From positions 558,001-622,000 of the forward strand of contig CM057150.1 of the NCBI GenBank assembly GCA_029964075.1: DNA of 64,000 bases, in the 5' to 3' direction. Source of the stretch: Patiria pectinifera (Eukaryota; Echinodermata; Asteroidea; Valvatida; Asterinidae). Numbering within the stretch: position 1 is the first letter of the stretch; each line of letters starts with the position of its first letter. The notes beneath the pieces were generated by a model. That model did no database searches. It saw only the letters and a program-made list of their open reading frames with translations, and was not told the DNA's origin. Positions 1 through 64,000 of this stretch are shown in pieces. The translations under genes and the position numbers were made by a program.

Positions 1-35
1 TTATTTTTTATATTTGCTTAATAATGTTTTTTGAG

Positions 36-86
36 TGGGCGTTTTTACCCCGGGCAAAATCAGGGGTCTCGGGGTAAAAACGCCCA
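36..86. repeat. Short perfect hairpin
   Basis: The arm TGGGCGTTTTTACCCC at 36 pairs with GGGGTAAAAACGCCCA ending at 86, leaving a loop of about 19 bases. A related motif (GGGGTAAAAC..CGCCCA) recurs near 6850, so it is probably a remnant of a dispersed palindromic repeat. No coding content. Confidence 0.6.
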
Positions 87-222
87 GTACTTTCCTTGAT
101 ATCAAACTCTATTGCAGCCTCATTTATCTTCAAAAACCTCACTGTTAGAACATTCTACAGCATTATGTTTGTTGTATTTAAGTATTAGCTATAAGAGTCC
201 CACTACATAAATATTAAACAGT

Positions 223-345
223 CAGGTGCGGATCCAGAAAGGGGGGGAGGAGGGGGGGTCAACCCCCCCCCCCTGCAGCTGTAAAAAAAAAAATTATCAT
301 ACAAATTCCTAAAAACTAAGTCGAACCCCCCCCCCCCCTCCTGCT
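223..345. mobile_element. Left end of a hAT-like MITE, truncated
   Basis: CAGGTGCGGATCCAG at 223 closely matches the terminal inverted repeats of the intact MITEs at 26233-26555 and 41682-42049, which have 8-bp target duplications. It is followed by the poly-G and poly-C runs typical of that family. No matching right end is visible, so this looks like a 5' fragment. The right boundary is approximate. Confidence 0.45.
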
Positions 346-2297
346 TATAACAAGGAAAATGTTAGGCCCCAAGTCTGTTTTCTATTTTTTTTTTTCCCTT
401 TGTTTTCCATTACTGATAATAAAAACTATAACAAGGTAATTTGTAAAATCCCAAGGAGCTCGTTATTTGGTGTTCTACTTTACATGTATGTGTCCATACA
501 GACAACAGCACTTTCTGAACACAGAATATAAAAATGTAACTTTGTGCATCTGAGCTCAAAGTTAAATTAGGAAGACGCCAGACAGTCTTGACAGCAGAAA
601 CACTTATCTTTAACTTGTCATGCTTGTGTGTGTAAATTTATTGGACAGCAATAACAAGAATAACATTCTTAACTGTTTTAAAACATAAATTTTTAAACAT
701 GAAAAATGTCCTTTACATGCAACAGTACTGGTAAGAAATAACACAAATATCTTTATTGAGTGAAATCCGTTCTTGATTTAAAAATTAAACAATTGGCCAT
801 AATAACACATCTCTTTCTACAACATCAAATGCATTAAAAAACGTTTTGAAAAATTTGGCCCTCATGCCTTCTAACTAGAATTTGAACTTGAACAAACAAA
901 CTGATCATATTTAACTTAACCCTAACCGCCCCCAATGCTACAAAATACCACTGAGTAGTAACCTGTAGTATTAATTTCTTTCCATACAAGTGTGCACAGC
1001 ACATGTAGTATTCTGTGGTATTTGGTACTTGACCCCCAAGCTGCCCTTTAATAAGCTGCGCCAAAGAGAGAAAATACTCAGTTGGAGACGCTTACAAACA
1101 ACCCTGTCTCAACATATAAAAAAGTGAACTTTCAACTACAATAATCTGTTATTAAAATTGAAGGAAGTACTTTTTCCATGTGCATTGCATTTTTGCATTT
1201 ATAGACTGATTGCAATGTGGTTGGAAAAAAAACATAAAAAAATAAAGGAACCCTGTTGATAATTCGATTAAAACCTAACAGAAGAACAAGTAATTGTTTC
1301 ATTACTCTGCAAAAATCTTGTTTTGGAAGCAAATATTGCATGAACTGATATAAAAGCATCAGAATTATAGAACCATCTCAGAAAATTAATATCAGGAGCC
1401 TAAATTTTTAGAGAGGTTGAAAGTCCCCATCAACCCCATATTTGTATTTTACACTGCTCCTATGAACCATCATTTTTTTTCTCTGTCACCACCGCTATAC
1501 CATTAATGCTGTGCTCAAAACATTAATTACATGTAGGCCTACATGTTTAGCAAACAAATAACGCAAATTTGCATTAATTTAAAGAATTTCTCAACCTAAA
1601 TCACAGTGTGTTTATAATGTTTGTAAACTAATCTCATGCATTATGCATTATACGTAGCCTTGTGGTTGGCTACAGCGTGAATTGGGTCATATCAGGTCAC
1701 CTACAAGGTCAAACACCATAACAAAGCCAATGACATGAATAATGGAACAAATTGTCACAGTACCCCTACATCCCTGCAGTTGCATATAGTTTAATGAAGA
1801 GGAATTACCTCATCAAATGGTCAGGTCTCTTTAGACACATGTACAGGGTCAACAAATACTGGAATCAATGCATACATGTACATGTATACATGTAGGTCAC
1901 AAACTGAAATGCATCAGTGCCATACCAGTAGAGCAATACATGTACACAACAGGTACATTTACATGTACATTGTAGTTAGTCTATAAAATAAACAAAGTCC
2001 TGTGGTCAGTGAACAGTGACCTCATGACTTGAAACACCAAGCAGACAGTGCAATGACATGACTGACATTACACAAATAAATAAGGAGGACATTGTTGTTA
2101 ACATGTCAAACAAACTTTAACTGTCAACTGTTAACCTCTCAAAGATATATTCACTAATCCTGTGAGAATTATTTACAGCATGCACTAGTGTTAGATAATT
2201 CCTGTGCCGAGAAAATGAACCTCAATCTAAATGGAGGGACTGTTTACAGCACAACACAAAGTCACAGAATTCAACTGCAATGACATATTTGACTATT

Positions 2298-2760
2298 AGT
2301 CAAGTTCACTGTGTAATTTCGTTAACTTTTTTGGGGGATTTGCAAACCTATACATTTTTGGAATCTGTGTGGTATAGGCAATCAGAAAACCAATGTTTAC
2401 AATTTGCCGGAAGCATGCATGGCGGCCATCTTGGATTTTTAAAATGGCCGCCTTCAAAATGGGTGTTTCTCAATATCTCAGCATCAAGGTGGCCCAGAGT
2501 CATGATTTTAACGGCTAAACATACATTTTCAGGGGTGAGGAAGCCAGTGGTACAAAGTAAAATAAGCTAAACATAACCACCAAGCGGCCATCTTGGATCT
2601 TCAAAATGGCTGCCTTGAAAATTGGTGTTTCTCAATATCTCAGCATCCAGGTTTCCTAGAGTAATGCTTGTAACGGCTAAACATACATTTTCAGGGGTGA
2701 GGAAGCCAGTGGTATAAAGTAAACTCAGCTAAACATAACCACAAAGCAGATTTTCATGTT
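2298..2760 (+). repeat. Left terminal region with two subterminal repeats
   Basis: After the terminal inverted repeat, a unit beginning near AAAATGGCCGCC at 2441 recurs at about 2603, a period of about 162 bp. Each unit contains GGCGGCCATCTTGGATT-type sequence, TTTCTCAATATCTCAGCATC and a stretch ending near ATAAGCTAAACATAACCAC. The block is the inverted counterpart of 4800-5320. Confidence 0.8.
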
Positions 2761-2918
2761 CATTTCATAATAATACATTTTTTAAATGGCTCAAAACTTC
2801 TACATGTAGCAAGTCAAACCTCCAGCATGTCTAGGCAGCTTCTTGGACAACTTCAATATCATGATACCATGACAAAATAAGTGTGGTATAACAAAATCTT
2901 TGTTATGTAGCAGAATCT

Positions 2919-3920
2919 TTACACATCATCATCATAACTGTCACTGGTCGGCAACATGTCATTCCTAGAGTCCTTATCATTCTGGCACTGGGTGCTGCAC
3001 TGGCAGAGGTTTGTGCATGATAAGTTCTTGGACCTGCAAGAGCATCGAGATGTTGAACAGTCTGCTCTGCACTGGCATCTCACCATCTCAATGATGGCAT
3101 TGGGGGCTGGGAGGACCTTAGTTGTGATTGGCTTCACCTGATCAGCTGCTGTGTCCTTGTAGAAGCCATGCTGCAGCGGATCCAGGAACTGCTGCTGAGC
3201 AATGCTTGCCTGGCCCCATACTGTGGCCTGGATCTGGACTCGGTGGATGTGCTGTTTGAGAGCACCAAGGGTGGGAGGCAGCTTGTCACTTTCAGCCATA
3301 TGCTTGCAGAAAAGATGCCATCGCAGCTCAGGGATGTTCGCAATCTGGATGCCCTTTGGCGCGAATGTAGCCAGCGTTGACAGCAGCTCTTCAGTGACTT
3401 CAGCGGCATCTGAAAGCATCTGCAGAGCATTGATGACTACTCCGCCTGCTTTGAGGTAGACTTTCAGCCAGGTTGCCTTTCCTATGCGAGAGAACCTCCC
3501 AGTGTTGTCTGCCCCCGTGAATGCGTGGAAGGCCGGCAAAGCCTTTGCTCTTTCTGGACCTAGATCTGTCCATATTGGCTGCACTTGGACCACTCCGGAA
3601 GCCATTGACATGGACGTGTTTCTCAGCAGAAGGTCATAATGTGCTACGACCAGCACCAGAACATCAGTTTCTGGGGAGAAGACCACCAACTCTGCATCAG
3701 GTGGGTTCCTCTGTGATGCCAGCACTGCATGATAGATTAGCAGCGTGTCCGCCTCTTCGTGATTGTTGTCCTCGATTAGCAGCTCGCTATTGCTCCTAGT
3801 ACGTCCTGCGGCAGATGCGATAACCAGCTTTGACGAGTCTTGGTTGTACTCCAGGGTTTTTGCTGCCAGATACTCAGTCAGATCAGCCTTCGTTTTGTCG
3901 TGGGAAAGGAACTGGCTCAT
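2919..3920 (-). CDS. XPG/FEN1-like nuclease half of transposon protein
   Basis: This 333-residue frame carries signatures of a PIN/XPG-type nuclease. An acidic EEAD motif (residues 55-58) precedes a predicted helix, SPETDVLVLV (82-91) resembles the XPG I-region strand with two aspartates, and HAFTGADNTGRFSRIGKATW (132-151) matches the layout of the FEN1 helix-3-turn-helix (GCDY..GIG.K.A). LPPTLGALKQHIHR (214-227) is a further motif that I also see at 34377-34655. The C-terminus (282-312) has about ten cysteines in CxC spacing, like a tesmin/CXC domain. The first methionine is not the true start: the frame overlaps the upstream ORF by 4 bases and continues open upstream of it, so one frameshift divides a single ancestral protein. 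Its activity is inferred from family resemblance only. Confidence 0.7.
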   Translation of the reverse strand: MSQFLSHDKTKADLTEYLAAKTLEYNQDSSKLVIASAAGRTRSNSELLIEDNNHEEADTLLIYHAVLASQRNPPDAELVVFSPETDVLVLVVAHYDLLLRNTSMSMASGVVQVQPIWTDLGPERAKALPAFHAFTGADNTGRFSRIGKATWLKVYLKAGGVVINALQMLSDAAEVTEELLSTLATFAPKGIQIANIPELRWHLFCKHMAESDKLPPTLGALKQHIHRVQIQATVWGQASIAQQQFLDPLQHGFYKDTAADQVKPITTKVLPAPNAIIEMVRCQCRADCSTSRCSCRSKNLSCTNLCQCSTQCQNDKDSRNDMLPTSDSYDDDV

Positions 3921-4840
3921 TGGGATGTGCTTGATGCTGGTGTCATCTCTGATCTGATATTGGATCGGATCCTTCCCTTGTCTCGGTGTAGGTAGTTCAT
4001 CATTGATTTGAACATGGCATTCTTGGATCTTTGGGTCTCCCAGTCCTGGAATGTCTTCCGCACTTCAGCATTGGTCAAGGCTTGAAGGAGGGTGATGTTG
4101 GCATGTTTCACGGATTCAGCCTTTGTGCATTTGTTCCCCTCAGAGCAGGCAGCTTCTACTACCTCCGTTGCTTCCAAGCAGATGTCTTTCAGTTGTGGGT
4201 TGTCTGTGAAGAACTCCTCCAGTGCCATCTCATAGAGTGCTACATATGAATAGATGTGTGCACGGAGAGCACGCTTGTAGTGTGTGCATTTCAGGATTTG
4301 TCTTGTTGTGGCAGAACCATAGACGTCAGCTTCCATCCAGGCATCATCTATGCCGGAGTTCTCCATGGAGGCTCCGAGAGCTCGCAGAGCAGCCATGACG
4401 ACGTGTAGTTCGCCCAGTCTGGGGACAACTGTGTGCTTCAAATAAGGCCTGGCATCTAACAGTTGCACCACCTTCTCGTAGAGAGCCATATCAAATGAAA
4501 TGACCGTCGGATGATCTTCACCAACTGCCAAGTACCTCAGCTGACTTGCTTGCATGATCACAGTCAGTAGGGTCGGCCACTCGTGTGCCACCTCTGGCAG
4601 TAGTGGTAAGGCTCCAACCTTGGTCACGGACTGGCTTGTAGACAGCAGTGAGTTGTAGCCTGCCCAACCAGGGATCTTGCTGGAATGTCTGCCGTCTTTC
4701 ATCCTGGATAGAAAAGAGGCGACAACCAATCCCAGCTGTGTCAGCTGATATGAGCAAGAGACTCCAACCTCGTTGATGGTGAAGTCATCTGTCCTCTGGA
4801 TGCTGAGATATTGAGAAACACCAATTTTCAAGGCAGCCAT
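3917..4840 (-). CDS. Upstream half of transposon protein, chimeric start
   Basis: This 307-residue frame holds IPGWAGYNSL (56-65), ISFDMALY (114-121), VPRLGELHVVM (139-149) and SGIDDAWMEADVYGSA (162-177). These motifs are characteristic of an abundant uncharacterised repeat-protein family in cnidarians, echinoderms and fish; the spaced acidic residues could be an RNase-H-like core, but I cannot show this. The first 15 or so residues are encoded by the 162-bp subterminal repeat, so the start codon is repeat-derived and the true N-terminal zinc module is missing, presumably through an internal deletion. The frame closes at 3917 and the rest of the protein continues in another frame in 2919-3920. 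Confidence 0.65.
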   Translation of the reverse strand: MAALKIGVSQYLSIQRTDDFTINEVGVSCSYQLTQLGLVVASFLSRMKDGRHSSKIPGWAGYNSLLSTSQSVTKVGALPLLPEVAHEWPTLLTVIMQASQLRYLAVGEDHPTVISFDMALYEKVVQLLDARPYLKHTVVPRLGELHVVMAALRALGASMENSGIDDAWMEADVYGSATTRQILKCTHYKRALRAHIYSYVALYEMALEEFFTDNPQLKDICLEATEVVEAACSEGNKCTKAESVKHANITLLQALTNAEVRKTFQDWETQRSKNAMFKSMMNYLHRDKGRIRSNIRSEMTPASSTSQ

Positions 4841-5320
4841 TTTGAAAATCCAAGATGGCCGCTTGGTGGTTATGTTTAGCTTATTTTACTTTGTACCACT
4901 GGCTTCCTCACCCCTGAAAATGTATGTTTAGCCGTTAAAATCATGACTCTGGGCCACCTTGATGCTGAGATATTGAGAAACACCCGTTTTGAAGGCGGTC
5001 ATTTTGAAAATCCAAGATGGCCGCTTTGTGGTTATGTTTAGCTTATTTTGCTTTGTACCACTGGCTTCCTCACCCCTGAAAATGTATGTTTAGCCGTTAA
5101 AATCATGACTCTAGGCCACCTGGATGCTGAGATATTGAGAAACACCCATTTTGAAGGCGGCCATTTTAAAAATCCAAGATGGCTGCCATGCATGCTTCCG
5201 GCAAATTGTAAACATTGGTTTTCTGATTGCCTATACCACACAGATTCCAAAAATGTATAGGTTTGCAAATCCCCCCAAAAAGTTAACGAAGTTCAAAATC
5301 TGGACATAGTGAACTTGACT
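4800..5320 (-). repeat. Right terminal region with three subterminal repeats
   Basis: GATATTGAGAAACACC recurs at 4806, 4969 and 5131, a period of 162-163 bp. The array ends in the terminal inverted repeat at 5308-5320 and is the inverted counterpart of 2298-2760, with one extra unit. Copies differ by scattered substitutions. Confidence 0.8.
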
Positions 5321-5723
5321 ATATCTAGGAAATTGGGAGTAACATAAAGTTATGACCTACCATGTACAATTGAAATTCTTCTTTGGTGGTTTCAGGCATT
5401 TAACAAAAAAAATCACCACCTTTGGAAAAACTGCTAACGTGTCGGTAAATAAGTGGCACTCTTTACTGTGATTCTTTTCTCCAGTTGGCGGTCTCTGTTA
5501 AATCCAATATGCTGATCTTTCTGGACAAATTCTGTGGATAATCACAGCCTCACAGGCTTATTTATCTGCGGGCTGACTTTAAATGAAGGGTACATGTACC
5601 AAACTGCATTATCTTGTATGTTTTAGTTGTGGTTTTGGGCAAGGAGACAAAATGAAAGGGGGGGGGGCTTGGTTTAGCCACTGTTTTTAAGTCAAGACTA
5701 GTTAGATGCAAGAAATCACTTAC

Positions 5724-5840
5724 CTTTTGTTTCACACAAAGGTTTCTCAAATCCCGTAGGGCACTCGCATGTAGCTGTTATCCCATCACTCAAAACTGAA
5801 CAGGTTCCACCATTAAAACAAGGATTTGGAACACATGGAT
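5724..5840 (-). CDS. Gene A exon: EGF-like domain
   Basis: Read on the minus strand, the 117-bp exon has a CTAG acceptor just above 5840 and a GTAAGT donor just below 5724, and is phase 1-1. It encodes one EGF-like repeat: DPCVPNPCFNGGTC, then about nine residues, then CECPTGFEKPLC. All six cysteines are present in the usual C-x4-C-x5-C..C-x-C-x8-C spacing. No calcium-binding consensus precedes it. It follows the Ig exon at 6256-6594 in the same phase and fits as the next extracellular domain of gene A. The rest of the protein is not visible between here and position 1. Confidence 0.8.
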
Positions 5841-6255
5841 CTAGGAAGATTAAAAATTACGAAATAAACATTCAAAAGAAATCATAAGACTGTTTCATAT
5901 TAAACAGGGATGGGGAGGGGCAAAGTTTTTGTTCCTATTTTTAAAAATAAATACCCACTGTACACACGTGTACATGTACACGCATGTAACCTGTGTTTTC
6001 CTAAATCTGCAAAGACAAAATTCCACGTGTTGTTGTTGTTGAACCTTAGAGAAAAGAGCATAACCAAAAGAAAAGGGCAACAGGAGGCATATATGTAAGT
6101 ACCCGTATTGAGGTGGGGATTGGGCTGGGGTTGGTGGAGTACCAGGGTGGAAAAAAGGACACAAGGTTAAGCAGTCAACATTGCTATGGGAAAGTTCCAA
6201 ATACGGGTACCTATTTCGGAAACTACCTAAGTGCCAGAATATTATCTACACGTAC

Positions 6256-6594
6256 CAACGCTGAGCGTTACACTGATCATGACTCCTGGATCATCCTCAT
6301 AGTTGACAGCTTTACACTTCAATTCCTGCCCATTGTAATCTTGCTTAGGTTCCAAAGTCACATTACTTGAACTGGTTGTAAGACTGTCTGCGCCAACAAC
6401 ATGTACAGGATTTGAGATTAATCCTGAGTCTACTGGATTACCATCAACAGTCCACGTGAAAGTAGCTTCTGGGTTGATATCCTGTACTTTGCAAGTGATG
6501 ATGTGTTCTGAAACATCATTGCTGAGTTCAACCTTACTCCCGTTGGTAAATGTACCTCCACTTGCATTGAATAGTGTTACTGACGTAGCTGGGA
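6256..6594 (-). CDS. Gene A exon: Ig domain 2
   Basis: This 339-bp exon has acceptor CTACAG at 6600-6595, donor GTACGT at 6255, and is phase 1-1. It encodes about 113 residues starting PATSVTLFNASGG. The Ig fold signatures are IITCKVQDINPEATFTWTV (first cysteine and core tryptophan) and ELKCKAVNYEDD (second cysteine). The usual D-x-G/A-x-Y-x-C is replaced by QDYNGQELKC, as in I- and C2-type domains. It lies between the V-like Ig exon and the EGF exon on the same strand. I infer an extracellular adhesion or recognition role from the domains only. Confidence 0.82.
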
Positions 6595-8028
6595 CTGTAG
6601 TGGAGATTTAAAAAAAAAAAAAGCATAGGGTAAACTGGGGTGAAACGCCAATTCTTTTAGGTTTTTGTTGAATATCTCAGTACTACTTGGAGACACTACG
6701 AAATAAATATGTGGTTTTATGCAATACATGTCTCCTCTATCAGGTGCAAATATAATATCATGGTCATTATATTGATAAGGGTAAATTTTCCCCCCCCCCC
6801 CCTTTTTAGGGAGGAAGTTTGGCGGGTTTTTTTTACCCGGGCCTTGGGGTAAAACATCCGCCCACATACGTATATAAAAAAAGATATGTGTACCACAGGT
6901 TTCCCTGTAGTATCGTCATATTTTTGTGATTAATTTAATATTGAGGGATACTTCATCAGGTACAAATAACTTTTCATACACAGCTGGTTAATTATAACTA
7001 CAAACTTGATCATTTGAAACAGGTATTTTTATGTGGAAGGAAGTGGAACATTCACATACATAATTCGCCCATAACACACTTGTAGGCTTACAAATGTATG
7101 TAAAATACCTGCCAATAATTATTGAACAATCTATTGCAATCATGTTGAGCCAAAGCATTAGGCATACCATATGTTTCTAGCCTACTGTTGATAACCTAAG
7201 GCTTTATCAAAGGAGAACTTTTAAGAGACAGATTTCTTGTATTAGAGAAAAGAACGAAACGCATTCATGGAGAAAAGATTTGAGGATTTGCATGGTGGAG
7301 ATAGGCCTACTAAAAAGAAGGGTTTGCGGAGACACCATGTGCGAATAATTTCTCAACTAGAGAATGGTTCTCAACTAGTCTTCCAGATAATCTACACCAC
7401 ACATCAAAACCAAACAGATAACAAAAGCATCGCTGAAAGACTGGCATTTAATTTAGGAACACCCAAAATTATGCAATCTGTTTCCAAACGATGACTATAA
7501 AACAGCCAGAAGTCTGAAAGGTTTACTTGTCAAATCAGTGTTTATCGATAACTGGGAATTGAACTCATCACAAGGTTGACACAAAATTGTATTAGATGCA
7601 CTTACCAGTATCTATGCACTCTAACATTTGATACGACTTTAGCCGAATATAAATAACAGTATTGGCTTACTACTGATCTAGTAAACCGGTCTAGTTGGGT
7701 CTTAGAACCATTTCTAGTCATTTTTACTTAAAAGTACACTGAATGGTTCTATTTTCTTCAGTTTTTCCCTAAACCTTGGTAAGTTGAAAGTGACCAGGTC
7801 AAGACAAGACAAAAGACGATATCTTTTTTATTTGAGAAAAAAAACTAACCTTTTTGTGTGTGATATACTGGTACATGTACCTACATGTACATTTTTGCAT
7901 GTAACATGGACAGACACACTGCAAGGAAAGCGGTGCTTAGGAAAATTCGATTTCTAATAGGCACTTTCATTGACATTATTAAGCCATTTTACATTGTTAT
8001 CAAGCAAAAATATACATTATTAAATTAG

Positions 8029-8143
8029 TTATCTTGCGAGCGCGAGTGGAACACGGAATAATGTAGTGCGTCTGTGTCCCATAGTGGTATGTGGGACACA
8101 GACGCACTACATTTTCCGTGTTCCACGAGCGCGAGCGCGATAA
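8029..8143. repeat. Fold-back hairpin
   Basis: The left arm begins TTATCTTGCGAGCGCGAGTG and the right arm ends with its near-complement at 8143. Arms of about 54 bp are separated by only a few bases around 8085. It includes GTAGTGCGTCTGTGTCCCA on one side and its exact complement on the other. Probably a palindromic MITE. Confidence 0.75.
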
Positions 8144-8148
8144 CGAAT

Positions 8149-8374
8149 TTATCTTCAAGCAAACTTGACGCACAGTAAAGTTGGAACACGCATGCTGTGT
8201 AACCTTTGAATTCACAGTGAATTGTGCAGCACTAATTGCGTCACGCAGGCTTAGAATAGCGCAATAAGCGGAGTGTGGTATGAACCATGGCCGTGCGGTA
8301 TGGTTATATGTAGCACGGCCTGTTGCCATGGATCGACCAATCAGGATCGAGGATTCAAGTTTGCTTGAAGATAA
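8149..8374. mobile_element. MITE with 20-bp terminal inverted repeats
   Basis: TTATCTTCAAGCAAACTTGA at 8149-8168 is repeated in perfect inverted orientation at 8355-8374. The 226-bp element has no coding capacity. It abuts the hairpin at 8029-8143, so the two may be parts of one composite. Confidence 0.7.
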
Positions 8375-9302
8375 GTAACAATATTCACACTGGCTTCAAA
8401 TTAACAATGTGATTAGGGTTACGTACACATGTACGAACAGGGACAAACATTTTGTGACAAATGTCCAGTCTGTTCGTACGTATAAATCCTGATTATAAAA
8501 TATCAAATAATTCTTCACACTGACTCTGAGTTTTCTAGGTTTTTACCAATAGCATTCCTCCAGGCAGTTGTAATAGACCATGGCGAAAGACCACATCTTG
8601 ACCTCTAGATTGTGACAAATCAGCGGGCGCTTTCTACAAATGTATACCCTAGACACAGCACCAAAAAAGGCTGTGGTCACGCACTCTGTATTATGTTACA
8701 CAATACGTGCCTGGCTGTTGTTGTATAATTACAAAACACTGCATTCGAATTGACCAATCACACGCTTAGTCCTGATCTGGGAATAAAATGACGTCATGAT
8801 TTAGTAAAGACGACTCCCATTTGCTGAGGCGCAAATCGCATAAATCTGCATGCTTTGACATACATCAGATGTTATACAGGAGACTTGGTTCCGTGGATAG
8901 CGGGTGATACTCAGACTATCCTCCAGGGTACATTTACATCTTAAAATAAGTCAACAATAGGGGATCATTAAATTGTATGCTTACTTTGTGACTTTATCTA
9001 AAATGTCTGTCCTTCGTTACGTACGTAACACTTTTTAAAACAATATTTAAAACTATAGGCCTATTTTCTAAAATGCAAAACCAGTTATATCATTTGCAGG
9101 TGAGGAGATTCATTGAGGAGCCCTTGCAATGTTTACAGCAAGATAATTGAGAGACCAAAATCGTAGTTTTATCATTAAAACTTTATACACATGTACATGT
9201 ACGGTAGGTCTTCTCAAATGTCACACTTTTCACACATTCATTATTTACATGTCATGATGCATGTAGAAAGTGGTTGGGAAGCACACAAATAAACCAACTT
9301 AC

Positions 9303-9668
9303 CAATAACTAGCAAAGAGGAACTGTTTTGCCCGCTTGGTGTTTGAGAACCCAAGTCATATGACACTTTGCACTCATAAGATCCTTGGTCTCTAGGGAAC
9401 TCCAAAGATGACAGAACAAGCTCACTGTTGCTATTGGTCCTTGTAGCACTGCAGCGACCAGCAGGGGTGTCGCAAAAAACAAAGTAAGTTGGAGGTGTTG
9501 TTCTATAGAAGTCTGCTATCAGTGTAGATTCAAATTTCCATTCCAGAGTTAAAAACGAATATGTGGGGTCATCAATCCCGAAGTCGCATCTCAATGTTGC
9601 TAAGTCAGTATTGGGATTGCTTTCAACACTGGACTGCATATTCACTGTGACTGTTTGACCTCTTAAAC
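9303..9668 (-). CDS. Gene A exon: N-terminal V-like Ig domain
   Basis: A 366-bp exon, acceptor TTCTTCAG above 9668, donor GTAAGT below 9303, phase 1-1. It encodes about 122 residues. ATLRCDFGIDDPTYSF and LEWKFE supply the first cysteine and core tryptophan, and RDQGSYECKVSYDLG gives the D-x-G-x-Y-x-C motif of a V or I-type domain. An additional cysteine pair (FVFCDTPAGRC) may form a second disulfide. Joined to the signal exon at 10980-11031 in phase, the mature protein would begin close to QTVTVNMQ. Later frames past the donor are not coding. Confidence 0.85.
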
Positions 9669-9791
9669 CTGAAGAACAGCAAACAAAACCACAATTTTCA
9701 TGGATGGCTCACTCCATTTGTCCATCACTGCATGTATTATTAAATTATGTACATGTACATTGTACATACTGTGGGTGACATTTTGATTTAA

Positions 9792-10779
9792 AGGGACACT
9801 GCGTCCTGGAATGAGGCCAACTGGGCTACAAAATGTACTTTGAACGAAATGATGTTAGTTGGTTAGAACATATTAGGCAAAAATTAAAAAAAAAAAAAAA
9901 AAAAGTTTTGCTTCCGATCCTCTGGAGGTGTCTGCGTGTAGTCAAGCGTAAAAGGTAGATATTTATGGTTTTTGATGTTTTTTCCTCATTTTTCCCATTA
10001 ACAAAATAGGGTAGGGGCTGTCAGAATAGGGTACGGTACCTGGTAGGTACATGTAGGGAAACCGGAAGCAGAAATATTTGTGTTTTGGTCTTATCTACAC
10101 ATCTGTCCTTAGACGTTTTTGTTTTGTTCTTGTGTTATCAGAGCTGCCAACATTTGCATCTTGCAATCAGGGAGATTTCAGGGAGATTTTGTACAACAAT
10201 CAGGGAGATATTTAGAATTATATTCAATATACATGTAATAGGGAAAACAGTTTCCATAATCAGGGAGATTTTTAAACTTGGTCATCAGAACATGAAAAGA
10301 TGAGTTTATTTTCAGGGAACTTTCTGCAGAATCATTATCAGGGACAGTTGGCAGCTCTGTGTTACACATGCGAGAAAAACTTTCGAGATTCACTTTTGTG
10401 ACCACAAAAAGTTTAGCTGTTCATGCTAGTTGTGCACAATTTGTACTGGTAGTGCTCACCTTTTGTTGACGTGTAAGAAATTACATTTGTGCATTGGTGC
10501 ATGCTGTGTGTAATTTTATATGACAATACACTAACGTACATGTATGTATCGCACATTGACAACAAGAAAACTTCAAAGAAAACGTCTGCGTACTCTGTCG
10601 TGCCTGATGTAGGCCTATGAACAACCAGGTTTTCTATTTGTCTTTTCTTGGGGCAATAGTAAGACATTGGATTGGTTTCCTTTCAACCAGATGTTGGAAA
10701 AAGGAAAAGTGTGGGGGAGTGGGTCTAAACAATCCAAAACAATACAATTTGGTGGATTTCAGGACACAGTACTACCCCT
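9792..10779. mobile_element. TTAA-flanked non-autonomous DNA element
   Basis: TTAA at 9788-9791 and at 10780-10783 flank imperfect inverted ends: left AGGGACACTGCGTCCTGGAA, right complement AGGGGTAGTACTGTGTCCTG. The TTAA target duplication fits piggyBac or Kolobok-type transposons. There is no transposase frame. A second MITE is nested at 10139-10359. The element sits in the first intron of gene A. Confidence 0.6.
10139..10359. mobile_element. Nested MITE, CAGAGCTGCCAAC termini
   Basis: CAGAGCTGCCAAC at 10139 is matched by GTTGGCAGCTCTG ending at 10359. Inside, TCAGGGAGAT recurs at least four times (around 10168, 10180, 10200 and 10260). The termini resemble hAT-type ends; the flanks share TGTTA but I could not confirm an 8-bp duplication. 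Confidence 0.6.
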
Positions 10780-10979
10780 TTAATTTCAAATGAGCCCCAA
10801 TCCAAATTTAATCAGTCTTACTCTTAGCCTGAGTTCACAAACTGTTTCCATGTACATACTGGTACATATCTTCAAAGATGAAAATCACAGTCTAACAAAT
10901 TAGTCAAAGTTCTCCCAACATGGGCAATACCGGTACAGTATTGAGGATGTATGATGTAACGCATACTATATGTACTCAC

Positions 10980-11031
10980 CAACCAAAAAAGCAGATACGA
11001 AGACAATTTGAAAAACTGCAAACTCTGCCAT
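10980..11031 (-). CDS. Gene A exon 1: start codon and signal peptide
   Basis: On the minus strand an ATG at 11031-11029 opens 17 codons, MAEFAVFQIVFVSAFLV, followed by a phase-1 GTGAGT donor at 10979. The peptide is a short, strongly hydrophobic stretch ending in small residues, as expected of a signal peptide. Its phase matches the Ig exon at 9303-9668, which continues GLRGQTVTV. A predicted cleavage near the join is plausible. The 5' UTR boundary is not visible; TSS lies somewhere above 11031 or at a further upstream exon. Confidence 0.72.
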
Positions 11032-12589
11032 TTTTCCTTCCTTGCCCTGTGAAATTTAAACATAATAAATTGGCCAATACATACATTGTACAATGCACGT
11101 GTACATCATTACATACCGGTCATGCCGGTACCACACACATTCTTGTTCCGTAACTGTAGGGATTACACGTGTTGTTCCATGGTATTATTGGGACCCAAGA
11201 CACTATGGGAACGGCAGAAAGTCTCCATACCGGTACATGTAACTCAGTCCTACATAATATTCTCTAACATTGAAAAACTTCAATAACCATCACCCCATTC
11301 ATGCCATTGCGGTGACGGCCTTACCACGCGCATGTGTGTAAACATAAACACCTTCAACCATGGACCCTCTATTGTCCCTCTTTTGTTTGTACATGTACCA
11401 ATTTTTTTGAAGAAGACCTCCCAAATGTACATGTATGTTTTGTACACGATCGTCAATGGTGGACCTTCGGCCAATTGTGGACCCTATTGTCTGTCCTCTA
11501 TTGTTAAACGTCCACCGGGAATTTGGATATTTGTGTACATGCGCAGGGAGTCACCCCTATTGTCCCTCTTAAATACTTTAGAAGACAGAGGTCTCTAATA
11601 TGTTGTAGTACACACGCCTCGGAAAGAATACAACCTCATTCCCCAGGGGTACAATCTTGCTCACCATGTTGGTTCCAATCATGCCCGGCACAATCTCACC
11701 CCCTTAACTTGTTCAATTTTAATGTGCCATTATTTGGGAGATTTTAATTAGGACTGTGCCCTCTTGTGCGTGCTCTTCACTCGCGTCCGGGTACTTCAGA
11801 GAGCTAAAAAGATGTTGGAATGACAGGCAACATCAACTGCAAATGGTGCACTTTGCCAAAGTTGACGCATGCTCAATAGATGATTAAAGCTCTAGTCTGG
11901 TTCCCTTTTGACTACAATATATTTGAGGGTGGGCTGGGAAACAGTCTGGTAAATATCGGGGACATCATAGGGTACCAAGTGTGACGCCATTTAGAACCAG
12001 AAAGTGTAGTGAAAATGAATGGAGTGAGCGTGCATGTTGGTTTACGGGATGAATCACGCGCCAATGTCTTTTAAACACATTTTGTGCTCGTGATTATCAC
12101 TCCAGTACTCAACATTGTACATGTACATGTATGTACATGTATGCTGTTTCAAATGCGCCAGAATTCATCGCCGAATTACCATGATTTTTCACGATTAGAC
12201 CTCTTCAGGTACGATATTCAACGTTTTTTTGTTATAGCAGTCATACTACAATGTAAAGCTGGGATGATTTTCAAGTGACAAAAGAATTGCGATTGATTTT
12301 TGGCTCTCGTAGCAATGGAAATATCCATGCACAGAATATGTACAACTTTTGTGTGACTGATAATACGGAGATATACATGTACGGTAGTCCAGTATTTCGC
12401 ATTTAGGGGACTAGGGTAACACTACACAGTTTGCCAAAGTTTAATGAGAATGAAAGTTTCAGATTTGCGTCGGAAAATTTTTCAGATGCCGGACAGGCGT
12501 TTTTTTCCTATTGTTCATTATTCATTAATTGAGTGAAAAAAATCGATCTCTCGACTGTCTTCTACAGCTTGATGGTGGTGGATGCCATC
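11032..12589. other. 5' flank of gene A, no gene seen
   Basis: Open frames here (11086-11747, 12084-12278) have no recognisable domain, signal peptide or splice context. TACATGTA palindromes are dense (11385-11425, 12115-12140). The promoter of gene A should lie in or beyond this stretch, but no TATA box or initiator can be assigned. Confidence 0.5.
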
Positions 12590-13460
12590 ACACGCAGCGC
12601 CACGAGTCTAGTCTAGACAACACAGTCCTAAAAACCAACATTTTCCATCGGATTTCACCTTCAAAACGGCCTCCAAATTACTAGATATGCCACCTGAGGT
12701 ACAAGTAGACATCGATAACTAAGATGGTTGAACTGAAGTTTACTTACGATCCGAAAAAAAAGTGAAATTTTCCGTTCACTTCGGAGAGCTCCCCTCGCGA
12801 TCTTGAACACGTTAAATTTCCGATCGTGTTTAATGTTTGAACGACGCGATTTCTTGTACATGCCCAGCGTAAATTCAATGGTCCCCGTATCCTGTGTGCG
12901 ATTCCGTTACCGAGCGCGCGCGATGCATCGATTATGATAACGAGTCACGTTTGTAAACACATACATGTTCATTTCGAACTGTAAAAGGGAATCGGGAACC
13001 AGCTTGAACTGGTACCCGCCATTAAAGCTGCGCTAGTTCCCGACTCCCTATTATCGTTGGAAATGCACATGTGTTTACAAACGTGATCCAGTCTACTCAT
13101 TATCATAATCGATGCATCGCGCGCACTCGGTAACGGAATCGTGACTCGGGATACGGGGACCATCGAATGTACGCTGGGCATGTAGAAGAAATCGCGTCGT
13201 TCAAACATTAAACACGATCGGAAATTTAACGTGTTCAAAAACGTGAGGGGAGCTCTCCGAAATGAACGGAAAATTTCACTTTTTTTCGGATCGTAAGTAA
13301 ACTTCAGTACAACCATCTTAATTATCGATGTCTACTTGTACCTCAGGTGGTATATCTAGTAATTTGGAGGCCGTTTTGAAGGTGAAATCTGATGTTTTTT
13401 GTTGGAAAATGTTGGGTTTTTTTGACTGTGTTGTCTAGGTCGCGGTATTAGCTTGGACCT
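12590..13460. mobile_element. Fold-back element with long inverted arms
   Basis: Sequence from about 12620 (CATTTTCCATCGGATTTCAC) is repeated in inverted orientation up to about 13410, with arms of roughly 380-400 bp meeting near 12990-13020. Landmarks are GGTACAAGTAGACATCGAT (left) and ATCGATGTCTACTTGTACC (right), and the GCGCGCGCGATGCATCGAT region. It has no transposase. A related arm lies at 40440-40990. Confidence 0.8.
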
Positions 13461-13744
13461 TACTATCGCCAGACATGTCCAAATGTTAAAACAAGGCGAT
13501 AAGTATGGTCCAAGTTACTCGGACTAGCTCGCCGCATGCAGTAGTTGCTCGGGAAACAAATCACAGCCGTCCGGCGCGGACGGCCGGTAACGCTGGGAGG
13601 CCTACTAAAAACAATCAGTATTATAAATTTATACCATGAAGCTATAATAGCAGTATACTGAACAAAAAAAAAGAATGTTATGTTCAACAACAAAATACAA
13701 ACAGTAGCAATCCAGCATGGAAATGTATATAGCAAAGAAATTTA
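13461..13744. other. Spacer between the fold-back and the duplicated block
   Basis: It starts with a small palindrome (TAGCTTGGACC..GGTCCAAG, 13450-13515) that is also present at 40908-40975. The rest has no counterpart at the 39-41 kb locus and no coding sequence. Confidence 0.45.
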
Positions 13745-14060
13745 CCTGCAAACATTTGTGAAATCAAAGCCGTATTATTTACAAAACATGCTCCATCGTT
13801 TTTAGTCACAACAAAATCAATTCAATGCCACGAAGTACATGCATGTTCGAAGCGGCCGTGCGTGGGGCTGTAATAAACAGTGTACTCTGTGCGTGATGAA
13901 ACGGTGCTGTCACTCAGCTGATAAGAGTGCAGGGGATTAGCAGCATTATCTGATAACAGGGGCTGGTTTATTGACAAAGGGATTAGCAACATAACAGTGT
14001 ACCGCTAGAAGTACTGTTTTCTTTCCGAGTTTAAGGGTCCAAACTCGGAAAGCCGGTAGC
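13745..14060 (-). repeat. Inverted duplicated block X', copy 1
   Basis: This block is the inverted counterpart of 39370-39667. Shared landmarks include CGGCTTTCCGAGTTT, the TCAGCTGATAAGAGTGCAGG segment, the TGTAATAAACAGTGTACTC segment, CATGCATGTACTTCGTGGCA (minus strand here) and TTTGCAG followed by GTAAATTT at the inner end. The last motif is a splice-donor-like site conserved in both copies. Here the ATG-initiated frame (ATGCATGTACTTCG) stops after twelve codons, so it does not encode the leader seen in copy 2. It lies upstream of gene A and could be an untranslated first exon or promoter segment. Confidence 0.7.
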
Positions 14061-14313
14061 AGCACTTGTACGTGATAATGGCACTTTTTCGAAAATGTGA
14101 CTAATCTTACTTAACGATTGTACCCTGATTTTTGCCTAACAAATATTAGTCAATCAGCTGAGACAAAAAGGCAAACAATTAGTCAAAATTGCTTGACTAC
14201 GCTAAAGTAGTCATTTTGACTAATATTTGTGCCCAAATGACTAATTTATGTTACATTAACAGTGTAGGGTTGATGTAAGACTCCAGCTCTCGCAGCCATA
14301 CAGAAGTACTGTC

Positions 14314-14511
14314 TTGAGCAACTGTAGCTATAAAGAAGCGAATTTTAATGCTTGCGGTCAGTGGCCGTGTCACTCAAAGAGCCAGCTATTTGACCTCAAT
14401 TCCTTGTCCCGAGGTCACCCACGCATGGCCCAAAAGCCTACGCGACATCAAGACTACAGAAAAAACACGAAACGTACCTGGATTCATGCACTGTTTGGCC
14501 AAGATGACTAG
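14314..14511 (+). other. Possible exon ending in a strong splice donor
   Basis: Sequence ending GATGACTAG is followed by GTAAGTG at 14512, a strong consensus donor. Two forward frames are open across this interval, one starting at 14314 and one including an ATG near 14347; neither shows a known domain. It could be a 5' exon of an unrecognised plus-strand transcript or a chance donor. No partner exon was found. Confidence 0.2.
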
Positions 14512-14519
14512 GTAAGTGA

Positions 14520-15660
14520 AAAGTTGAAAGTGTGTGCTTTATTTTGATACCAAATATAACCGCTTTTGACAAAAATAAAGTGTTGTTACGACTTGTCAAA
14601 CAAAAATCACACTTTATAGCAACAAAAGTGAGAGCCGATAGTTTTTTCGGTGTACATTCGATTCTTAATTAAAAAAGGCCAAAAGAAAATGGCAAGATTT
14701 TGTTTTAGATGGATACATTTATTTCGATGCTACATAAAGGATGATACATAATGTTATATTTTCAAATTGCCAATACCAACATAGATATATTTACAACAGT
14801 GAACATTAATTAAATGGCAGCATCTAGGTCCGGGGTGAAGCATCAGCTTTTGTTCCCCAGCCCATGGACAGACAGACAAGTGACAGACATACATGGAAAG
14901 ACAGAGCACAGACGCAGGTGTAAGACAAGGCCGTTATTATCCTTTTTACATTGTTTTAAAATGCAATTAAAAAATGATATTTTTTTTCAGTTTTCTAGCA
15001 AAAATAGAGAGAGTTGGTGATAATTTAAAAGAGTCATCCAGACTAAAGAGTGCCACGTTGGACAACACTATTTTTGGACAATAACGTTCTACTCTAATTA
15101 CCATACAGATATTTCCTAGTTAAGTACTGCCATGGTTATTATATGAATGAATGTTTGAAGTAAGTGTAAACCAGGGGTTAAACCAAGCATGCAATGCACG
15201 ATTCATACATATATATTTATACATACATTTTCCTAAGTTAATGTGTGGGCACGTAACCTCCATCCACATACCGGCTCCCCGGATACAGGGTTATATTTAG
15301 ATTGACCTATGTTGTTTTTACGTGTGATCTATGCAAATGTGGCTGAAAAAAACGTGAGGGAGTTGAGACCAGTTTAAGCCAGGTAGAATGCTTATTAAAC
15401 GAAGTCAACCGGTGGGATGAAAGTGAACCAGTTAATTATACTGCCAGCTAATCCACCCTGCTCTGATGTTTATCCCGTTTTCAAGGTTGAAAGTTATCCC
15501 ATGTGGTTTTTCCGTGAGATTTCCCGTGAGATTTTCCCGTGAGATTTTCCCGTGCGATTTCCTTGTGGTTAATAAAGAACAAAATAAGGAAGGAAATAAA
15601 TGGTAATGCCTAGTGCATCCATACATGGGCGTCTTGTGTCCTGATTACATGTAATAATGA
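14520..15660. other. Non-coding stretch
   Basis: No gene is seen. A short tandem repeat, CCCGTGAGATTTT in three to four imperfect copies, lies at about 15505-15560. Confidence 0.5.
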
Positions 15661-15720
15661 ATGAAGAGGGTCATGCGATCTACGTGGGGATCTACCCGAT
15701 GTTCCCCAATACCGATAGGC

Positions 15721-15778
15721 TTAGGCTTAGGGTTAGGGTTAGGGCTAGGGTTAGGGTTAGGGCCAGGGTTAGGGTTAT
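15721..15778 (+). repeat. Interstitial telomere-like TTAGGG array
   Basis: About nine units of TTAGGG with GGGCTAGGG and GGGCCAGGG variants run in one direction. They are flanked on both sides by related sequence (GTTCCCCAATACCGATAGG before and GGGGAACATCGGTATTGG after). The flanking inverted motif suggests that the array is part of a dispersed repeat and not a chromosome end. Confidence 0.8.
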
Positions 15779-15899
15779 GGTATATTGGTAGGGATTTCGG
15801 GGAACATTGGTATTGGGGAACATCGGTATTGGAGATCAAAGGTATGCACCCTCTGCATGTACATAAACATGGGCCTACATGTCTTAGTAAATTAACAAT

Positions 15900-17460
15900 A
15901 ATCACATGGATAATGAGGTAAACAAATTGGTACTGGGTGTAAGTAGCTTTAACACTTAATCACTAAGGAACAAATTATAGTCTTAATTAGGACTTATAAC
16001 ACTTAAACGTTACTGAGTATGTAAAACTGATCATATAACGCTGTTAACATGTACATGTATTTATCATTATACACACATAAGAGACACATTCTTGGCAGGC
16101 TTGAAGCCTGCCGGTAATGCTGAGCCTGCATACTGCCAAAGTTCAGTGGCATCCCTAACTTTTTCTCGTGCAAATAGGACCCATTTTGGACCCTAATTTT
16201 ATCAAATCTGCTCTTAGATAATAGCCCAAAAGCTAGGGAGATGATCCTTTGCTATATTCGCACGATTCCAACGATTTTTTACTAGACGGTCCTTTTTTTA
16301 CAAAAAATTGTACGGGCACTTTTTATGCAAATTAACGACTCGCGTAGAAATTTTTGAAACCATAAGCAAAATTATTGCGCCCGCTGTCGGTCTTATAGCG
16401 CCATTCTGATCAACAGGATAACTTGGGATGGGATAACAAGGATAACTTGGGATGGAATTTGAGTCAACCTGGGTTTATTTTAACAGAAAAATGGGTCAAC
16501 TTTGGATCGGAAAATACTGCAACGAAAGTGTGGACAAAAATGTGATTGGTAACTAAGGATATGATTGAGGGCGCGCTACATGCTGACCGGTAGTAAGGCC
16601 TTGATTAGCATAAATCACAAGAGGGCGCTAGTCAGTTTAACCATTAGGGATGCAACCCTGCAAATAAATTCCCATAGACACTAGTGCTGAATTCCCATAC
16701 TTCAAAATTCTTTTAAAAATACTCAGAACTCTCACAGGTCAACATAATGACCAACATGTCATCTTTCGTTTTCTTTTCATTTTTTGGTGGGTTGACCATT
16801 GACTTTTCGAGACATTCTCACCCAAAAAAGACGACCCCTATTTCCCCCGGAGCGGAAAAAATGCCATCTTGAAAAACGATCCCTCCACAACTTGGCAAAA
16901 TAGCGCCACTTTCGAGCCCAATAGCATCCAAAATGCTCAAAATTGGAAGCCCCAAGTCCGGGCCAGAGTTTCTCTACCATATCTCTTCAATTCCCCAATT
17001 TTACGGCGCTCAGAACTCTCTAATGTAGAATATTTTGAGGGTGAAACTTTTATTCATGAGCTCGGCGGATGGATTTAGGCCTATTACCGGTGTGCACCCT
17101 TAGATACTGCTTTCTGACAGTGGCACTTGTTAACTCAATGTCCCTTCGCTCTAGAGACAAGTAGGTCCATAGTTTTCAAAGGTTTTCTTCTACATTTTCT
17201 TATTATGATTGTATAAGAGCTACAATTATGTGTAAGTGGAAGTTCCTTTGAGCATATCATATCATTTACGGGTGTAATTAATCCGTAACAGCATTTTGTT
17301 GAGGGTGCAATAATATTTTAGAGACGCTTGGTGGTGTGTCTCCAGAGGGCACAGTGTATCAAATCGCGTGGTAAAGTACGCGAGTTCATACGCTGTGCGC
17401 TGTGAGTATGGGTGTAAGTACAACGTGAGAACAAAGAAATGTCTCCACAGGAATACAAAT
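15900..17460. other. Non-coding stretch
   Basis: No supported exon. A short duplication of GGATAACTTGGGATGG is visible at about 16418-16456. Open frames at 16777-17078 are without domains. Confidence 0.5.
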
Positions 17461-17466
17461 TCCAGA

Positions 17467-17546
17467 ATGGGTGTGGGTGTGTGTGGGTGGGTGGGTGTAC
17501 GTGGGGGTGTGTGTGTGTGGGTGTGGGTGTGTGTGTGTGTGGGTGT
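17467..17546 (+). repeat. GT-rich microsatellite
   Basis: An interrupted (GTGTGG)n and (GT)n array of about 80 bp. The long Thr-His and Gly-Val frames over it are translations of the repeat. Confidence 0.9.
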
Positions 17547-17932
17547 CCTTTGACCGCCATTGTGTGTACACATTCACCATGTATTTTGACCGCAGTGTTG
17601 TCTTGTCTTATTTTTCCGCAGGCAGTATGTAGGCGCGGTCTACTGAGACCTTCATTTATTGCACCTGGGGATTTTTACTGGATCTTTTTCCTGATGATCT
17701 TTTAGTTTAGATCTTTTGGCTGTGGGGATCTTTACCACACTGGATCTTTTTCCTGAGGATCTTTTCATCTTTATTTCGTGTACAGATCTTTAACGGGATT
17801 TTTTTCAACTCTGATTTGCTGATGTATGCTTAATTAACTGCTGATGATTGAATAAATTCTCCATTAATTGTTGAAGTTATAGTCTGGTGATGCTGTGTAA
17901 TTCATCTAGATAGCCTCCAAGTTCCAACACAC

Positions 17933-18199
17933 TTATCCTAATTTAGTTTGGGATCGAACTCCCTTCATCATGCTGTGACACTGCAGTACTAAAATCACTT
18001 CATTAAGATGATACAGGACAGTGAATTTTAACAATTTTAAAGTCGCAAATAGAGGCCCAGAGTGTTCACAATAGCCAGTTTTAAAAACTACTCGATGTGC
18101 ACGTTTCTGTAGAGTAAGCAGTTTGTTGCATTTAGGAGTAGGACAACCCCTAGTCAGAATTGAGTAATTTAAATACGGTAAAACAAAAGAGTTGTACAA
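17933..18199 (-). pseudogene. LINE ORF2 C-terminal fragment
   Basis: Reads MYNSFVLPYLNYSILTRGC followed by LLTLQKRAHRVVFKTGYCEH and HLNEV, the usual region downstream of the RT in CR1/L2-type LINEs. It is a separate frame from the RT segment at 18509-18852. Confidence 0.65.
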
Positions 18200-18508
18200 G
18201 GTTAGTAATATGCTACTAGGTAAAAAAATATTTTAGAGGGTTCATTATACCAATATATTTGATATTTTAGCTGTTATAACGTCTATACGAGTCCAAGTTA
18301 AGTGTTCGTCAATATGTATTTCCAAAATGTAGTACCCTTAACCTGATCAAGATGAGTATCATTTAAAATTATAGGAACAGACCGAGTGTACTTGTGGCTC
18401 GCTAGCACAAAATATAATTTGATTTGAGAACGTTTATGCATAATTTATTGGCTAAAAGCCAAGTGGTGATATTCTGGAGCTCAAGATTAAGGCTCTGTTC
18501 CGCTAAGT

Positions 18509-18852
18509 CTACATTTTGTCAGTGTATAATAAACTTGTGTCATCTTCAAATAAGCAAAATGTAATAATATCTGAAGTGTTGCAGATGTTATTAATGTACA
18601 AGATAAACAAAAACGGACCTGATACAGAGCCCTGTGGTACACCGCAAGTTATAGGCTGTTCTGTAGATTTTACAGAATTATACAAGACAAACTGGGATCT
18701 TTCACATAAGTAACTTTTAAACAAGTCTAAGGCTATTCCTCGGATACCATAATGTTCTAATTTACAAATCAAGATATCATGGTTAACTGTATCAAATTCT
18801 TTCGATAAATCCAGAAAGATACCAATAGACAAATGAATGTCATCTATATCAG
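18509..18852 (-). pseudogene. LINE reverse transcriptase palm fragment
   Basis: Contains the motif-A region IGIFLDLSKEFDTVNHDIL, the segment LEHYGIRGIALDLFKSYL, and GVPQGSVSGPFLFILYIN (motif B). The catalytic YADD-equivalent reads CLFEDD: the alanine is replaced by glutamate, consistent with decay. The frame continues into the inserted SINE at its start. Confidence 0.8.
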
Positions 18853-19135
18853 GGGAGTCAGGTTGGCGTAGCGGTACTTTCCCCGCCTTCCACCGCTGTG
18901 TCTCGGGTTCGAATCCCGCCTGGGCCAATGATGTGGATTGGGTTTTCAGTCCCTACCTGATTCCGTGGGTTTTCTTCAGAATATTCCTCTGGGCTTTTTC
19001 TCCCACCGCTAAAACTGTAATTTCTTTTGATTGTCTTCTCTCTACATGTTTTTTTCAGGCTTTCGAGCTACAGTGCTAAGGGTACTTTTGAGGAATCCTT
19101 GGTTTCATTACCAGAAAGAAATAAAATAAATGAAA
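18853..19135 (+). mobile_element. tRNA-derived SINE inserted in the LINE
   Basis: A tRNA-like head shows an A box, TGGCGTAGCGG (about 18863), and a B box, GGTTCGAATCC (about 18907), at the normal distance for an internal Pol III promoter. A non-tRNA body follows, then an A-rich tail, AAATAAAATAAATGAAATAA, at about 19110-19142. It lies opposite in strand to the host LINE and splits its RT frame. Target duplications were not clear. Confidence 0.8.
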
Positions 19136-19374
19136 TAAAAAAATACACAATTTGTTAACTACATGAGATGTCGCTAAATCAGTATAAATGATATTTATCG
19201 TGTATATATTAACTTTTCAAATAGTTTCGAAAATGTTGATAAAACAGAAATGGGTCCGCATAGTATTATATCCAATATCATGTTTCAAGCCTTTTTTATA
19301 TATCGTTACAACCTGAGCTATTTATAACCCACCTGGAAAAATTCCAACTGTTAGGGATTTATTGAAGATGTCAG

Positions 19375-19677
19375 TCAGTGGTTTAGCCAAAAATGCTTGG
19401 CCTGTTTAATAACCAAAGAATTCAATTCATCAAATACAGGGGCCTTTCCTGGAGAAATTTTGTTCAGAGTGTCCACAATCTCTTCTTGCGTAATGGGAGT
19501 CAAAAAGAGTGAATTCGAACGCATTTTACCTAGGAATGCCTCAATGGGAGTATTACATAATTGTAGCTCACTGGCAAGTTTGCTTCCTCTGTCAACAAAA
19601 TACGTGTTAAAGGCGAAAGTAATTTCTTTGTTATCAGCGATTTTGTTACTACTAGTACAGACATACGTAGGGTTCAC
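19375..19677 (-). pseudogene. LINE ORF2 fragment, RT N-terminal region
   Basis: Motifs FAFNTYFVDRGSKLA, LTPITQEEIVDTLNKI and SPGKAPVFDELNSLVIKQ match the segment preceding RT motif A in CR1/Jockey-type LINEs. Confidence 0.7.
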
Positions 19678-19707
19678 TTTTTGTTTACGCCTAATTGAGT
19701 AGTGATT

Positions 19708-20073
19708 TTATAAGTTTTCAAGTACCTTTAATGTTTTTGTTTTTTTTGGATTAATTTCTTTGCTTAAATAATTTGTCTTTGATGATTTTATAATAGAGTT
19801 GAAATTATATATGTATTTATACAAAGTATAATTAAATTTGTTCTGTGAAGTATGGTTGTTGTTTTTTAGAAACGTCTTGTACGAGTGGTTTTTCCTCTTA
19901 ATAGAGTTGTAGATAACCTCGGACATCCACGGAGACTTTGATTTATCATAACGATACTTAACTTCAACCACATGAAAATGTCCGTCATAGAGTTGTTCAA
20001 CGTGAGCCAAGAAGTTATTACACATGCAATGGATATCAATCATTGACATTATACAAATCCCAATCAGTCTCAT
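19708..20073 (-). pseudogene. LINE ORF2 fragment, endonuclease-RT linker
   Basis: KSKSPWMSEVIYNSIKRKNH and YKTFLKNNN are typical of the linker between endonuclease and RT. The frame ends before the next fragment, so this copy is broken. Confidence 0.65.
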
Positions 20074-20773
20074 TCAGATCATGAGTACACACTTGTGTGT
20101 TTCGGCATGTGTATCGCCACACCCGTACAACCAAGTCATTTGGTGTGTATAGGCTCCTTACATCAATATGGATAGTTCAGACGACGTTTTCCTTCTGACT
20201 AAAAGTATATTTTGCAGTGACGGCGGAAAATCTGACAGTGTAGATGCATTGGTAATTTTCGGTAGCAAATTTTCACGCAGACGGTCCTGTTCATGCATAT
20301 ATGGGGAACAATTGTCCGACGTGTTCAAAGTGTGGATTCGTAATCCACATTTTGTGACCAGTGTAAGAGTTTCGTAGATCCAAATCAACACTTTTCACAA
20401 TAGTGTGACGTCATAGCAATGGTTAAACTTTGTACAGCCCCGCAGTCCCAACTAACTATAGTCCGTGGGACGAGGCCTTTTTTTCGCTCGTTACGCGATC
20501 TGGTTTTCCGAATTTTTTCTAATATTTCTCATTCTATTTATCAAAAATAGAAAGCGCTAACAAACCATGTTCCCGCATTCGTGGGTGGTTTGGGACTTCA
20601 CAAATGAATTTTAATTAACATCAAATTCGAGGTTACAGCCAAAATATCGTTAGACAAATATAACGCCCGAGTGAGGATAAAAATCAACCAATAACGTGCA
20701 AGGTTTGTGTTGCGTCGCCAAAGAACCAATCAAATTGCACGTTCTATATACGTCGACAAGAGGCGAGTCCAAC

Positions 20774-21116
20774 ATGGCGTCGTCCATGTCGTCGGAAGCA
20801 AGTACCGAGTCCGAGACCGCAGCGGAGACAGAAGGTGAAAATGCTCCAAAATCATCAGTTCAGTGTCTCATGCACTTTCCGACTGGAAAGGGTGAAGTGC
20901 AGTTATTTACGGAGCACAGCTGGTCACGTTTCCTTGAGTATACCGACGTCTGGAAGGTCTTCACAAAAGGACCGCAAGCCGAGATAGCAAGGGCCAAGCC
21001 AAGGCAGTTCATCGCCAAAACATGCGCCACGTCAGCCGGCGCAAGTGTTGCTACGGATCAGCATGATCAGCCCGTCAGTATGCGGCCACGATCCTAGAGA
21101 ATGCCGGTCATCATCG
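20774..21116 (+). pseudogene. Transposon gene exon 1, N-terminal zinc module
   Basis: Begins at an ATG in good context (CCAACATGGCG) and reads MASSMSSEASTESETAAETE, then VQCLMHFPTGKGEV and EHSWSRFLEYTDVWKVF. This layout (CLxH then SW..F) recalls the N-terminal module of a widespread uncharacterised transposon protein family. The starting frame stops at 21097. A donor at 21117 (CATCG then GTGAGA) and continuity with exon 2 (..HHR-SCYSQYTDKSK) require a different frame, so a frameshift or stop lies near 21064. Possibly a decayed copy. Confidence 0.5.
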
Positions 21117-21983
21117 GTGAGATACAAATCGTACACTTCCCTTCACTTCGAGATTGTGTAATATAAATGTCTAGTAAAAAAGTTACAACGCCATGTTCAC
21201 GGGTCTAGTCCATGACCAGATGACTTGACTATTTTATGATCATGATGATCGAGATAAAATAAGGGCAAGGGCATTAAGGGGGGGGGGCTCTGAAAATTCA
21301 TGGCATAGGGGGGCCTGCATGCACAGTACGTGTAGATTTTTATGCCTTCCTAAAACTACTAAAGCCCCTGTCATCATGGTCATACTACATGGAGCCTCCT
21401 TTGCGTATCCTAATTCCTTATGAGTTCCTTATCAAAATTTTTCAATACGCAGCCGTACGCTCAAAACGTCAATTTTTTTTGGATTACTTTGACTTATGTG
21501 CGACGCACATGTAGCGTACAAGTAACGAATTCAGCCCATCCATTGCGTATGAGACGCGTATGTGTTGCGTATGCAGTGCACAACGTTATTTTTTGGGCTG
21601 CGAATAGGTCAGTATGCAGTGCGCATGCCGAGCGTAACATATAGCGTACTCATAACGCACTCGACCGATGCGGGACCGATGCGCTGCGTATTTATAACTT
21701 ATGACCTGCGTAACAGCGTATGCAGCGTAGTTTTGTGCATGCCAAAAACTATCCTGTGTACTGGGCCGTACCATGCGTATATATGCGTACATAAAACCTA
21801 CACAAAACGATAGAGATGCATATGAGGTGCGTATTGTGCGTACGACTGCGTATGAAAAAAATGTCAATGCGCAACTCATAAGGAATTAGGATGTTAGTGC
21901 CTTGCAATTGTGTAGTCATGGTAGGCCTATTGGTCATGTTGGTACTATGTAAATGTAAACCTCCACATTTTCTTTCTGTATAG
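21117..21983. other. Intron with nested MITE
   Basis: Bounded by GTGAGA and TTCTGTATAG. It contains poly-G near 21275 and the nested element at 21408-21891. No other coding sequence. Confidence 0.5.
21408..21891. mobile_element. MITE rich in GCGTA motifs, 19-bp TIRs
   Basis: TCCTAATTCCTTATGAGTT at 21408-21426 is inverted exactly near 21873-21891. Between the ends, GCGTA or TACGC occurs about every 10-20 bases. A close relative lies at 30131-30432, with the end ..CTCATAAGG and CCGCGTATCC extended by a CAGGGCCCTGTCACACTTCC-type outer end on the minus strand. Sequence left of 21408 (CCCCTGTCATCATGG, GCGTATCC) suggests the full terminus starts near 21365. Confidence 0.7.
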
Positions 21984-22066
21984 GTCATGCTACAGTCAGT
22001 ACACTGACAAGTCCAAGGTGAAGAGAGTAGTTCAAGCCCAGCAAAAAGAGAAGTCTAAAGTTGCAG
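21984..22066 (+). CDS. Transposon gene exon 2
   Basis: Acceptor TTCTGTATAG and donor GTACAT enclose 83 bp with a phase 2 start and phase 1 end. It encodes SCYSQYTDKSKVKRVVQAQQ and a few more residues, including the conserved H-R-S-C-Y..YTDKSK region formed across the junction with exon 1. It supports the transposon protein family call. Confidence 0.6.
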
Positions 22067-22757
22067 GTACATTTTATTTGTATAGAAACTGCTGCTTCCA
22101 TTTCTATTCATTAACAAATTTGGTAACCTTCATGAAAAAAAAAAACTGCAGGGGGAGGATGGTGTGATAAACTTATACAAGTATATTTGTGAGGTGCTGT
22201 TGATAATCTCCCTCTCCCAGTATTTATCTGATGTCTGTAACTAAGTTACACTGGAAAACTGTTGTCATATAGTTCAGTTCACCCAGTGTCCATGTGAAAT
22301 GTATTTTGTTTACGAAAAGACAGTCCAAAGAGTTTAATGTATCTTTTGAAAGCTATAAAAACGCAATGTACGTGTAACGTAGGGAGGAAAGGGAGTCCAC
22401 CTGGGCTAGTGTACCATCCACAAATATATACATGGCCATGTACATGCACTTGTGTATACCAGTATTAGGCCCAAGAACTGATAACTTTCTTTCCATTTAT
22501 TTGTAATTTCAAAGAAGGGGAAAGTTTTAATGTATACTGTTGTTTACCCTCCCCAACAGAAACACACACCCAAAGATAATCTCACAAATTTAAGGAAGAA
22601 ACATGACATATACCCTCCTGATTTTGTTTCTTTGAGAGCAACACAACATTTTCATTGAAAAAAATGGCCTTATTTCAATAAATACAACCAAATAAATGTT
22701 AATTACATGTAAACAGTTGAATAAGATTGTATTTTCTGTTTCTCTACTGTATTCTAG

Positions 22758-23044
22758 AAACTGAAACAGCCAAAAAGGTTCCCCACCCCCCTATGAAAAC
22801 GAGAAGACTCCGTTCAGCCACGCAAACGGTTTCCAAGACTGCAGCAAGATCACAACATGTTTTTCCCAAACAGTGCATCCTTTGCAGGAAGGAGAAGTGT
22901 GTGACCTGCCAAGTCACAAGGAAGAGGGGGCAAGAACCCCTGGTCACATGTACTACCCTACAGGCTGAAAGATTGCTACAGGCGGCGGAAGACAACAACA
23001 ATGAAGAACTTCTTATGCACATTGTCAAATCCAAAATGGATGTG
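22758..23044 (+). CDS. Transposon gene exon 3, zinc-binding segment
   Basis: Acceptor ATTCTAG at 22751-22757; joins exon 2 in phase 1 as ETETAKKVPHPPMK. Downstream, FPKQCILCRKEKCV, GQEPLVTCTTLQAERLL and ELLMHIVKSKMD match the second cysteine-containing module of the family (C-x2-C then PLV.C). The 3' end of the exon is uncertain; I place it near KSKMD. The next expected module, around a H-x-SC motif, is not found. Confidence 0.5.
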
Positions 23045-24378
23045 CTCAGAATTGTTTCAGTGCATTTGTGTAATTGCTCTTATTGTTTCTTGTATTTGAC
23101 ACTTATACATGTACTTTAATTGCAGAAATTCAACTTAGGAAGTGCCATTGCATTGGTGTGGTCAGAATAATTGATATCTGTGAAAACACATTTGTGTTTG
23201 TTTACAAACTGGCATTTAGAAAACTTATTTTTGTTTTAATTTCTTTTTCATGAAGGCTGTTAACCAAATTGGTAAAAAGATACATGTAACACTGCATAAG
23301 GTGTGTTTGAAGTTGTATTAAACCCTTATGAATGTTTGATGTGGTGTATATTGGGATTTGGGGAATGGATAGGGCCAAAAGGAAATAATTGGTTGTATCG
23401 TCATTTAAAACAGAAGTTCAAGAAACAAATGTATACTAGATGGTTTTGAATCTAAGTTTTTACTTAAAGTGGAATGCCTGCACACCTTAAACAACTTTTG
23501 TAAAGTTATCTGCTACTGGAAGCTGTTCTTTTGGGGCTCTTTCTTCTGGGGAGGATCTTTGTCATTTAATTTGGAATACATGAACTCATCCTGTTTGAGG
23601 TACCTGCCGTCTTTACTCAAATTGTTCATTCAAGAAAACAACACTAACTGATTAAGATTTTTCCATCTGTGTATTTCTTTTGGCTGAATGCAGTATGTCA
23701 TGTACAGCACATCCAAGTTGGAATAAAAAAAAGTTATAGAAACAGTATTTGGATCGTATTTGTTATTTATTGTTTCAAATCGTTCTTATCAAATTTAATC
23801 TAAATTTAAATCAATTTAAGTATGACACCTGCCCCATTTTAATGATGATCATGCGTTTCAGCTAACTAGCAGCCATTTAGAGAAGATTGACTGATTTACA
23901 GTTTTTGTGGGATATCATAACGAAGCAACTTGCAAGTTCTGGGGCTCATGGGTTTTACACATTATTCTTTCATAAAGGCTTGTCATTTACAAGATATTTT
24001 ATAATATAAGGAACTCCCTGGTTATTTCAAATTTAATTTAACTGTAATAAGCATCTTGCTTTAGAAATAATTACAAATAAAAAGGCTAGAATCTAACATT
24101 AAACAAATGTTCAGCAAGACGGGCGAACCCGCCTCGCGCGCGCATGCATTGCGTGTAACATGTATATTTGCTGTGTCAAAAGAGGGCGCTATTTCTTTCT
24201 TTTTTCTCATGCACAATTCGTGCGTGTTTTTGTCGTAGAATTTCTCATTCCCAAACAATTCTTGGACCGGGGAACAACGTTTTTCTGATATGGTACACCA
24301 TAATCTACATATCTGGCAAGTTTTATAAAATTCGGTGAACCAGATCGCCTATCTCGAAAACTAAAGCGTTTTCGGGCT
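23045..24378. other. 3' part of the 20.5-24.4 kb element, no coding seen
   Basis: AT-rich sequence with no domain-bearing frame. The nuclease and C-terminal portions expected for a full-length member are absent. Confidence 0.5.
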
Positions 24379-24612
24379 CTCGTCCCACGGACTACTAGGG
24401 AAGTCTCTCCGTGCCGTTGCCTTCTCTGGACTAAACCAAATCATTTGCCAAGCAGAAATGAGAAGAACGCCAAAGGATTAGCCAGTCGAACCCCGCTGTC
24501 TTCGCTAGCCTCCCCACAGTGGCGGGTTTTATGATGCGCTACCCACTCGCCTGACAGACACGTTCTCAAGCATATGAGGCATTTTATAGAAGCTGTGCCT
24601 CCAGCAGAATTT

Positions 24613-24673
24613 GCTCGTACCCCCGCCCTGCAAACAGGACCCCCCGTCCTGTTTGCAGGGCGGGGGTACGAGC
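24613..24673. repeat. Perfect 28-bp hairpin
   Basis: Arms of 28 bp (24613-24640 and 24646-24673) are exact complements around a 5-base C loop. The arm contains GTACCCCCGCCCTGC. GC content is much higher than the surroundings. It interrupts a minus-strand open frame and may be a small palindromic insertion. Confidence 0.9.
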
Positions 24674-24892
24674 GAACCAGCAGAATACACCTCGCTCTCA
24701 ATAACTGCCGACAGTTGGTCCGCGACTGCTTGGCAACTCCATGCGAATGTATTCTCAGTCATTGTCTTTTCTGTAATTACCTCCGTGTCTTTAATCGTTC
24801 GTATCCCTTCGTGGCGAGCTTGACAGTGATTGGATATTAAACTGGTCGTCAAACTTAGGAAAAAAGGCACTTTTCTACGGTGGCCCACAACT

Positions 24893-25266
24893 GTCACGGC
24901 AAGCGCAAAAGCGCCGCAGCAAGCGCAACAGCGCCGCGGCAAGCCACGGCAAAAGAAAAGCGCCACGGCAAAAGAAAAAGCGCCACGGCAAAAGCAAAAG
25001 CGCCGCGGCAAAAGAAAAAGCGCCATGGCAAAACAAAAAGCGCCGCGGCAAGCGCAAAAGCGCCACGGCAAAAGAAAAAGCGCCACGGCAAAAGAAAAAG
25101 CGCCACGGCAAAAGAAAAAGCGCCGCGGCAAAAGAAAAAGCGCCATGGCAAAACAAAAAGTGCCGCGGCAAGCGCAAAAGCGCCACGGCAAGCGCAAAAG
25201 CGCCACGGCAAGCGCAAAAGCGCCACGGCAAGCGCAAAAGCGCCACGGCGAAAGCAAAAGCGCCAC
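24893..25266 (+). repeat. 20-bp minisatellite, copy 1
   Basis: About 18-19 tandem units of CGCCACGGCAAAAGAAAAAG and variants (GCCGCGGCAAGCGCAAAAG). The repeat is open in all frames, giving artificial Lys/Arg-rich peptides on one strand and Phe/Cys/Leu-rich ones on the other. Confidence 0.92.
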
Positions 25267-25631
25267 GTGTTTATTGGGAAGGGGCGTAATCATACATGCC
25301 GCTACTATATCAAAAAATAAAATGGGAAGGAGAATGGCCGCCACCAGGAATTCTTATTAAGCACAGAATTTAATTCTTTGAGAAGTGATTTTATGGCTGA
25401 GAAAATACCAAGGCCAAGGAAGACCGGTCAGTGCAAGCAACGTTCAGGAAATAAATCGTCGATATTAATTCAGCACCATCAGGGCCGTTCCTCATTTCTT
25501 TACATTTCGTGGGATGCAAAACAATTACGAGGACGGGAGGCTCTGCGAGCTGATGCATTTTTTTGAAGAGTTTTTTTTCCTTCCGACTAGCATGCAGAGA
25601 AGATTTCCATTAATTTGATACTTAGTTCACC

Positions 25632-25892
25632 CATGGGCGTCGCGAGGGGCCAAGGGGCTTCCCCCGGAATATCACACACAAAAGGAAGGGGGAAGAAGAA
25701 AAAAAAAAGAAAAAAAAGAAAAAGAGGCGCGAAGTCATAGTGGTGTAAATTTAATGAGTTGGGAAGGGGGGGGCAAAATGTCCCTGCCCCCGGTTTAAAC
25801 TGAGAAATCGAGAATTTGTTCAGAAATACAAGATTTTTTTGGGAAAAATATGTTTTGCCCCCCTCTGAGAAAAAATCCTGGCGACGCCCATG
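25632..25892. mobile_element. hAT-type MITE with 8-bp target duplication
   Basis: Ends CATGGGCGTCGC and GCGACGCCCATG, flanked by AGTTCACC on both sides (25624-25631 and 25893-25900). The opposite arm of the inverted repeat (around 27530) has the empty site with a single AGTTCACC, which confirms the insertion. It is non-coding. Confidence 0.88.
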
Positions 25893-25904
25893 AGTTCACC
25901 GGTG

Positions 25905-26232
25905 TGTATACCAGTGTAGGCACACAATTGAGCTGCCCAGAGTTTGGATATAGAATAAGGAAGAAAGAAATTAACTTAGAACCTAGAACTCATTTGCCCA
26001 CCCACCCCGGCTCAAGAAACCAAGAAGCCGAACAAGACCTGTTGATGCTTAGCGATAGCGATGATGAGTTGCCCTGTGGACAGTCTTCCAAATCATCGCA
26101 GAATCAGCCTGCAGGGCAGAAAGAGGGCTTGTTTCCGGCATCAAATAGTTCTGTATTCACTCGAAACAAAGCAAACGGCTCTTTTCAGAGCCACCAAATT
26201 TTCATAGAAGAGCTTAGAACTGTGCATCTGAA
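25905..26232 (+). pseudogene. Possible coding fragment interrupted by a MITE
   Basis: An open frame reads GTQLSCPEFGYRIRKKEINL, then EAEQDLLMLSDSDDELPCGQ and a serine-rich stretch up to IEELRTVHLN, where the MITE at 26233 begins. Reading resumes after the MITE target duplication with DNTSPLFSVSPL. Composition looks coding (acidic SDSDDEL patch), but I recognise no domain. It could be a transposase N-terminus carried by the inverted-repeat element. Confidence 0.3.
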
Positions 26233-26555
26233 CAAGGGCGGATCCAGGGGGGGGGGGCCGAAGGGGGCCATGCCCCCCCCCCCAAAAAAAAACGAAACCA
26301 ATTTTTTTAAATTTGTTTATGTGACATCGCAATAAAGGCAGGCAATGAGTACACCCACTATCTTTTCCTCAAAAAAACATTGGTTGAAGTGGTCAGAAAT
26401 TGCCTCAGATCGCGCCACAGAGCATCTAGAATCCAAAAAAATTTCGGGCCCTTCAGCGGGCCCCGAACCCCACGCCGTAATTTTTTAGACCCACTTTTTT
26501 GGGGGACGAAAACTTTTTTGGCCCCCCCCCAAATTGTGTTCTGGATCCGCCCTTG
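26233..26555. mobile_element. hAT-type MITE, 8-bp target duplication CATCTGAA
   Basis: CAAGGGCGGATCCAG at 26233 and CTGGATCCGCCCTTG ending 26555 are perfect inverted ends. CATCTGAA flanks both sides (26225-26232 and 26556-26563). Poly-G and poly-C runs next to the ends match the elements at 223 and 41682. Confidence 0.92.
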
Positions 26556-26600
26556 CATCTGAACGATAACACTTCTCCTTTGTTTAGTGTCTCTCCCTTA

Positions 26601-26958
26601 GGCCAAAAAAAAAATATTCGGTCTCTGGTCAGACCAAAGTTCCGGAATTGACGCGGCGAAGCGGCTTTTTTCTTTCTTTCTTCAAGCTTGGATTGTACAG
26701 ACAAGGTGGGGTACTATTTTGCTTTTTTGGTGTCCTCATATACATTGGTGTCCTCCATAATTTGCCTTGGTGCTCTCGATCATTTGCTTCGGTGCAATTT
26801 CCCATTCCTTGGTGCTCTTTGGTAGAAAAAAATTGAGGAGGTGCAGCAATAGACGGCGCTGTTAGAGCTACCGCGGAACATTTTGGGGAAAAAAGATTGA
26901 CGCGCATGATTAAAATCGACGCGCGCGCTGACCAGAGACCGACTTATTTTTTTTGGCC
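26601..26958. mobile_element. MITE with TTA target duplication, PIF/Harbinger-like
   Basis: Inverted ends GGCCAAAAAAAAAATATTC and the counterpart GACTTATTTTTTTTGGCC, each followed inward by the GGTCTCTGGTCAG motif in inverted orientation. TTA flanks on both sides (26598-26600, 26959-26961) fit the 3-bp duplication of PIF/Harbinger. No transposase. Confidence 0.7.
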
Positions 26959-27475
26959 TTACCCCCCCCCCTTTTTTTTAAGTTAATTAATTTCTTTCTT
27001 ATTCTATATCCAAAGTCGTCGCCTGTGTTACGTTCCTTACATCAAATCCACAGCGTAACCTCCTCTGTCGAAAGCGTTGCAACTGTCTAATAGAACGATC
27101 CATTTCTCGATTTGTGAGTTCTCTTCAACTCAGTCGTGTTTATTGGGAAGGGGCTAATCATACATGCCGCCACTACATCTAAAATTAAATGGAAAGGAGT
27201 ATGGCTGCCACCATGAATTCTTTTAATCACAGACTTTAATTCTTTGAGAAGTGATTTTATGGCTGAGAAAATAGCAAGGAAAACCGGTCAGTGCAAGCAA
27301 CGTTCATGGAAGAGTTTTGAAATTCCCGCTCTCTGGGAATTTCTAACCTAATAAATGGGCCCGCGGGCGAGTTACGTGTTGACAAGGCTTATCCACCCAC
27401 TACCGCAGCCCTGCAGGAGAGCCTTAATCGACTTCCTAGATGTGTATGATATACTAAAAAAAAAAAAAAACTCGT

Positions 27476-28281
27476 ACACTCTGGGCAGCTCACTTGTGTG
27501 CCTACACTGGTATACACACCGGTGAACTAAGGCTCAAATTAACGGAACTCTTCTCTGCATGCTATTCGGAAGGGGAAAAAAAACTCTTCAAAAAAATGCA
27601 TCAGCTCACAGAGCCTCCCGTCCTCGTAATTGTTTGCATCCCACGAAATGTAAAGACATGAGGAACGGCCCTGATGGTGCTGATAGCGAGTCCTACTTTC
27701 CCTCTCCTTTATAAACTCTGATTCACGGCAGCAACTCTCTTGGAATAATCTTGGAATTATCCTACAACAAATTAATATCGACGATTTATTCCCTGAACGT
27801 TGCTTCACTGACCGGTTTTCCTTGCTGATTTTATGGCTGAGAAAATATTCTCAGCCATAAAATCACTTCTCAAAGAATTAAAGTCTGTGATTAATAGAAG
27901 TCCTGGTGGCGGCCATTCTCCTTCCCATTTTATTTTTTGATGAAGTAGCGGCATGTATGATTACGCCCCTTCCCAATAAACCCGTGGCGCTTTTGCTTTC
28001 GCCGTGGCGCTTTTGCGCTTGCCGTGGCGCTTTTGCTTTTGCCGCGGCGCTTTTGCGCTTGCCGTGGCGCTTTTGCTTTTGCCGCGGCGCTTTTGCACTT
28101 GCCGGCGCTTTTGCGCTTGCCGCGGCGCTTTTGCTTTTGCCGCGGCGCTTTTGCTTTTGCCGCGGCGCTGTTGTGCTAGCCGTGGCGCTTTTGCGCTTGC
28201 CGTGGCGCTTTTGCGCTTGCCGTGGCGCTTTTGCGCTTGCCGTGGCGCTTTTGCGCTTGCCGTGACAGTTGTGGGCCACCG
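27476..28281 (-). repeat. Right arm of the large inverted repeat
   Basis: Inverted counterpart of 24880-25945, including a shorter minisatellite and an uninterrupted AGTTCACC site. It ends GACAGTTGTGGGCCACCGTA. Several short indels distinguish it from the left arm, for example extra sequence around 27690-27790. Confidence 0.8.
27985..28268 (-). repeat. 20-bp minisatellite, copy 2 (inverted)
   Basis: About 14 units of the same repeat as 24893-25266, in reverse orientation (GCCGTGGCGCTTTTGCGCTT). The unit order differs from copy 1, so the array has changed since the duplication. Confidence 0.9.
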
Positions 28282-28904
28282 TACTTTTCAGAGCGGTTTA
28301 AACCCCTTTCTACCACGGAAATCGCTTAAGACATGAGGTCTATTGCTTTAGACATGAGATATATAGTTCATAAAACAACGTTATTATAAAAACAACACTT
28401 TATGAAAACAACGAGTTTGATATCAAGGGGGATGTTTAAGTAAAGGTGCATCCTTGCTCCCTGAAGATTTTCAAATATACGATCTGCCTGGGTTTTTTTT
28501 TATAAGAACAAGGAGCCTTTAAGTACATTTCCCGGGTTTTTTTATTTATTTATTTTTTTAAAAATTTATTTCCAATAAAACCTCCATAAAAGGAGAAGAT
28601 AAAATTACAATAAAAACATAAAATTATAAACGTAACAACGTGTACACAAACAGGATAACCCCGACACTCGTGGACCAGCCCCAGACAACGTCAGAAATTA
28701 AAGATTGTCAAAACAACCTGAGCAGTCCACCAAGAGTGCCAAGATCATCATAATCAAGTTGGTCACGATACAAAACTATCTGGACACTATTACGAAAATA
28801 CCATGGTTGATACAGTGTACATTCTTAATGGTAGAAATGTATTTCCGTCTGAATGATGGACTAACAATGCCATTTAGTAGTGAGAAATCATCATGCATGC
28901 TAAT
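28282..28904. other. Non-coding stretch
   Basis: AT-rich, with runs of TTTATT around 28535-28570. No gene or exon is seen. Confidence 0.5.
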
Positions 28905-28969
28905 GTAGCTGGACGGCAAAAGGAGGCCGGCCCACTATTTAAAGAGGAGGAGTGTTCCACTAAAAATGT

Positions 28970-29618
28970 CGTCACCGTTTTCATGAAGAGCCACATATGT
29001 CAAAAATTACCATTTTTTCGATTTTGATTTTTTTTCTTCAATATTTTGCTTTAAAACAATGTACTTTACCATTTTGACATGTTTTTGTAAGGAAAACATC
29101 ATTAATTTCCAAGTTACATTAATGTTGCAAGGAGCCAAAATCTCAATAAAAGAATTTTGCGTTTTCACGAATAGCCACATACATTTTGGCCCTTTGAACG
29201 CGTACAAAAGCCATTGCACGGAAATACGTAAAAGTAGGTCAAATGAGATTTGCGTTTTCACGAAGAGCCACATATCTTTGTTACATTTTCCGCTGCGCGC
29301 GCGTACTCACGCGCGCCTATGGAAATACACATTGAACAGAAAGGGCCAATATGTCGGAAACCTGAATTTGCGTTTTCACGAAGAGCCACATATTTTTACT
29401 AATTAATTTTCACTACTTAACTGCTGAATTAAGTCTTATTACTTGGTTCATCTAAAAATTCAGCTCACACAGGATAGTGTGATGGTTTCCTTGCTTCACA
29501 AAATTGTTGCAAAGTGGAATTTTTTGCAGTTTTAAAATATGAGAAACTTCTTTTGCGATTATCTCGAAAACACTTTTTCTTCAAAATCAACATGTGGCTC
29601 TTCGTGAAAACGGTGACG
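28970..29618. mobile_element. MITE with repeated GAAGAGCCACAT motif
   Basis: Inverted ends CGTCACCGTTTTCATGAAGA and TCTTCGTGAAAACGGTGACG. The core motif GTTTTCACGAAGAGCCACAT recurs internally at about 29162, 29252 and 29373 in direct orientation and at both ends. The right arm of the host fold-back has an empty site (CACTAAAAATATATGCC in complement), so this inserted after the arms formed. Confidence 0.8.
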
Positions 29619-30130
29619 ATATATGCCAGTAAAAACTATGAACCTATGTCATGACGACGGCAATGAGATGAGCTTACCGAACTTATATTTACATAATTTC
29701 TACACAAGAGTCAAGATGATAATATTCTTTACACAAAGCAATAATCAAATGTAAGGCACAATAAAATAGAACAGCGATAAAGGTCAAATGTCAAAACATG
29801 GCTGGCTACATATGTTACAAATTACAGACGTGAATCATCCGGCCTCAAAATGAACACTATATTCGCACAATATTCTCACAAAAAGATCACATTATACACT
29901 AAAGTACTCACAGGGACGAATCTATAATACTAACCTTCCAAAATGATATAAATTTGGAGCATGGCCGGAGCCACGCTCCCTACACAATAGAGAGAATATA
30001 TGCCCAAAATTTGTGGTGGTCTTCCCTGTTCAAATCCGAAAGAAGAAAACTTGTCACAAGTTGCCTTTGCGCGGGAAGCACAAAGGTCATGATATGCAAA
30101 TCACTATACGTCCAATACAGGCGGCTCATA

Positions 30131-30432
30131 CGCTGACAGGGTGCGTCACGAACTCATAGCGTACTCGTAACGCACTCGACCGATGCGGGACCGATGCACC
30201 GCATGTTTATAACTTATGACCTGCGTAACAGCGTACGCAGCGTAGTTTTGTGCATGCCGTAAACTATCCTGCGTACTGGGCCGTACCATGCGTGTATCTG
30301 CGTACATAAAACCTACACAAAACGATAGAGATGCATATGAGGTGCGTATTGTGCGTACGACTGCGTATGAAAAAAATGTCAATGCGCAACTCATAAGGAA
30401 AAAGGATACGCGGAAGTGTGACAGGGCCCTGT
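30131..30432. mobile_element. GCGTA-rich dispersed repeat, copy 2
   Basis: Closely matches 21640-21891: shared landmarks are CACTCGACCGATGCGGGACC, TTATAACTTATGACCTGCGT and CAATGCGCAACTCATAAGG. The right end extends to CGCGGAAGTGTGACAGGGCC, showing a longer terminus than at the 21.4 kb copy. The left part is truncated. Confidence 0.75.
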
Positions 30433-30690
30433 ATATTCATGTGTGGAACACAGCTCTGACGCCTGTTCTTTTATATGGGTGTCAGTGTGTGAATTTCAAT
30501 GCCAGATCTTTTCAAAATCTTGAAAAACACAGGAAAAGCTTGTTAAAGCTGCCATGGGTCTTCATAAGTGTTGTAAAACCACGCCTCTCTTACATGGTCT
30601 GAATTTATGTAAGATCAATGATATTTTGTCCACATTTCAACTAAACTTGGTTTGTCAGATTTTTAACAACACTTCAAGTTTCGAGAGTGA
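30432..30690 (+). pseudogene. LINE C-terminal fragment
   Basis: A forward frame reads TALTPVLLYGCQCVNFNARS then FQNLEKHRKSLLKLPW, and an adjacent frame LLHGLNLCKINDILSTFQL and FNNTSS. This is the post-RT region of a LINE (VLLYG.. LN..L..LE..Q..L). It is frameshifted and lies at the centre of the fold-back. Confidence 0.5.
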
Positions 30691-30887
30691 TTTGCATATC
30701 ATGACCTTTGTGCTTCCCGCGCAAAGTCAACTTGTAACAAGTTTTCTTCTGTGGGATTTGAACAGGGAAGGCCACCACAAATTTTGGGCATATATTCTCT
30801 CTATTTTGTAGGGAGCGTGGCTCCGGCCATGCTCCAAATTTATATCATTTTGGAAGGTAAGTATTATAGATTCGTCCCTGTGAGTAC

Positions 30888-31696
30888 TGTGGCGCAAATT
30901 ACTATAGCAGCGTAGTCTAGAGAGGGCGCGCTCGCGGCTGTGGGCCCTATAAAGGCCCCGGGGCAGTTGCGAGACCGGCTCAGTTCAGGTAGACACAATT
31001 CAGACACACACTGTCACAAATTAGGCTTATCTCAGATACAACCTTCCGAGCGTACGCCGAGATTATCTACGGGGAAGAGACGGTATGCAAATTAGCTTGC
31101 GCGCGCTGACGGGCGTGTGCTGGGTGGTGCGGTGAAGTCGGGCTGGCATAAGGAGGCACGGAGTCCGCGGAGGCTACTGGAGGCGGAGCGACATACAGCG
31201 ATCTGCCGATTGTAACGTGACGGAGCCGGAAGGGCGCCCTCATCTACCCGCCGCCTCGAGGAAGGATCGCGACTGGAAACGGTGAAGGGCGGGAGAGTGG
31301 AAACGCACAGGAACGCTAGAGGCGTACGGTTCTTACCCGGGATTCAGAGGCTATCCCCAGCCAGGCATCGCCGTGCTGCCCCTACAGAGATAATTGAGAG
31401 GCTCAGAGACCAATCACAAATTAGAGGCTAACATTATAATTTAACGAGAGGTCCATCATATGACAAAATTCTTTGTAAATAAATCAATCAGTAATTGAGG
31501 TCATTGACTGTTGTGTACTTAATCGTTGTCCTTGTCCATCTTGAGGGTTGAGGGGCGTGGGTGAGTGCCGCTACGCGTATAGGGCGGTATATTTCCATCC
31601 AAACGGGCCTGCATTCCCGGCTGCTGGGGTATTGATCCTAAGCTAGGTTGTCTGGGTAAAGGAACTACGGATCGGGTCACCGATATTCCCGCCACA
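30888..31696 (+). mobile_element. Solo LTR, 809 bp
   Basis: Starts TGTGGCG and ends CGCCACA, flanked by a 4-bp duplication GTAC (30884-30887 and 31697-31700). The other arm of the fold-back has the empty site with one GTAC, which proves the insertion. A TATA-like CCTATAAAGG near 30946 and AATAAATC near 31479 suggest the promoter and the polyadenylation signal. The orientation rests on these two signals. There are no internal genes. It is unrelated to the LTR of the 41-50 kb element. Confidence 0.85.
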
Positions 31697-32149
31697 GTAC
31701 TTTAGTGTATAATGTGTTTTTTTTGTGGGAATATTATGTTCATTTTGAGGCCGGATGATTCACGTCTGTAATTTGTAACGCATGCAGCCAGCCATGTGTT
31801 GACATTTGACCTTTATCGTTTTATTTTATTGTGCCTTACATTTATCATGGATTATTGCTTTGTGTAAAGAAAATTATCATCTTGACTCTTGTGTAAAAAT
31901 AATGTAAATAAAAATTCGGTAAGCTCATCTCATTGTCGTCGTCGTCATGACATAGGTTCATAGTTTTTACTGGCATATATTTTTAGTGGAACACTCGTCC
32001 TCTTTAAATAGAGGGCCGGCCTCCTTTTGCCGTCCCGCTACAAAATGGCGATGTAGATAGGATTGAGTGCTCCGACAGTTGACACCTGTTTCTACATAGC
32101 CGTGATTTTTGTTATTGACGACGCGTTTTTATCCGGAATTATTTTGCCC

Positions 32150-32758
32150 CGGTGTCACGGTCTCACTTCTCCGGCGTGCTAGCTTCTCCGCAGAGGGAAA
32201 TTTCGCCTCAACACGCATGCGCAAATTGCGCAGTAGTGTACATTTTTGGCAACTTTATTTGTGTGCTGAGTTCTGTGGGGTTGTACTGGTGCACGTGACA
32301 TCTTAGGATAATTGTATGTATAGTTAGTAAGCTGTTACAAGGTACCAGTCGAATCCAGAATTTTCGTGGCGCGCGCAAATCCCAATACATTGTAACCAAA
32401 AAACTTGAAGGATACACATTTATTTTAAAACCATGGTTGCAAAAATAAAGATAACCAAGAACGAGCAAGGAACACAGACAATGCACAGGGGTTCGTTCTT
32501 AATTATTCGTCCATGAACATACACTTGCAAGGCCATGGAATGACTCTCTATAAGCTCAATAGCTTGACCACAGGAAGTGTTACATAACACATTCTTGGGT
32601 ATCCCTCACTGTGTTATTAACACAGCCCGAGGAAAAGTAAGCACAGTGGACACATGAGCATGTGTCGTGCTCATGTAACGTGCACTGTTACGTGCTCAAT
32701 CATCCGCCGCATTCACCCGGAGAATCTAGCACGCCGGAGAAGTGAGACCGTGACACTG
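32150..32758. mobile_element. MITE with about 40-bp inverted ends
   Basis: Left end GGTGTCACGGTCTCACTTCT followed by CCGGCGTGCTAG; right end CTAGCACGCCGGAGAAGTGA through GTGACAC. Inside, a small palindrome ACGTGCACTGTTACGTGC lies near 32677. No coding. Confidence 0.75.
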
Positions 32759-32759
32759 G

Positions 32760-34376
32760 ACTTTAGATTTTCTAGTGCACCGGAATTCGTGTTCACGAAT
32801 CGCACTGAATCGCTTCCGTGAGTTTGATTGTCACGATCATAGACGTGATGGTCATCATCTGATTTTTGCCTCACCCTGCGTTGAGAGGATTTAATTGACA
32901 AGCTACATTGTGTGCTGTACAACTTTCATTGTAACAATCTATTTTTAGAATTGTATTTGATATTTGACCATTTTGTATCCAAGCTTAGATCTGTTCAGTT
33001 TTTAGGCAGCTGTGCCTTGTGTGAATCTGTAGTAGATTCTATATTAGGAACAGATAATTATAGAGCCAGTTGTTGGCCTGTGCTTTGGATTGAGTGGTGT
33101 TGTGTCAAATACTAGTATTGCTTATTGCACACACACCATTGTAACTTCTGGTTTTCAGCTAATTGGCATTTTTTTTCCCCGACATTTTTTACCAGCGCAT
33201 TGTGTCATTTGCTTCTTGTATTATTAGATTGTCTTAGCAATATTGGGTGACTTTTTAGACCGTGTCAGTTGGAGATTTTATAGTGGAATTGTACTTTTGT
33301 CTACAGTGTAGTTAGACATATTTTTGACTTGAATTTTATTGTCTGTTTGTATGCAGACTTGATTGTAGGTCAGTGATTGAGGCCTGATTTTGTAACAAGT
33401 CATATTTTTGTGTGTGCATTCCAAGGTAATTATTCCAACCATGTCTGTGCCAGACTCTATTTCGAAGTCAAATAGTGCTTTAGCTAGGACCATAGTTATT
33501 GCCTTCACAAATATTTTATGTGAACATAATTAAGATGCTTGTCCTATTGATAGAAATGCAGTGATAGACCAGGAGCCCAGAACATTTATTCATGCGAAAA
33601 GTGCCAAAGCAGTCGACCTCATAGGGTGAAAGGGTATCATGGGGACATAACAAAAATGCATTGCTGCCGGGTCTAGGGCGTGGCCTAAGGTCCGAAATGA
33701 CGTAATAAAGCACCGCCATAACCGGAAATCCCTATTCTGACAATATCTCAAAAACTATACATGGTACTGGCGCAAATGTGGTCTCTACACCTATGTTTTC
33801 ATGGTCAATCTATACGATGACTACCATTGTAGTGTCTGGAGATGTGTAGTTTATCATGTAGCATCTCTATTCATGACACAATTACCAAAAACCTTATTTT
33901 CCCCCATATCTCGAAAATTGTACAACAATTCTACACCAGATATTAAGGTCAAATATTACATTGATAAAAGGTCTAATGTATAAACTGTATACTTAACCAT
34001 AAATCTTGGTAAATTTATTTACTTATGGTATTTCCATGCGGATTATATGTACATGTACATGTATACCTATATGCGACGCGCAGTCCTACATGTTTAATGG
34101 CCCTTTGTACTTGTTCTGTCACCATTGCATTACACGTCTTCTCCATCACTCTCATCTTCACTTTCCTCACTCCAAGCACTGTCATCCGAGTCCTCGTCAT
34201 CTATGGATGCAGGTTCCACTATATGTCACTGTCATTTGTAGGTAGATCCTTGAGAGTCTGTGGTACCGAAGTTCCTGGGTACCAGTCTGGTTCAAACATA
34301 GAGCTATATTAAATTAAATATAGCTCTATGGGTTCAAAGCTTTTTTTAATTAACTTCCAGCCGTGGTCTGCGGGAC
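32760..34376. other. Non-coding stretch
   Basis: No exon was recognised. It includes a TACATGTACATG run at 34048 and a palindrome ATAGAGCTATAT..ATATAGCTCTAT at about 34299-34330. Confidence 0.5.
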
Positions 34377-34655
34377 TTACCCCACCAGTTGGATCTGCGC
34401 CTGGTCAGCCCTCTTCCAGATTCTTGCTACGTACTGGGCCCTTTTGATATGATTTCCAAATGTCTTGCTGCATGGTGGAAGAGAGGCACATTTTATCTTT
34501 ATCCTGGCGAGGGGTTCCTTCTCATCACCACCGCTCATGCTCAGGAATACCTTGTATCTTGCTTCATTTATGTCTGATGTTTTGGGGGTTAAATTGTCAG
34601 GAAGTGCTGGGGTGGTATGGAGAATTGAGCAGCTCCATTTCCATTGAAGTACCAT
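34377..34655 (-). pseudogene. Fragment of the XPG-like transposon family
   Basis: Ninety-two residues including CASLPPCSKTFGNHIKRAQY and VARIWKRADQAQ. This aligns by eye with SDKLPPTLGALKQHIHRVQI and QATVWGQAS in the protein at 2919-3920, a conserved segment C-terminal to the nuclease motifs. The surrounding frames are closed, so it is a remnant. Confidence 0.55.
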
Positions 34656-35371
34656 ATCTTATAGCTCTGCGTGTCAACATTAGCCTCTCCTATCCAAATC
34701 CTGCTGCCTGGCTTCTCGTGCCAACTTCAGTTTCTACAGAATTGTAGGGGGTGTCAGCGAGTGGTTGCACTATAACAAGGCTGCTCCGGGTAGGTACGTG
34801 GAACTCATTAGCCTTGTTTGGTAGTCTGCCTAGGAGAAGGACAACCCTATAATTTTAAACATGGGCGGGTGGAGCTCGTTAGCCTTGGTTGGTAGTCCAT
34901 CCTGACAGTGGGCAGCAGCACTGCTTTAACTTGCACCAGCGGATCGAGCTCCTTGTTGCCAATGGTGTGTGTTTGACTAGGAGGTGGCACCAAGTGTGTT
35001 CCGGATGGGGAGGCTCTTGCCCCCCTCCCAAGGACTTGGTATTATTTGTTGGGTATACCTCTTCTTCTTATGGACCAATTTAATACTATAGCACCAGGGT
35101 TAGAGCCCCTGCTATTTCTGGTTTCCATTCACCTGTCCCTGCTGGTACAGTATCTGTGACGTGGACAACTTAAAGCCCTCGGGAAGGTCGCTCACCGACT
35201 CCGGCTTGTGCCGGAGCTCAGGCTTTTACTTTTCGAAATATTACGAGAATTGCCACCTGGAATGTGCTTACACTCTGGCCCATGCAGAAATCCCTGAGGC
35301 TCTAGACAAAAAGCTGTGCAGACTCAAGGACGTTTTCAGAAGGTCACTCATAGTCAGGTGGCATATGGTTG
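34656..35371. other. Non-coding stretch
   Basis: The open frame at 35161-35424 has no recognised domain. Local duplications of the phrase TTAGCCTTG..TGGTAGTC occur at 34810 and 34880. Confidence 0.45.
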
Positions 35372-35997
35372 GAATCGTGACCGACTGGTCCAAAGCACCA
35401 AACTTGGCAGATAGATTCTTATAGACCTAGAGAAGATATTTAGAAGGGGTGACACCTGAAATTCTTCACCTTACTTGTTAGCCCAATTTAAGGACACCTC
35501 GTTTTTTCCCCCAGTTTTTGTTTTCTGGGCTAAATATCACAATGTTCTCATTGTTCACATGATTTTGAATAAGGTTTCAATAGGGTAACTGTACCAGTAA
35601 GCTACGTGGTGAATTTGAAGTTCATCAATGCTGATGTTTGGCAAGACTAATTGATGATATCTGGGGACAAGGTAAATGCGCGCAATTTAGGGCATAATAG
35701 TAGCCATTTTGGATCGTTACTATGTCCTCATAATTATTCAGTCACTTATATGCTTTGGAAAATGTTATTTAAGTAAAGATATGCAAGTAGAATCCCCAAA
35801 ATACACTTTTCAAATAAAAAATTTAAAATATACCTAAATATGGAAATAAATATCTTACACGGCAGGGATTAACGATTTATGCAAATTAGGCACCCTTCCC
35901 AAAAGAATTTCGGGTGTCACCCCTTCTAAATATCTTCTCTAGTTCTATAAGAATCTATCTGCCAAGTTTGGTGCTTTGGACCAGGCGGTCACGATCT
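35372..35997. mobile_element. Fold-back element
   Basis: Inverted arms of about 105 bp: left GAATCGTGACCGACTGGTCC..GCACCAAACTTGGCAGATAG..CTAGAGAAGATATTTAGAAG, right the near-complement ending at 35997. An AT-rich centre of about 420 bp lies between. No transposase. Confidence 0.75.
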
Positions 35998-38231
35998 TGA
36001 CGAAAATTAGATCTAAGCCACCTGACTATCAAGAGGACGTCTTCCCTTACCACCTTGAGCGACTAATTGGCACTGGATCGAACCACCTGGAGATCATACA
36101 GGAAAGCTTGTTGTGACTATGATACCGAACGGAGGCTGAAGGAGCTTGAAAGGAGAGCACGCAGCTATCTCAAGAAAGGGAGCTGGCGATAAATGCCCGT
36201 GTCGGGCAATGGCCCCTACTACGTCCAAACGTGTCAAAGTGCCAGGCGGAAATCTGGCCAAAGTACCTTTTCTAAAGATTTTATCGGGAAAAATCGTTGT
36301 GTATCAAGATGCTTGCATTTTCCTTTTCAAAATGCACTCCATAAGAAATAATATTGGAGACCAAGTCAAAATAGGTAGGTATCCGGAACTTGGAAAACGA
36401 CTGTATTAAGCAAGAATGTTAAAGGTGACCGTTAGTGTTTTCTCCTGAAAAAAAAAAAATCTTTAAAAAAATCAGTAGGGGCATATAAGTGCATTTTGGA
36501 TGGATACAACCAAACCACTGTATTGTGTGATGATTTTTTTATTTTGACATGTTCGTAACGATGCATGAAGCAACACTCGAACTTAGCTCACACCTATTTA
36601 CGCGGAAATTTTGTCAAGATGCACAAAAAGAAAAATAATAATAATAGGTTTACCTGGAATAAACTCCACGCTACATTTGCCGATCTGGAAGCAGAATGCT
36701 CTACGGCAGCTCTGGAGACAATCAGTGAATCGTGACAGTCTGATTCGATAGGTCGACTCGACGACAGTGCTTTTTCCGTTCTCAAGATGGTTGTAATCGA
36801 ATATGGAGGGCGCTGTGCGTTGCTGGGTATGACGTAGGTTGTCGAGCAGTACGTGCCCACCACTACCTGCTCCCTATTTGAAACGAGGTTGGCACTAGGG
36901 ACGAAGCACTGGGGACGAAGTTGGGTGATACGGGTCTGTGAGCCTACACAAAGACCAAGTCCATTGTTTTTTCTACAAGTCAGCTTGCGTTTTATCTGTC
37001 TTCAAAGTTTTCAATCAGCCAATCGCGCTCTTCAAGAAACAGAGAAACTAACGCTTCGTAACGCCAAACAAAAGTCTCCCGGTTTCTGGTATGCGCGCGT
37101 GTCGCCGTATCCATGCGTGTCGGCAAAATATTTATTTTTTCAATGAAAGATGATGTCATAAAACCGCCAAACTCACTGGTTTGACTGGAATTCTGCTGCT
37201 GCATAATTTTAACGTGTTTTTAGAAGTGGTTACGATCCGGAGATTAAGCTTTATGTGGCTTCTCGAGACTCCATATATTTGCATTAAGTTTAGTTGGGGA
37301 CCATTTGCAGTCATCAGCCGACATTTGAAGGGAAAAAAACGGTAAAAAAAAAAAAAAAAAGAAGAAGAAGAAAAAAGCCGCGTCGCCGCACCACTTTTTG
37401 GGCAACTGAAGCTCCATACCAGAAATTGGAGACTCTTTTGGCCTAATTCCTCTCTTTATTTTTTAATGCAATGTCTGCTATGGAGCACCGTAGTGACTAA
37501 GGCCGCGCGGTGTGTAAATTATGCGGCCGGAGCAGCCGATTTTCGGCTAAACTTGACAGATTTTTTTTGTTAAAAATCGATTTTGACAGAAAATTTGACA
37601 GAATGGATTTTTTGGGCAGATTTCTGGCAGAATTTTGCAAGTTACATGGATATTTGACGGAAAGCATAGCAAATTCGAAGAACAATGATACATTTGTTTA
37701 AAAAAGCTTCCACTTTTTTTTCAACTGAAACAAACCCTAATTGCATAATGGGACGGGTTGGCTGGTCTAGGTGCTAATGTTCAATGGGAACCGGGCTTCG
37801 TGACGCAACCCGGCGCATTTAGCCTGCAATTTACACAATTTCATAACCTCATTACCATATATATAGATGGCTTATAAAGTAATTTGAACCTTAAAGGCTT
37901 AAATAAGGCAATACTACAACGTCTACATGTGGTTTTGAGTGTTTATAGTGTATTTCGAGTAATTCTGGGGAATTTGGCAGATTTTTGATAAATCGGACAG
38001 ATTTTTTAATTGCATTTAGCAGAATTATGCCATGATCTTACGGTCACCCTTGGGCTCAATCATGCCAATTGACGAGTGAATGTCATGCATGCAGCAGCAG
38101 ATCTAGAATGTGTACTGTATGCCTAATGTCATGCATTGTCATGTATGTTGCGTTGTCTGCTAAGTGCTAGCGCAGCTGGTTAGCTACATGTAGCTATAGC
38201 TTGACGCAGAACCTCACATGACTGTGTATTA
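35998..38231. other. Non-coding stretch
   Basis: No supported exon. A minus-strand frame at 36594-36863 ends at a donor-like CCAG then GTAAAC (36652) and could be a 5' exon, but no partner is found. An A/G tract lies at 37341-37375. Phrases such as ATTTGGCAGATTTTTGATAA around 37560-38030 repeat loosely. Confidence 0.4.
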
Positions 38232-38727
38232 ATTAAAGAGGTTGTGGAATGCTCGAAGACATTTCCGTCATTTTTCGGGTATATGTAGCCTAAGGTGTGA
38301 TGAAATAAAAACGACTATTGTTTCTGTCACAAAATGAGTACAAAAGGTACTTTTGAGAGCTGTTTTTCAAGTCCTGTCATGCCTGTTTCGACCCGAACGT
38401 GCAACTTGTGTACAAGTTGTCGTTGCGGGCAGCAAACGAAACACAGTTATTCGTGACGTAATAAACAGGACTCCCGATGCAGAGTAGCATAAACGAGTCC
38501 TGTTTATTACGTCACGATTTACTGTGTTCTGTTTGCTGCTCGCAACGACGACTTTTACACAAATTGCACGTTCGGGTCGAAACAGGACCTGAAACATAGC
38601 TCTCAAAAGTAACCTTTGTACTAATTTCATGACAGAAACAATAGTCGTTTTTATTTCATCTCACCTTAGGCTACATATACCCCAAAATTGACGGAAATGT
38701 CTTCGAGCATTCCACAATCTCTTTAAT
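38232..38727. mobile_element. Fold-back MITE immediately upstream of gene B
   Basis: ATTAAAGAG at 38232 and CTCTTTAAT ending 38727 begin long near-perfect inverted arms of about 230 bp meeting near 38480 (GAGTCCTGTTTATTACGTCA and its complement). Its right end is 67 bp from the gene B start codon, so it lies in the promoter or 5' UTR region. Confidence 0.88.
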
Positions 38728-38794
38728 ACCTCGTGGTTCGCACTTAAACCTGTAAACTAGACTAAAAATTAAGCGCGATAGGCGGTAGAACATC

Positions 38795-38867
38795 ATGACT
38801 ATGCTGACGTACTCCTGCTGTGGTTGTCAAGCACTGGCACTGTTGGTGATCGGAATATTTTGTAAAG
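38795..38867 (+). CDS. Gene B exon 1: start codon and signal peptide
   Basis: ATG at 38795 opens MTMLTYSCCGCQ then ALALLVIGIFCK, a hydrophobic leader, followed by a phase-1 GTAGGC donor at 38868. The phase fits the first Ig exon (54598), which continues VASVVTLP. The intron would be 15.7 kb, because it contains the retrotransposon and several fold-backs. An alternative leader exon exists at 39582-39666. The start is supported by the leader and the phase, not by transcript data. Confidence 0.65.
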
Positions 38868-38892
38868 GTAGGCTACATTTAGCATGTATAGG

Positions 38893-39028
38893 CCTAGTCC
38901 CACCCACTATAACTGGGCCGCTAGAACTCTTTTTTTTTTTACATTTGGGATATTGGTCTGTTGTACTAGCATTACGGACCAACACAATGCCAAAAAGGAG
39001 TTCTAGTGCCGCAGTTAGTGGGACTAGG
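38893..39028. repeat. Hairpin repeat in gene B intron 1
   Basis: CCTAGTCCCACCCACTATAA and GCCGCTAGAACTC are matched by GAGTTCTAGTGCCGC and AGTTAGTGGGACTAGG in inverted order. Arms of about 37 bp; probably a small MITE. Confidence 0.75.
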
Positions 39029-39369
39029 CTACTCCTAGAACTATGCTCATAGGTTCAGAACCCCGAAAAATTGTTGTCAGCACAAAACACTAATTAAGAA
39101 CAAAAACGTCCATCCCAACCAAGCATTTTCCCATAGAACCGCTGCACAGTTTGCCCCTAAACTCCATACAATACCTCATGACATACTCACGTTATGTGCA
39201 CCCAACAAACATCGGTGGATTCTGTCTGTTTTTCGGCCAAAATGATGAAAAATATGCCCTTTCCGCACTGAGCCAACCTGACACTTGAAACGTGCACGCG
39301 CGCCCTATGATCGCAGTCATTTTCGGTTCGATTGCTCGGAGCGCGCCGCGGGGGGGGGGGGGGGTCACA

Positions 39370-39667
39370 CGTATAAGTGCTTCTAGCGGCTTTCCGAGTT
39401 TGGGCCAGTAAACTTCGAAAGAAAACAGTACTTCTAGCGGTACACTGTTATGTTGCCAATAAACCAGCCCCTGTTATCAGATAATGCTGCTTATCCCCTG
39501 CACTCTTATCAGCTGAGTGACAGCACAGTTTAATCACACACAGAGTACACTGTTTATTACAGCCCCACGGCCGGTTCGAACATGCATGTACTTCGTGGCA
39601 TTGAGTTGATTTTGTGGCGAGCATGTTTTGTAAATAATACGGCTTTTATTTCACAAATGTTTGCAGG
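39370..39667 (+). repeat. Inverted duplicated block X, copy 2
   Basis: Inverted counterpart of 13745-14060, with the same order of landmarks. The conserved outer end has CTTCTAGCGGCTTTCCGAG and the conserved inner end TTTGCAG-GTAAATTT. Together with the related fold-back at 40440-40990, it indicates duplication of a longer block. Confidence 0.72.
39582..39666 (+). CDS. Possible alternative leader exon of gene B
   Basis: Within block X an ATG opens 28 codons, MHVLRGIELILWRACF then VNNTAFISQMFA, and ends in phase 1 at a GTAAAT donor. Length, hydrophobicity and phase would permit splicing to 54598 as an alternative first exon. Copy 1 of the block has an early stop in this frame, which argues against a conserved coding role; the site may be an untranslated exon. 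Confidence 0.25.
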
Positions 39668-40439
39668 TAAATTTGAGAAAATCAACGGAAAGGCAAACGA
39701 AAACGATAGCACCTAAAGTTGCGTTTACGCACGTACTTTGTGTGCACAGTGTGCGTGTACTGCCTGGCCACTCCTACCTGGATACGCTGCGCTGGCCGGT
39801 CGGTACTGGGCCATGTGCGTGGCATGCAGTGTTTCGTGCCCCCGTGCCGCGTGGGACAATGTTGCTCAGTGGATCGTTTCGTCCGTTTCTGCTTCCAATT
39901 GCGGAGCTTTATTTCTGTGAAATGTTCACTGGGGATAGTAAAAAGGGCACTTGCTTATATTTTAGTGAAATTGACAATAAAAGATGTAAAGTGAATTGTA
40001 TTTATTCACCGTTTGCGACCGATAATTCCAGTCATTGACTTCGCCCCTGAAATGGAAAATCAACCACTTCGCCCCATATTCATCGCCGGTGTAACAGTCA
40101 CATTGCCCCAAGTCAGTTCACCCATCGTCCCAAATACTTTCCACGTATTTATTTTCCAAAAATTATAAACAAAACGCTATATTCCACTATTAATTAAAAT
40201 CATCATGATCATGTACATGTAATTCTTTTATCCTACTTAGGGTAATATTTTGAAATTAGCCAACAGACAGGGGTAGTTTATTTTCAGACACTAATTATCC
40301 TAGAATGGATAAGTTTAGGTTGGGTCCACATTTTTAATACAAGGGAAGCAAAGAGTTAGTTGACTCAACACTCCAAAGTGTAAATTTTCTTTCAAGGTCA
40401 GAAATGGGTGAACATGTACATGTAACACAAATTGGGTTA
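39668..40439. other. Gene B intron 1, no exon seen
   Basis: An open frame from 39661 to 40038 follows the donor site and has no domain. It lacks a counterpart at the 13-kb locus. Confidence 0.4.
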
Positions 40440-40990
40440 AAATTGTGTTTACATACATGTTCATTTCGAACTGTAAAAGGGAATCGGGAACCAGCTAGTT
40501 CCTGACTCCCTATTATCGTTTGAAATGCACATGTGTTTACCAACGTGATCCAGTCTACTCATTATCATAATCGATGCATCGCGCGCGCTCGGTAACGGAA
40601 TCGCAATCGGGATACGGGGACCATCGAATGTACGCTGGGCATGAAGAAGAAATCCCGTCGTTCAAACATTAAACACGATCGGAAATTTAACGTGTTCAAG
40701 ATCGCGAGGGGAGCTCTCCGAAGTGAACGGAAAATTTCACTTTTTTCCGGATCGTAAGTAAACTTCAGTACAACCATCTTAATCATCGATGTCTACTTGT
40801 ACCTCAGGTGGCATATCTAGTAATTTGGAGGCCGTTTTGAAGGTGAAATCTGATGGGTTTTTTTGTTGGAAAATGTTTGGGGACAGTGTTGTCCAGCTCG
40901 CGGTATTAGCTTGGACCCAACTATCGCCAGACCATTTCCAAATGTTAAAAAAGGCGATAAGTTGGGTCCAAGTTACTCGGACTAAGTCCA
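40440..40990. mobile_element. Fold-back arm, relative of 12590-13460
   Basis: GTTCATTTCGAACTGTAAAA, CCTGACTCCCTATTATCGTT, GATGCATCGCGCGCGCTCGG, TTTACTTACGATCC (complement) and GGTGGCATATCTAGTAATTT occur in the order seen in the right arm at 12965-13460. The left arm is missing or very short here. It ends with a palindrome GACCCAACTATCGCC..GGCGATAAGTTGGGTC. Confidence 0.75.
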
Positions 40991-41081
40991 AAGTAGGTGT
41001 CAGGAAGTGGATACGCGGAAACGGGGATACTGGGTGGACTTTATTTTTAGCGGAGGAAAGTATTTTTGAGAACGAAGCATC

Positions 41082-41384
41082 TGTTGTAGTATCGGGTTTA
41101 ATTATTCATGGGAACACCCCTTGTTTTATCCCTCGGTGTGACCCAACCCTTGGAGCATGCGCTGAGCGGTCCTCTTATGCCCATTGACCCCCCAAATCCC
41201 GCGCACAAGAACATCAAGGAGAACTGACAACAACCAAGGCATAAACACCCGACAACTTGTGCCGTTTTCGGGAACTATTCCGGAACCTAGTAGTGGTGGT
41301 TTACTGAGGCCCGTACGATCCCTTGATGACCGTCGGAGGTAGTCCAGTCGAAGATAGGGTGAGTCGACCCCGAAAAACACTACA
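41082..41384 (+). repeat. 5' LTR
   Basis: 303 bp, TGTTGTAGTATCGGG to AAACACTACA. The 3' LTR has the same ends; the 5' copy carries one extra 3-bp unit (TAGTAGTGG against TAGTGG). Confidence 0.92.
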
Positions 41385-41399
41385 TTGGCGTCGTAGACA
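41385..41399 (+). other. Candidate primer binding site
   Basis: TTGGCGTCGTAGACA follows the LTR; TGG at its start is compatible with pairing to a tRNA CCA end. The tRNA species was not identified, and an insertion at 41400 separates it from the leader. Confidence 0.4.
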
Positions 41400-41409
41400 C
41401 CCTTACAGA

Positions 41410-42720
41410 AATGTCCCATGAGCATCCCATGGGATTCCCATGGGGTCCCATGGGACCCCATGGGAAACCCATGGGGTCATCAAGAGCACCATGTAAGTTC
41501 AAATGATCACCATGGGAGATTTTATGCTCATCATGGGAAACCCATGGGAACACCATGGAGATTGCATGGACAACATGGGAACACCATGGGGATTTTACAA
41601 GCTCCATGCGAACACCATTGGAACACCATGGGGATTTTATGAGCTCCATGGAAACACCATGGGGATTTTACGGACACCATGCAGGTGCGGTTCTAGAACA
41701 AATATTTTGGGGGGGGGCTAGCACGGTGGATCCAGAATTTTTTCAGGGAGGCGTGCTGAAATCTAGACCGGTTATTTTTTCCTGACACTTAGGCCTCCGA
41801 AAATCAATAGGTGGGGGGGGGGGGGGCTAATGCCATATTTTCAATGGGGAGCGCCAATAAATATATATTAACTAATGCACCCTTGTCACGGCTATTTCTT
41901 CTTTAGGGGCAGACTGTTTGCATGTACATCACAATCCTTCTTTTTGCTGATGCAATTTTTTTTTAACGGAATTTATTTGGGGGGGGGGCTAGACAAAAAT
42001 TTTGGGGGGCGACAGCCCCCCCTAGCCCCCCACCGTAGAACCGCACCTGACACCATGGGAACACCGTGGGGATTTTATGGACATCATGGGAACACCATGT
42101 GGAATTAATGAACACCGTGGGACCACCATGGGAATTTATGGACACCATGGGAACACCATGGGAACCCCATGGCGATTTTATGGACATCATGGGAACAACA
42201 TGGGGATTTTATGGACACCATGGGAACACCATTGGGATTGTATGTCACCATGGGCACACCATGGGGATTTACTGGACATCATGGGAACATCATGGGGATT
42301 TCAGACACATGGATACACCATGAGGATTCGGACGCCATGGGAACACCATAATGTGGGTGATATAATTATGGACACAATGGGAACACCATGCAGATTTAAA
42401 AGGCAGCACGGGGACACAGCTGGGTTATACTGGAGAACATGCATGTGCCATGGAAAACCATCATAGACCCAATTGCACTCCCAAGTTATAGGCAAACCTT
42501 TCTTTGATTTAACTAGTTATTCGCCTAGCTGTAAATTTGAATTCAATTAAAAATATTTCCCTTGTGGTCCTAGAGGTTATCAAGAATTCTATTTGTTAAG
42601 CTGACCATGGGAAACTCCTGTGGATGTTCACCAATTGAACACAATGGGATAAACACCATGGAACACCATTGGAACACCATGGGACACCATGGGACCACCA
42701 TGGGACCACCATGGGACGTT
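41410..42720 (+). repeat. CCATGG tandem array
   Basis: Several dozen CCATGG or near copies, spaced mostly 12-27 bp apart, interrupted by the MITE at 41682. Because CCATGG is its own complement, frames on both strands appear open and rich in His, Gly, Met and Trp. Confidence 0.88.
41682..42049. mobile_element. hAT-type MITE nested in the CCATGG array
   Basis: Ends CAGGTGCGGTTCTAGAAC and GTAGAACCGCACCTG, flanked by the 8-bp duplication ACACCATG (41674-41681 and 42050-42057), which is itself part of the host array unit. It contains GC-homopolymer runs. Confidence 0.9.
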
Positions 42721-43274
42721 TTTGTGAGAATCGCTTACAATAACGTTCTGTTGATAAGTGAAGCTAAATGATGCATACAGTATTTTGGTATGTAGAAAAT
42801 GTGTCATTCAAACTTTGGATAATATTGATTCACATGTTATTATGGTTGGAAACATTTATGAGAAAATAAATTGGGAACACTGTGATAATATGTTACAACT
42901 TGATAAGTGGTGTGGGAGCAATTATATGAGCTTCGGTCATAGAGTGCATAGGCCACTCCTATTACTTGGAACAACCCCTGTCGGAGTTCCGTGATGTGCT
43001 TTACCTATTCGGCGAACAGCACTTAACACACAGGGTTAAAATGTATTAAGGAAGTTGTCATTGAAAAATACCATGGAGCAATAAATCTTTTGAGAAATGA
43101 AAGGAAACCATACATGGGAAAAAACCCATACAAAATTTCCCATGGGAAAAAGCCAATGGGAAAACTCCCATGGGAAAAATCCCATGCTACATGGTGTCCA
43201 ATTCACCATGCAATTCCCATGGGGTCCCATGGGAAAATTTCCCATGGGAATTACATGGGAGATTTCTGTAAGGG

Positions 43275-44374
43275 CAGGATCGCTTTCTACGAACACTGAC
43301 CAAAGTTTTTGTGGCGTGGTGAGACCACGAGGCCGCCGGGCATCCAGCTCTTTCAAGACAGCCGGGTTGGGGAGGTTTTTTTTCCCGTAGGGGCTTGAGG
43401 ACTGCGCTGCGTTGCTTTATTATTGTTTACCCAATTGTTAATGATATCTGGAAACGTGTCTAGTAAAGGACTGCACGTTTCAGTGACCTAAATTTTGTGA
43501 ATTAATTTTTGTAAAATCAGTTCGTTTTCGCTAACGTTAGCAGTCGTAACATTAAAGGAATTTCGATTACGTGATTTCGATTTCGGTTAGTCGATTTGTG
43601 CAGTATCACGCACGTGGAGATTTCGTACCGTCAGGAGAATTTCGAGTACGTAGTCGATTTCGATTAATCGATTCTTGTAATTACACGTGGTTTTTTGTGA
43701 CAGTTGAGTATTCTTGCGAGGTTTTTAGCAAGCCCAGTGTCACATCGTTTTTCAATTTTTGTTTTTCGTTTTGCAACCCCAGGCAGAGCTCGTTTTCGTT
43801 TTTCCCAAGAAGGAAAAGGATTCTCGTTTTCGTTTTTCGCCAAGAAGATTCAGAAGAAGAAGAGGCGTTTTTTCAATTTTCGTTTTCGTTTTTGTTTAGG
43901 CCTAGAATTACGTAGCTAGTACCGAGGCCTAGTGAGAAGCATTGATTGAAGCATTTAAGTTTAAAATCCCAGAAGTCTTGGGAAGTGAAAAAATATTTGT
44001 TTCTCCCCTGTTTTTGCTTTAATCAGTTTGTTTTTCGCGTTTTTCGCAAGTTTGGAAAGACAGATTTCGACGGAGGTTCGTCGGTTTATCAACATACAGT
44101 GTTTTTTTTCTTGAAGAGTTTTGCCGTTTTTCAAATTTTGTGGTAGACCTACATGTGATTTATAGTTGCTAGGCCTACTTGAAGAAGATACAGTTGGATT
44201 GCGTTAAATAAAAAACAGTATTGCAAGGTTTGCATTGTTTGTTCGGTGTTATTGAAAGAAAAAAAGTTTGAGTTGTTCATTGTTGTGAAAAGTAAAAGAC
44301 TAATCAGAGAGCAGTGAGGGTTAGAATAAAGAAATATAACAGAAGAACCCTAGCATACTGCTTTTCAGTTCAAG
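43275..44374 (+). other. Retrotransposon 5' leader
   Basis: Continues the leader after the inserted element. Open frames (43571-43919) have low-complexity TTTTCGTTTTTCG repeats and no domain. The Gag ATG lies at 44375. Confidence 0.6.
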
Positions 44375-45316
44375 ATGGAGAAGATACCCATCAATTATTG
44401 TTCTTACCGGGACTTAGTTACTGTTCCTGGTGTTGGAGACGCTCTAGCAACTACGATTGTAGATTTGCGGAGTGCCCATGGTGACATGACACCAGAAATG
44501 CTCATGTCAGTTACAGGTGTGCGGAGCATGCCAGACATTGTGAGGATGTTTGACTTCAAGCCCTACATTCCTTTCTCGGAGGGAAGTCACCCAGTCAACA
44601 TGGCGTCCCCGAAGTCCAGGTTCAGACGGGTACCTCAGGCAACGGCTTCTGCTCCCAGTCAGATGTCATCCTTTCAAGATGCATGGAGCAGCCTTCAGGG
44701 TGGGACTCAGAAGTCTGATCCGTTGATGTCGAGGTTTCTGGAGTCGCCATATCCCTTCGACAGTTATCCTCCGCACCCACCAAGTCCACATGCCTACTCA
44801 GCACATCCACGGGAGGCACATCGCTTGCGTGAAGAGGTGCGACCAGCTCCCTTTGGTCAGGATGCCGCCGCGACTTGGTCGAGCAAACCTGCGTTTATTA
44901 GTGGAGGGATGGTGCCTCAACGCCCAAACATCCGACTCTACCGAAGACGATCACATACGACGGAAAGAGCAGCTGGCAGGCTTTCATCGCTAGGTTTTCA
45001 TCCTATGCCGATGAATGCAACTGGTCGGCGAAACAGCGGAAGAATAACCTTTGTTGGTGTTTGGAGGCCAAGGCAAGCGAGTTCTACGCCATGCTCAATG
45101 AGGGAGAGCCAAACCTGGAGTACTTTGATCTCATCAAGAAGATGGAGAAGAGGTTTGGTTTGCGAGATCTACCAGAGGCGACCCAGATGCAGTTCAATTA
45201 CGCCAAACAGTCATCTGAGGAGAACATCCTGGACTGGGCTGACCGAGTGCTCTACATGGCGACTCGCGCCTTTCCAAATCTTCCGGAGATGCATGTCCAG
45301 AAGCATGTTGTACTGA
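44375..45316 (+). pseudogene. Retrotransposon Gag, N-terminal part with HhH motif
   Basis: Starts at ATG 44375 (CAAGATGGAG). Residues 6-48 contain INYCSYRDLVTVPGVGDALA then TTIVDLRSAHGDM and LMSVTGV, a good match to a ComEA-type helix-hairpin-helix (PGVG, IV..R...G, L..V.G). A proline- and serine-rich linker follows. The useful Gag frame leaves this ORF near 44935 and continues in the 45061-45870 frame, so there is one indel; the remainder of this frame is not coding. Confidence 0.72.
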
Positions 45317-45870
45317 AGTTTTGCCAGGGCTGTTCCGATCGGGAGGCTGGCCAGTACGCCACCAACTCTAGGCCGGCTACCATAGAAACTGCCGTAGATT
45401 GTGTTAAGTGGTTTCAGCATACGCAGAGGGCGATTTATGGAAGGTACAGGAAGGATGTACATGTAAAGGAGATGTCGTTCAGTCACGATGATGTGGATGG
45501 TATGGGAGCGGACTTGTGTAAGGTGGGCATCACTGCTCAGACACCGCCGAGACGCCCAAATCCAGGGGACTTCTCATCTCTCGATAAACGAATGACAGCC
45601 CTAGAAGACCAGTTCAAGTCCATCCAGAGGTCTTTGGATAAGTTGACTGCTCTTACAACTCACCGCCCTCGTGAGCGATCAAGGTCACCAGCCCTTGACC
45701 TGTCCCGAAGTCCTTGTTTCCAGTGTGGAAAGTTGGGTCATTTCAAACGGGATTCCCCCGGTGTCGAGACAGAGAAGACAGTCTCCTTTATAGATGACCA
45801 GTCAAACTACAGCGGGTCAGAGAGTGAAGCCGATCTCCGCCCCGAGCAACTAACGGCCGACTACCAATAA
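44935..45870 (+). pseudogene. Retrotransposon Gag capsid and zinc knuckle
   Basis: In the second frame the capsid region has SSWQAFIARF, CLEAKASEFYAMLNEG, MEKRFGLRDL, DWADRVLYMA and FPNLP, typical of the retrotransposon Gag superfamily. Near the end, CFQCGKLGHFKRDSPG is a CCHC zinc knuckle whose last cysteine is changed. The frame stops at 45868-45870, overlapping the start of the pol frame by a -1 shift, a common arrangement. Confidence 0.82.
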
Positions 45871-45881
45871 TAGACACACCA

Positions 45882-47516
45882 ACCAATACAGTCGCTCTTG
45901 CTGATTCGGGTCCCTCTGTGCATTCATCACCTTCATCCAGTGCTGTGGTTGAAGCAGTTACTTCCTGTCAGTCCACGTTGGAAGAGAGTACGGTTCAGCT
46001 CGCTGAGATGGTCACTCAGGTGCAGCATTTTCAGGAGTACATTGACGGCATGGCTGAGGACTGTCCTGAGCAGTGCAGCGTTGGAGCTGATGAGTCCAAG
46101 GAGGAATCATCAAATTTGATTGAAGGAGGGGAGGAAGTGGTTGTCTGTCGACTGCATTCACGCTCGATGTTCAGCGTACGTGTTGGTCTAAACAGCATGG
46201 CACTTAAGGCGATCATCGACACAGCAGCAGAGGTCACAATCATCTCCGATTACATCTACAACTCCCTAGATCCCAAACCACCCGAAATCAGGAATGTGAC
46301 GTTGAACACTGCAGGAAGGAACATGAAGATGAAAGGTATAATTGCTGGTCCAGTAGAAGTAAAACTTGGAAGCAAGACCTTCACTGAGAGAGTATACGTG
46401 GCACCGATTGAAGACGATATGCTCTTGGGAATCGATTTTCTGCGACGACACAAGATAAGCATAGACATCCAAGATTCGATGCTGGTACTGGAGGATGAGA
46501 ACATACCCATGGTATTCGGGGAGGGGAACCAGCCTCCGAGAGTTGCTCCAGTAATGGTTCGTAAGCTGACGATTATCCCCCCAAATTGTGTCAAGAAGGT
46601 TCCATGTAAGGTGACCAAACCACTGGAACAGTTCATGGTTGAACCTTCCCAGGGTTTGAGTGTTCTGTTGCCCCGGACTGTCCACAGTCCCGGACAGGAA
46701 GTGGAATTATTTGTGATCAACCCCACAGCTCAGAATGTGCGACTAAAGGGAAATCGCCAGGTTGGGAATGCCAAAGAGGTGGCTGCGGTCATGGACATTC
46801 CAGTTGAAGACATAGACAAAAGTCTGTATATCAACGAGGTGATTGTTGCTACTGATGCTGAGGTGCCTGAACACTTGCAAGATCTTCTGAAGAGGTCTGC
46901 AGAACACTTGAACCAAGATGAGCAAGGTCAACTTCGAAATCTGTTGATCGAGTTCCAAGATGTGTTTGCCAGGGATGAATATGATCTTGGGAACTTTACC
47001 TCCATTGAACACCAGATCATCACCGAAGGGGCCAAACCGGTGAAGCATAAAATGAGACGCACTCCCATGACTTTTGCGGACGAGGAGAAAGCACATCTAG
47101 ACAAGATGGAAGCTGCTGGGGTAATCCAGCCCTCAACGTCCGAATGGGCATCGGCTCCTGTCCTCGTGAGGAAGCGAGATGGCAGCGTCCGTTGGTGTGT
47201 AGACTATAGGGGTTTGAACACGGTAACTCGGAAGGACGTCTATCCCTTGCCCAACATCGAGGAATGTCTTGACACTCTCGCCGGAAACATATGGTTTTCA
47301 AAATTGGATGCTAATGCTGCCTACTGGCAGGTGAAGATCGATGAAGGTGATAGGAAGAAAACGGCTTTTATCACGAAGTACGGCTTGTACGAGTTCGTCA
47401 GAATGGGATTTGGTTTATGTAATGCTCCGGCAATGTTCTGCCGAGTGATGAACCTGGTCCTTAGAGGTCTTAATTGGGACATTGCTCTTGGTTTAAGGAT
47501 TTCCAACTTAAGTTGA
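45882..47516 (+). pseudogene. Pol: protease and truncated reverse transcriptase
   Basis: The protease is marked by ALKAIIDTAAEVTIIS (D-T-A in place of the more usual D-S/T-G-A) and MLLGIDFLRRH. RT follows with VIQPSTSEWASAPVLVRKRD, VRWCVDYRGLN, DVYPLPNIEE, FSKLDANAAYWQ and YEFVRMGFGLCNAPAMF. The reading is then broken at about 47490: the segment that should contain the Y-x-D-D catalytic motif is deleted, and the frame ends after a few unrelated residues. Confidence 0.9.
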
Positions 47517-48760
47517 AGCCAAAGAAGTGTGCCTTGTTTCAACGTAAAGTGGAATTCCTGGGCAGAGGCATCGACCGAAACGGTATGCAACTGAAGGAGG
47601 AACATGTAAAAGCAGTGGAAGACTGGCCGCGGCCAAGAAACACCCAGCAGGTGGAACAGTCTTTGGGACTGGTGAATTATCATAGAGTGTTCCTCAAGGG
47701 CTATGCCTCAGTGGCAGGGCCCCTCTTCAACATCACCGGTAAAAACAAGTTCACTTGGGGTACCGAACAGCAACAGGCATTGGAGGAGATCAAGGAGCTC
47801 TTGACACATGCCCCTGCTCTTACACTACCGAATGCAGACGATCCTTTCATTGTGGACACAGATGCGTCCAACACTGCCATAGGCGCTGAGCTCATTCACG
47901 TTCAAGGTGGCCAGGAGAAGGTGGTGGCATATGGCAGTATTTCATTGTCCCCTGAACAGCGCCGGTATTGCGTCACCAGACGTGAGCTACTGGCAGTCAT
48001 CAAATTCACACGGCAGTACCGTCATTACCTACTAGGCAAGCCATTTGTAGTTCGAACTGACCACAGTAGTCTTACTTGGCTGCTAAACTTCAAAGCGTCC
48101 CAAGGTCAGATAGCGCGGTGGCTAGAGGAGCTTAGTGAGTACAACATGACAGTGGAGCACCGGGCAGGAAAGAAACACCTGAATGCGGACGCCCTTTCCC
48201 GCATTCCAGAAACTGAAAGCCCCTGCCAAGGTTTTAAACTTGGGATGCAGCCAGAGGATCTCCCATGTCAAGGCTGTAACTACTGTAGGAAGGCTCACCA
48301 GAACTGGGCTCACTTTGTGGCCAAGGTTGACGATGTTGTACCCCTTGCCGTTAGACCCAAACAGGTCAGGGTAGCCAAGCTGGACCAAATTGCATCAGAT
48401 GCCTACACCATCACTAGCATGGAGGTGGTAGCTACCGATGATGGTCTCCTGATGTCAGTAGATAGAACTGACTATTCCATTACATCAGTTGCTGAAGGTT
48501 CTGACGAACCATGTTCAGGCAAACTCCTGCAAGAGGAGCAGGAGAAAGACGACCAGCTGGTTCATTTGCGTCAATGGCTACTAATTAAAGAGGAGCCTGG
48601 CGAAGGCACAGTCATGTTGTGGGGTCCAGCAGGGAAATACCTCTGGATCAACTGGAACTTGTTCCATATCGAAGAAGGGATTCTGTGGAAAAAGGTCGAG
48701 GACAAGGTTTTTTGTGGTGCCAAGGGCACTGCAGAATCATGTCGTGCAGTTAAACCATGA
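47500..48760 (+). pseudogene. Pol: RT thumb and RNase H
   Basis: The frame resumes with FQLKLKPKKCALFQRKVEFL (RT connection), then FIVDTDASNTAIGAELIHVQ, YCVTRRELLAVIKF, FVVRTDHSSLTWLL and HLNADALSR, a complete RNase H with its acidic residues. A linker with a short cysteine-rich piece (CQGCNYC) leads to ILWKKVED and the beginning of the integrase, where the frame breaks at about 48725. Confidence 0.9.
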
Positions 48761-48959
48761 CATACCCTCAGCAGGTCATGCCGGAGTAGACGGAACTCTT
48801 GCCAAAATAAAGACGAAGTACTTCTGGTATGGGATGACCCGGGACATCAAGAATTACGTCATTTCGTGCTCCGTCTGCAATCGGAGCAAGAAAGCTGCTA
48901 AACAGGGCAGGTGCCCCATGACAAATTACCATGCTGGGTTATGGAGAAGGTACATCTAG
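48714..48959 (+). pseudogene. Integrase zinc-binding HHCC region
   Basis: LNHDIPSAGHAGVDGT, KTKYFWYGM, and ISCSVCNRSKKA give the H-H-C-C pattern. The frame is lost just before the first catalytic aspartate, around 48945. Confidence 0.82.
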
Positions 48960-49725
48960 ATTTCATTGGCCCGTTGCCCAAGACGACTGGTGGCAACGAA
49001 AATATTCTCCACTGATGGTGGACCAATTTACCAAATGGTTGGAATGTGTACCATTGCCTTCTCACACTGCAGAGGTCACAGCTCAAGCTGCTGTAGGGGA
49101 ATTCTTCTGCCGCTTTGGTTACCCACTGCAAATTGTGACTGATCAAGGCAGGAACTTTGAAAGTCAGCTGTTCTCAAATGTTTGCAAAGTCCTGCAAATT
49201 CACAAATCTTAGACAACCCCCTATCGACCGTCCGCCAATGGTCGGGTAGAAAAATTTAATCGGACGTTGATGGACGCAGTTAGATGCTACGTAGGGAAAT
49301 CACAGAACCAGTGGGATAAGTTCTTGCCACAGATTGCAGGAGCTCTGAGGTCAACAGTGAACCGGAGCACCGGCTTCACTCCCAACATGCTAATGCTAGG
49401 TCGGGAAATCAACCAACCTGCAGATCTCATGTTCCCCTTACCCCCTATGGCCAAACAGCCAAGCTTACCTGATGAATATTGTGCTGACATGGCCAAAGCC
49501 ATTGGGAAAGCCCATGAAGCAATAACTACCTTACGTTCTACCCAGAAGCGTATGAAGCGAGACTACGACCTTAAAGTCAGGAAGAGAGAATTCCAGGAAG
49601 GTGACATGGTGTATCTCTTGGATACCGCCACGATTAAAGGCAAGTGCAAGAAATTGAGCCCCCGTGAAAGATCCCGCCGTGGTCACAAAGAAGTTGTCCC
49701 CCTACCTGTTCCGCATCGAGTATAG
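48955..49725 (+). pseudogene. Integrase catalytic core, with nonsense codon
   Basis: The first catalytic aspartate lies in a different frame near 48960 (..LDFIGPLPK-like). MVDQFTKWLE, IVTDQGRNFES (second aspartate) and, after an in-frame TAG at 49210-49212, RPSANGRVEKFNRT (third acidic residue) follow. NRSTGFTPNMLMLGRE and MKRDYDLKVRKREFQEGD complete the core. A frameshift near 49670 disrupts the following GPY/F-type module. Confidence 0.88.
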
Positions 49726-49975
49726 GAACACGGTCTTTACCATGAACCATGACCGGCTAAAGAAGTGTAACGACCGAGAGGTTCCCGAACAGTGTACGAA
49801 AACCAAGAGCAGTAAACAGAAGGCTTACTGTCTATGTAGGAAGCCAGATGATGGCGACTTCATGATTCAGTGCGACACTTGCGACGAGTGGTACCACGGC
49901 AGATGCGTGAATGTACCACCTGAAGAGGGAATGGCCATGGACAAATACACTTGTCCATTGTGCCAACAACAGTAA
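49664..49975 (+). CDS. Integrase C-terminus with PHD finger
   Basis: Residues 4-32 (PAVVTKKLSPYLFRIEYRN) resemble the GPY/F module. Residues 56-100 form a complete C4HC3 PHD finger: C56, C58, C70, C73, H78, C81, C97, C100, with KPDDGDFMIQCD and DEWYHGRC between. The F-M-I and E-W-Y-H residues are positioned like the aromatic cage of H3K4me3-binding PHD fingers of the TAF3, CXXC1 and PHF8 type. A natural stop lies at 49973. A chromodomain often occupies this place in other gypsy elements. Confidence 0.85.
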   Translation: MKDPAVVTKKLSPYLFRIEYRNTVFTMNHDRLKKCNDREVPEQCTKTKSSKQKAYCLCRKPDDGDFMIQCDTCDEWYHGRCVNVPPEEGMAMDKYTCPLCQQQ

Positions 49976-50099
49976 CACAATATTTGTGTTGCAGTTTCTC
50001 AGTTGTATATAGTTACATGTAGTTGTTAACACTTCCTACCTTAAGTAGGAGGTTTCCCTTGTTTATTCAGCACCTAGTTTAAGGGTGCGGCTTAGTCTA

Positions 50100-50122
50100 T
50101 AAAACGGGGGGGGGGGGGGGGG
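50100..50122 (+). other. Polypurine tract
   Basis: AAAACGGGGG followed by a G run directly abuts the 3' LTR, as expected for plus-strand priming. Confidence 0.75.
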
Positions 50123-50422
50123 TGTTGTAGTATCGGGTTTAATTATTCATGGGAACACCCCTTATTTAGTCCCTTAGTGTGATCCAATCCTTGGAGCATG
50201 CGCTGAGCGGTCCTCTTATGCCCTTTGACCCCCCAAATCCCGTGCACAAGAACATCATGAAGAACTGACAACAACCGAGGCATAAACACCCGACATTTTG
50301 TGCCGTTTTTGGGAACTATTCCGGAACCTAGTGGTGGTTTACTGAGGCCCGTACGATCCCTTGACGACCGTCGGAGGTAGTCCAGTCGAAGAAAGGGTTA
50401 GTCGACCCCGGAAAACACTACA
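50123..50422 (+). repeat. 3' LTR
   Basis: 300 bp, TGTTGTAGTATCGGG to AAACACTACA, followed by CATC target duplication at 50423. It pairs with 41082-41384. Confidence 0.92.
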
Positions 50423-50869
50423 CATCCATATTCATGTTAGAAAATAACGAAGGCAAAGACAACGTGAGTTGAATGGGGAGCAGGGGAAAAACGTTTAAGT
50501 CCAAAGTAGGTGCCGGGAAGTGGATGCGTTGTCGTGGAAAGCATTCTCGTTGTCTTCCTTTCCGCGACAACGTACCAGACGAAAATTGTACTCACTTGCG
50601 GCGCCTGCAAGCGGTGTGGTACCCACATACATCGCGCGTGCAGATTTTTTTTCGATGTCATCACATGATGCATATATTTACATAATTAACAAAACAAAAT
50701 GGACGACAGCCGTTGAAACTGGCGTTTTTTTACGGACAAGCCACCGAAATCGTCAAGATTTTTCACATTTTTGTGTGTGGTCTGTTTCAAGTCGAACATT
50801 TAGGCTTGTTTCCACCAGAATTACGTCAGTGAATGTATGAGGTATGTAAATGAACTCTGGGGTGGAATA

Positions 50870-51885
50870 TAGAGGTGAAAATGAACAATTTATGAGAGGC
50901 CATTTTTTTAGGGTCTCTTGCTACCACATTCTAACGAACAGGTTATGTCTCCAGCGTTACATGTGAATGAATATGGAGCATGTCAGCTGGAGTTACTCAA
51001 ACTAATATTCATTCACATGTAGCGCTGGAGACATCCTGTTCGTTCGAATGTGGTAGCTTAGCCCGACTGCGTCTGGCCGTAAAGTACTACCGCAAGCTCT
51101 GTAGTACAGCCAGACGCCCAATGCTTCCACAGAGACTGAATTTTTTTGGCCGCTGATGTTGCAATTTTGCTACAGATTTCGATCGAGATTATCTTTTCAT
51201 CCAGGACACAAATTTCCAAAGTTAAGGTTCTTAGTCGTAGAGCAACTCATACCTTTTCGAGAAAGCGTTGTTTGGTCTCAATATTTTCATCCATCTGGCC
51301 AAAAGACGACTTTCAGTCATCATCTTCCACAAATATCGTCCCGAAAATGCTCCCCCATGCGATTTCAAAATGGCGGCCGCGCTGTAATGTATGCATTATG
51401 TGAGCGCGCTTGGGCAAGATAATGAATATCCATTATTTAGTTCATGACCTCGTGTTTGTATGGCCAGCCGCGCCGAGCAGCGCGGCCGCCATTTTGAAAT
51501 CGCATGTAGGAGCATTTTCGGGACGATATTTGGGGAGGATGATGACTGAAAGTCGTCTTTTGGCCAGATGGATGAAAATATTGAGACCAAACAACGTTTT
51601 TTCAAAAAGGTATGAGTTGCTCTGCGACTAAGAACCTTAATTTTGGAAATTTGTGTCCTGGATGAAAAAATAATTTCGATCGAAATCTGTAGCAAAATCG
51701 CTACATCAGCGGCCAAATAAATTCAGTCTCTGTGGAAGCATTGGGTGTCTGGCCGTACTACAGAGCTTGCGATGGTACTGTACGGCCAGATGCAGTAGGG
51801 CTAGTGGTAGGCTAGCAAGAGACCTTTAAAAAAAATGGCCTCTTAAAAATTGGCCATTTTCACCTCTAATATCCCACCCAAGATT
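50870..51885. mobile_element. Fold-back element with about 480-bp arms
   Basis: GAGGTGAAAATG (left) and its inverse near 51865 mark the ends. The arms include TCTCTTGCTACCAC, CGACTGCGTCTGGCCGTA, CATCTGGCCAAAAGACGACT and CAAAATGGCGGCCGCGCTG, each present in inverted form on the right. A second inner hairpin sits at about 50930-51055 (CTCCAGCGTTACATGTGAAT and its complement) in the left arm only. No transposase. Confidence 0.88.
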
Positions 51886-51899
51886 TAATTTACATACCT

Positions 51900-52190
51900 C
51901 TAGCCCGACTGCATCCGGCCATACAGTACCATCGCAAGCATCCAAAGATAAGGATCCTAGTCGTAGAGGCACTCATACCTTTTCGAAAAAAACGCCCTTT
52001 TATCTAAAAATGTACATCCATCTGGCCAAAAGACGACTTTCAGCCATCATCTCCCACAAATATCGTCCCGAAAATGTTCCTCCATGCGATTTCAAAATGG
52101 CGGCCGCGTTGTAATATATGTATTATGCGGGCGCGCTTGAGCAAGATTATGAATCTGCATTGTCAAGTCATGACCTCGTGTTTTGTTTGG
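51900..52190. repeat. Third partial copy of the fold-back arm
   Basis: TAGCCCGACTGCATCCGGCC, CATCTGGCCAAAAGACGACT and CAAAATGGCGGCCGCG repeat the left-arm order of the 50870-51885 element in direct orientation. Confidence 0.8.
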
Positions 52191-52257
52191 CCAGCTGTTT
52201 TCCACAGCTTAGGAATAACACTACAGTCCAAAGACCACTGAAAGAGCCTATGAAAAA

Positions 52258-53567
52258 CAGATAAGGGGTGTTAAATTACCAAAATTGTTGTTAATATTCC
52301 TACATGAACATTGCGCTGCTACTGATCCTGGGCAAAGTGGGAGTTTCTGTCAATGTTCATGTAACTGCTACATATATTTACAATACTAGTGAGATTTTGG
52401 GGTGGGATAGTAGAAATAGAAAGGTTCTAACCCCTTATGTTGCATGTCACATTTTGGTGTCCATTTTGTGCCCTATTTTCACACTAAATAACTGATAAAA
52501 ATGAATTCCCATGTCCAGTGGTCATAAAGTTATCTCCTAGTTTAAATCTCTTACTTATTGAATAAGCCCCCCCCCCCCATCAAAATGTGATGTAAAATGT
52601 CGCCTATTTTACAAATTTCCTATTTTGCTGTAACGTATGTACATGTACATGTAACACGTATCAATTGTGTGGACACCAAAGTTCTACCGTGCACCTACCG
52701 GGTATTCTTAATTTATATTGGAATGTTATGAATTTAGGATAGTACAAGATGTATGCATGGGTAGCTTCACTTCAAATATAGTTTAAAGCGAAATGTTTCA
52801 ATTTGCTTCACTCTGTGTAGGAGGAAAAATGGAATGTAACATATGTAACAGTTGGACACCAAAGTGATCTGTGTTCTTAACATGATTTTTTTGTACATGG
52901 AAAGCACATGGAGACGATAAAAACTGTTTAACAATACACTGTATGTCATGACTGCTGATGGTTCACAATCACTCCACTTTCAATCAAGACATGTCTGTTT
53001 TCAGTTGTTGTTATGTTATGCCCATGTTATGTTTGTAACATATTGGACACCAGATGTTACAACCGTTACAGTTTTCATATTTCCTCATTTTTTCCCAGAA
53101 ATTTCAAGTATTTTCCACGGAACTTCTGGTATTTACATGTATAACAAGAAGCTTTTTATGGAAAACATTTGTCAAAAGGAAGTAAAATAAATAACATTTT
53201 ATCAGGAAATAGCAAGGTTCTAACCCCTTATGTTGCATGTCACATTTTGGTGTCCATTTTGTGCCCTATTTTCACACTAAAGAACTGATAAAAATTTATT
53301 CCCGTGTCCAGTGGTCATCAAGTTATCTCCTTTAAATCTCTTACTATGTACGCACCTTGGAATACAATAAAAAGGCCAAAGGTAACAAGAAGCTTATTCA
53401 ATCTGGATACAATTATCCCACCCCAAAATCTCACTAGTATTGTAAATATGTACATGTAGCAGTTACATGAACATTGACAGAAACTCCCACTTTGCCCAGG
53501 ATCAGTAGCAGCGCAATGTACATGTAGGAATATTAACAATTTGGGTAATTTTAACACCCCTTATCTG
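52258..53567. mobile_element. Non-autonomous DNA element, 1.3 kb
   Basis: CAGATAAGGGGTGTTAAA at 52258 and its near-exact inverse ending 53567 begin terminal inverted repeats of about 160 bp. An internal segment, AGGTTCTAACCCCTTATGTT, is present at 52421 and again at about 53212 in the same direction, with about 140 bp of following similarity. Phrases with GGACACCAA recur between them. No transposase. Confidence 0.8.
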
Positions 53568-54597
53568 CAGCAAGTAAAATCAAAATTTAACGGGCACAGT
53601 ACCGGTATTCTTCTGTGTAAATGTTCGCATGACTTTCATCAAAGTACATTGAACACTTTGTACAATCATGACAATTGTCAATATAGTTTGGATGCATTGC
53701 TACTTTGCCGGGCGTACGTACGACTGAGCAGTTTCGTGTGCAGCTGTGTCGTGGGCAAAGTGGGAATCAAAGCAAAGTGGGAATTCCAACACATTTTTTC
53801 ATGCCTTCTACCTCCAAGAGTGATTATGTAATTATATTTTCATGTAAAAACTACACAACTTTTTCATTTTTTTTGTGACAGATGGGACATTGCAACATGA
53901 TATTATTTCAAAATGGTTCAAGACTCATGTTTTATCTTTTGGTTTAAAATTCTACTTTGCGTACACATGTACATGTACATGTAGGAATGTTATCACACTT
54001 CAAAGTCAACCAATAGCATGTTTTAAGTATACATGTAAGAAGTGTAACAGAGGCGAACTCAAATTTCCATCACAAAATAGGGGGAAAAGGCTACTTCTGT
54101 TTCTCGAAACTTCAAGCGTGATAAAAATAAACATCCAAATGAAGAAGAAGAAACAGAAGAAGAAGAAAAAAAAACTGTTTCTGTTTCTGAAAGCTTTGTT
54201 TGTCTACATGTACTTTCCAAGAAAAAAAAAGATTTACTTAGAAAATGTACTTTGAAAATTAGTTTTCAACCCTTATCCGGAATTAACCTCCAGTCAATTT
54301 CTTTGTTCAACCTGAAATAATACAAAACTTATTTACGAGTGCATAAAAATCCTACATTTATATAACTGATGACTGAATCTTAAATGTATGCAGCTGTCAT
54401 GGCTTTATTTTAAGTAAAATGCGCACATGTTGTAAATGCCTTTTTGAGGGTGTCAGATGTCCACACAAGAAGCTTGCAATGTATATTGTTCTCCGCTTTT
54501 AAAAATAGACTATACGAATAAAAGAAATAGGCCTATAAGGAAAAAAGGAAATTATTTCAAAAAATTCTTACATGTGTGAAACTTGTTTTGTTTTCAG
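53568..54597. other. Intron 1 end, no exon seen
   Basis: Contains a GAAGAAGAA tract (54137-54175) and TACATGTA palindromes. The acceptor TTTTCAG at 54591-54597 closes the intron. Confidence 0.5.
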
Positions 54598-54957
54598 TTG
54601 CATCTGTTGTGACACTGCCCACTGTCACCATAGAACCATGGGTGGATATCAACCAAGCAACAACATTGACCTGTCTACCGTCTCAGGGGACACTACGTGA
54701 ATTGCGTTGGAGAAAATATTCTCTGAGTGAACAATCTTGCGATTATAGCCTATCGTGTCTTAATATTGTGAGATTGGAATTAGGCACGGTTATTTGGGGT
54801 TCAGATCAAAACCGTTATACTTTTGATCAAACTCAAAGTGATTATCCTCTAACCATCAAATCAGTCACATTAGCAGATGAGAGGTACTATGGTTGCTATA
54901 CCAATGTTGCCGGAGAAGGACCATATTCTTCTAACTCAACAGCGATGCGAGTAAGAG
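54598..54957 (+). CDS. Gene B exon 2: Ig domain 1 (V-like)
   Basis: Acceptor GTTTTCAG, donor GTAAGT, 360 bp, phase 1-1. It encodes VASVVTLPTVTIEPW with ATTLTCLPSQGTLRELRWRK (first cysteine and tryptophan) and LADERYYGCYTN (second cysteine). Two more cysteines (QSCDYSLSCL) may form an extra disulfide. It is the membrane-distal domain if exon 38795 supplies the leader. Confidence 0.88.
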
Positions 54958-55614
54958 GTAAGTAAATACAACCATTTCATTTGAATGACCAGTGTTATGC
55001 CATCAGTATTTGTTTGCGTGCTATGAAAAAATCCGTTCTCACTTCAATAAAATAGGTACTGACATTTTCATGCTACATGCAGGCGTATAGCAAATAAATT
55101 TGGAGTCGTGTGGCAATTGGTATACCCAGCCCTAAAGAAATGAGGTTTTTATTTTATTTCATTTCTTTAAAACCATCTTTAATGTGAGTAAACCATTCAG
55201 CAATTTCTGATCCTTTGGGACCTCACATTATATCAGAAAATCAAGATAATGGTACAAACAAAGACAGGACCATGACAATAAGAGCACAGATAGGTTAATA
55301 AAAAACAAGTTTTGTTAAGAGCAACTCATTAAGAAATAAAACTAGAATGACTAAATTGCACTGAAACTGACAACCCCCGTTGCAGCCGGCCATATTATTC
55401 AAAAGGGATAAAAAAAAACTTACCATAGAAATGGAGTAATAACTTAAAGCGAAAAAATTGCACATAAAACAAAGTAGAAATACGAACGCCTTCCAACCTC
55501 CCCAAATACAACTAAATTAAAATTAAGGTTGCATGTACAGTATACCAAAGACTCGGGCGGAACACAAGGTTGTGCTGTATTCACTTGACATGTACACGTT
55601 ACATTGGCCCACAG
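54958..55614. other. Gene B intron 2
   Basis: No exon. A stretch around 55145-55300 (TTTATTTTATTTCATTTCTTT..) resembles the AT-rich end of a retroposon, but I cannot name it. Confidence 0.45.
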
Positions 55615-55965
55615 TGCCACCGAGTTCTCTTGCAATCACTTACTACGGTGCATCATACAGCGATGGGGTGTCCTTTCCTGTTGTTGCCGGAAACAACCAT
55701 TCATTCATCTGTACCACACCTGGAGTCAAGCCAGCGACCAAGTTCACTTGGATTCTATCTGCTGGCATCACTACAGACGAACTAGGAGGATCTCAGACAA
55801 ATACTCCTAATAGCGACGACAGCAGGTTGACAGACAGCACCAACACGATCACTGTAGACATTGCAGAGACACCAGCGAATGCTCAGCTGACTTGTGGTTC
55901 TACCAATAGACAAGATGGATCAAACATTGCAGATATGAGCATCACTGTTACTCTTCAACTCAGAG
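55615..55965 (+). CDS. Gene B exon 3: Ig domain 2
   Basis: Acceptor GGCCCACAG, donor GTAGAG, 351 bp, phase 1-1. Begins VPPSSLAITYY and carries NHSFICTTPGVKPATKFTWI and AQLTCGSTNRQDGS. The VPP start is typical of serial I/C2-type domains. Confidence 0.88.
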
Positions 55966-56287
55966 GTAGAGCATCAATGTCTCCAACATTTCTGCAACAT
56001 TCAATGAACGTGAACAAACGTTCACTCATCAGTGACTGATTGGTGAACACATTACCAGTATTTCCTTCTCCTGGTCGCTGAAACTTATCAATATTGTATA
56101 CATGTACATGTGGTTTTAAACATAATAACAAGATTCTCACTGTGATTATAGCAAGACAAGTCATAAATGCAGCATGATTGTACATGTACATTTTATGTAC
56201 GATTGGTAAAAGACGAGCGTTTACTTTGGTCACTTGAACCCATGTATTGTACATGTATATACCTGTACATCTTTTTTTTTTGTATAG

Positions 56288-56620
56288 TGCCACCAACAAA
56301 AGTGAAATTATCCGATTCAAACGGTGACAAGGCACCTGGCGAGGTAGTGAATGTTACTGAGGGAACACCGTACCCAATGACGTGCTTGGTACAGGGTACC
56401 AGACCAGCTGCCACTATTCAGTGGTTTATGGATAATGTCGCACCATCAACTGGGGTCGAAACCCTGACTGAATCCCCTTCAAATGGATTGATAGATACGA
56501 CAGGCACCTGGACGTTCACTCCAGTCAGAGCCAATCACAGACACGTGGTGAAGTGTGAAGCCAACACTTTAGAGTCGCAGCAACCATACCCATCTGCAGA
56601 GATTACACTGAATGTATATG
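56288..56620 (+). CDS. Gene B exon 4: Ig domain 3
   Basis: Acceptor TTTGTATAG, donor GTATGT, 333 bp, phase 1-1. Begins VPPTKVKLSDSNG; TPYPMTCLVQGTRPAATIQW and HRHVVKCEANTLES show the Ig core. It has the layout of the nephrin/KIRREL type. Confidence 0.88.
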
Positions 56621-57817
56621 GTATGTACATTATGATAGGAATTAAATAGTCCGTATCTGCAATTGAACATTCTCCTGAATGTAAAGAAAAGAATCTTTCA
56701 AATCTACATATTTAAAAATTGAAAATACTGCAAGATGTCAAATAATTGAGTCACGAGTACAAGGTCAGGGACAATAATGTTCCAAGTACATGGGCCTATA
56801 CATGAACAAGTATTACCCGAATTGTTTTACGCATGTTATGAAAAATTCACCTTGATGTCGCACAGTGATTTCACATGCAAAGTACATGTATGTAAAGCAA
56901 ACTAGTACACGTACACAAATTTGTCTAGCAAAAACAGCTAATATTGCCTTTCATTGTACATGTACACGTAGAAACATGTGTACAATTTGTTTGAAGTATA
57001 AAAGGGCCCAAGTAACTGGTACCAATTATTAAGAGACATACTTTAGTTCAACATGTCAGTGCGTGCTGTTTCACGTGTATGTTTGTTCAGGGGTGTTATG
57101 TTGTTGTTTTATCTGTAACCCTCTTACAAGTTCACATGTTTATTTACTATGCAGCATTCATAAATACCTAAGACAGTTTACGCATTCCTATTGGTTGAGA
57201 GCCCGTCACATGGCCAGTCTTAAACGGATGACAAAGACATGTCTAGCTGGTCTTAAACACTTTTCCAGTGTCACATGAAATTTGGACTCCCATGAAATCC
57301 GGTGCCTTCTAATGTTTCATTGGTTGAACGTTCACATTCCTTGCGTATGCATGCGCAATACTACCAGTGATTCAGTATTTCATGGTCCGAAATTCACACT
57401 ACACCAGCCCAGCTGCGTTGTGCGCGACATTGCGCAGTATGCGCGACACGCATGCCACTGTCCTTATAAGGTAACGAGTTGTGGAGGGCATTCCATATTA
57501 TAGTCACAGGGATGTTTCGTAAAACATGAAAGATGGTTGGCAACGTCTAGATTATGACTTGTTTTGATTTTTAGACCGAAAAGATTTGTTTTTTGACTGA
57601 AAAGGTATTTATGAATGGGAATAAATATGTATTAAACACTCTGTTTAAGACTGCTAGGAGTCTGGATGGGTGATAATTACCCTCAGCTTCGCCTCAGGTA
57701 ATTATCACCCATCCAGACTCCCACCGGTCTTAAACGGAGTGTTATAATACCTCCCGATTACACATTTATTCCCTTATTAATGAACATGATGAAAAATATA
57801 TTTGACATTTTCAATAG
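56621..57817. other. Gene B intron 4 with a hairpin
   Basis: No exon. A fold-back lies at 57629-57750, and several TACATGTA palindromes occur at 56885-56970. Confidence 0.5.
57629..57750. repeat. Hairpin repeat
   Basis: GTATTAAACACTCTGTTTAAG pairs imperfectly with CTTAAACGGAGTGTTATAAT, and AGTCTGGATGGGTGATAATT pairs exactly with its complement; about 50-bp arms, short loop. The related phrase GTCTTAAAC recurs at 57213 and 57250, outside the hairpin. Confidence 0.75.
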
Positions 57818-58132
57818 GTCCCCCAGACAATCCAATGATCACGAGTAGTACACCAATGATGGAGGGTGCAGAAACAAGACTTAAATGCACAGCAGACAAG
57901 GGTTACCCTGAGAACTGGCAACTAAAATGGTCCAATGGAACTATGGGGTTTGACAGCACAACTACGTCTTACCATGATTCATCTTCATTTACCAATCGCT
58001 ACATGTTTACAAGCAACTTGGATATAACTCCATCAAGGGAGGACAATGGCAAGACTGTCATCAACTGTGCTGCAGAGAGAGGGCCATGGATCCCAGGCAG
58101 GGAGGGCTCGTATGGACCTATTGATGTTCAGT
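57818..58132 (+). CDS. Gene B exon 5: Ig domain 4
   Basis: Acceptor TTTTCAATAG, donor GTAAGT, 315 bp, phase 1-1. Begins PPDNPMITSSTPMM; TRLKCTADKGYPENWQLKWS and REDNGKTVINCAAERG show the Ig core. Confidence 0.88.
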
Positions 58133-58732
58133 GTAAGTGTTCACACTATGCAATATAAGAAAAAAATGATTGTTACAGTAATTATGTGCTATTGGTTTGA
58201 ATGGATCTTTTTATTATGATGTTAATTTTTCATTGTACTTGTGGAATTCATCACAGTTATACTATCAAGTGCAAAGGGTGCGTGCCGACCTTGCCATCTT
58301 TGTGTGGACCTGAAAACAAAACAGGTCCACACAATGCAGGTTGTGTGAACCTTCTGTGGATTAAACCAGGTCCACACAAGGTTTACCACTCTCTGAAAGC
58401 TGGTTAAGAGACATTTTGGGGTTTGTGTTATCTGTCGCAAAATGAAGAATAGGAACACTCAAGGGAATCATGATAAAAAAAATAGGTTGAAAGAGTATTG
58501 AAATTGCAAGTAAAATAAGTTTTTTCTCCATTTAAAAAAAAAAAACAACGCGAAGACAATGGAATGACCACAGCACGCACGGGAAGGGGGCGACATGTGG
58601 CTGTGCTGCCTCCCCTGCGTAGCAGTTGAGGCGAAGCCTTTTTAAGAATAACGGGATTTGTAAAGGCCATCAAAATTCCATTTCACCTTTTTTGAGGATA
58701 ATCGAAGGTCTCAATTCTGGCTTGTTTTTTAG
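58133..58732. other. Gene B intron 5
   Basis: Three related segments with GGTCCACACA (58300-58385) include a hairpin, TGTGTGGACCTG..CAGGTCCACACA. No exon. Confidence 0.5.
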
Positions 58733-59050
58733 TTTGTGCAAGAATTGTGAGTGCTCAGTGTCCAGTAGTTACAGCAGGCAACACAACAACCTTGAGTTGT
58801 ACATCAGAGAGTAGTAATCCAGTAACTACACTAACTTGGTACGATAAGAACAACATGGAGTTGACCAGTGAAACTCCTCAAGTCGATCCCAACGGTGCTT
58901 ATGGAGGCAAAGTCACTACAAGACGATACACAACTGCTGAACTAAGCAAGACCGACAATGGCGAAGAGTTCAAGTGTTGTGCTACCAACACTGCTATTAC
59001 ATGTGCTTCCAATCTACATGTATGTGACATGTGCACACTTGATGTTCGAT
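58733..59050 (+). CDS. Gene B exon 6: Ig domain 5
   Basis: Acceptor GTTTTTTAG, donor GTAAGT, 318 bp, phase 1-1. AGNTTTLSCTSESSNPVTTL then TWYDKNNMEL and GEEFKCCATNTAITC show an Ig core resembling nephrin and KIRREL domains (SNP..L.W). The C-terminus is unusually cysteine-rich (CCATNTAITC, CDMC). Confidence 0.85.
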
Positions 59051-59393
59051 GTAAGTTTGTTTTTTTCCTGTTACTTTGTGTATGTATCTGTATGTATACA
59101 TGTCACAGGGAGACGAGTATAAAACCAGGCGGACTGCTTCATTGTCTCACATTATTTTGTCAAGTATTTAAATATGTTTTTGGTTTTTATTCACTCCGCC
59201 TCCTATCTAACCTTTCTCATAAGTCATTCATTTAATGTTTTCTGCATAATCTGTTAAATTTTTTTTCATTTTGAGAAGATATGAGAAGTGTCCGCTGCTT
59301 GGTTCAAATTGGTTTGAAGAATAAGTAAGGGTACATTTTTGTAATGAATGCTTTATTTTTCCTTTGAATGCATGGATTATTTGTAACCAACAG

Positions 59394-59690
59394 ATCCTCC
59401 AGTATTGTCCCAACCTACAAAGACTCCAACTGAACCAGTTGTTGAGGGCAGTACTGTAACCCTAACATGTACAGTAGATGCCAATCCTAGGCCTAGTGAC
59501 GTCACTTGGAAGAAGCAAGACTCAAGTGAAGCATTCAGCTCAGTGTACAATGACGTCACTAGATCACTGACTCTGAGTAACATAAGTAGGGAGCAGGCTG
59601 GGTACTACATGTGCCTAGCTAACAACGGGGTGCCCACAGCTGACCCAAATGATGACGTGGTGTCAGATTCAGTTACTCTTATTGTGCACT
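59394..59690 (+). CDS. Gene B exon 7: Ig domain 6
   Basis: Acceptor ACCAACAG, donor GTAAGT, 297 bp, phase 1-1. PPVLSQPTKTPTEPVVEGST, VTLTCTVDANPRPSDVTWKK and EQAGYYMCLANNG form a classical I-set domain. Confidence 0.92.
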
Positions 59691-60043
59691 GTAAGTTTCC
59701 TTGAATTTTGCGCATAGAGCCCAATCTTAAGGAATCACCTTAAATAGGCCTATGCTAATACTTTCTGCATTTACTTGCGTGCCAGAATTTCGCTGAGAAC
59801 TAGTGGCAAGCATTGACATTTTAACTGGTTCACCTACAATGTACTTTCTTCTGCCATGGAAAACTATTCTGTGCTGTTAAAAAGTTAGTGAAATAAGACC
59901 ATTTTCATGATGTACAGCGATGCACCAAATGAGAGTCGTTCCAAGAGGAACCACAGATGTTAACGTGTCATTATATATATTTTCTCTGACATATGCCTAG
60001 TACAGGTGCTAATGGATTAATGGAATTTCTTTTCTCCCCACAG

Positions 60044-60373
60044 ATGAGGTGGACATCACCAATAAAGCAAATGATAAAGAAGAAGTGAACAATGGTGATA
60101 ATGCTGTCTTAACCTGCATTGCTGTGGGCAATCCTCAGCCAGTCATGGAGTGGTACGGTCCAAACACCACGGGGATAATCAGTGACATGGACGAAGGAAA
60201 GTTCCTCATCACCAATGAGACATCTGGTGGAGACAGAGTTTTTGGGTTTGAAATCACCAGCAAGTTGACCATCAAGGCAGTAGACTCCCTGGTTGATTAT
60301 GGGGTGTACACCTGCGTCAGCTCAAATGGCATCGGGAGAGAGGACTCACTGAATATCACCCTCAATGGAACAA
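60044..60373 (+). CDS. Gene B exon 8: Ig domain 7
   Basis: Acceptor CCCCACAG, donor GTAAGC, 330 bp, phase 1-1. AVLTCIAVGNPQPVMEWYG and VDYGVYTCVSSNGIG form a classical I-set domain. N-linked sites NTT and NET occur. Confidence 0.92.
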
Positions 60374-60853
60374 GTAAGCCAGTAGATGTAGTTTAGTGCA
60401 TTCACGTTATCCCAATTTATTTATCCTTGTCAGGACAATATGTATAAAATACATCCCTTGCATGTGACTCTTATCTGAAGGCAAGTCTTTGTACTTTCAT
60501 TATCACAAAATTCAAATAATAAATACCGGTACTGTCCTAAGTTAAGTCCCTCCAGCTAAATCTGACCAGTGAATTAAGGTCCTTGGGACCCCTGTTAGAC
60601 AGCTATGTCGGGGGAGCCATCACCCTCGGTCTGTGGCTATCGCTTGCTGACAGATATTTTCCGGCCTCTGTCATTGTGGTTTTGTCAGTGATCTTATCTG
60701 ATTTTTGGAAAACTTTTGCATGTATACACGGCCTGCGGTGCAAACTGCTTAATTAATTGATAAAAAAGGACACAAATAGTTTAACTTTTAGTCCCTCGGG
60801 CTCGAAAGTTAATAACTTTCTATACAATGCTGATTTATATACTTGTATCTCAG
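60374..60853. other. Gene B intron 8
   Basis: No exon seen. The acceptor TTGTATCTCAG ends it. Confidence 0.5.
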
Positions 60854-61144
60854 GACGACCAGACGAGCCTACTGGAGTTGTGATCACTGAGCGGACGGCA
60901 GAGTCTCTGACTGTGACGTGGACACCTGGCTATGATGGCGGTGAGGAGCAGTCATTCCATGTCAGCTACTTCAAGTCATCAGACCCGTCCACAGTGGTCT
61001 TCACTGACAAGATACCGATAGGTGGAAAGACAACATCCACAGCGACGGGTCTGGATGACTACACAGAGTATGAGATCTGGGTGTATGCCAAGAATGCCAT
61101 CGGTGAAAGCTTTGGTTATGGCAGCACAACGGGATATACACTGC
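60854..61144 (+). CDS. Gene B exon 9: fibronectin type III domain
   Basis: Acceptor ATCTCAG, donor GTAAGT, 291 bp, phase 1-1. RPDEPTGVVITERTAESLTV, TWTPGYDGGEEQSFHVSYF and LDDYTEYEIWVYAKNAIGES match FN3 strands (W in strand B, Y..Y..V.A.N..G). Seven Ig domains followed by one FN3 is close to nephrin architecture (eight Ig plus one FN3). A transmembrane exon would be expected next and was not identified. Confidence 0.9.
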
Positions 61145-62785
61145 GTAAGTATTGTCTAATAATTATTGTTGTGTTTTTTTGGCCATTGTTTGCTTATTTT
61201 TAATGTTGAATTGTTTAAAGGTAGAGTATATCATTTAATTGTCATTTCATCATTTTGTTTCCGTTTAAAGCAACAAATATCTAATAAAGAAGGGTCATTA
61301 AGAGCTAACCTGATGAAGTTTTATCTAGAGCTGTGAATGCTGTATATTCAGAGAAAACAATATTCTAGGATCTCGATTACAATTCAAAAGTTGCAAAGTC
61401 AATAGCTGCAAATGATCTACTCTACATTTAAGCTTAAGTGTCATCTTTTGTGTTAATTGTTTGTGCTTGTTTGCTTTTGTTTTGTTGTGGTTTTTTTTTT
61501 TGCTTCATTTTGTTGCAAAAGGACAGTGTTTTTGAAAAGAAAAATTTGCAATAGAAGCAAGACTTTTAACTTTGTATCCCCCAAGACTTGTGTCATCTCT
61601 CGCGTACATACATTTTGTATTTAGTACACATTACAAGTGCACATTTTTAATTTCTGTTACTCTGTGCAAAGTGCAAACGGGTGTTTTTACCCTTGGTGCA
61701 ACTGTGTTTTGGAGAAGTTTTTATTCCAGTACAATCATGACATAAGGACAATTTTGACCAAGTTGTGGAGACTTAAAGTACTAGTGTCCCCTGAAAATTG
61801 TATGGTAAAACTGGTGTGTGGTCCCAGCATTGACCTCAAGCATAATATTTTTAGGCTGAGTGAATACAATTTGCATAAATTCATGCAGACTGATAATTTA
61901 CTACAGTACCGGTACTTGTATTTAAACATGACTAATGTTTAACATACTCTTATTACATTTATTGATACCGGGTACCATGGCATTGTAAATTCTTCCAATA
62001 AATATAGCAATTTAGAAATCGATTAATTTATTGTATTCTTGTGCAGTTGTACGTGATGTACTTTGTACAATGTACATGCGGTATATAATCACAACACAAA
62101 TGACAAGTGTACATGTTATTTCATTCAGGAGAAATTCATATGTACATGAATAACACCAATTGTGAAGTCTCAATTCTTACATGAACATGTGCATGTACCG
62201 GGGTAGAAGGAATTTAAAAGTGCTTAATAATGTTTTCTGCACTAGATGATTTTAATGTGCAGGGCTAGCAATAGGGAAAGATGATATTTGGTTATATTTC
62301 TCTAACGAGCCAGTTCTCACATACATTTACATGTACTGGTAGCACAGTAGTGAGCTGAAGAGGCAGTACCCGGTATGTTGTGGTTTGTTGTTCATTACTG
62401 GTCCTGATCTCATGTCCTTCCGTTCTAGTGTCACTGAGGTAGTGGTGGCATGGGGTCTTTTCAGGTGTTTTTGTTTTGTAGTTTCTTTCATTTTCAAGTT
62501 CGTTTGTTTTTATATGGTAATTCACTTTTAATTTGACCCATTGATGCCTGAATCCTTGAAACTGCTGAGCACTAAATGGTGAAAATATGTTAAATTTGTG
62601 TCATTGTGAGATACCGTACTGTAACATGTACCCTAGTGGAACCGCTGGGTGAACAATGCACATACATGTAAAACCGGTATAATACATGAACGTGTACATA
62701 GTATTTACATGTACTATGTGTAAAAACATACATGTCCTACTTTTGATCCTAAAAATAACTCTGTTGTTTAACAATGGAATTGTAC
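61145..62785. other. Stretch after the FN3 exon, no exon seen
   Basis: No transmembrane or cytoplasmic exon could be recognised. Low-complexity T runs lie at 61490. Probably intron. Confidence 0.45.
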
Positions 62786-63270
62786 CAAAATTTCAGATGT
62801 AATCAAGGCATGACAAATTTTGTGGAGGGCATTTCATTAGCCAAATTTGTACAAGAGGGTGAGATTTAAACACCATACCAAAAAATGTTCACTTTCAAAA
62901 TCTGCCACTTTCAACTTGGCGTCCTCCAATGTCAATACAGTGCTGGAGACGATGGCGGAAGGCGCATGCTGCGGCTGAAAGCTAGCTTCTGAAGGAATGC
63001 AGGATCACCCCTGATGTCATTGCACACCTCCTCGATCGTGTGTTGCACCAAACGATGGAGAAGGTGTGCAATGACATCAGGGGTGAACCTGCATTCCTTT
63101 ACAAGCTTTCGGTGGCAGCATGCTCCTTCCCCACCTTCTCCAGCACTGTATCTACATTCTAAAAGTGAGTATTTTTTTCATATGGCCGTTAAATCTCACC
63201 CTCTTGCACAAAGCTGATGAAACTCGCTGCATAAATTTGTCATGCCTTGTTCAGTGAATCTGAAATTTTG
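62786..63270. mobile_element. Fold-back MITE
   Basis: CAAAATTTCAGAT at 62786 and ATCTGAAATTTTG ending at 63270 are inverted ends, followed inward by AAGGCATGACAAATTT and its inverse. Additional inner complementarity includes AGTGCTGGAGA..TCTCCAGCACT and TGCAATGACATCAGGGGTGA. No transposase. Confidence 0.85.
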
Positions 63271-64000
63271 TTTTACCATTGGTAAATTTAACAGCGTATT
63301 TTGGATCAAACGTAAAGCATGCTTTTTTGTGTGGGCCCATTGCACATACATGTACATGTATATAGCGGTATGTATACAGTGAAACCATTACTAAAGTACT
63401 AAAGTGATACTTGTAGGGAAGGTGATATATTACACATTAACTTCCCATTACAGGTTAAATATTATCTGTACCCACTTGAGCAGAGTAACATGAAGTGAAA
63501 TAGTTGAGGGGTAATAAGTTACATGTAGCACAAAATACATAAAATAAATTGTCCAGCTTTACGGGAATATTTACACATTTTGAATTTTTTGGATCCTGAC
63601 ATCTATCGGTACATGTACTTGCGGGGTAGAATGGTTCTCTACCCTCAAGACTCTAGGGCTCTGTGCACAAGTACAGTAACCCCTCACTGCATAGCATTAA
63701 AGGGAGAGCGGCGGGAAACCATCGGGAGAGACAATTGATCTGACACATAGTCAATGCTTTGCGCACATTTAGAATAAAAAAAATTGTGCGTACTTTGCGC
63801 TATATGCGCGCGAATGAGTATGCACACATGTGGTGTGTCTTGTTATCGAAGCTTTCAAAAGTGGTAAAAAAGCGCCCTCTCCTGTTGCGCACTGAGCCCA
63901 TTAGGATTGATGATGAAGGGACCGTGATGTGGGCAGTGCAAATGTGCGTGTGCACAACTTACAATGTAGGCAACCAAAAATTAAGGGCTTTTGTTTCAGA
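63271..64000. other. Right end of window, possible acceptor at edge
   Basis: No domain-bearing frame. The last bases, CTTTTGTTTCAG followed by A, form an acceptor-like sequence at 63999, so the next exon of gene B may begin at the edge. This is speculative. Confidence 0.3.

What the first reader, a model, noticed from the sequence alone, without database searches (positions are those of the whole stretch)
49664..49975. PHD finger fused to the C-terminus of a Ty3/gypsy integrase
The complete C4HC3 set (C56, C58, C70, C73, H78, C81, C97, C100 of this frame) lies directly after the GPY/F-like segment of the integrase and is followed by a stop. The spacing and the F-M-I and E-W-Y-H residues look like those of PHD fingers that bind H3K4me3. 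Chromodomains at this position steer some gypsy elements to heterochromatin; a PHD finger would suggest targeting to active promoters. The domain is intact while the rest of this copy is broken.
Basis: partly seen in the sequence, partly recalled or inferred. Interest (0 to 1): 0.85.

Follow-up and report, generated by a model that had tools for sequence, protein, structure and literature searches.

The report
Gypsy integrase carrying a PHD finger
A family of jumping genes in an animal genome has a PHD finger, a small module of the kind that reads a chromatin mark of active gene starts, attached to the end of its DNA-inserting enzyme, which may steer new copies to active genes.

Summary
Confirmed and extended. 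Window 49829-49963 encodes a complete C4HC3 PHD finger (PF00628, E 2.9e-12), in frame with the end of the GPY/F module of a Ty3/gypsy integrase. It is no host exon: the copy has LTRs and a 4-bp target duplication, and 3 of 3 other detected copies that keep this end have integrase and PHD in one open frame (1420, 1420, 219 aa). A sister family (73% identical) has the same layout; a third has a PHD 0.34 kb past its integrase. Between families 1 and 2 the PHD keeps 42/47 residues, the linker 5/19, with synonymous sites saturated: purifying selection. Nearest solved relatives are PHDs of BPTF, PHF2/8, CFP1, SPP1. A distant gypsy lineage in this genome has a PHD between RNase H and integrase. Promoter targeting is inferred: by-eye reading puts 3 of 14 insertion sites within 0.7 kb of the first recognised coding exon of EAF, DHX37 or SmD2; suggestive, without matched control. 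Histone binding is untested; single-sequence structure models were uninformative. No description of this fusion was found in ten searches of one open-access library.

The parts
41082..41384 (+). 5' LTR, TG...CA
   Evidence: 93% identical to the 3' LTR; K2P 0.067, 13 transitions and 6 transversions in 300 aligned sites
41078..41081 (.). target-site duplication CATC, left copy
41385..41396 (+). putative primer-binding site start, identical or nearly so behind the 5' LTRs of other copies
   Evidence: TTGGCGTCGTAG behind 6 LTRs of other loci, TCGGCGTTGTAG behind one; role inferred
44354..45316 (+). gag frame, first part, with helix-hairpin-helix (HHH_3 E 1.2e-6)
44902..45870 (+). gag frame, second part: PNMA-like E 4e-4 and CCHC knuckle E 6.7e-4, both just below Pfam cut-offs
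45828..47516 (+). pol frame: aspartyl protease and first part of reverse transcriptase
   Evidence: gag-asp_proteas E 5.8e-8, RVT_1 E 8.8e-16
47474..48760 (+). pol frame: end of reverse transcriptase, RNase H
   Evidence: RT_RNaseH E 6.2e-32
48585..48959 (+). pol frame: integrase zinc-binding domain
   Evidence: Integrase_H2C2 E 1.6e-19
48922..49212 (+). pol frame: integrase catalytic core, first part
   Evidence: rve E 3.5e-12
49213..49725 (+). pol frame: rest of integrase core and first part of GPY/F module
   Evidence: 97% identical to the 1420-aa frames on C11 and C19 over the 150 residues compared
49658..49975 (+). open frame: end of GPY/F module, linker, PHD finger, stop
49829..49963 (+). 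PHD finger (C4HC3)
   Evidence: PF00628 E 2.9e-12, residues 58-102; ligands located
50106..50122 (+). G-run before the 3' LTR, likely polypurine tract (inferred)
   Evidence: other copies read AACGGGGGGGAG here
50123..50422 (+). 3' LTR, 300 bp
   Evidence: 23 matches from 22 candidates in the genome, grouped here as 14 sites
50423..50426 (.). target-site duplication CATC, right copy

Best explanation
A Ty3/gypsy LTR retrotransposon family whose integrase ends in its own PHD finger, placed behind the GPY/F module where chromoviruses carry a chromodomain. Most likely mechanism: integrase is released from Pol with the PHD attached; in the nucleus the PHD docks the integrase-cDNA complex on histone H3 tails bearing K4 methylation, so insertion is favoured in nucleosomes near transcription starts of active genes, where the new copy is likely to be expressed. 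Shown: the fusion, its occurrence in several copies and in two families in one frame, purifying selection on the PHD, recent transposition. Inferred: zinc binding, the preferred histone mark, intasome docking, and the targeting outcome.
For: PHD PF00628 46.8 bits over cut-off 24. 3 of 3 other detected same-family copies that keep this end have integrase and PHD in one frame, 1420/1420/219 aa; sister family at 73% with both in a 191-aa frame. Purifying selection: family 1 v 2, PHD 42/47 identical, pN 0.053, pS beyond correction, linker 5/19, GPY/F 30/36; window v C11 PHD 49/49 identical with pS 0.158 and pN 0. Recent movement: LTR pairs differ at 0 of 301 (C19 6.9 Mb) and 1 of 301 sites (C11). 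Reader type: top solved matches BPTF, PHF8, PHF2, CFP1, SPP1; gap-free 21/49 with the CFP1 PHD, whose letters were recalled. Cage: Tyr57, Met69, Trp78 align with cage positions of PHF8/PHF2 (positions of the cage recalled; alignment). Insertion sites: C11 copy about 0.26 kb before the ATG of an EAF-like gene, C19 33.4 Mb copy in intron 1 of DHX37 0.62 kb past its ATG, C14 6.05 Mb copy 0.63 kb before the first recognised SmD2 coding exon; C730 solo LTR 1.9 kb from a Pex2/Pex12-family gene, C21 solo LTR 2.5 kb before the ATG of a phosducin-like gene. Precedent for the mechanism: ING2 PHD fused to the integrase-binding part of LEDGF moved HIV-1 integration towards TSSs (PMC8149907, passage); Ty3 has a vestigial chromodomain behind the integrase CTD that contacts the target factor (PMC8632968, passages).
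Confidence: 0.55

Rival explanations
1. The PHD reads H3 in another way (unmodified H3K4, K4me1/2, or a different tail), or is a general nucleosome anchor for the integrase without a promoter preference.
For: PHD fingers as a class have varied ligands (recalled). The cage lacks the second Tyr. Families 2 and 3 change the first cage residue. PHF20, a lesser match, is also in the list.
Against: The best-scoring solved matches are all of the group that I recall as H3K4 methyl readers; Met69 and Trp78 are kept in all three families.
Confidence: 0.22
2. The PHD serves a step other than target choice: protein-protein contact within the particle, integrase stability or nuclear import. Insertions near gene starts then reflect the ordinary taste of many LTR retrotransposons for open chromatin.
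For: In Drosophila four LTR elements insert mainly in open chromatin, gtwin with enrichment in an H3K4me3 cluster, with no PHD mentioned in the passages seen (PMC12159745, passages). The statistics here are weak.
Against: Position equals that of integrase chromodomains, for which targeting is reported (passages). Control family without PHD: 16 of 31 sites have another mapped gypsy integrase within 1 Mb against 5 of 13 for this family, and lies closer to such copies (Mann-Whitney P 0.053), but that map held 150 of 1266 candidates.
Confidence: 0.2
3. Chance read-through into a host PHD exon at this locus, or a degenerate remnant without function.
For: The window copy is broken in pol and two C14 copies have lost most of the PHD with the integrase.
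Against: Same fusion in 3 other copies with near-identical sequence, in a sister family, with LTRs and 4-bp duplications at 9 of 14 sites; strong constraint on the PHD.
Confidence: 0.03

Closest known systems
Chromoviruses (Ty3/gypsy with a chromodomain behind the GPY/F module); Ty3's vestigial integrase chromodomain
   Same: A chromatin-reader fold in the same polyprotein, directly behind the integrase C-terminal domain; in Ty3 that domain contacts the target-site factor (PMC8632968, passages).
   Different: PHD zinc finger instead of chromodomain; no chromodomain match at E up to 1 in the C-terminal frame. Predicted mark is of active promoters, not heterochromatin.
Ginger1-9_HM DNA transposon of Hydra
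   Same: Gypsy-integrase-like enzyme with C-terminal extra domains listed as Ulp1, PHD (PMC2836005, passages and abstract).
   Different: Cut-and-paste transposon with terminal inverted repeats and an Ulp1 domain; no LTRs or reverse transcriptase as described there. Ours is an LTR retrotransposon with PHD alone.
CR1 and L2 LINEs with a PHD
   Same: A retrotransposon-borne PHD, for which targeting was suggested but untested (PMC4120745, passages). This genome has such elements too (L069, L070).
   Different: PHD in ORF1 or at the start of ORF2, with an APE endonuclease; no integrase.
PHD fingers of CFP1/SPP1 (COMPASS), BPTF, PHF2/PHF8
   Same: Best solved sequence matches, 1.6e-14 to 3.5e-12; CFP1 and SPP1 align over equal lengths.
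   Different: Host chromatin proteins; BPTF and PHF2/PHF8 have one more residue and a Tyr in the loop where ours has none.
ING2 PHD-LEDGF IBD fusion that retargets HIV-1
   Same: Engineered link of a PHD to an integrase complex moved integration towards TSSs and expressed genes (PMC8149907, passage).
   Different: Man-made and in trans; here natural and within the integrase chain.

Membership tests
Ty3/gypsy LTR retrotransposon | Domain order protease, RT, RNase H, integrase | tested here: met
   Pfam on window frames in that order
Ty3/gypsy LTR retrotransposon | LTRs beginning TG and ending CA, short target duplication | tested here: met
   LTRs 93% alike; 4-bp duplication at the window copy and at 9 of 14 sites; one site (C14 6.05 Mb) does not match exactly, four have only one side or truncated LTRs
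Ty3/gypsy LTR retrotransposon | GPY/F module behind the integrase core | tested here: met
   Seen in the uninterrupted frames; Pfam only weakly: Integrase_p58_C E 2.1e-4 in family 2, SH3_Tf2-1 E 0.0066 in C11, both below cut-off
PHD finger (PF00628) | C4HC3 ligands, conserved Trp two residues before His, score over cut-off | tested here: met
H3K4me3-reading PHD | Aromatic cage | tested here: inconclusive
   Tyr57, Met69, Trp78 present, second Tyr absent; cage positions recalled; models too poor to inspect a cage
H3K4me3-reading PHD | Binds H3K4me3 | not testable with these tools
   needs binding assays
Chromovirus | Chromodomain at integrase C-terminus | tested here: not met
   no chromodomain among Pfam matches at E up to 1 or in C11 piece at E up to 0.01
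Ginger DNA transposon | Terminal inverted repeats, no RT | tested here: not met
   LTRs and RT present

The most novel reading that the evidence does not exclude
Ty3/gypsy elements of this animal lineage captured PHD fingers at least twice, once behind and once in front of the integrase, and the C-terminal one reads H3K4 methylation to steer cDNA to promoters of active housekeeping genes: the opposite choice to that of chromoviruses, and a natural counterpart of engineered PHD retargeting of HIV-1.
Probability: 0.45. Interest if true: 0.88.

Novelty: new variant of a known kind. Interest (0 to 1): 0.78.

Why it matters
Integrase-fused reader domains are the simplest known way for a retroelement to choose its site, and the known examples point to heterochromatin or Pol III genes. 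A natural, selected integrase-PHD would show evolution solving promoter targeting in cis, would give a clear test of whether a histone mark alone directs integration, and offers a natural comparison for retargeted integration vectors. That a second, distant gypsy lineage of the same genome also carries a PHD suggests repeated capture.

Tried and rejected

Other sources: viral contigs gave no relative. tRNA-gene targeting as in Ty3: ARAGORN found no tRNA in 22 LTR loci, Rfam one tRNA in one of 20 (L026): not supported. CpG o/e near insertions (25 flanks) v 35 window tiles (median 0.61): not a proper control, not used.

Control family without PHD (LTR probe, 40 matches scored of 127 candidates): its flanks could not be fetched, so gene proximity could not be compared; only distances to other mapped gypsy integrases were (13 and 31 sites, C730 and small contigs left out, the duplicated C4 and C21 34.7 Mb places entered as midpoints, map of 150 of 1266 candidates). 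Donor of the PHD not traced. C14 copies without PHD were at first a worry; they are deletion derivatives that keep the end of the PHD. Two rows (L082, L085) missed the PHD through wrong coordinates and were ignored; the strands for minus-strand loci were wrong and were redone; the first Cys pattern was wrong and was redone, and that pattern would not see the spacing of the second lineage. Tree: 500 label shuffles matched the grouping 74 (type A) and 59 (type B) times, seven rows fill under half of the columns, and one origin of the PHDs is not ruled out by the tree.

Full report
What is there. The frame at 49658-49975 encodes the end of a GPY/F module, a 19-residue linker and a PHD finger followed by a stop. 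Pfam PHD matches residues 58-102 at E 2.9e-12, 46.8 bits against a cut-off of 24. Upstream frames carry protease, RT, RNase H, H2C2 and integrase core in Ty3/gypsy order. The copy lies between LTRs at 41082-41384 and 50123-50422 with a CATC duplication on both sides. Its LTRs differ at 19 of 300 sites (K2P 0.067), and its pol is split into several frames.

Is the fusion real? The window lies in a held assembly of 613.5 Mb. The PHD frame finds four places of the same family: the window and three others at 96% (only the best 150 of 197 candidates were scored). In those three, integrase and PHD share one open frame of 1420, 1420 and 219 residues. LTR pairs of the first two differ at 1 of 301 (C11) and 0 of 301 sites (C19 6.9 Mb), those of the third at 6 of 299, so the fused form moved recently. 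The LTR finds 23 matches that I group into 14 sites; 9 show a 4-bp duplication on both sides, one does not match exactly, and four have one side or a truncated LTR. Two C14 copies have lost the integrase and most of the PHD through a deletion with a shared breakpoint.

Family spread and selection. A single copy of a sister family (C7 8.613 Mb) is 73% identical and holds integrase C-terminus and PHD in one 191-residue frame, though its integrase is broken further up. A third family (C7 16.079 Mb, integrase 55%, PHD 53%) has a PHD 0.34 kb past its GPY/F, in another frame, behind stops and a stretch of about 0.32 kb with inverted ends. Between families 1 and 2 the PHD keeps 42 of 47 residues (pN 0.053, pS beyond correction), the GPY/F part 30 of 36 and the linker 5 of 19; family 3 keeps 25 of 49 in the PHD. 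Between window and C11 the PHD is 49 of 49 identical with pS 0.158. These are counts on few sites, but the contrast between PHD and linker is strong.

What kind of PHD. Best solved matches are BPTF (1.6e-14), PHF8, PHF2, CFP1 (1.8e-12) and SPP1 (3.5e-12) among 71 distinct sequences at E up to 0.01. CFP1 and SPP1 align over equal lengths, and a recalled CFP1 peptide aligns without gaps at 21/49. Tyr57, Met69 and Trp78 fall on recalled cage positions; the second Tyr of BPTF/PHF8 is absent, family 2 has Phe for Tyr57, and family 3 has Arg there but a Trp at the second-Tyr position. Structure prediction did not help.

A second capture. A different gypsy lineage has a PHD between RNase H and the integrase zinc-binding domain: in both pieces scanned, L082 and L085, Pfam shows RNase H, PHD and H2C2 in that order. 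The query from it finds 35 places, which include the window family's PHDs. On a tree of 16 integrase pieces, four C-terminal-PHD rows group at 99/99, the two mid-PHD rows at 100/100 far away, and five PHD-less rows at 100/100 as the nearest relatives of the former (joined at 87/86). The simplest reading is two captures; the tree does not exclude one origin with losses, and shuffled labels do as well in 74 and 59 of 500. Absence of PHD in the PHD-less rows rests on no listed PF00628 match there (150 of 645 candidates scored) and on a Cys/His pattern.

Where it lands. Flanks of 1.5 kb on the known sides of all 14 sites were read for host exons by eye in open frames (frames of 75 residues or more on 25 flanks, 38-74 residues on 16 of them, plus the C11 left flank in full); C21, C2, C730 and C19 6.9 Mb were read further out. 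Found: C11, LTR edge about 0.26 kb before the ATG of an EAF-like gene (Pfam EAF E 0.013, below cut-off, plus recalled likeness of exons 1 and 2); C19 33.4 Mb, intron 1 of DHX37, 0.62 kb past its ATG (PDB 7mqa E 1.1e-4, matching from residue 1); C14 6.05 Mb, 0.63 kb before the first recognised coding exon of SmD2 (PDB 1b34 E 1.2e-30; the exon with the ATG was not located); C21 39.59 Mb solo LTR, 2.5 kb before the ATG of a phosducin-like gene (PDB E 5.3e-5) and 3 kb from an H2A gene; C730 solo LTR, 1.9 kb from a Pex2/Pex12-family gene (E 3e-14) and 2.1 kb from an exon that I take for OPA1 by recall alone (no match), the two running apart; C4, 0.18 kb from an EGF exon, position in its gene unknown. 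The other eight gave no recognised gene start in what was read. So 3 of 14 within 0.7 kb and 5 of 14 within 2.6 kb. With 25,000 genes assumed, P is 0.042 and 0.16; with 40,000, 0.13 and 0.54. All three near ones are among the four LTR pairs with K2P up to 0.021: 3 of 4, P 0.0007 at 25,000 genes, but that subset was chosen afterwards. A control family could be compared only for distance to other mapped gypsy copies: this family lies farther off, P 0.053. I count all this as suggestive.

How it probably works. A reader domain at this place of the integrase is the chromovirus design; in Ty3 the domain behind the CTD touches the target factor (PMC8632968, passages), and an ING2 PHD tied to the LEDGF integrase-binding domain moved HIV-1 integration towards TSSs (PMC8149907, passage). 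The likeliest mechanism is docking of the integrase complex on H3K4-methylated nucleosomes. Against it stands that PHD-less LTR elements of Drosophila also favour open chromatin, one of them with H3K4me3 enrichment (PMC12159745, passages).

Novelty. Ten searches of an open-access library and passages of twelve papers (one of them, PMC3601003, held no match for PHD) gave no LTR retrotransposon with a PHD on its integrase. The nearest are Ginger1-9_HM (Ulp1 and PHD) and PHD-bearing CR1/L2 LINEs. Repbase, subscription journals and preprints were not searched. A retrotransposon with a captured methyl-CpG-binding domain is known to me only as a reference title; that paper and the 2008 chromodomain-targeting paper were not held.

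Noticed in passing
L082 (G000:C2:745768-746067 region), L085 (G000:C20:22757842-22758114 region): Second, distant gypsy lineage with a PHD between RNase H and the integrase H2C2 domain; frames of 1443 and 1569 residues.
   Followed up: partly
window 44354-45316; L086 1181-2575: Gag of this family begins with a helix-hairpin-helix domain (HHH_3 E 1.2e-6 in the window; the same start is seen in the C11 copy).
   Followed up: no
G000:C14:40239818-40247778 and C14:6053030-6056980: Two LTR-bounded copies share an internal deletion ending at the place of window 49927, so a non-autonomous derivative may have been mobilised.
   Followed up: partly
L007 about 1718-2037: A stretch of about 0.32 kb with inverted ends, like a MITE, lies between integrase and PHD of the third family.
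   Followed up: no
L008, L075 (G000:C22:19132260, C5:7412672) and similar frames of 1831-2329 residues: Long repetitive frames with a BPTF-like PHD of unknown nature.
   Followed up: no
L069, L070: LINE-like frames with an N-terminal PHD followed by what looks like an APE endonuclease, as described for CR1/L2 (type judged by eye).
   Followed up: no
window 41422-42428: Array of 31-bp-spaced repeats inside the 5' part of the window copy; its LTR spacing is 9.0 kb against 7.4 kb in the C11 copy.
   Followed up: no
LTR sites C22 0.6 Mb, C11 15.0 of 15.4 Mb, C19 33.4 of 34.6 Mb, C21 39.59 of 40.05 Mb: Several insertions lie near contig ends.
   Followed up: no
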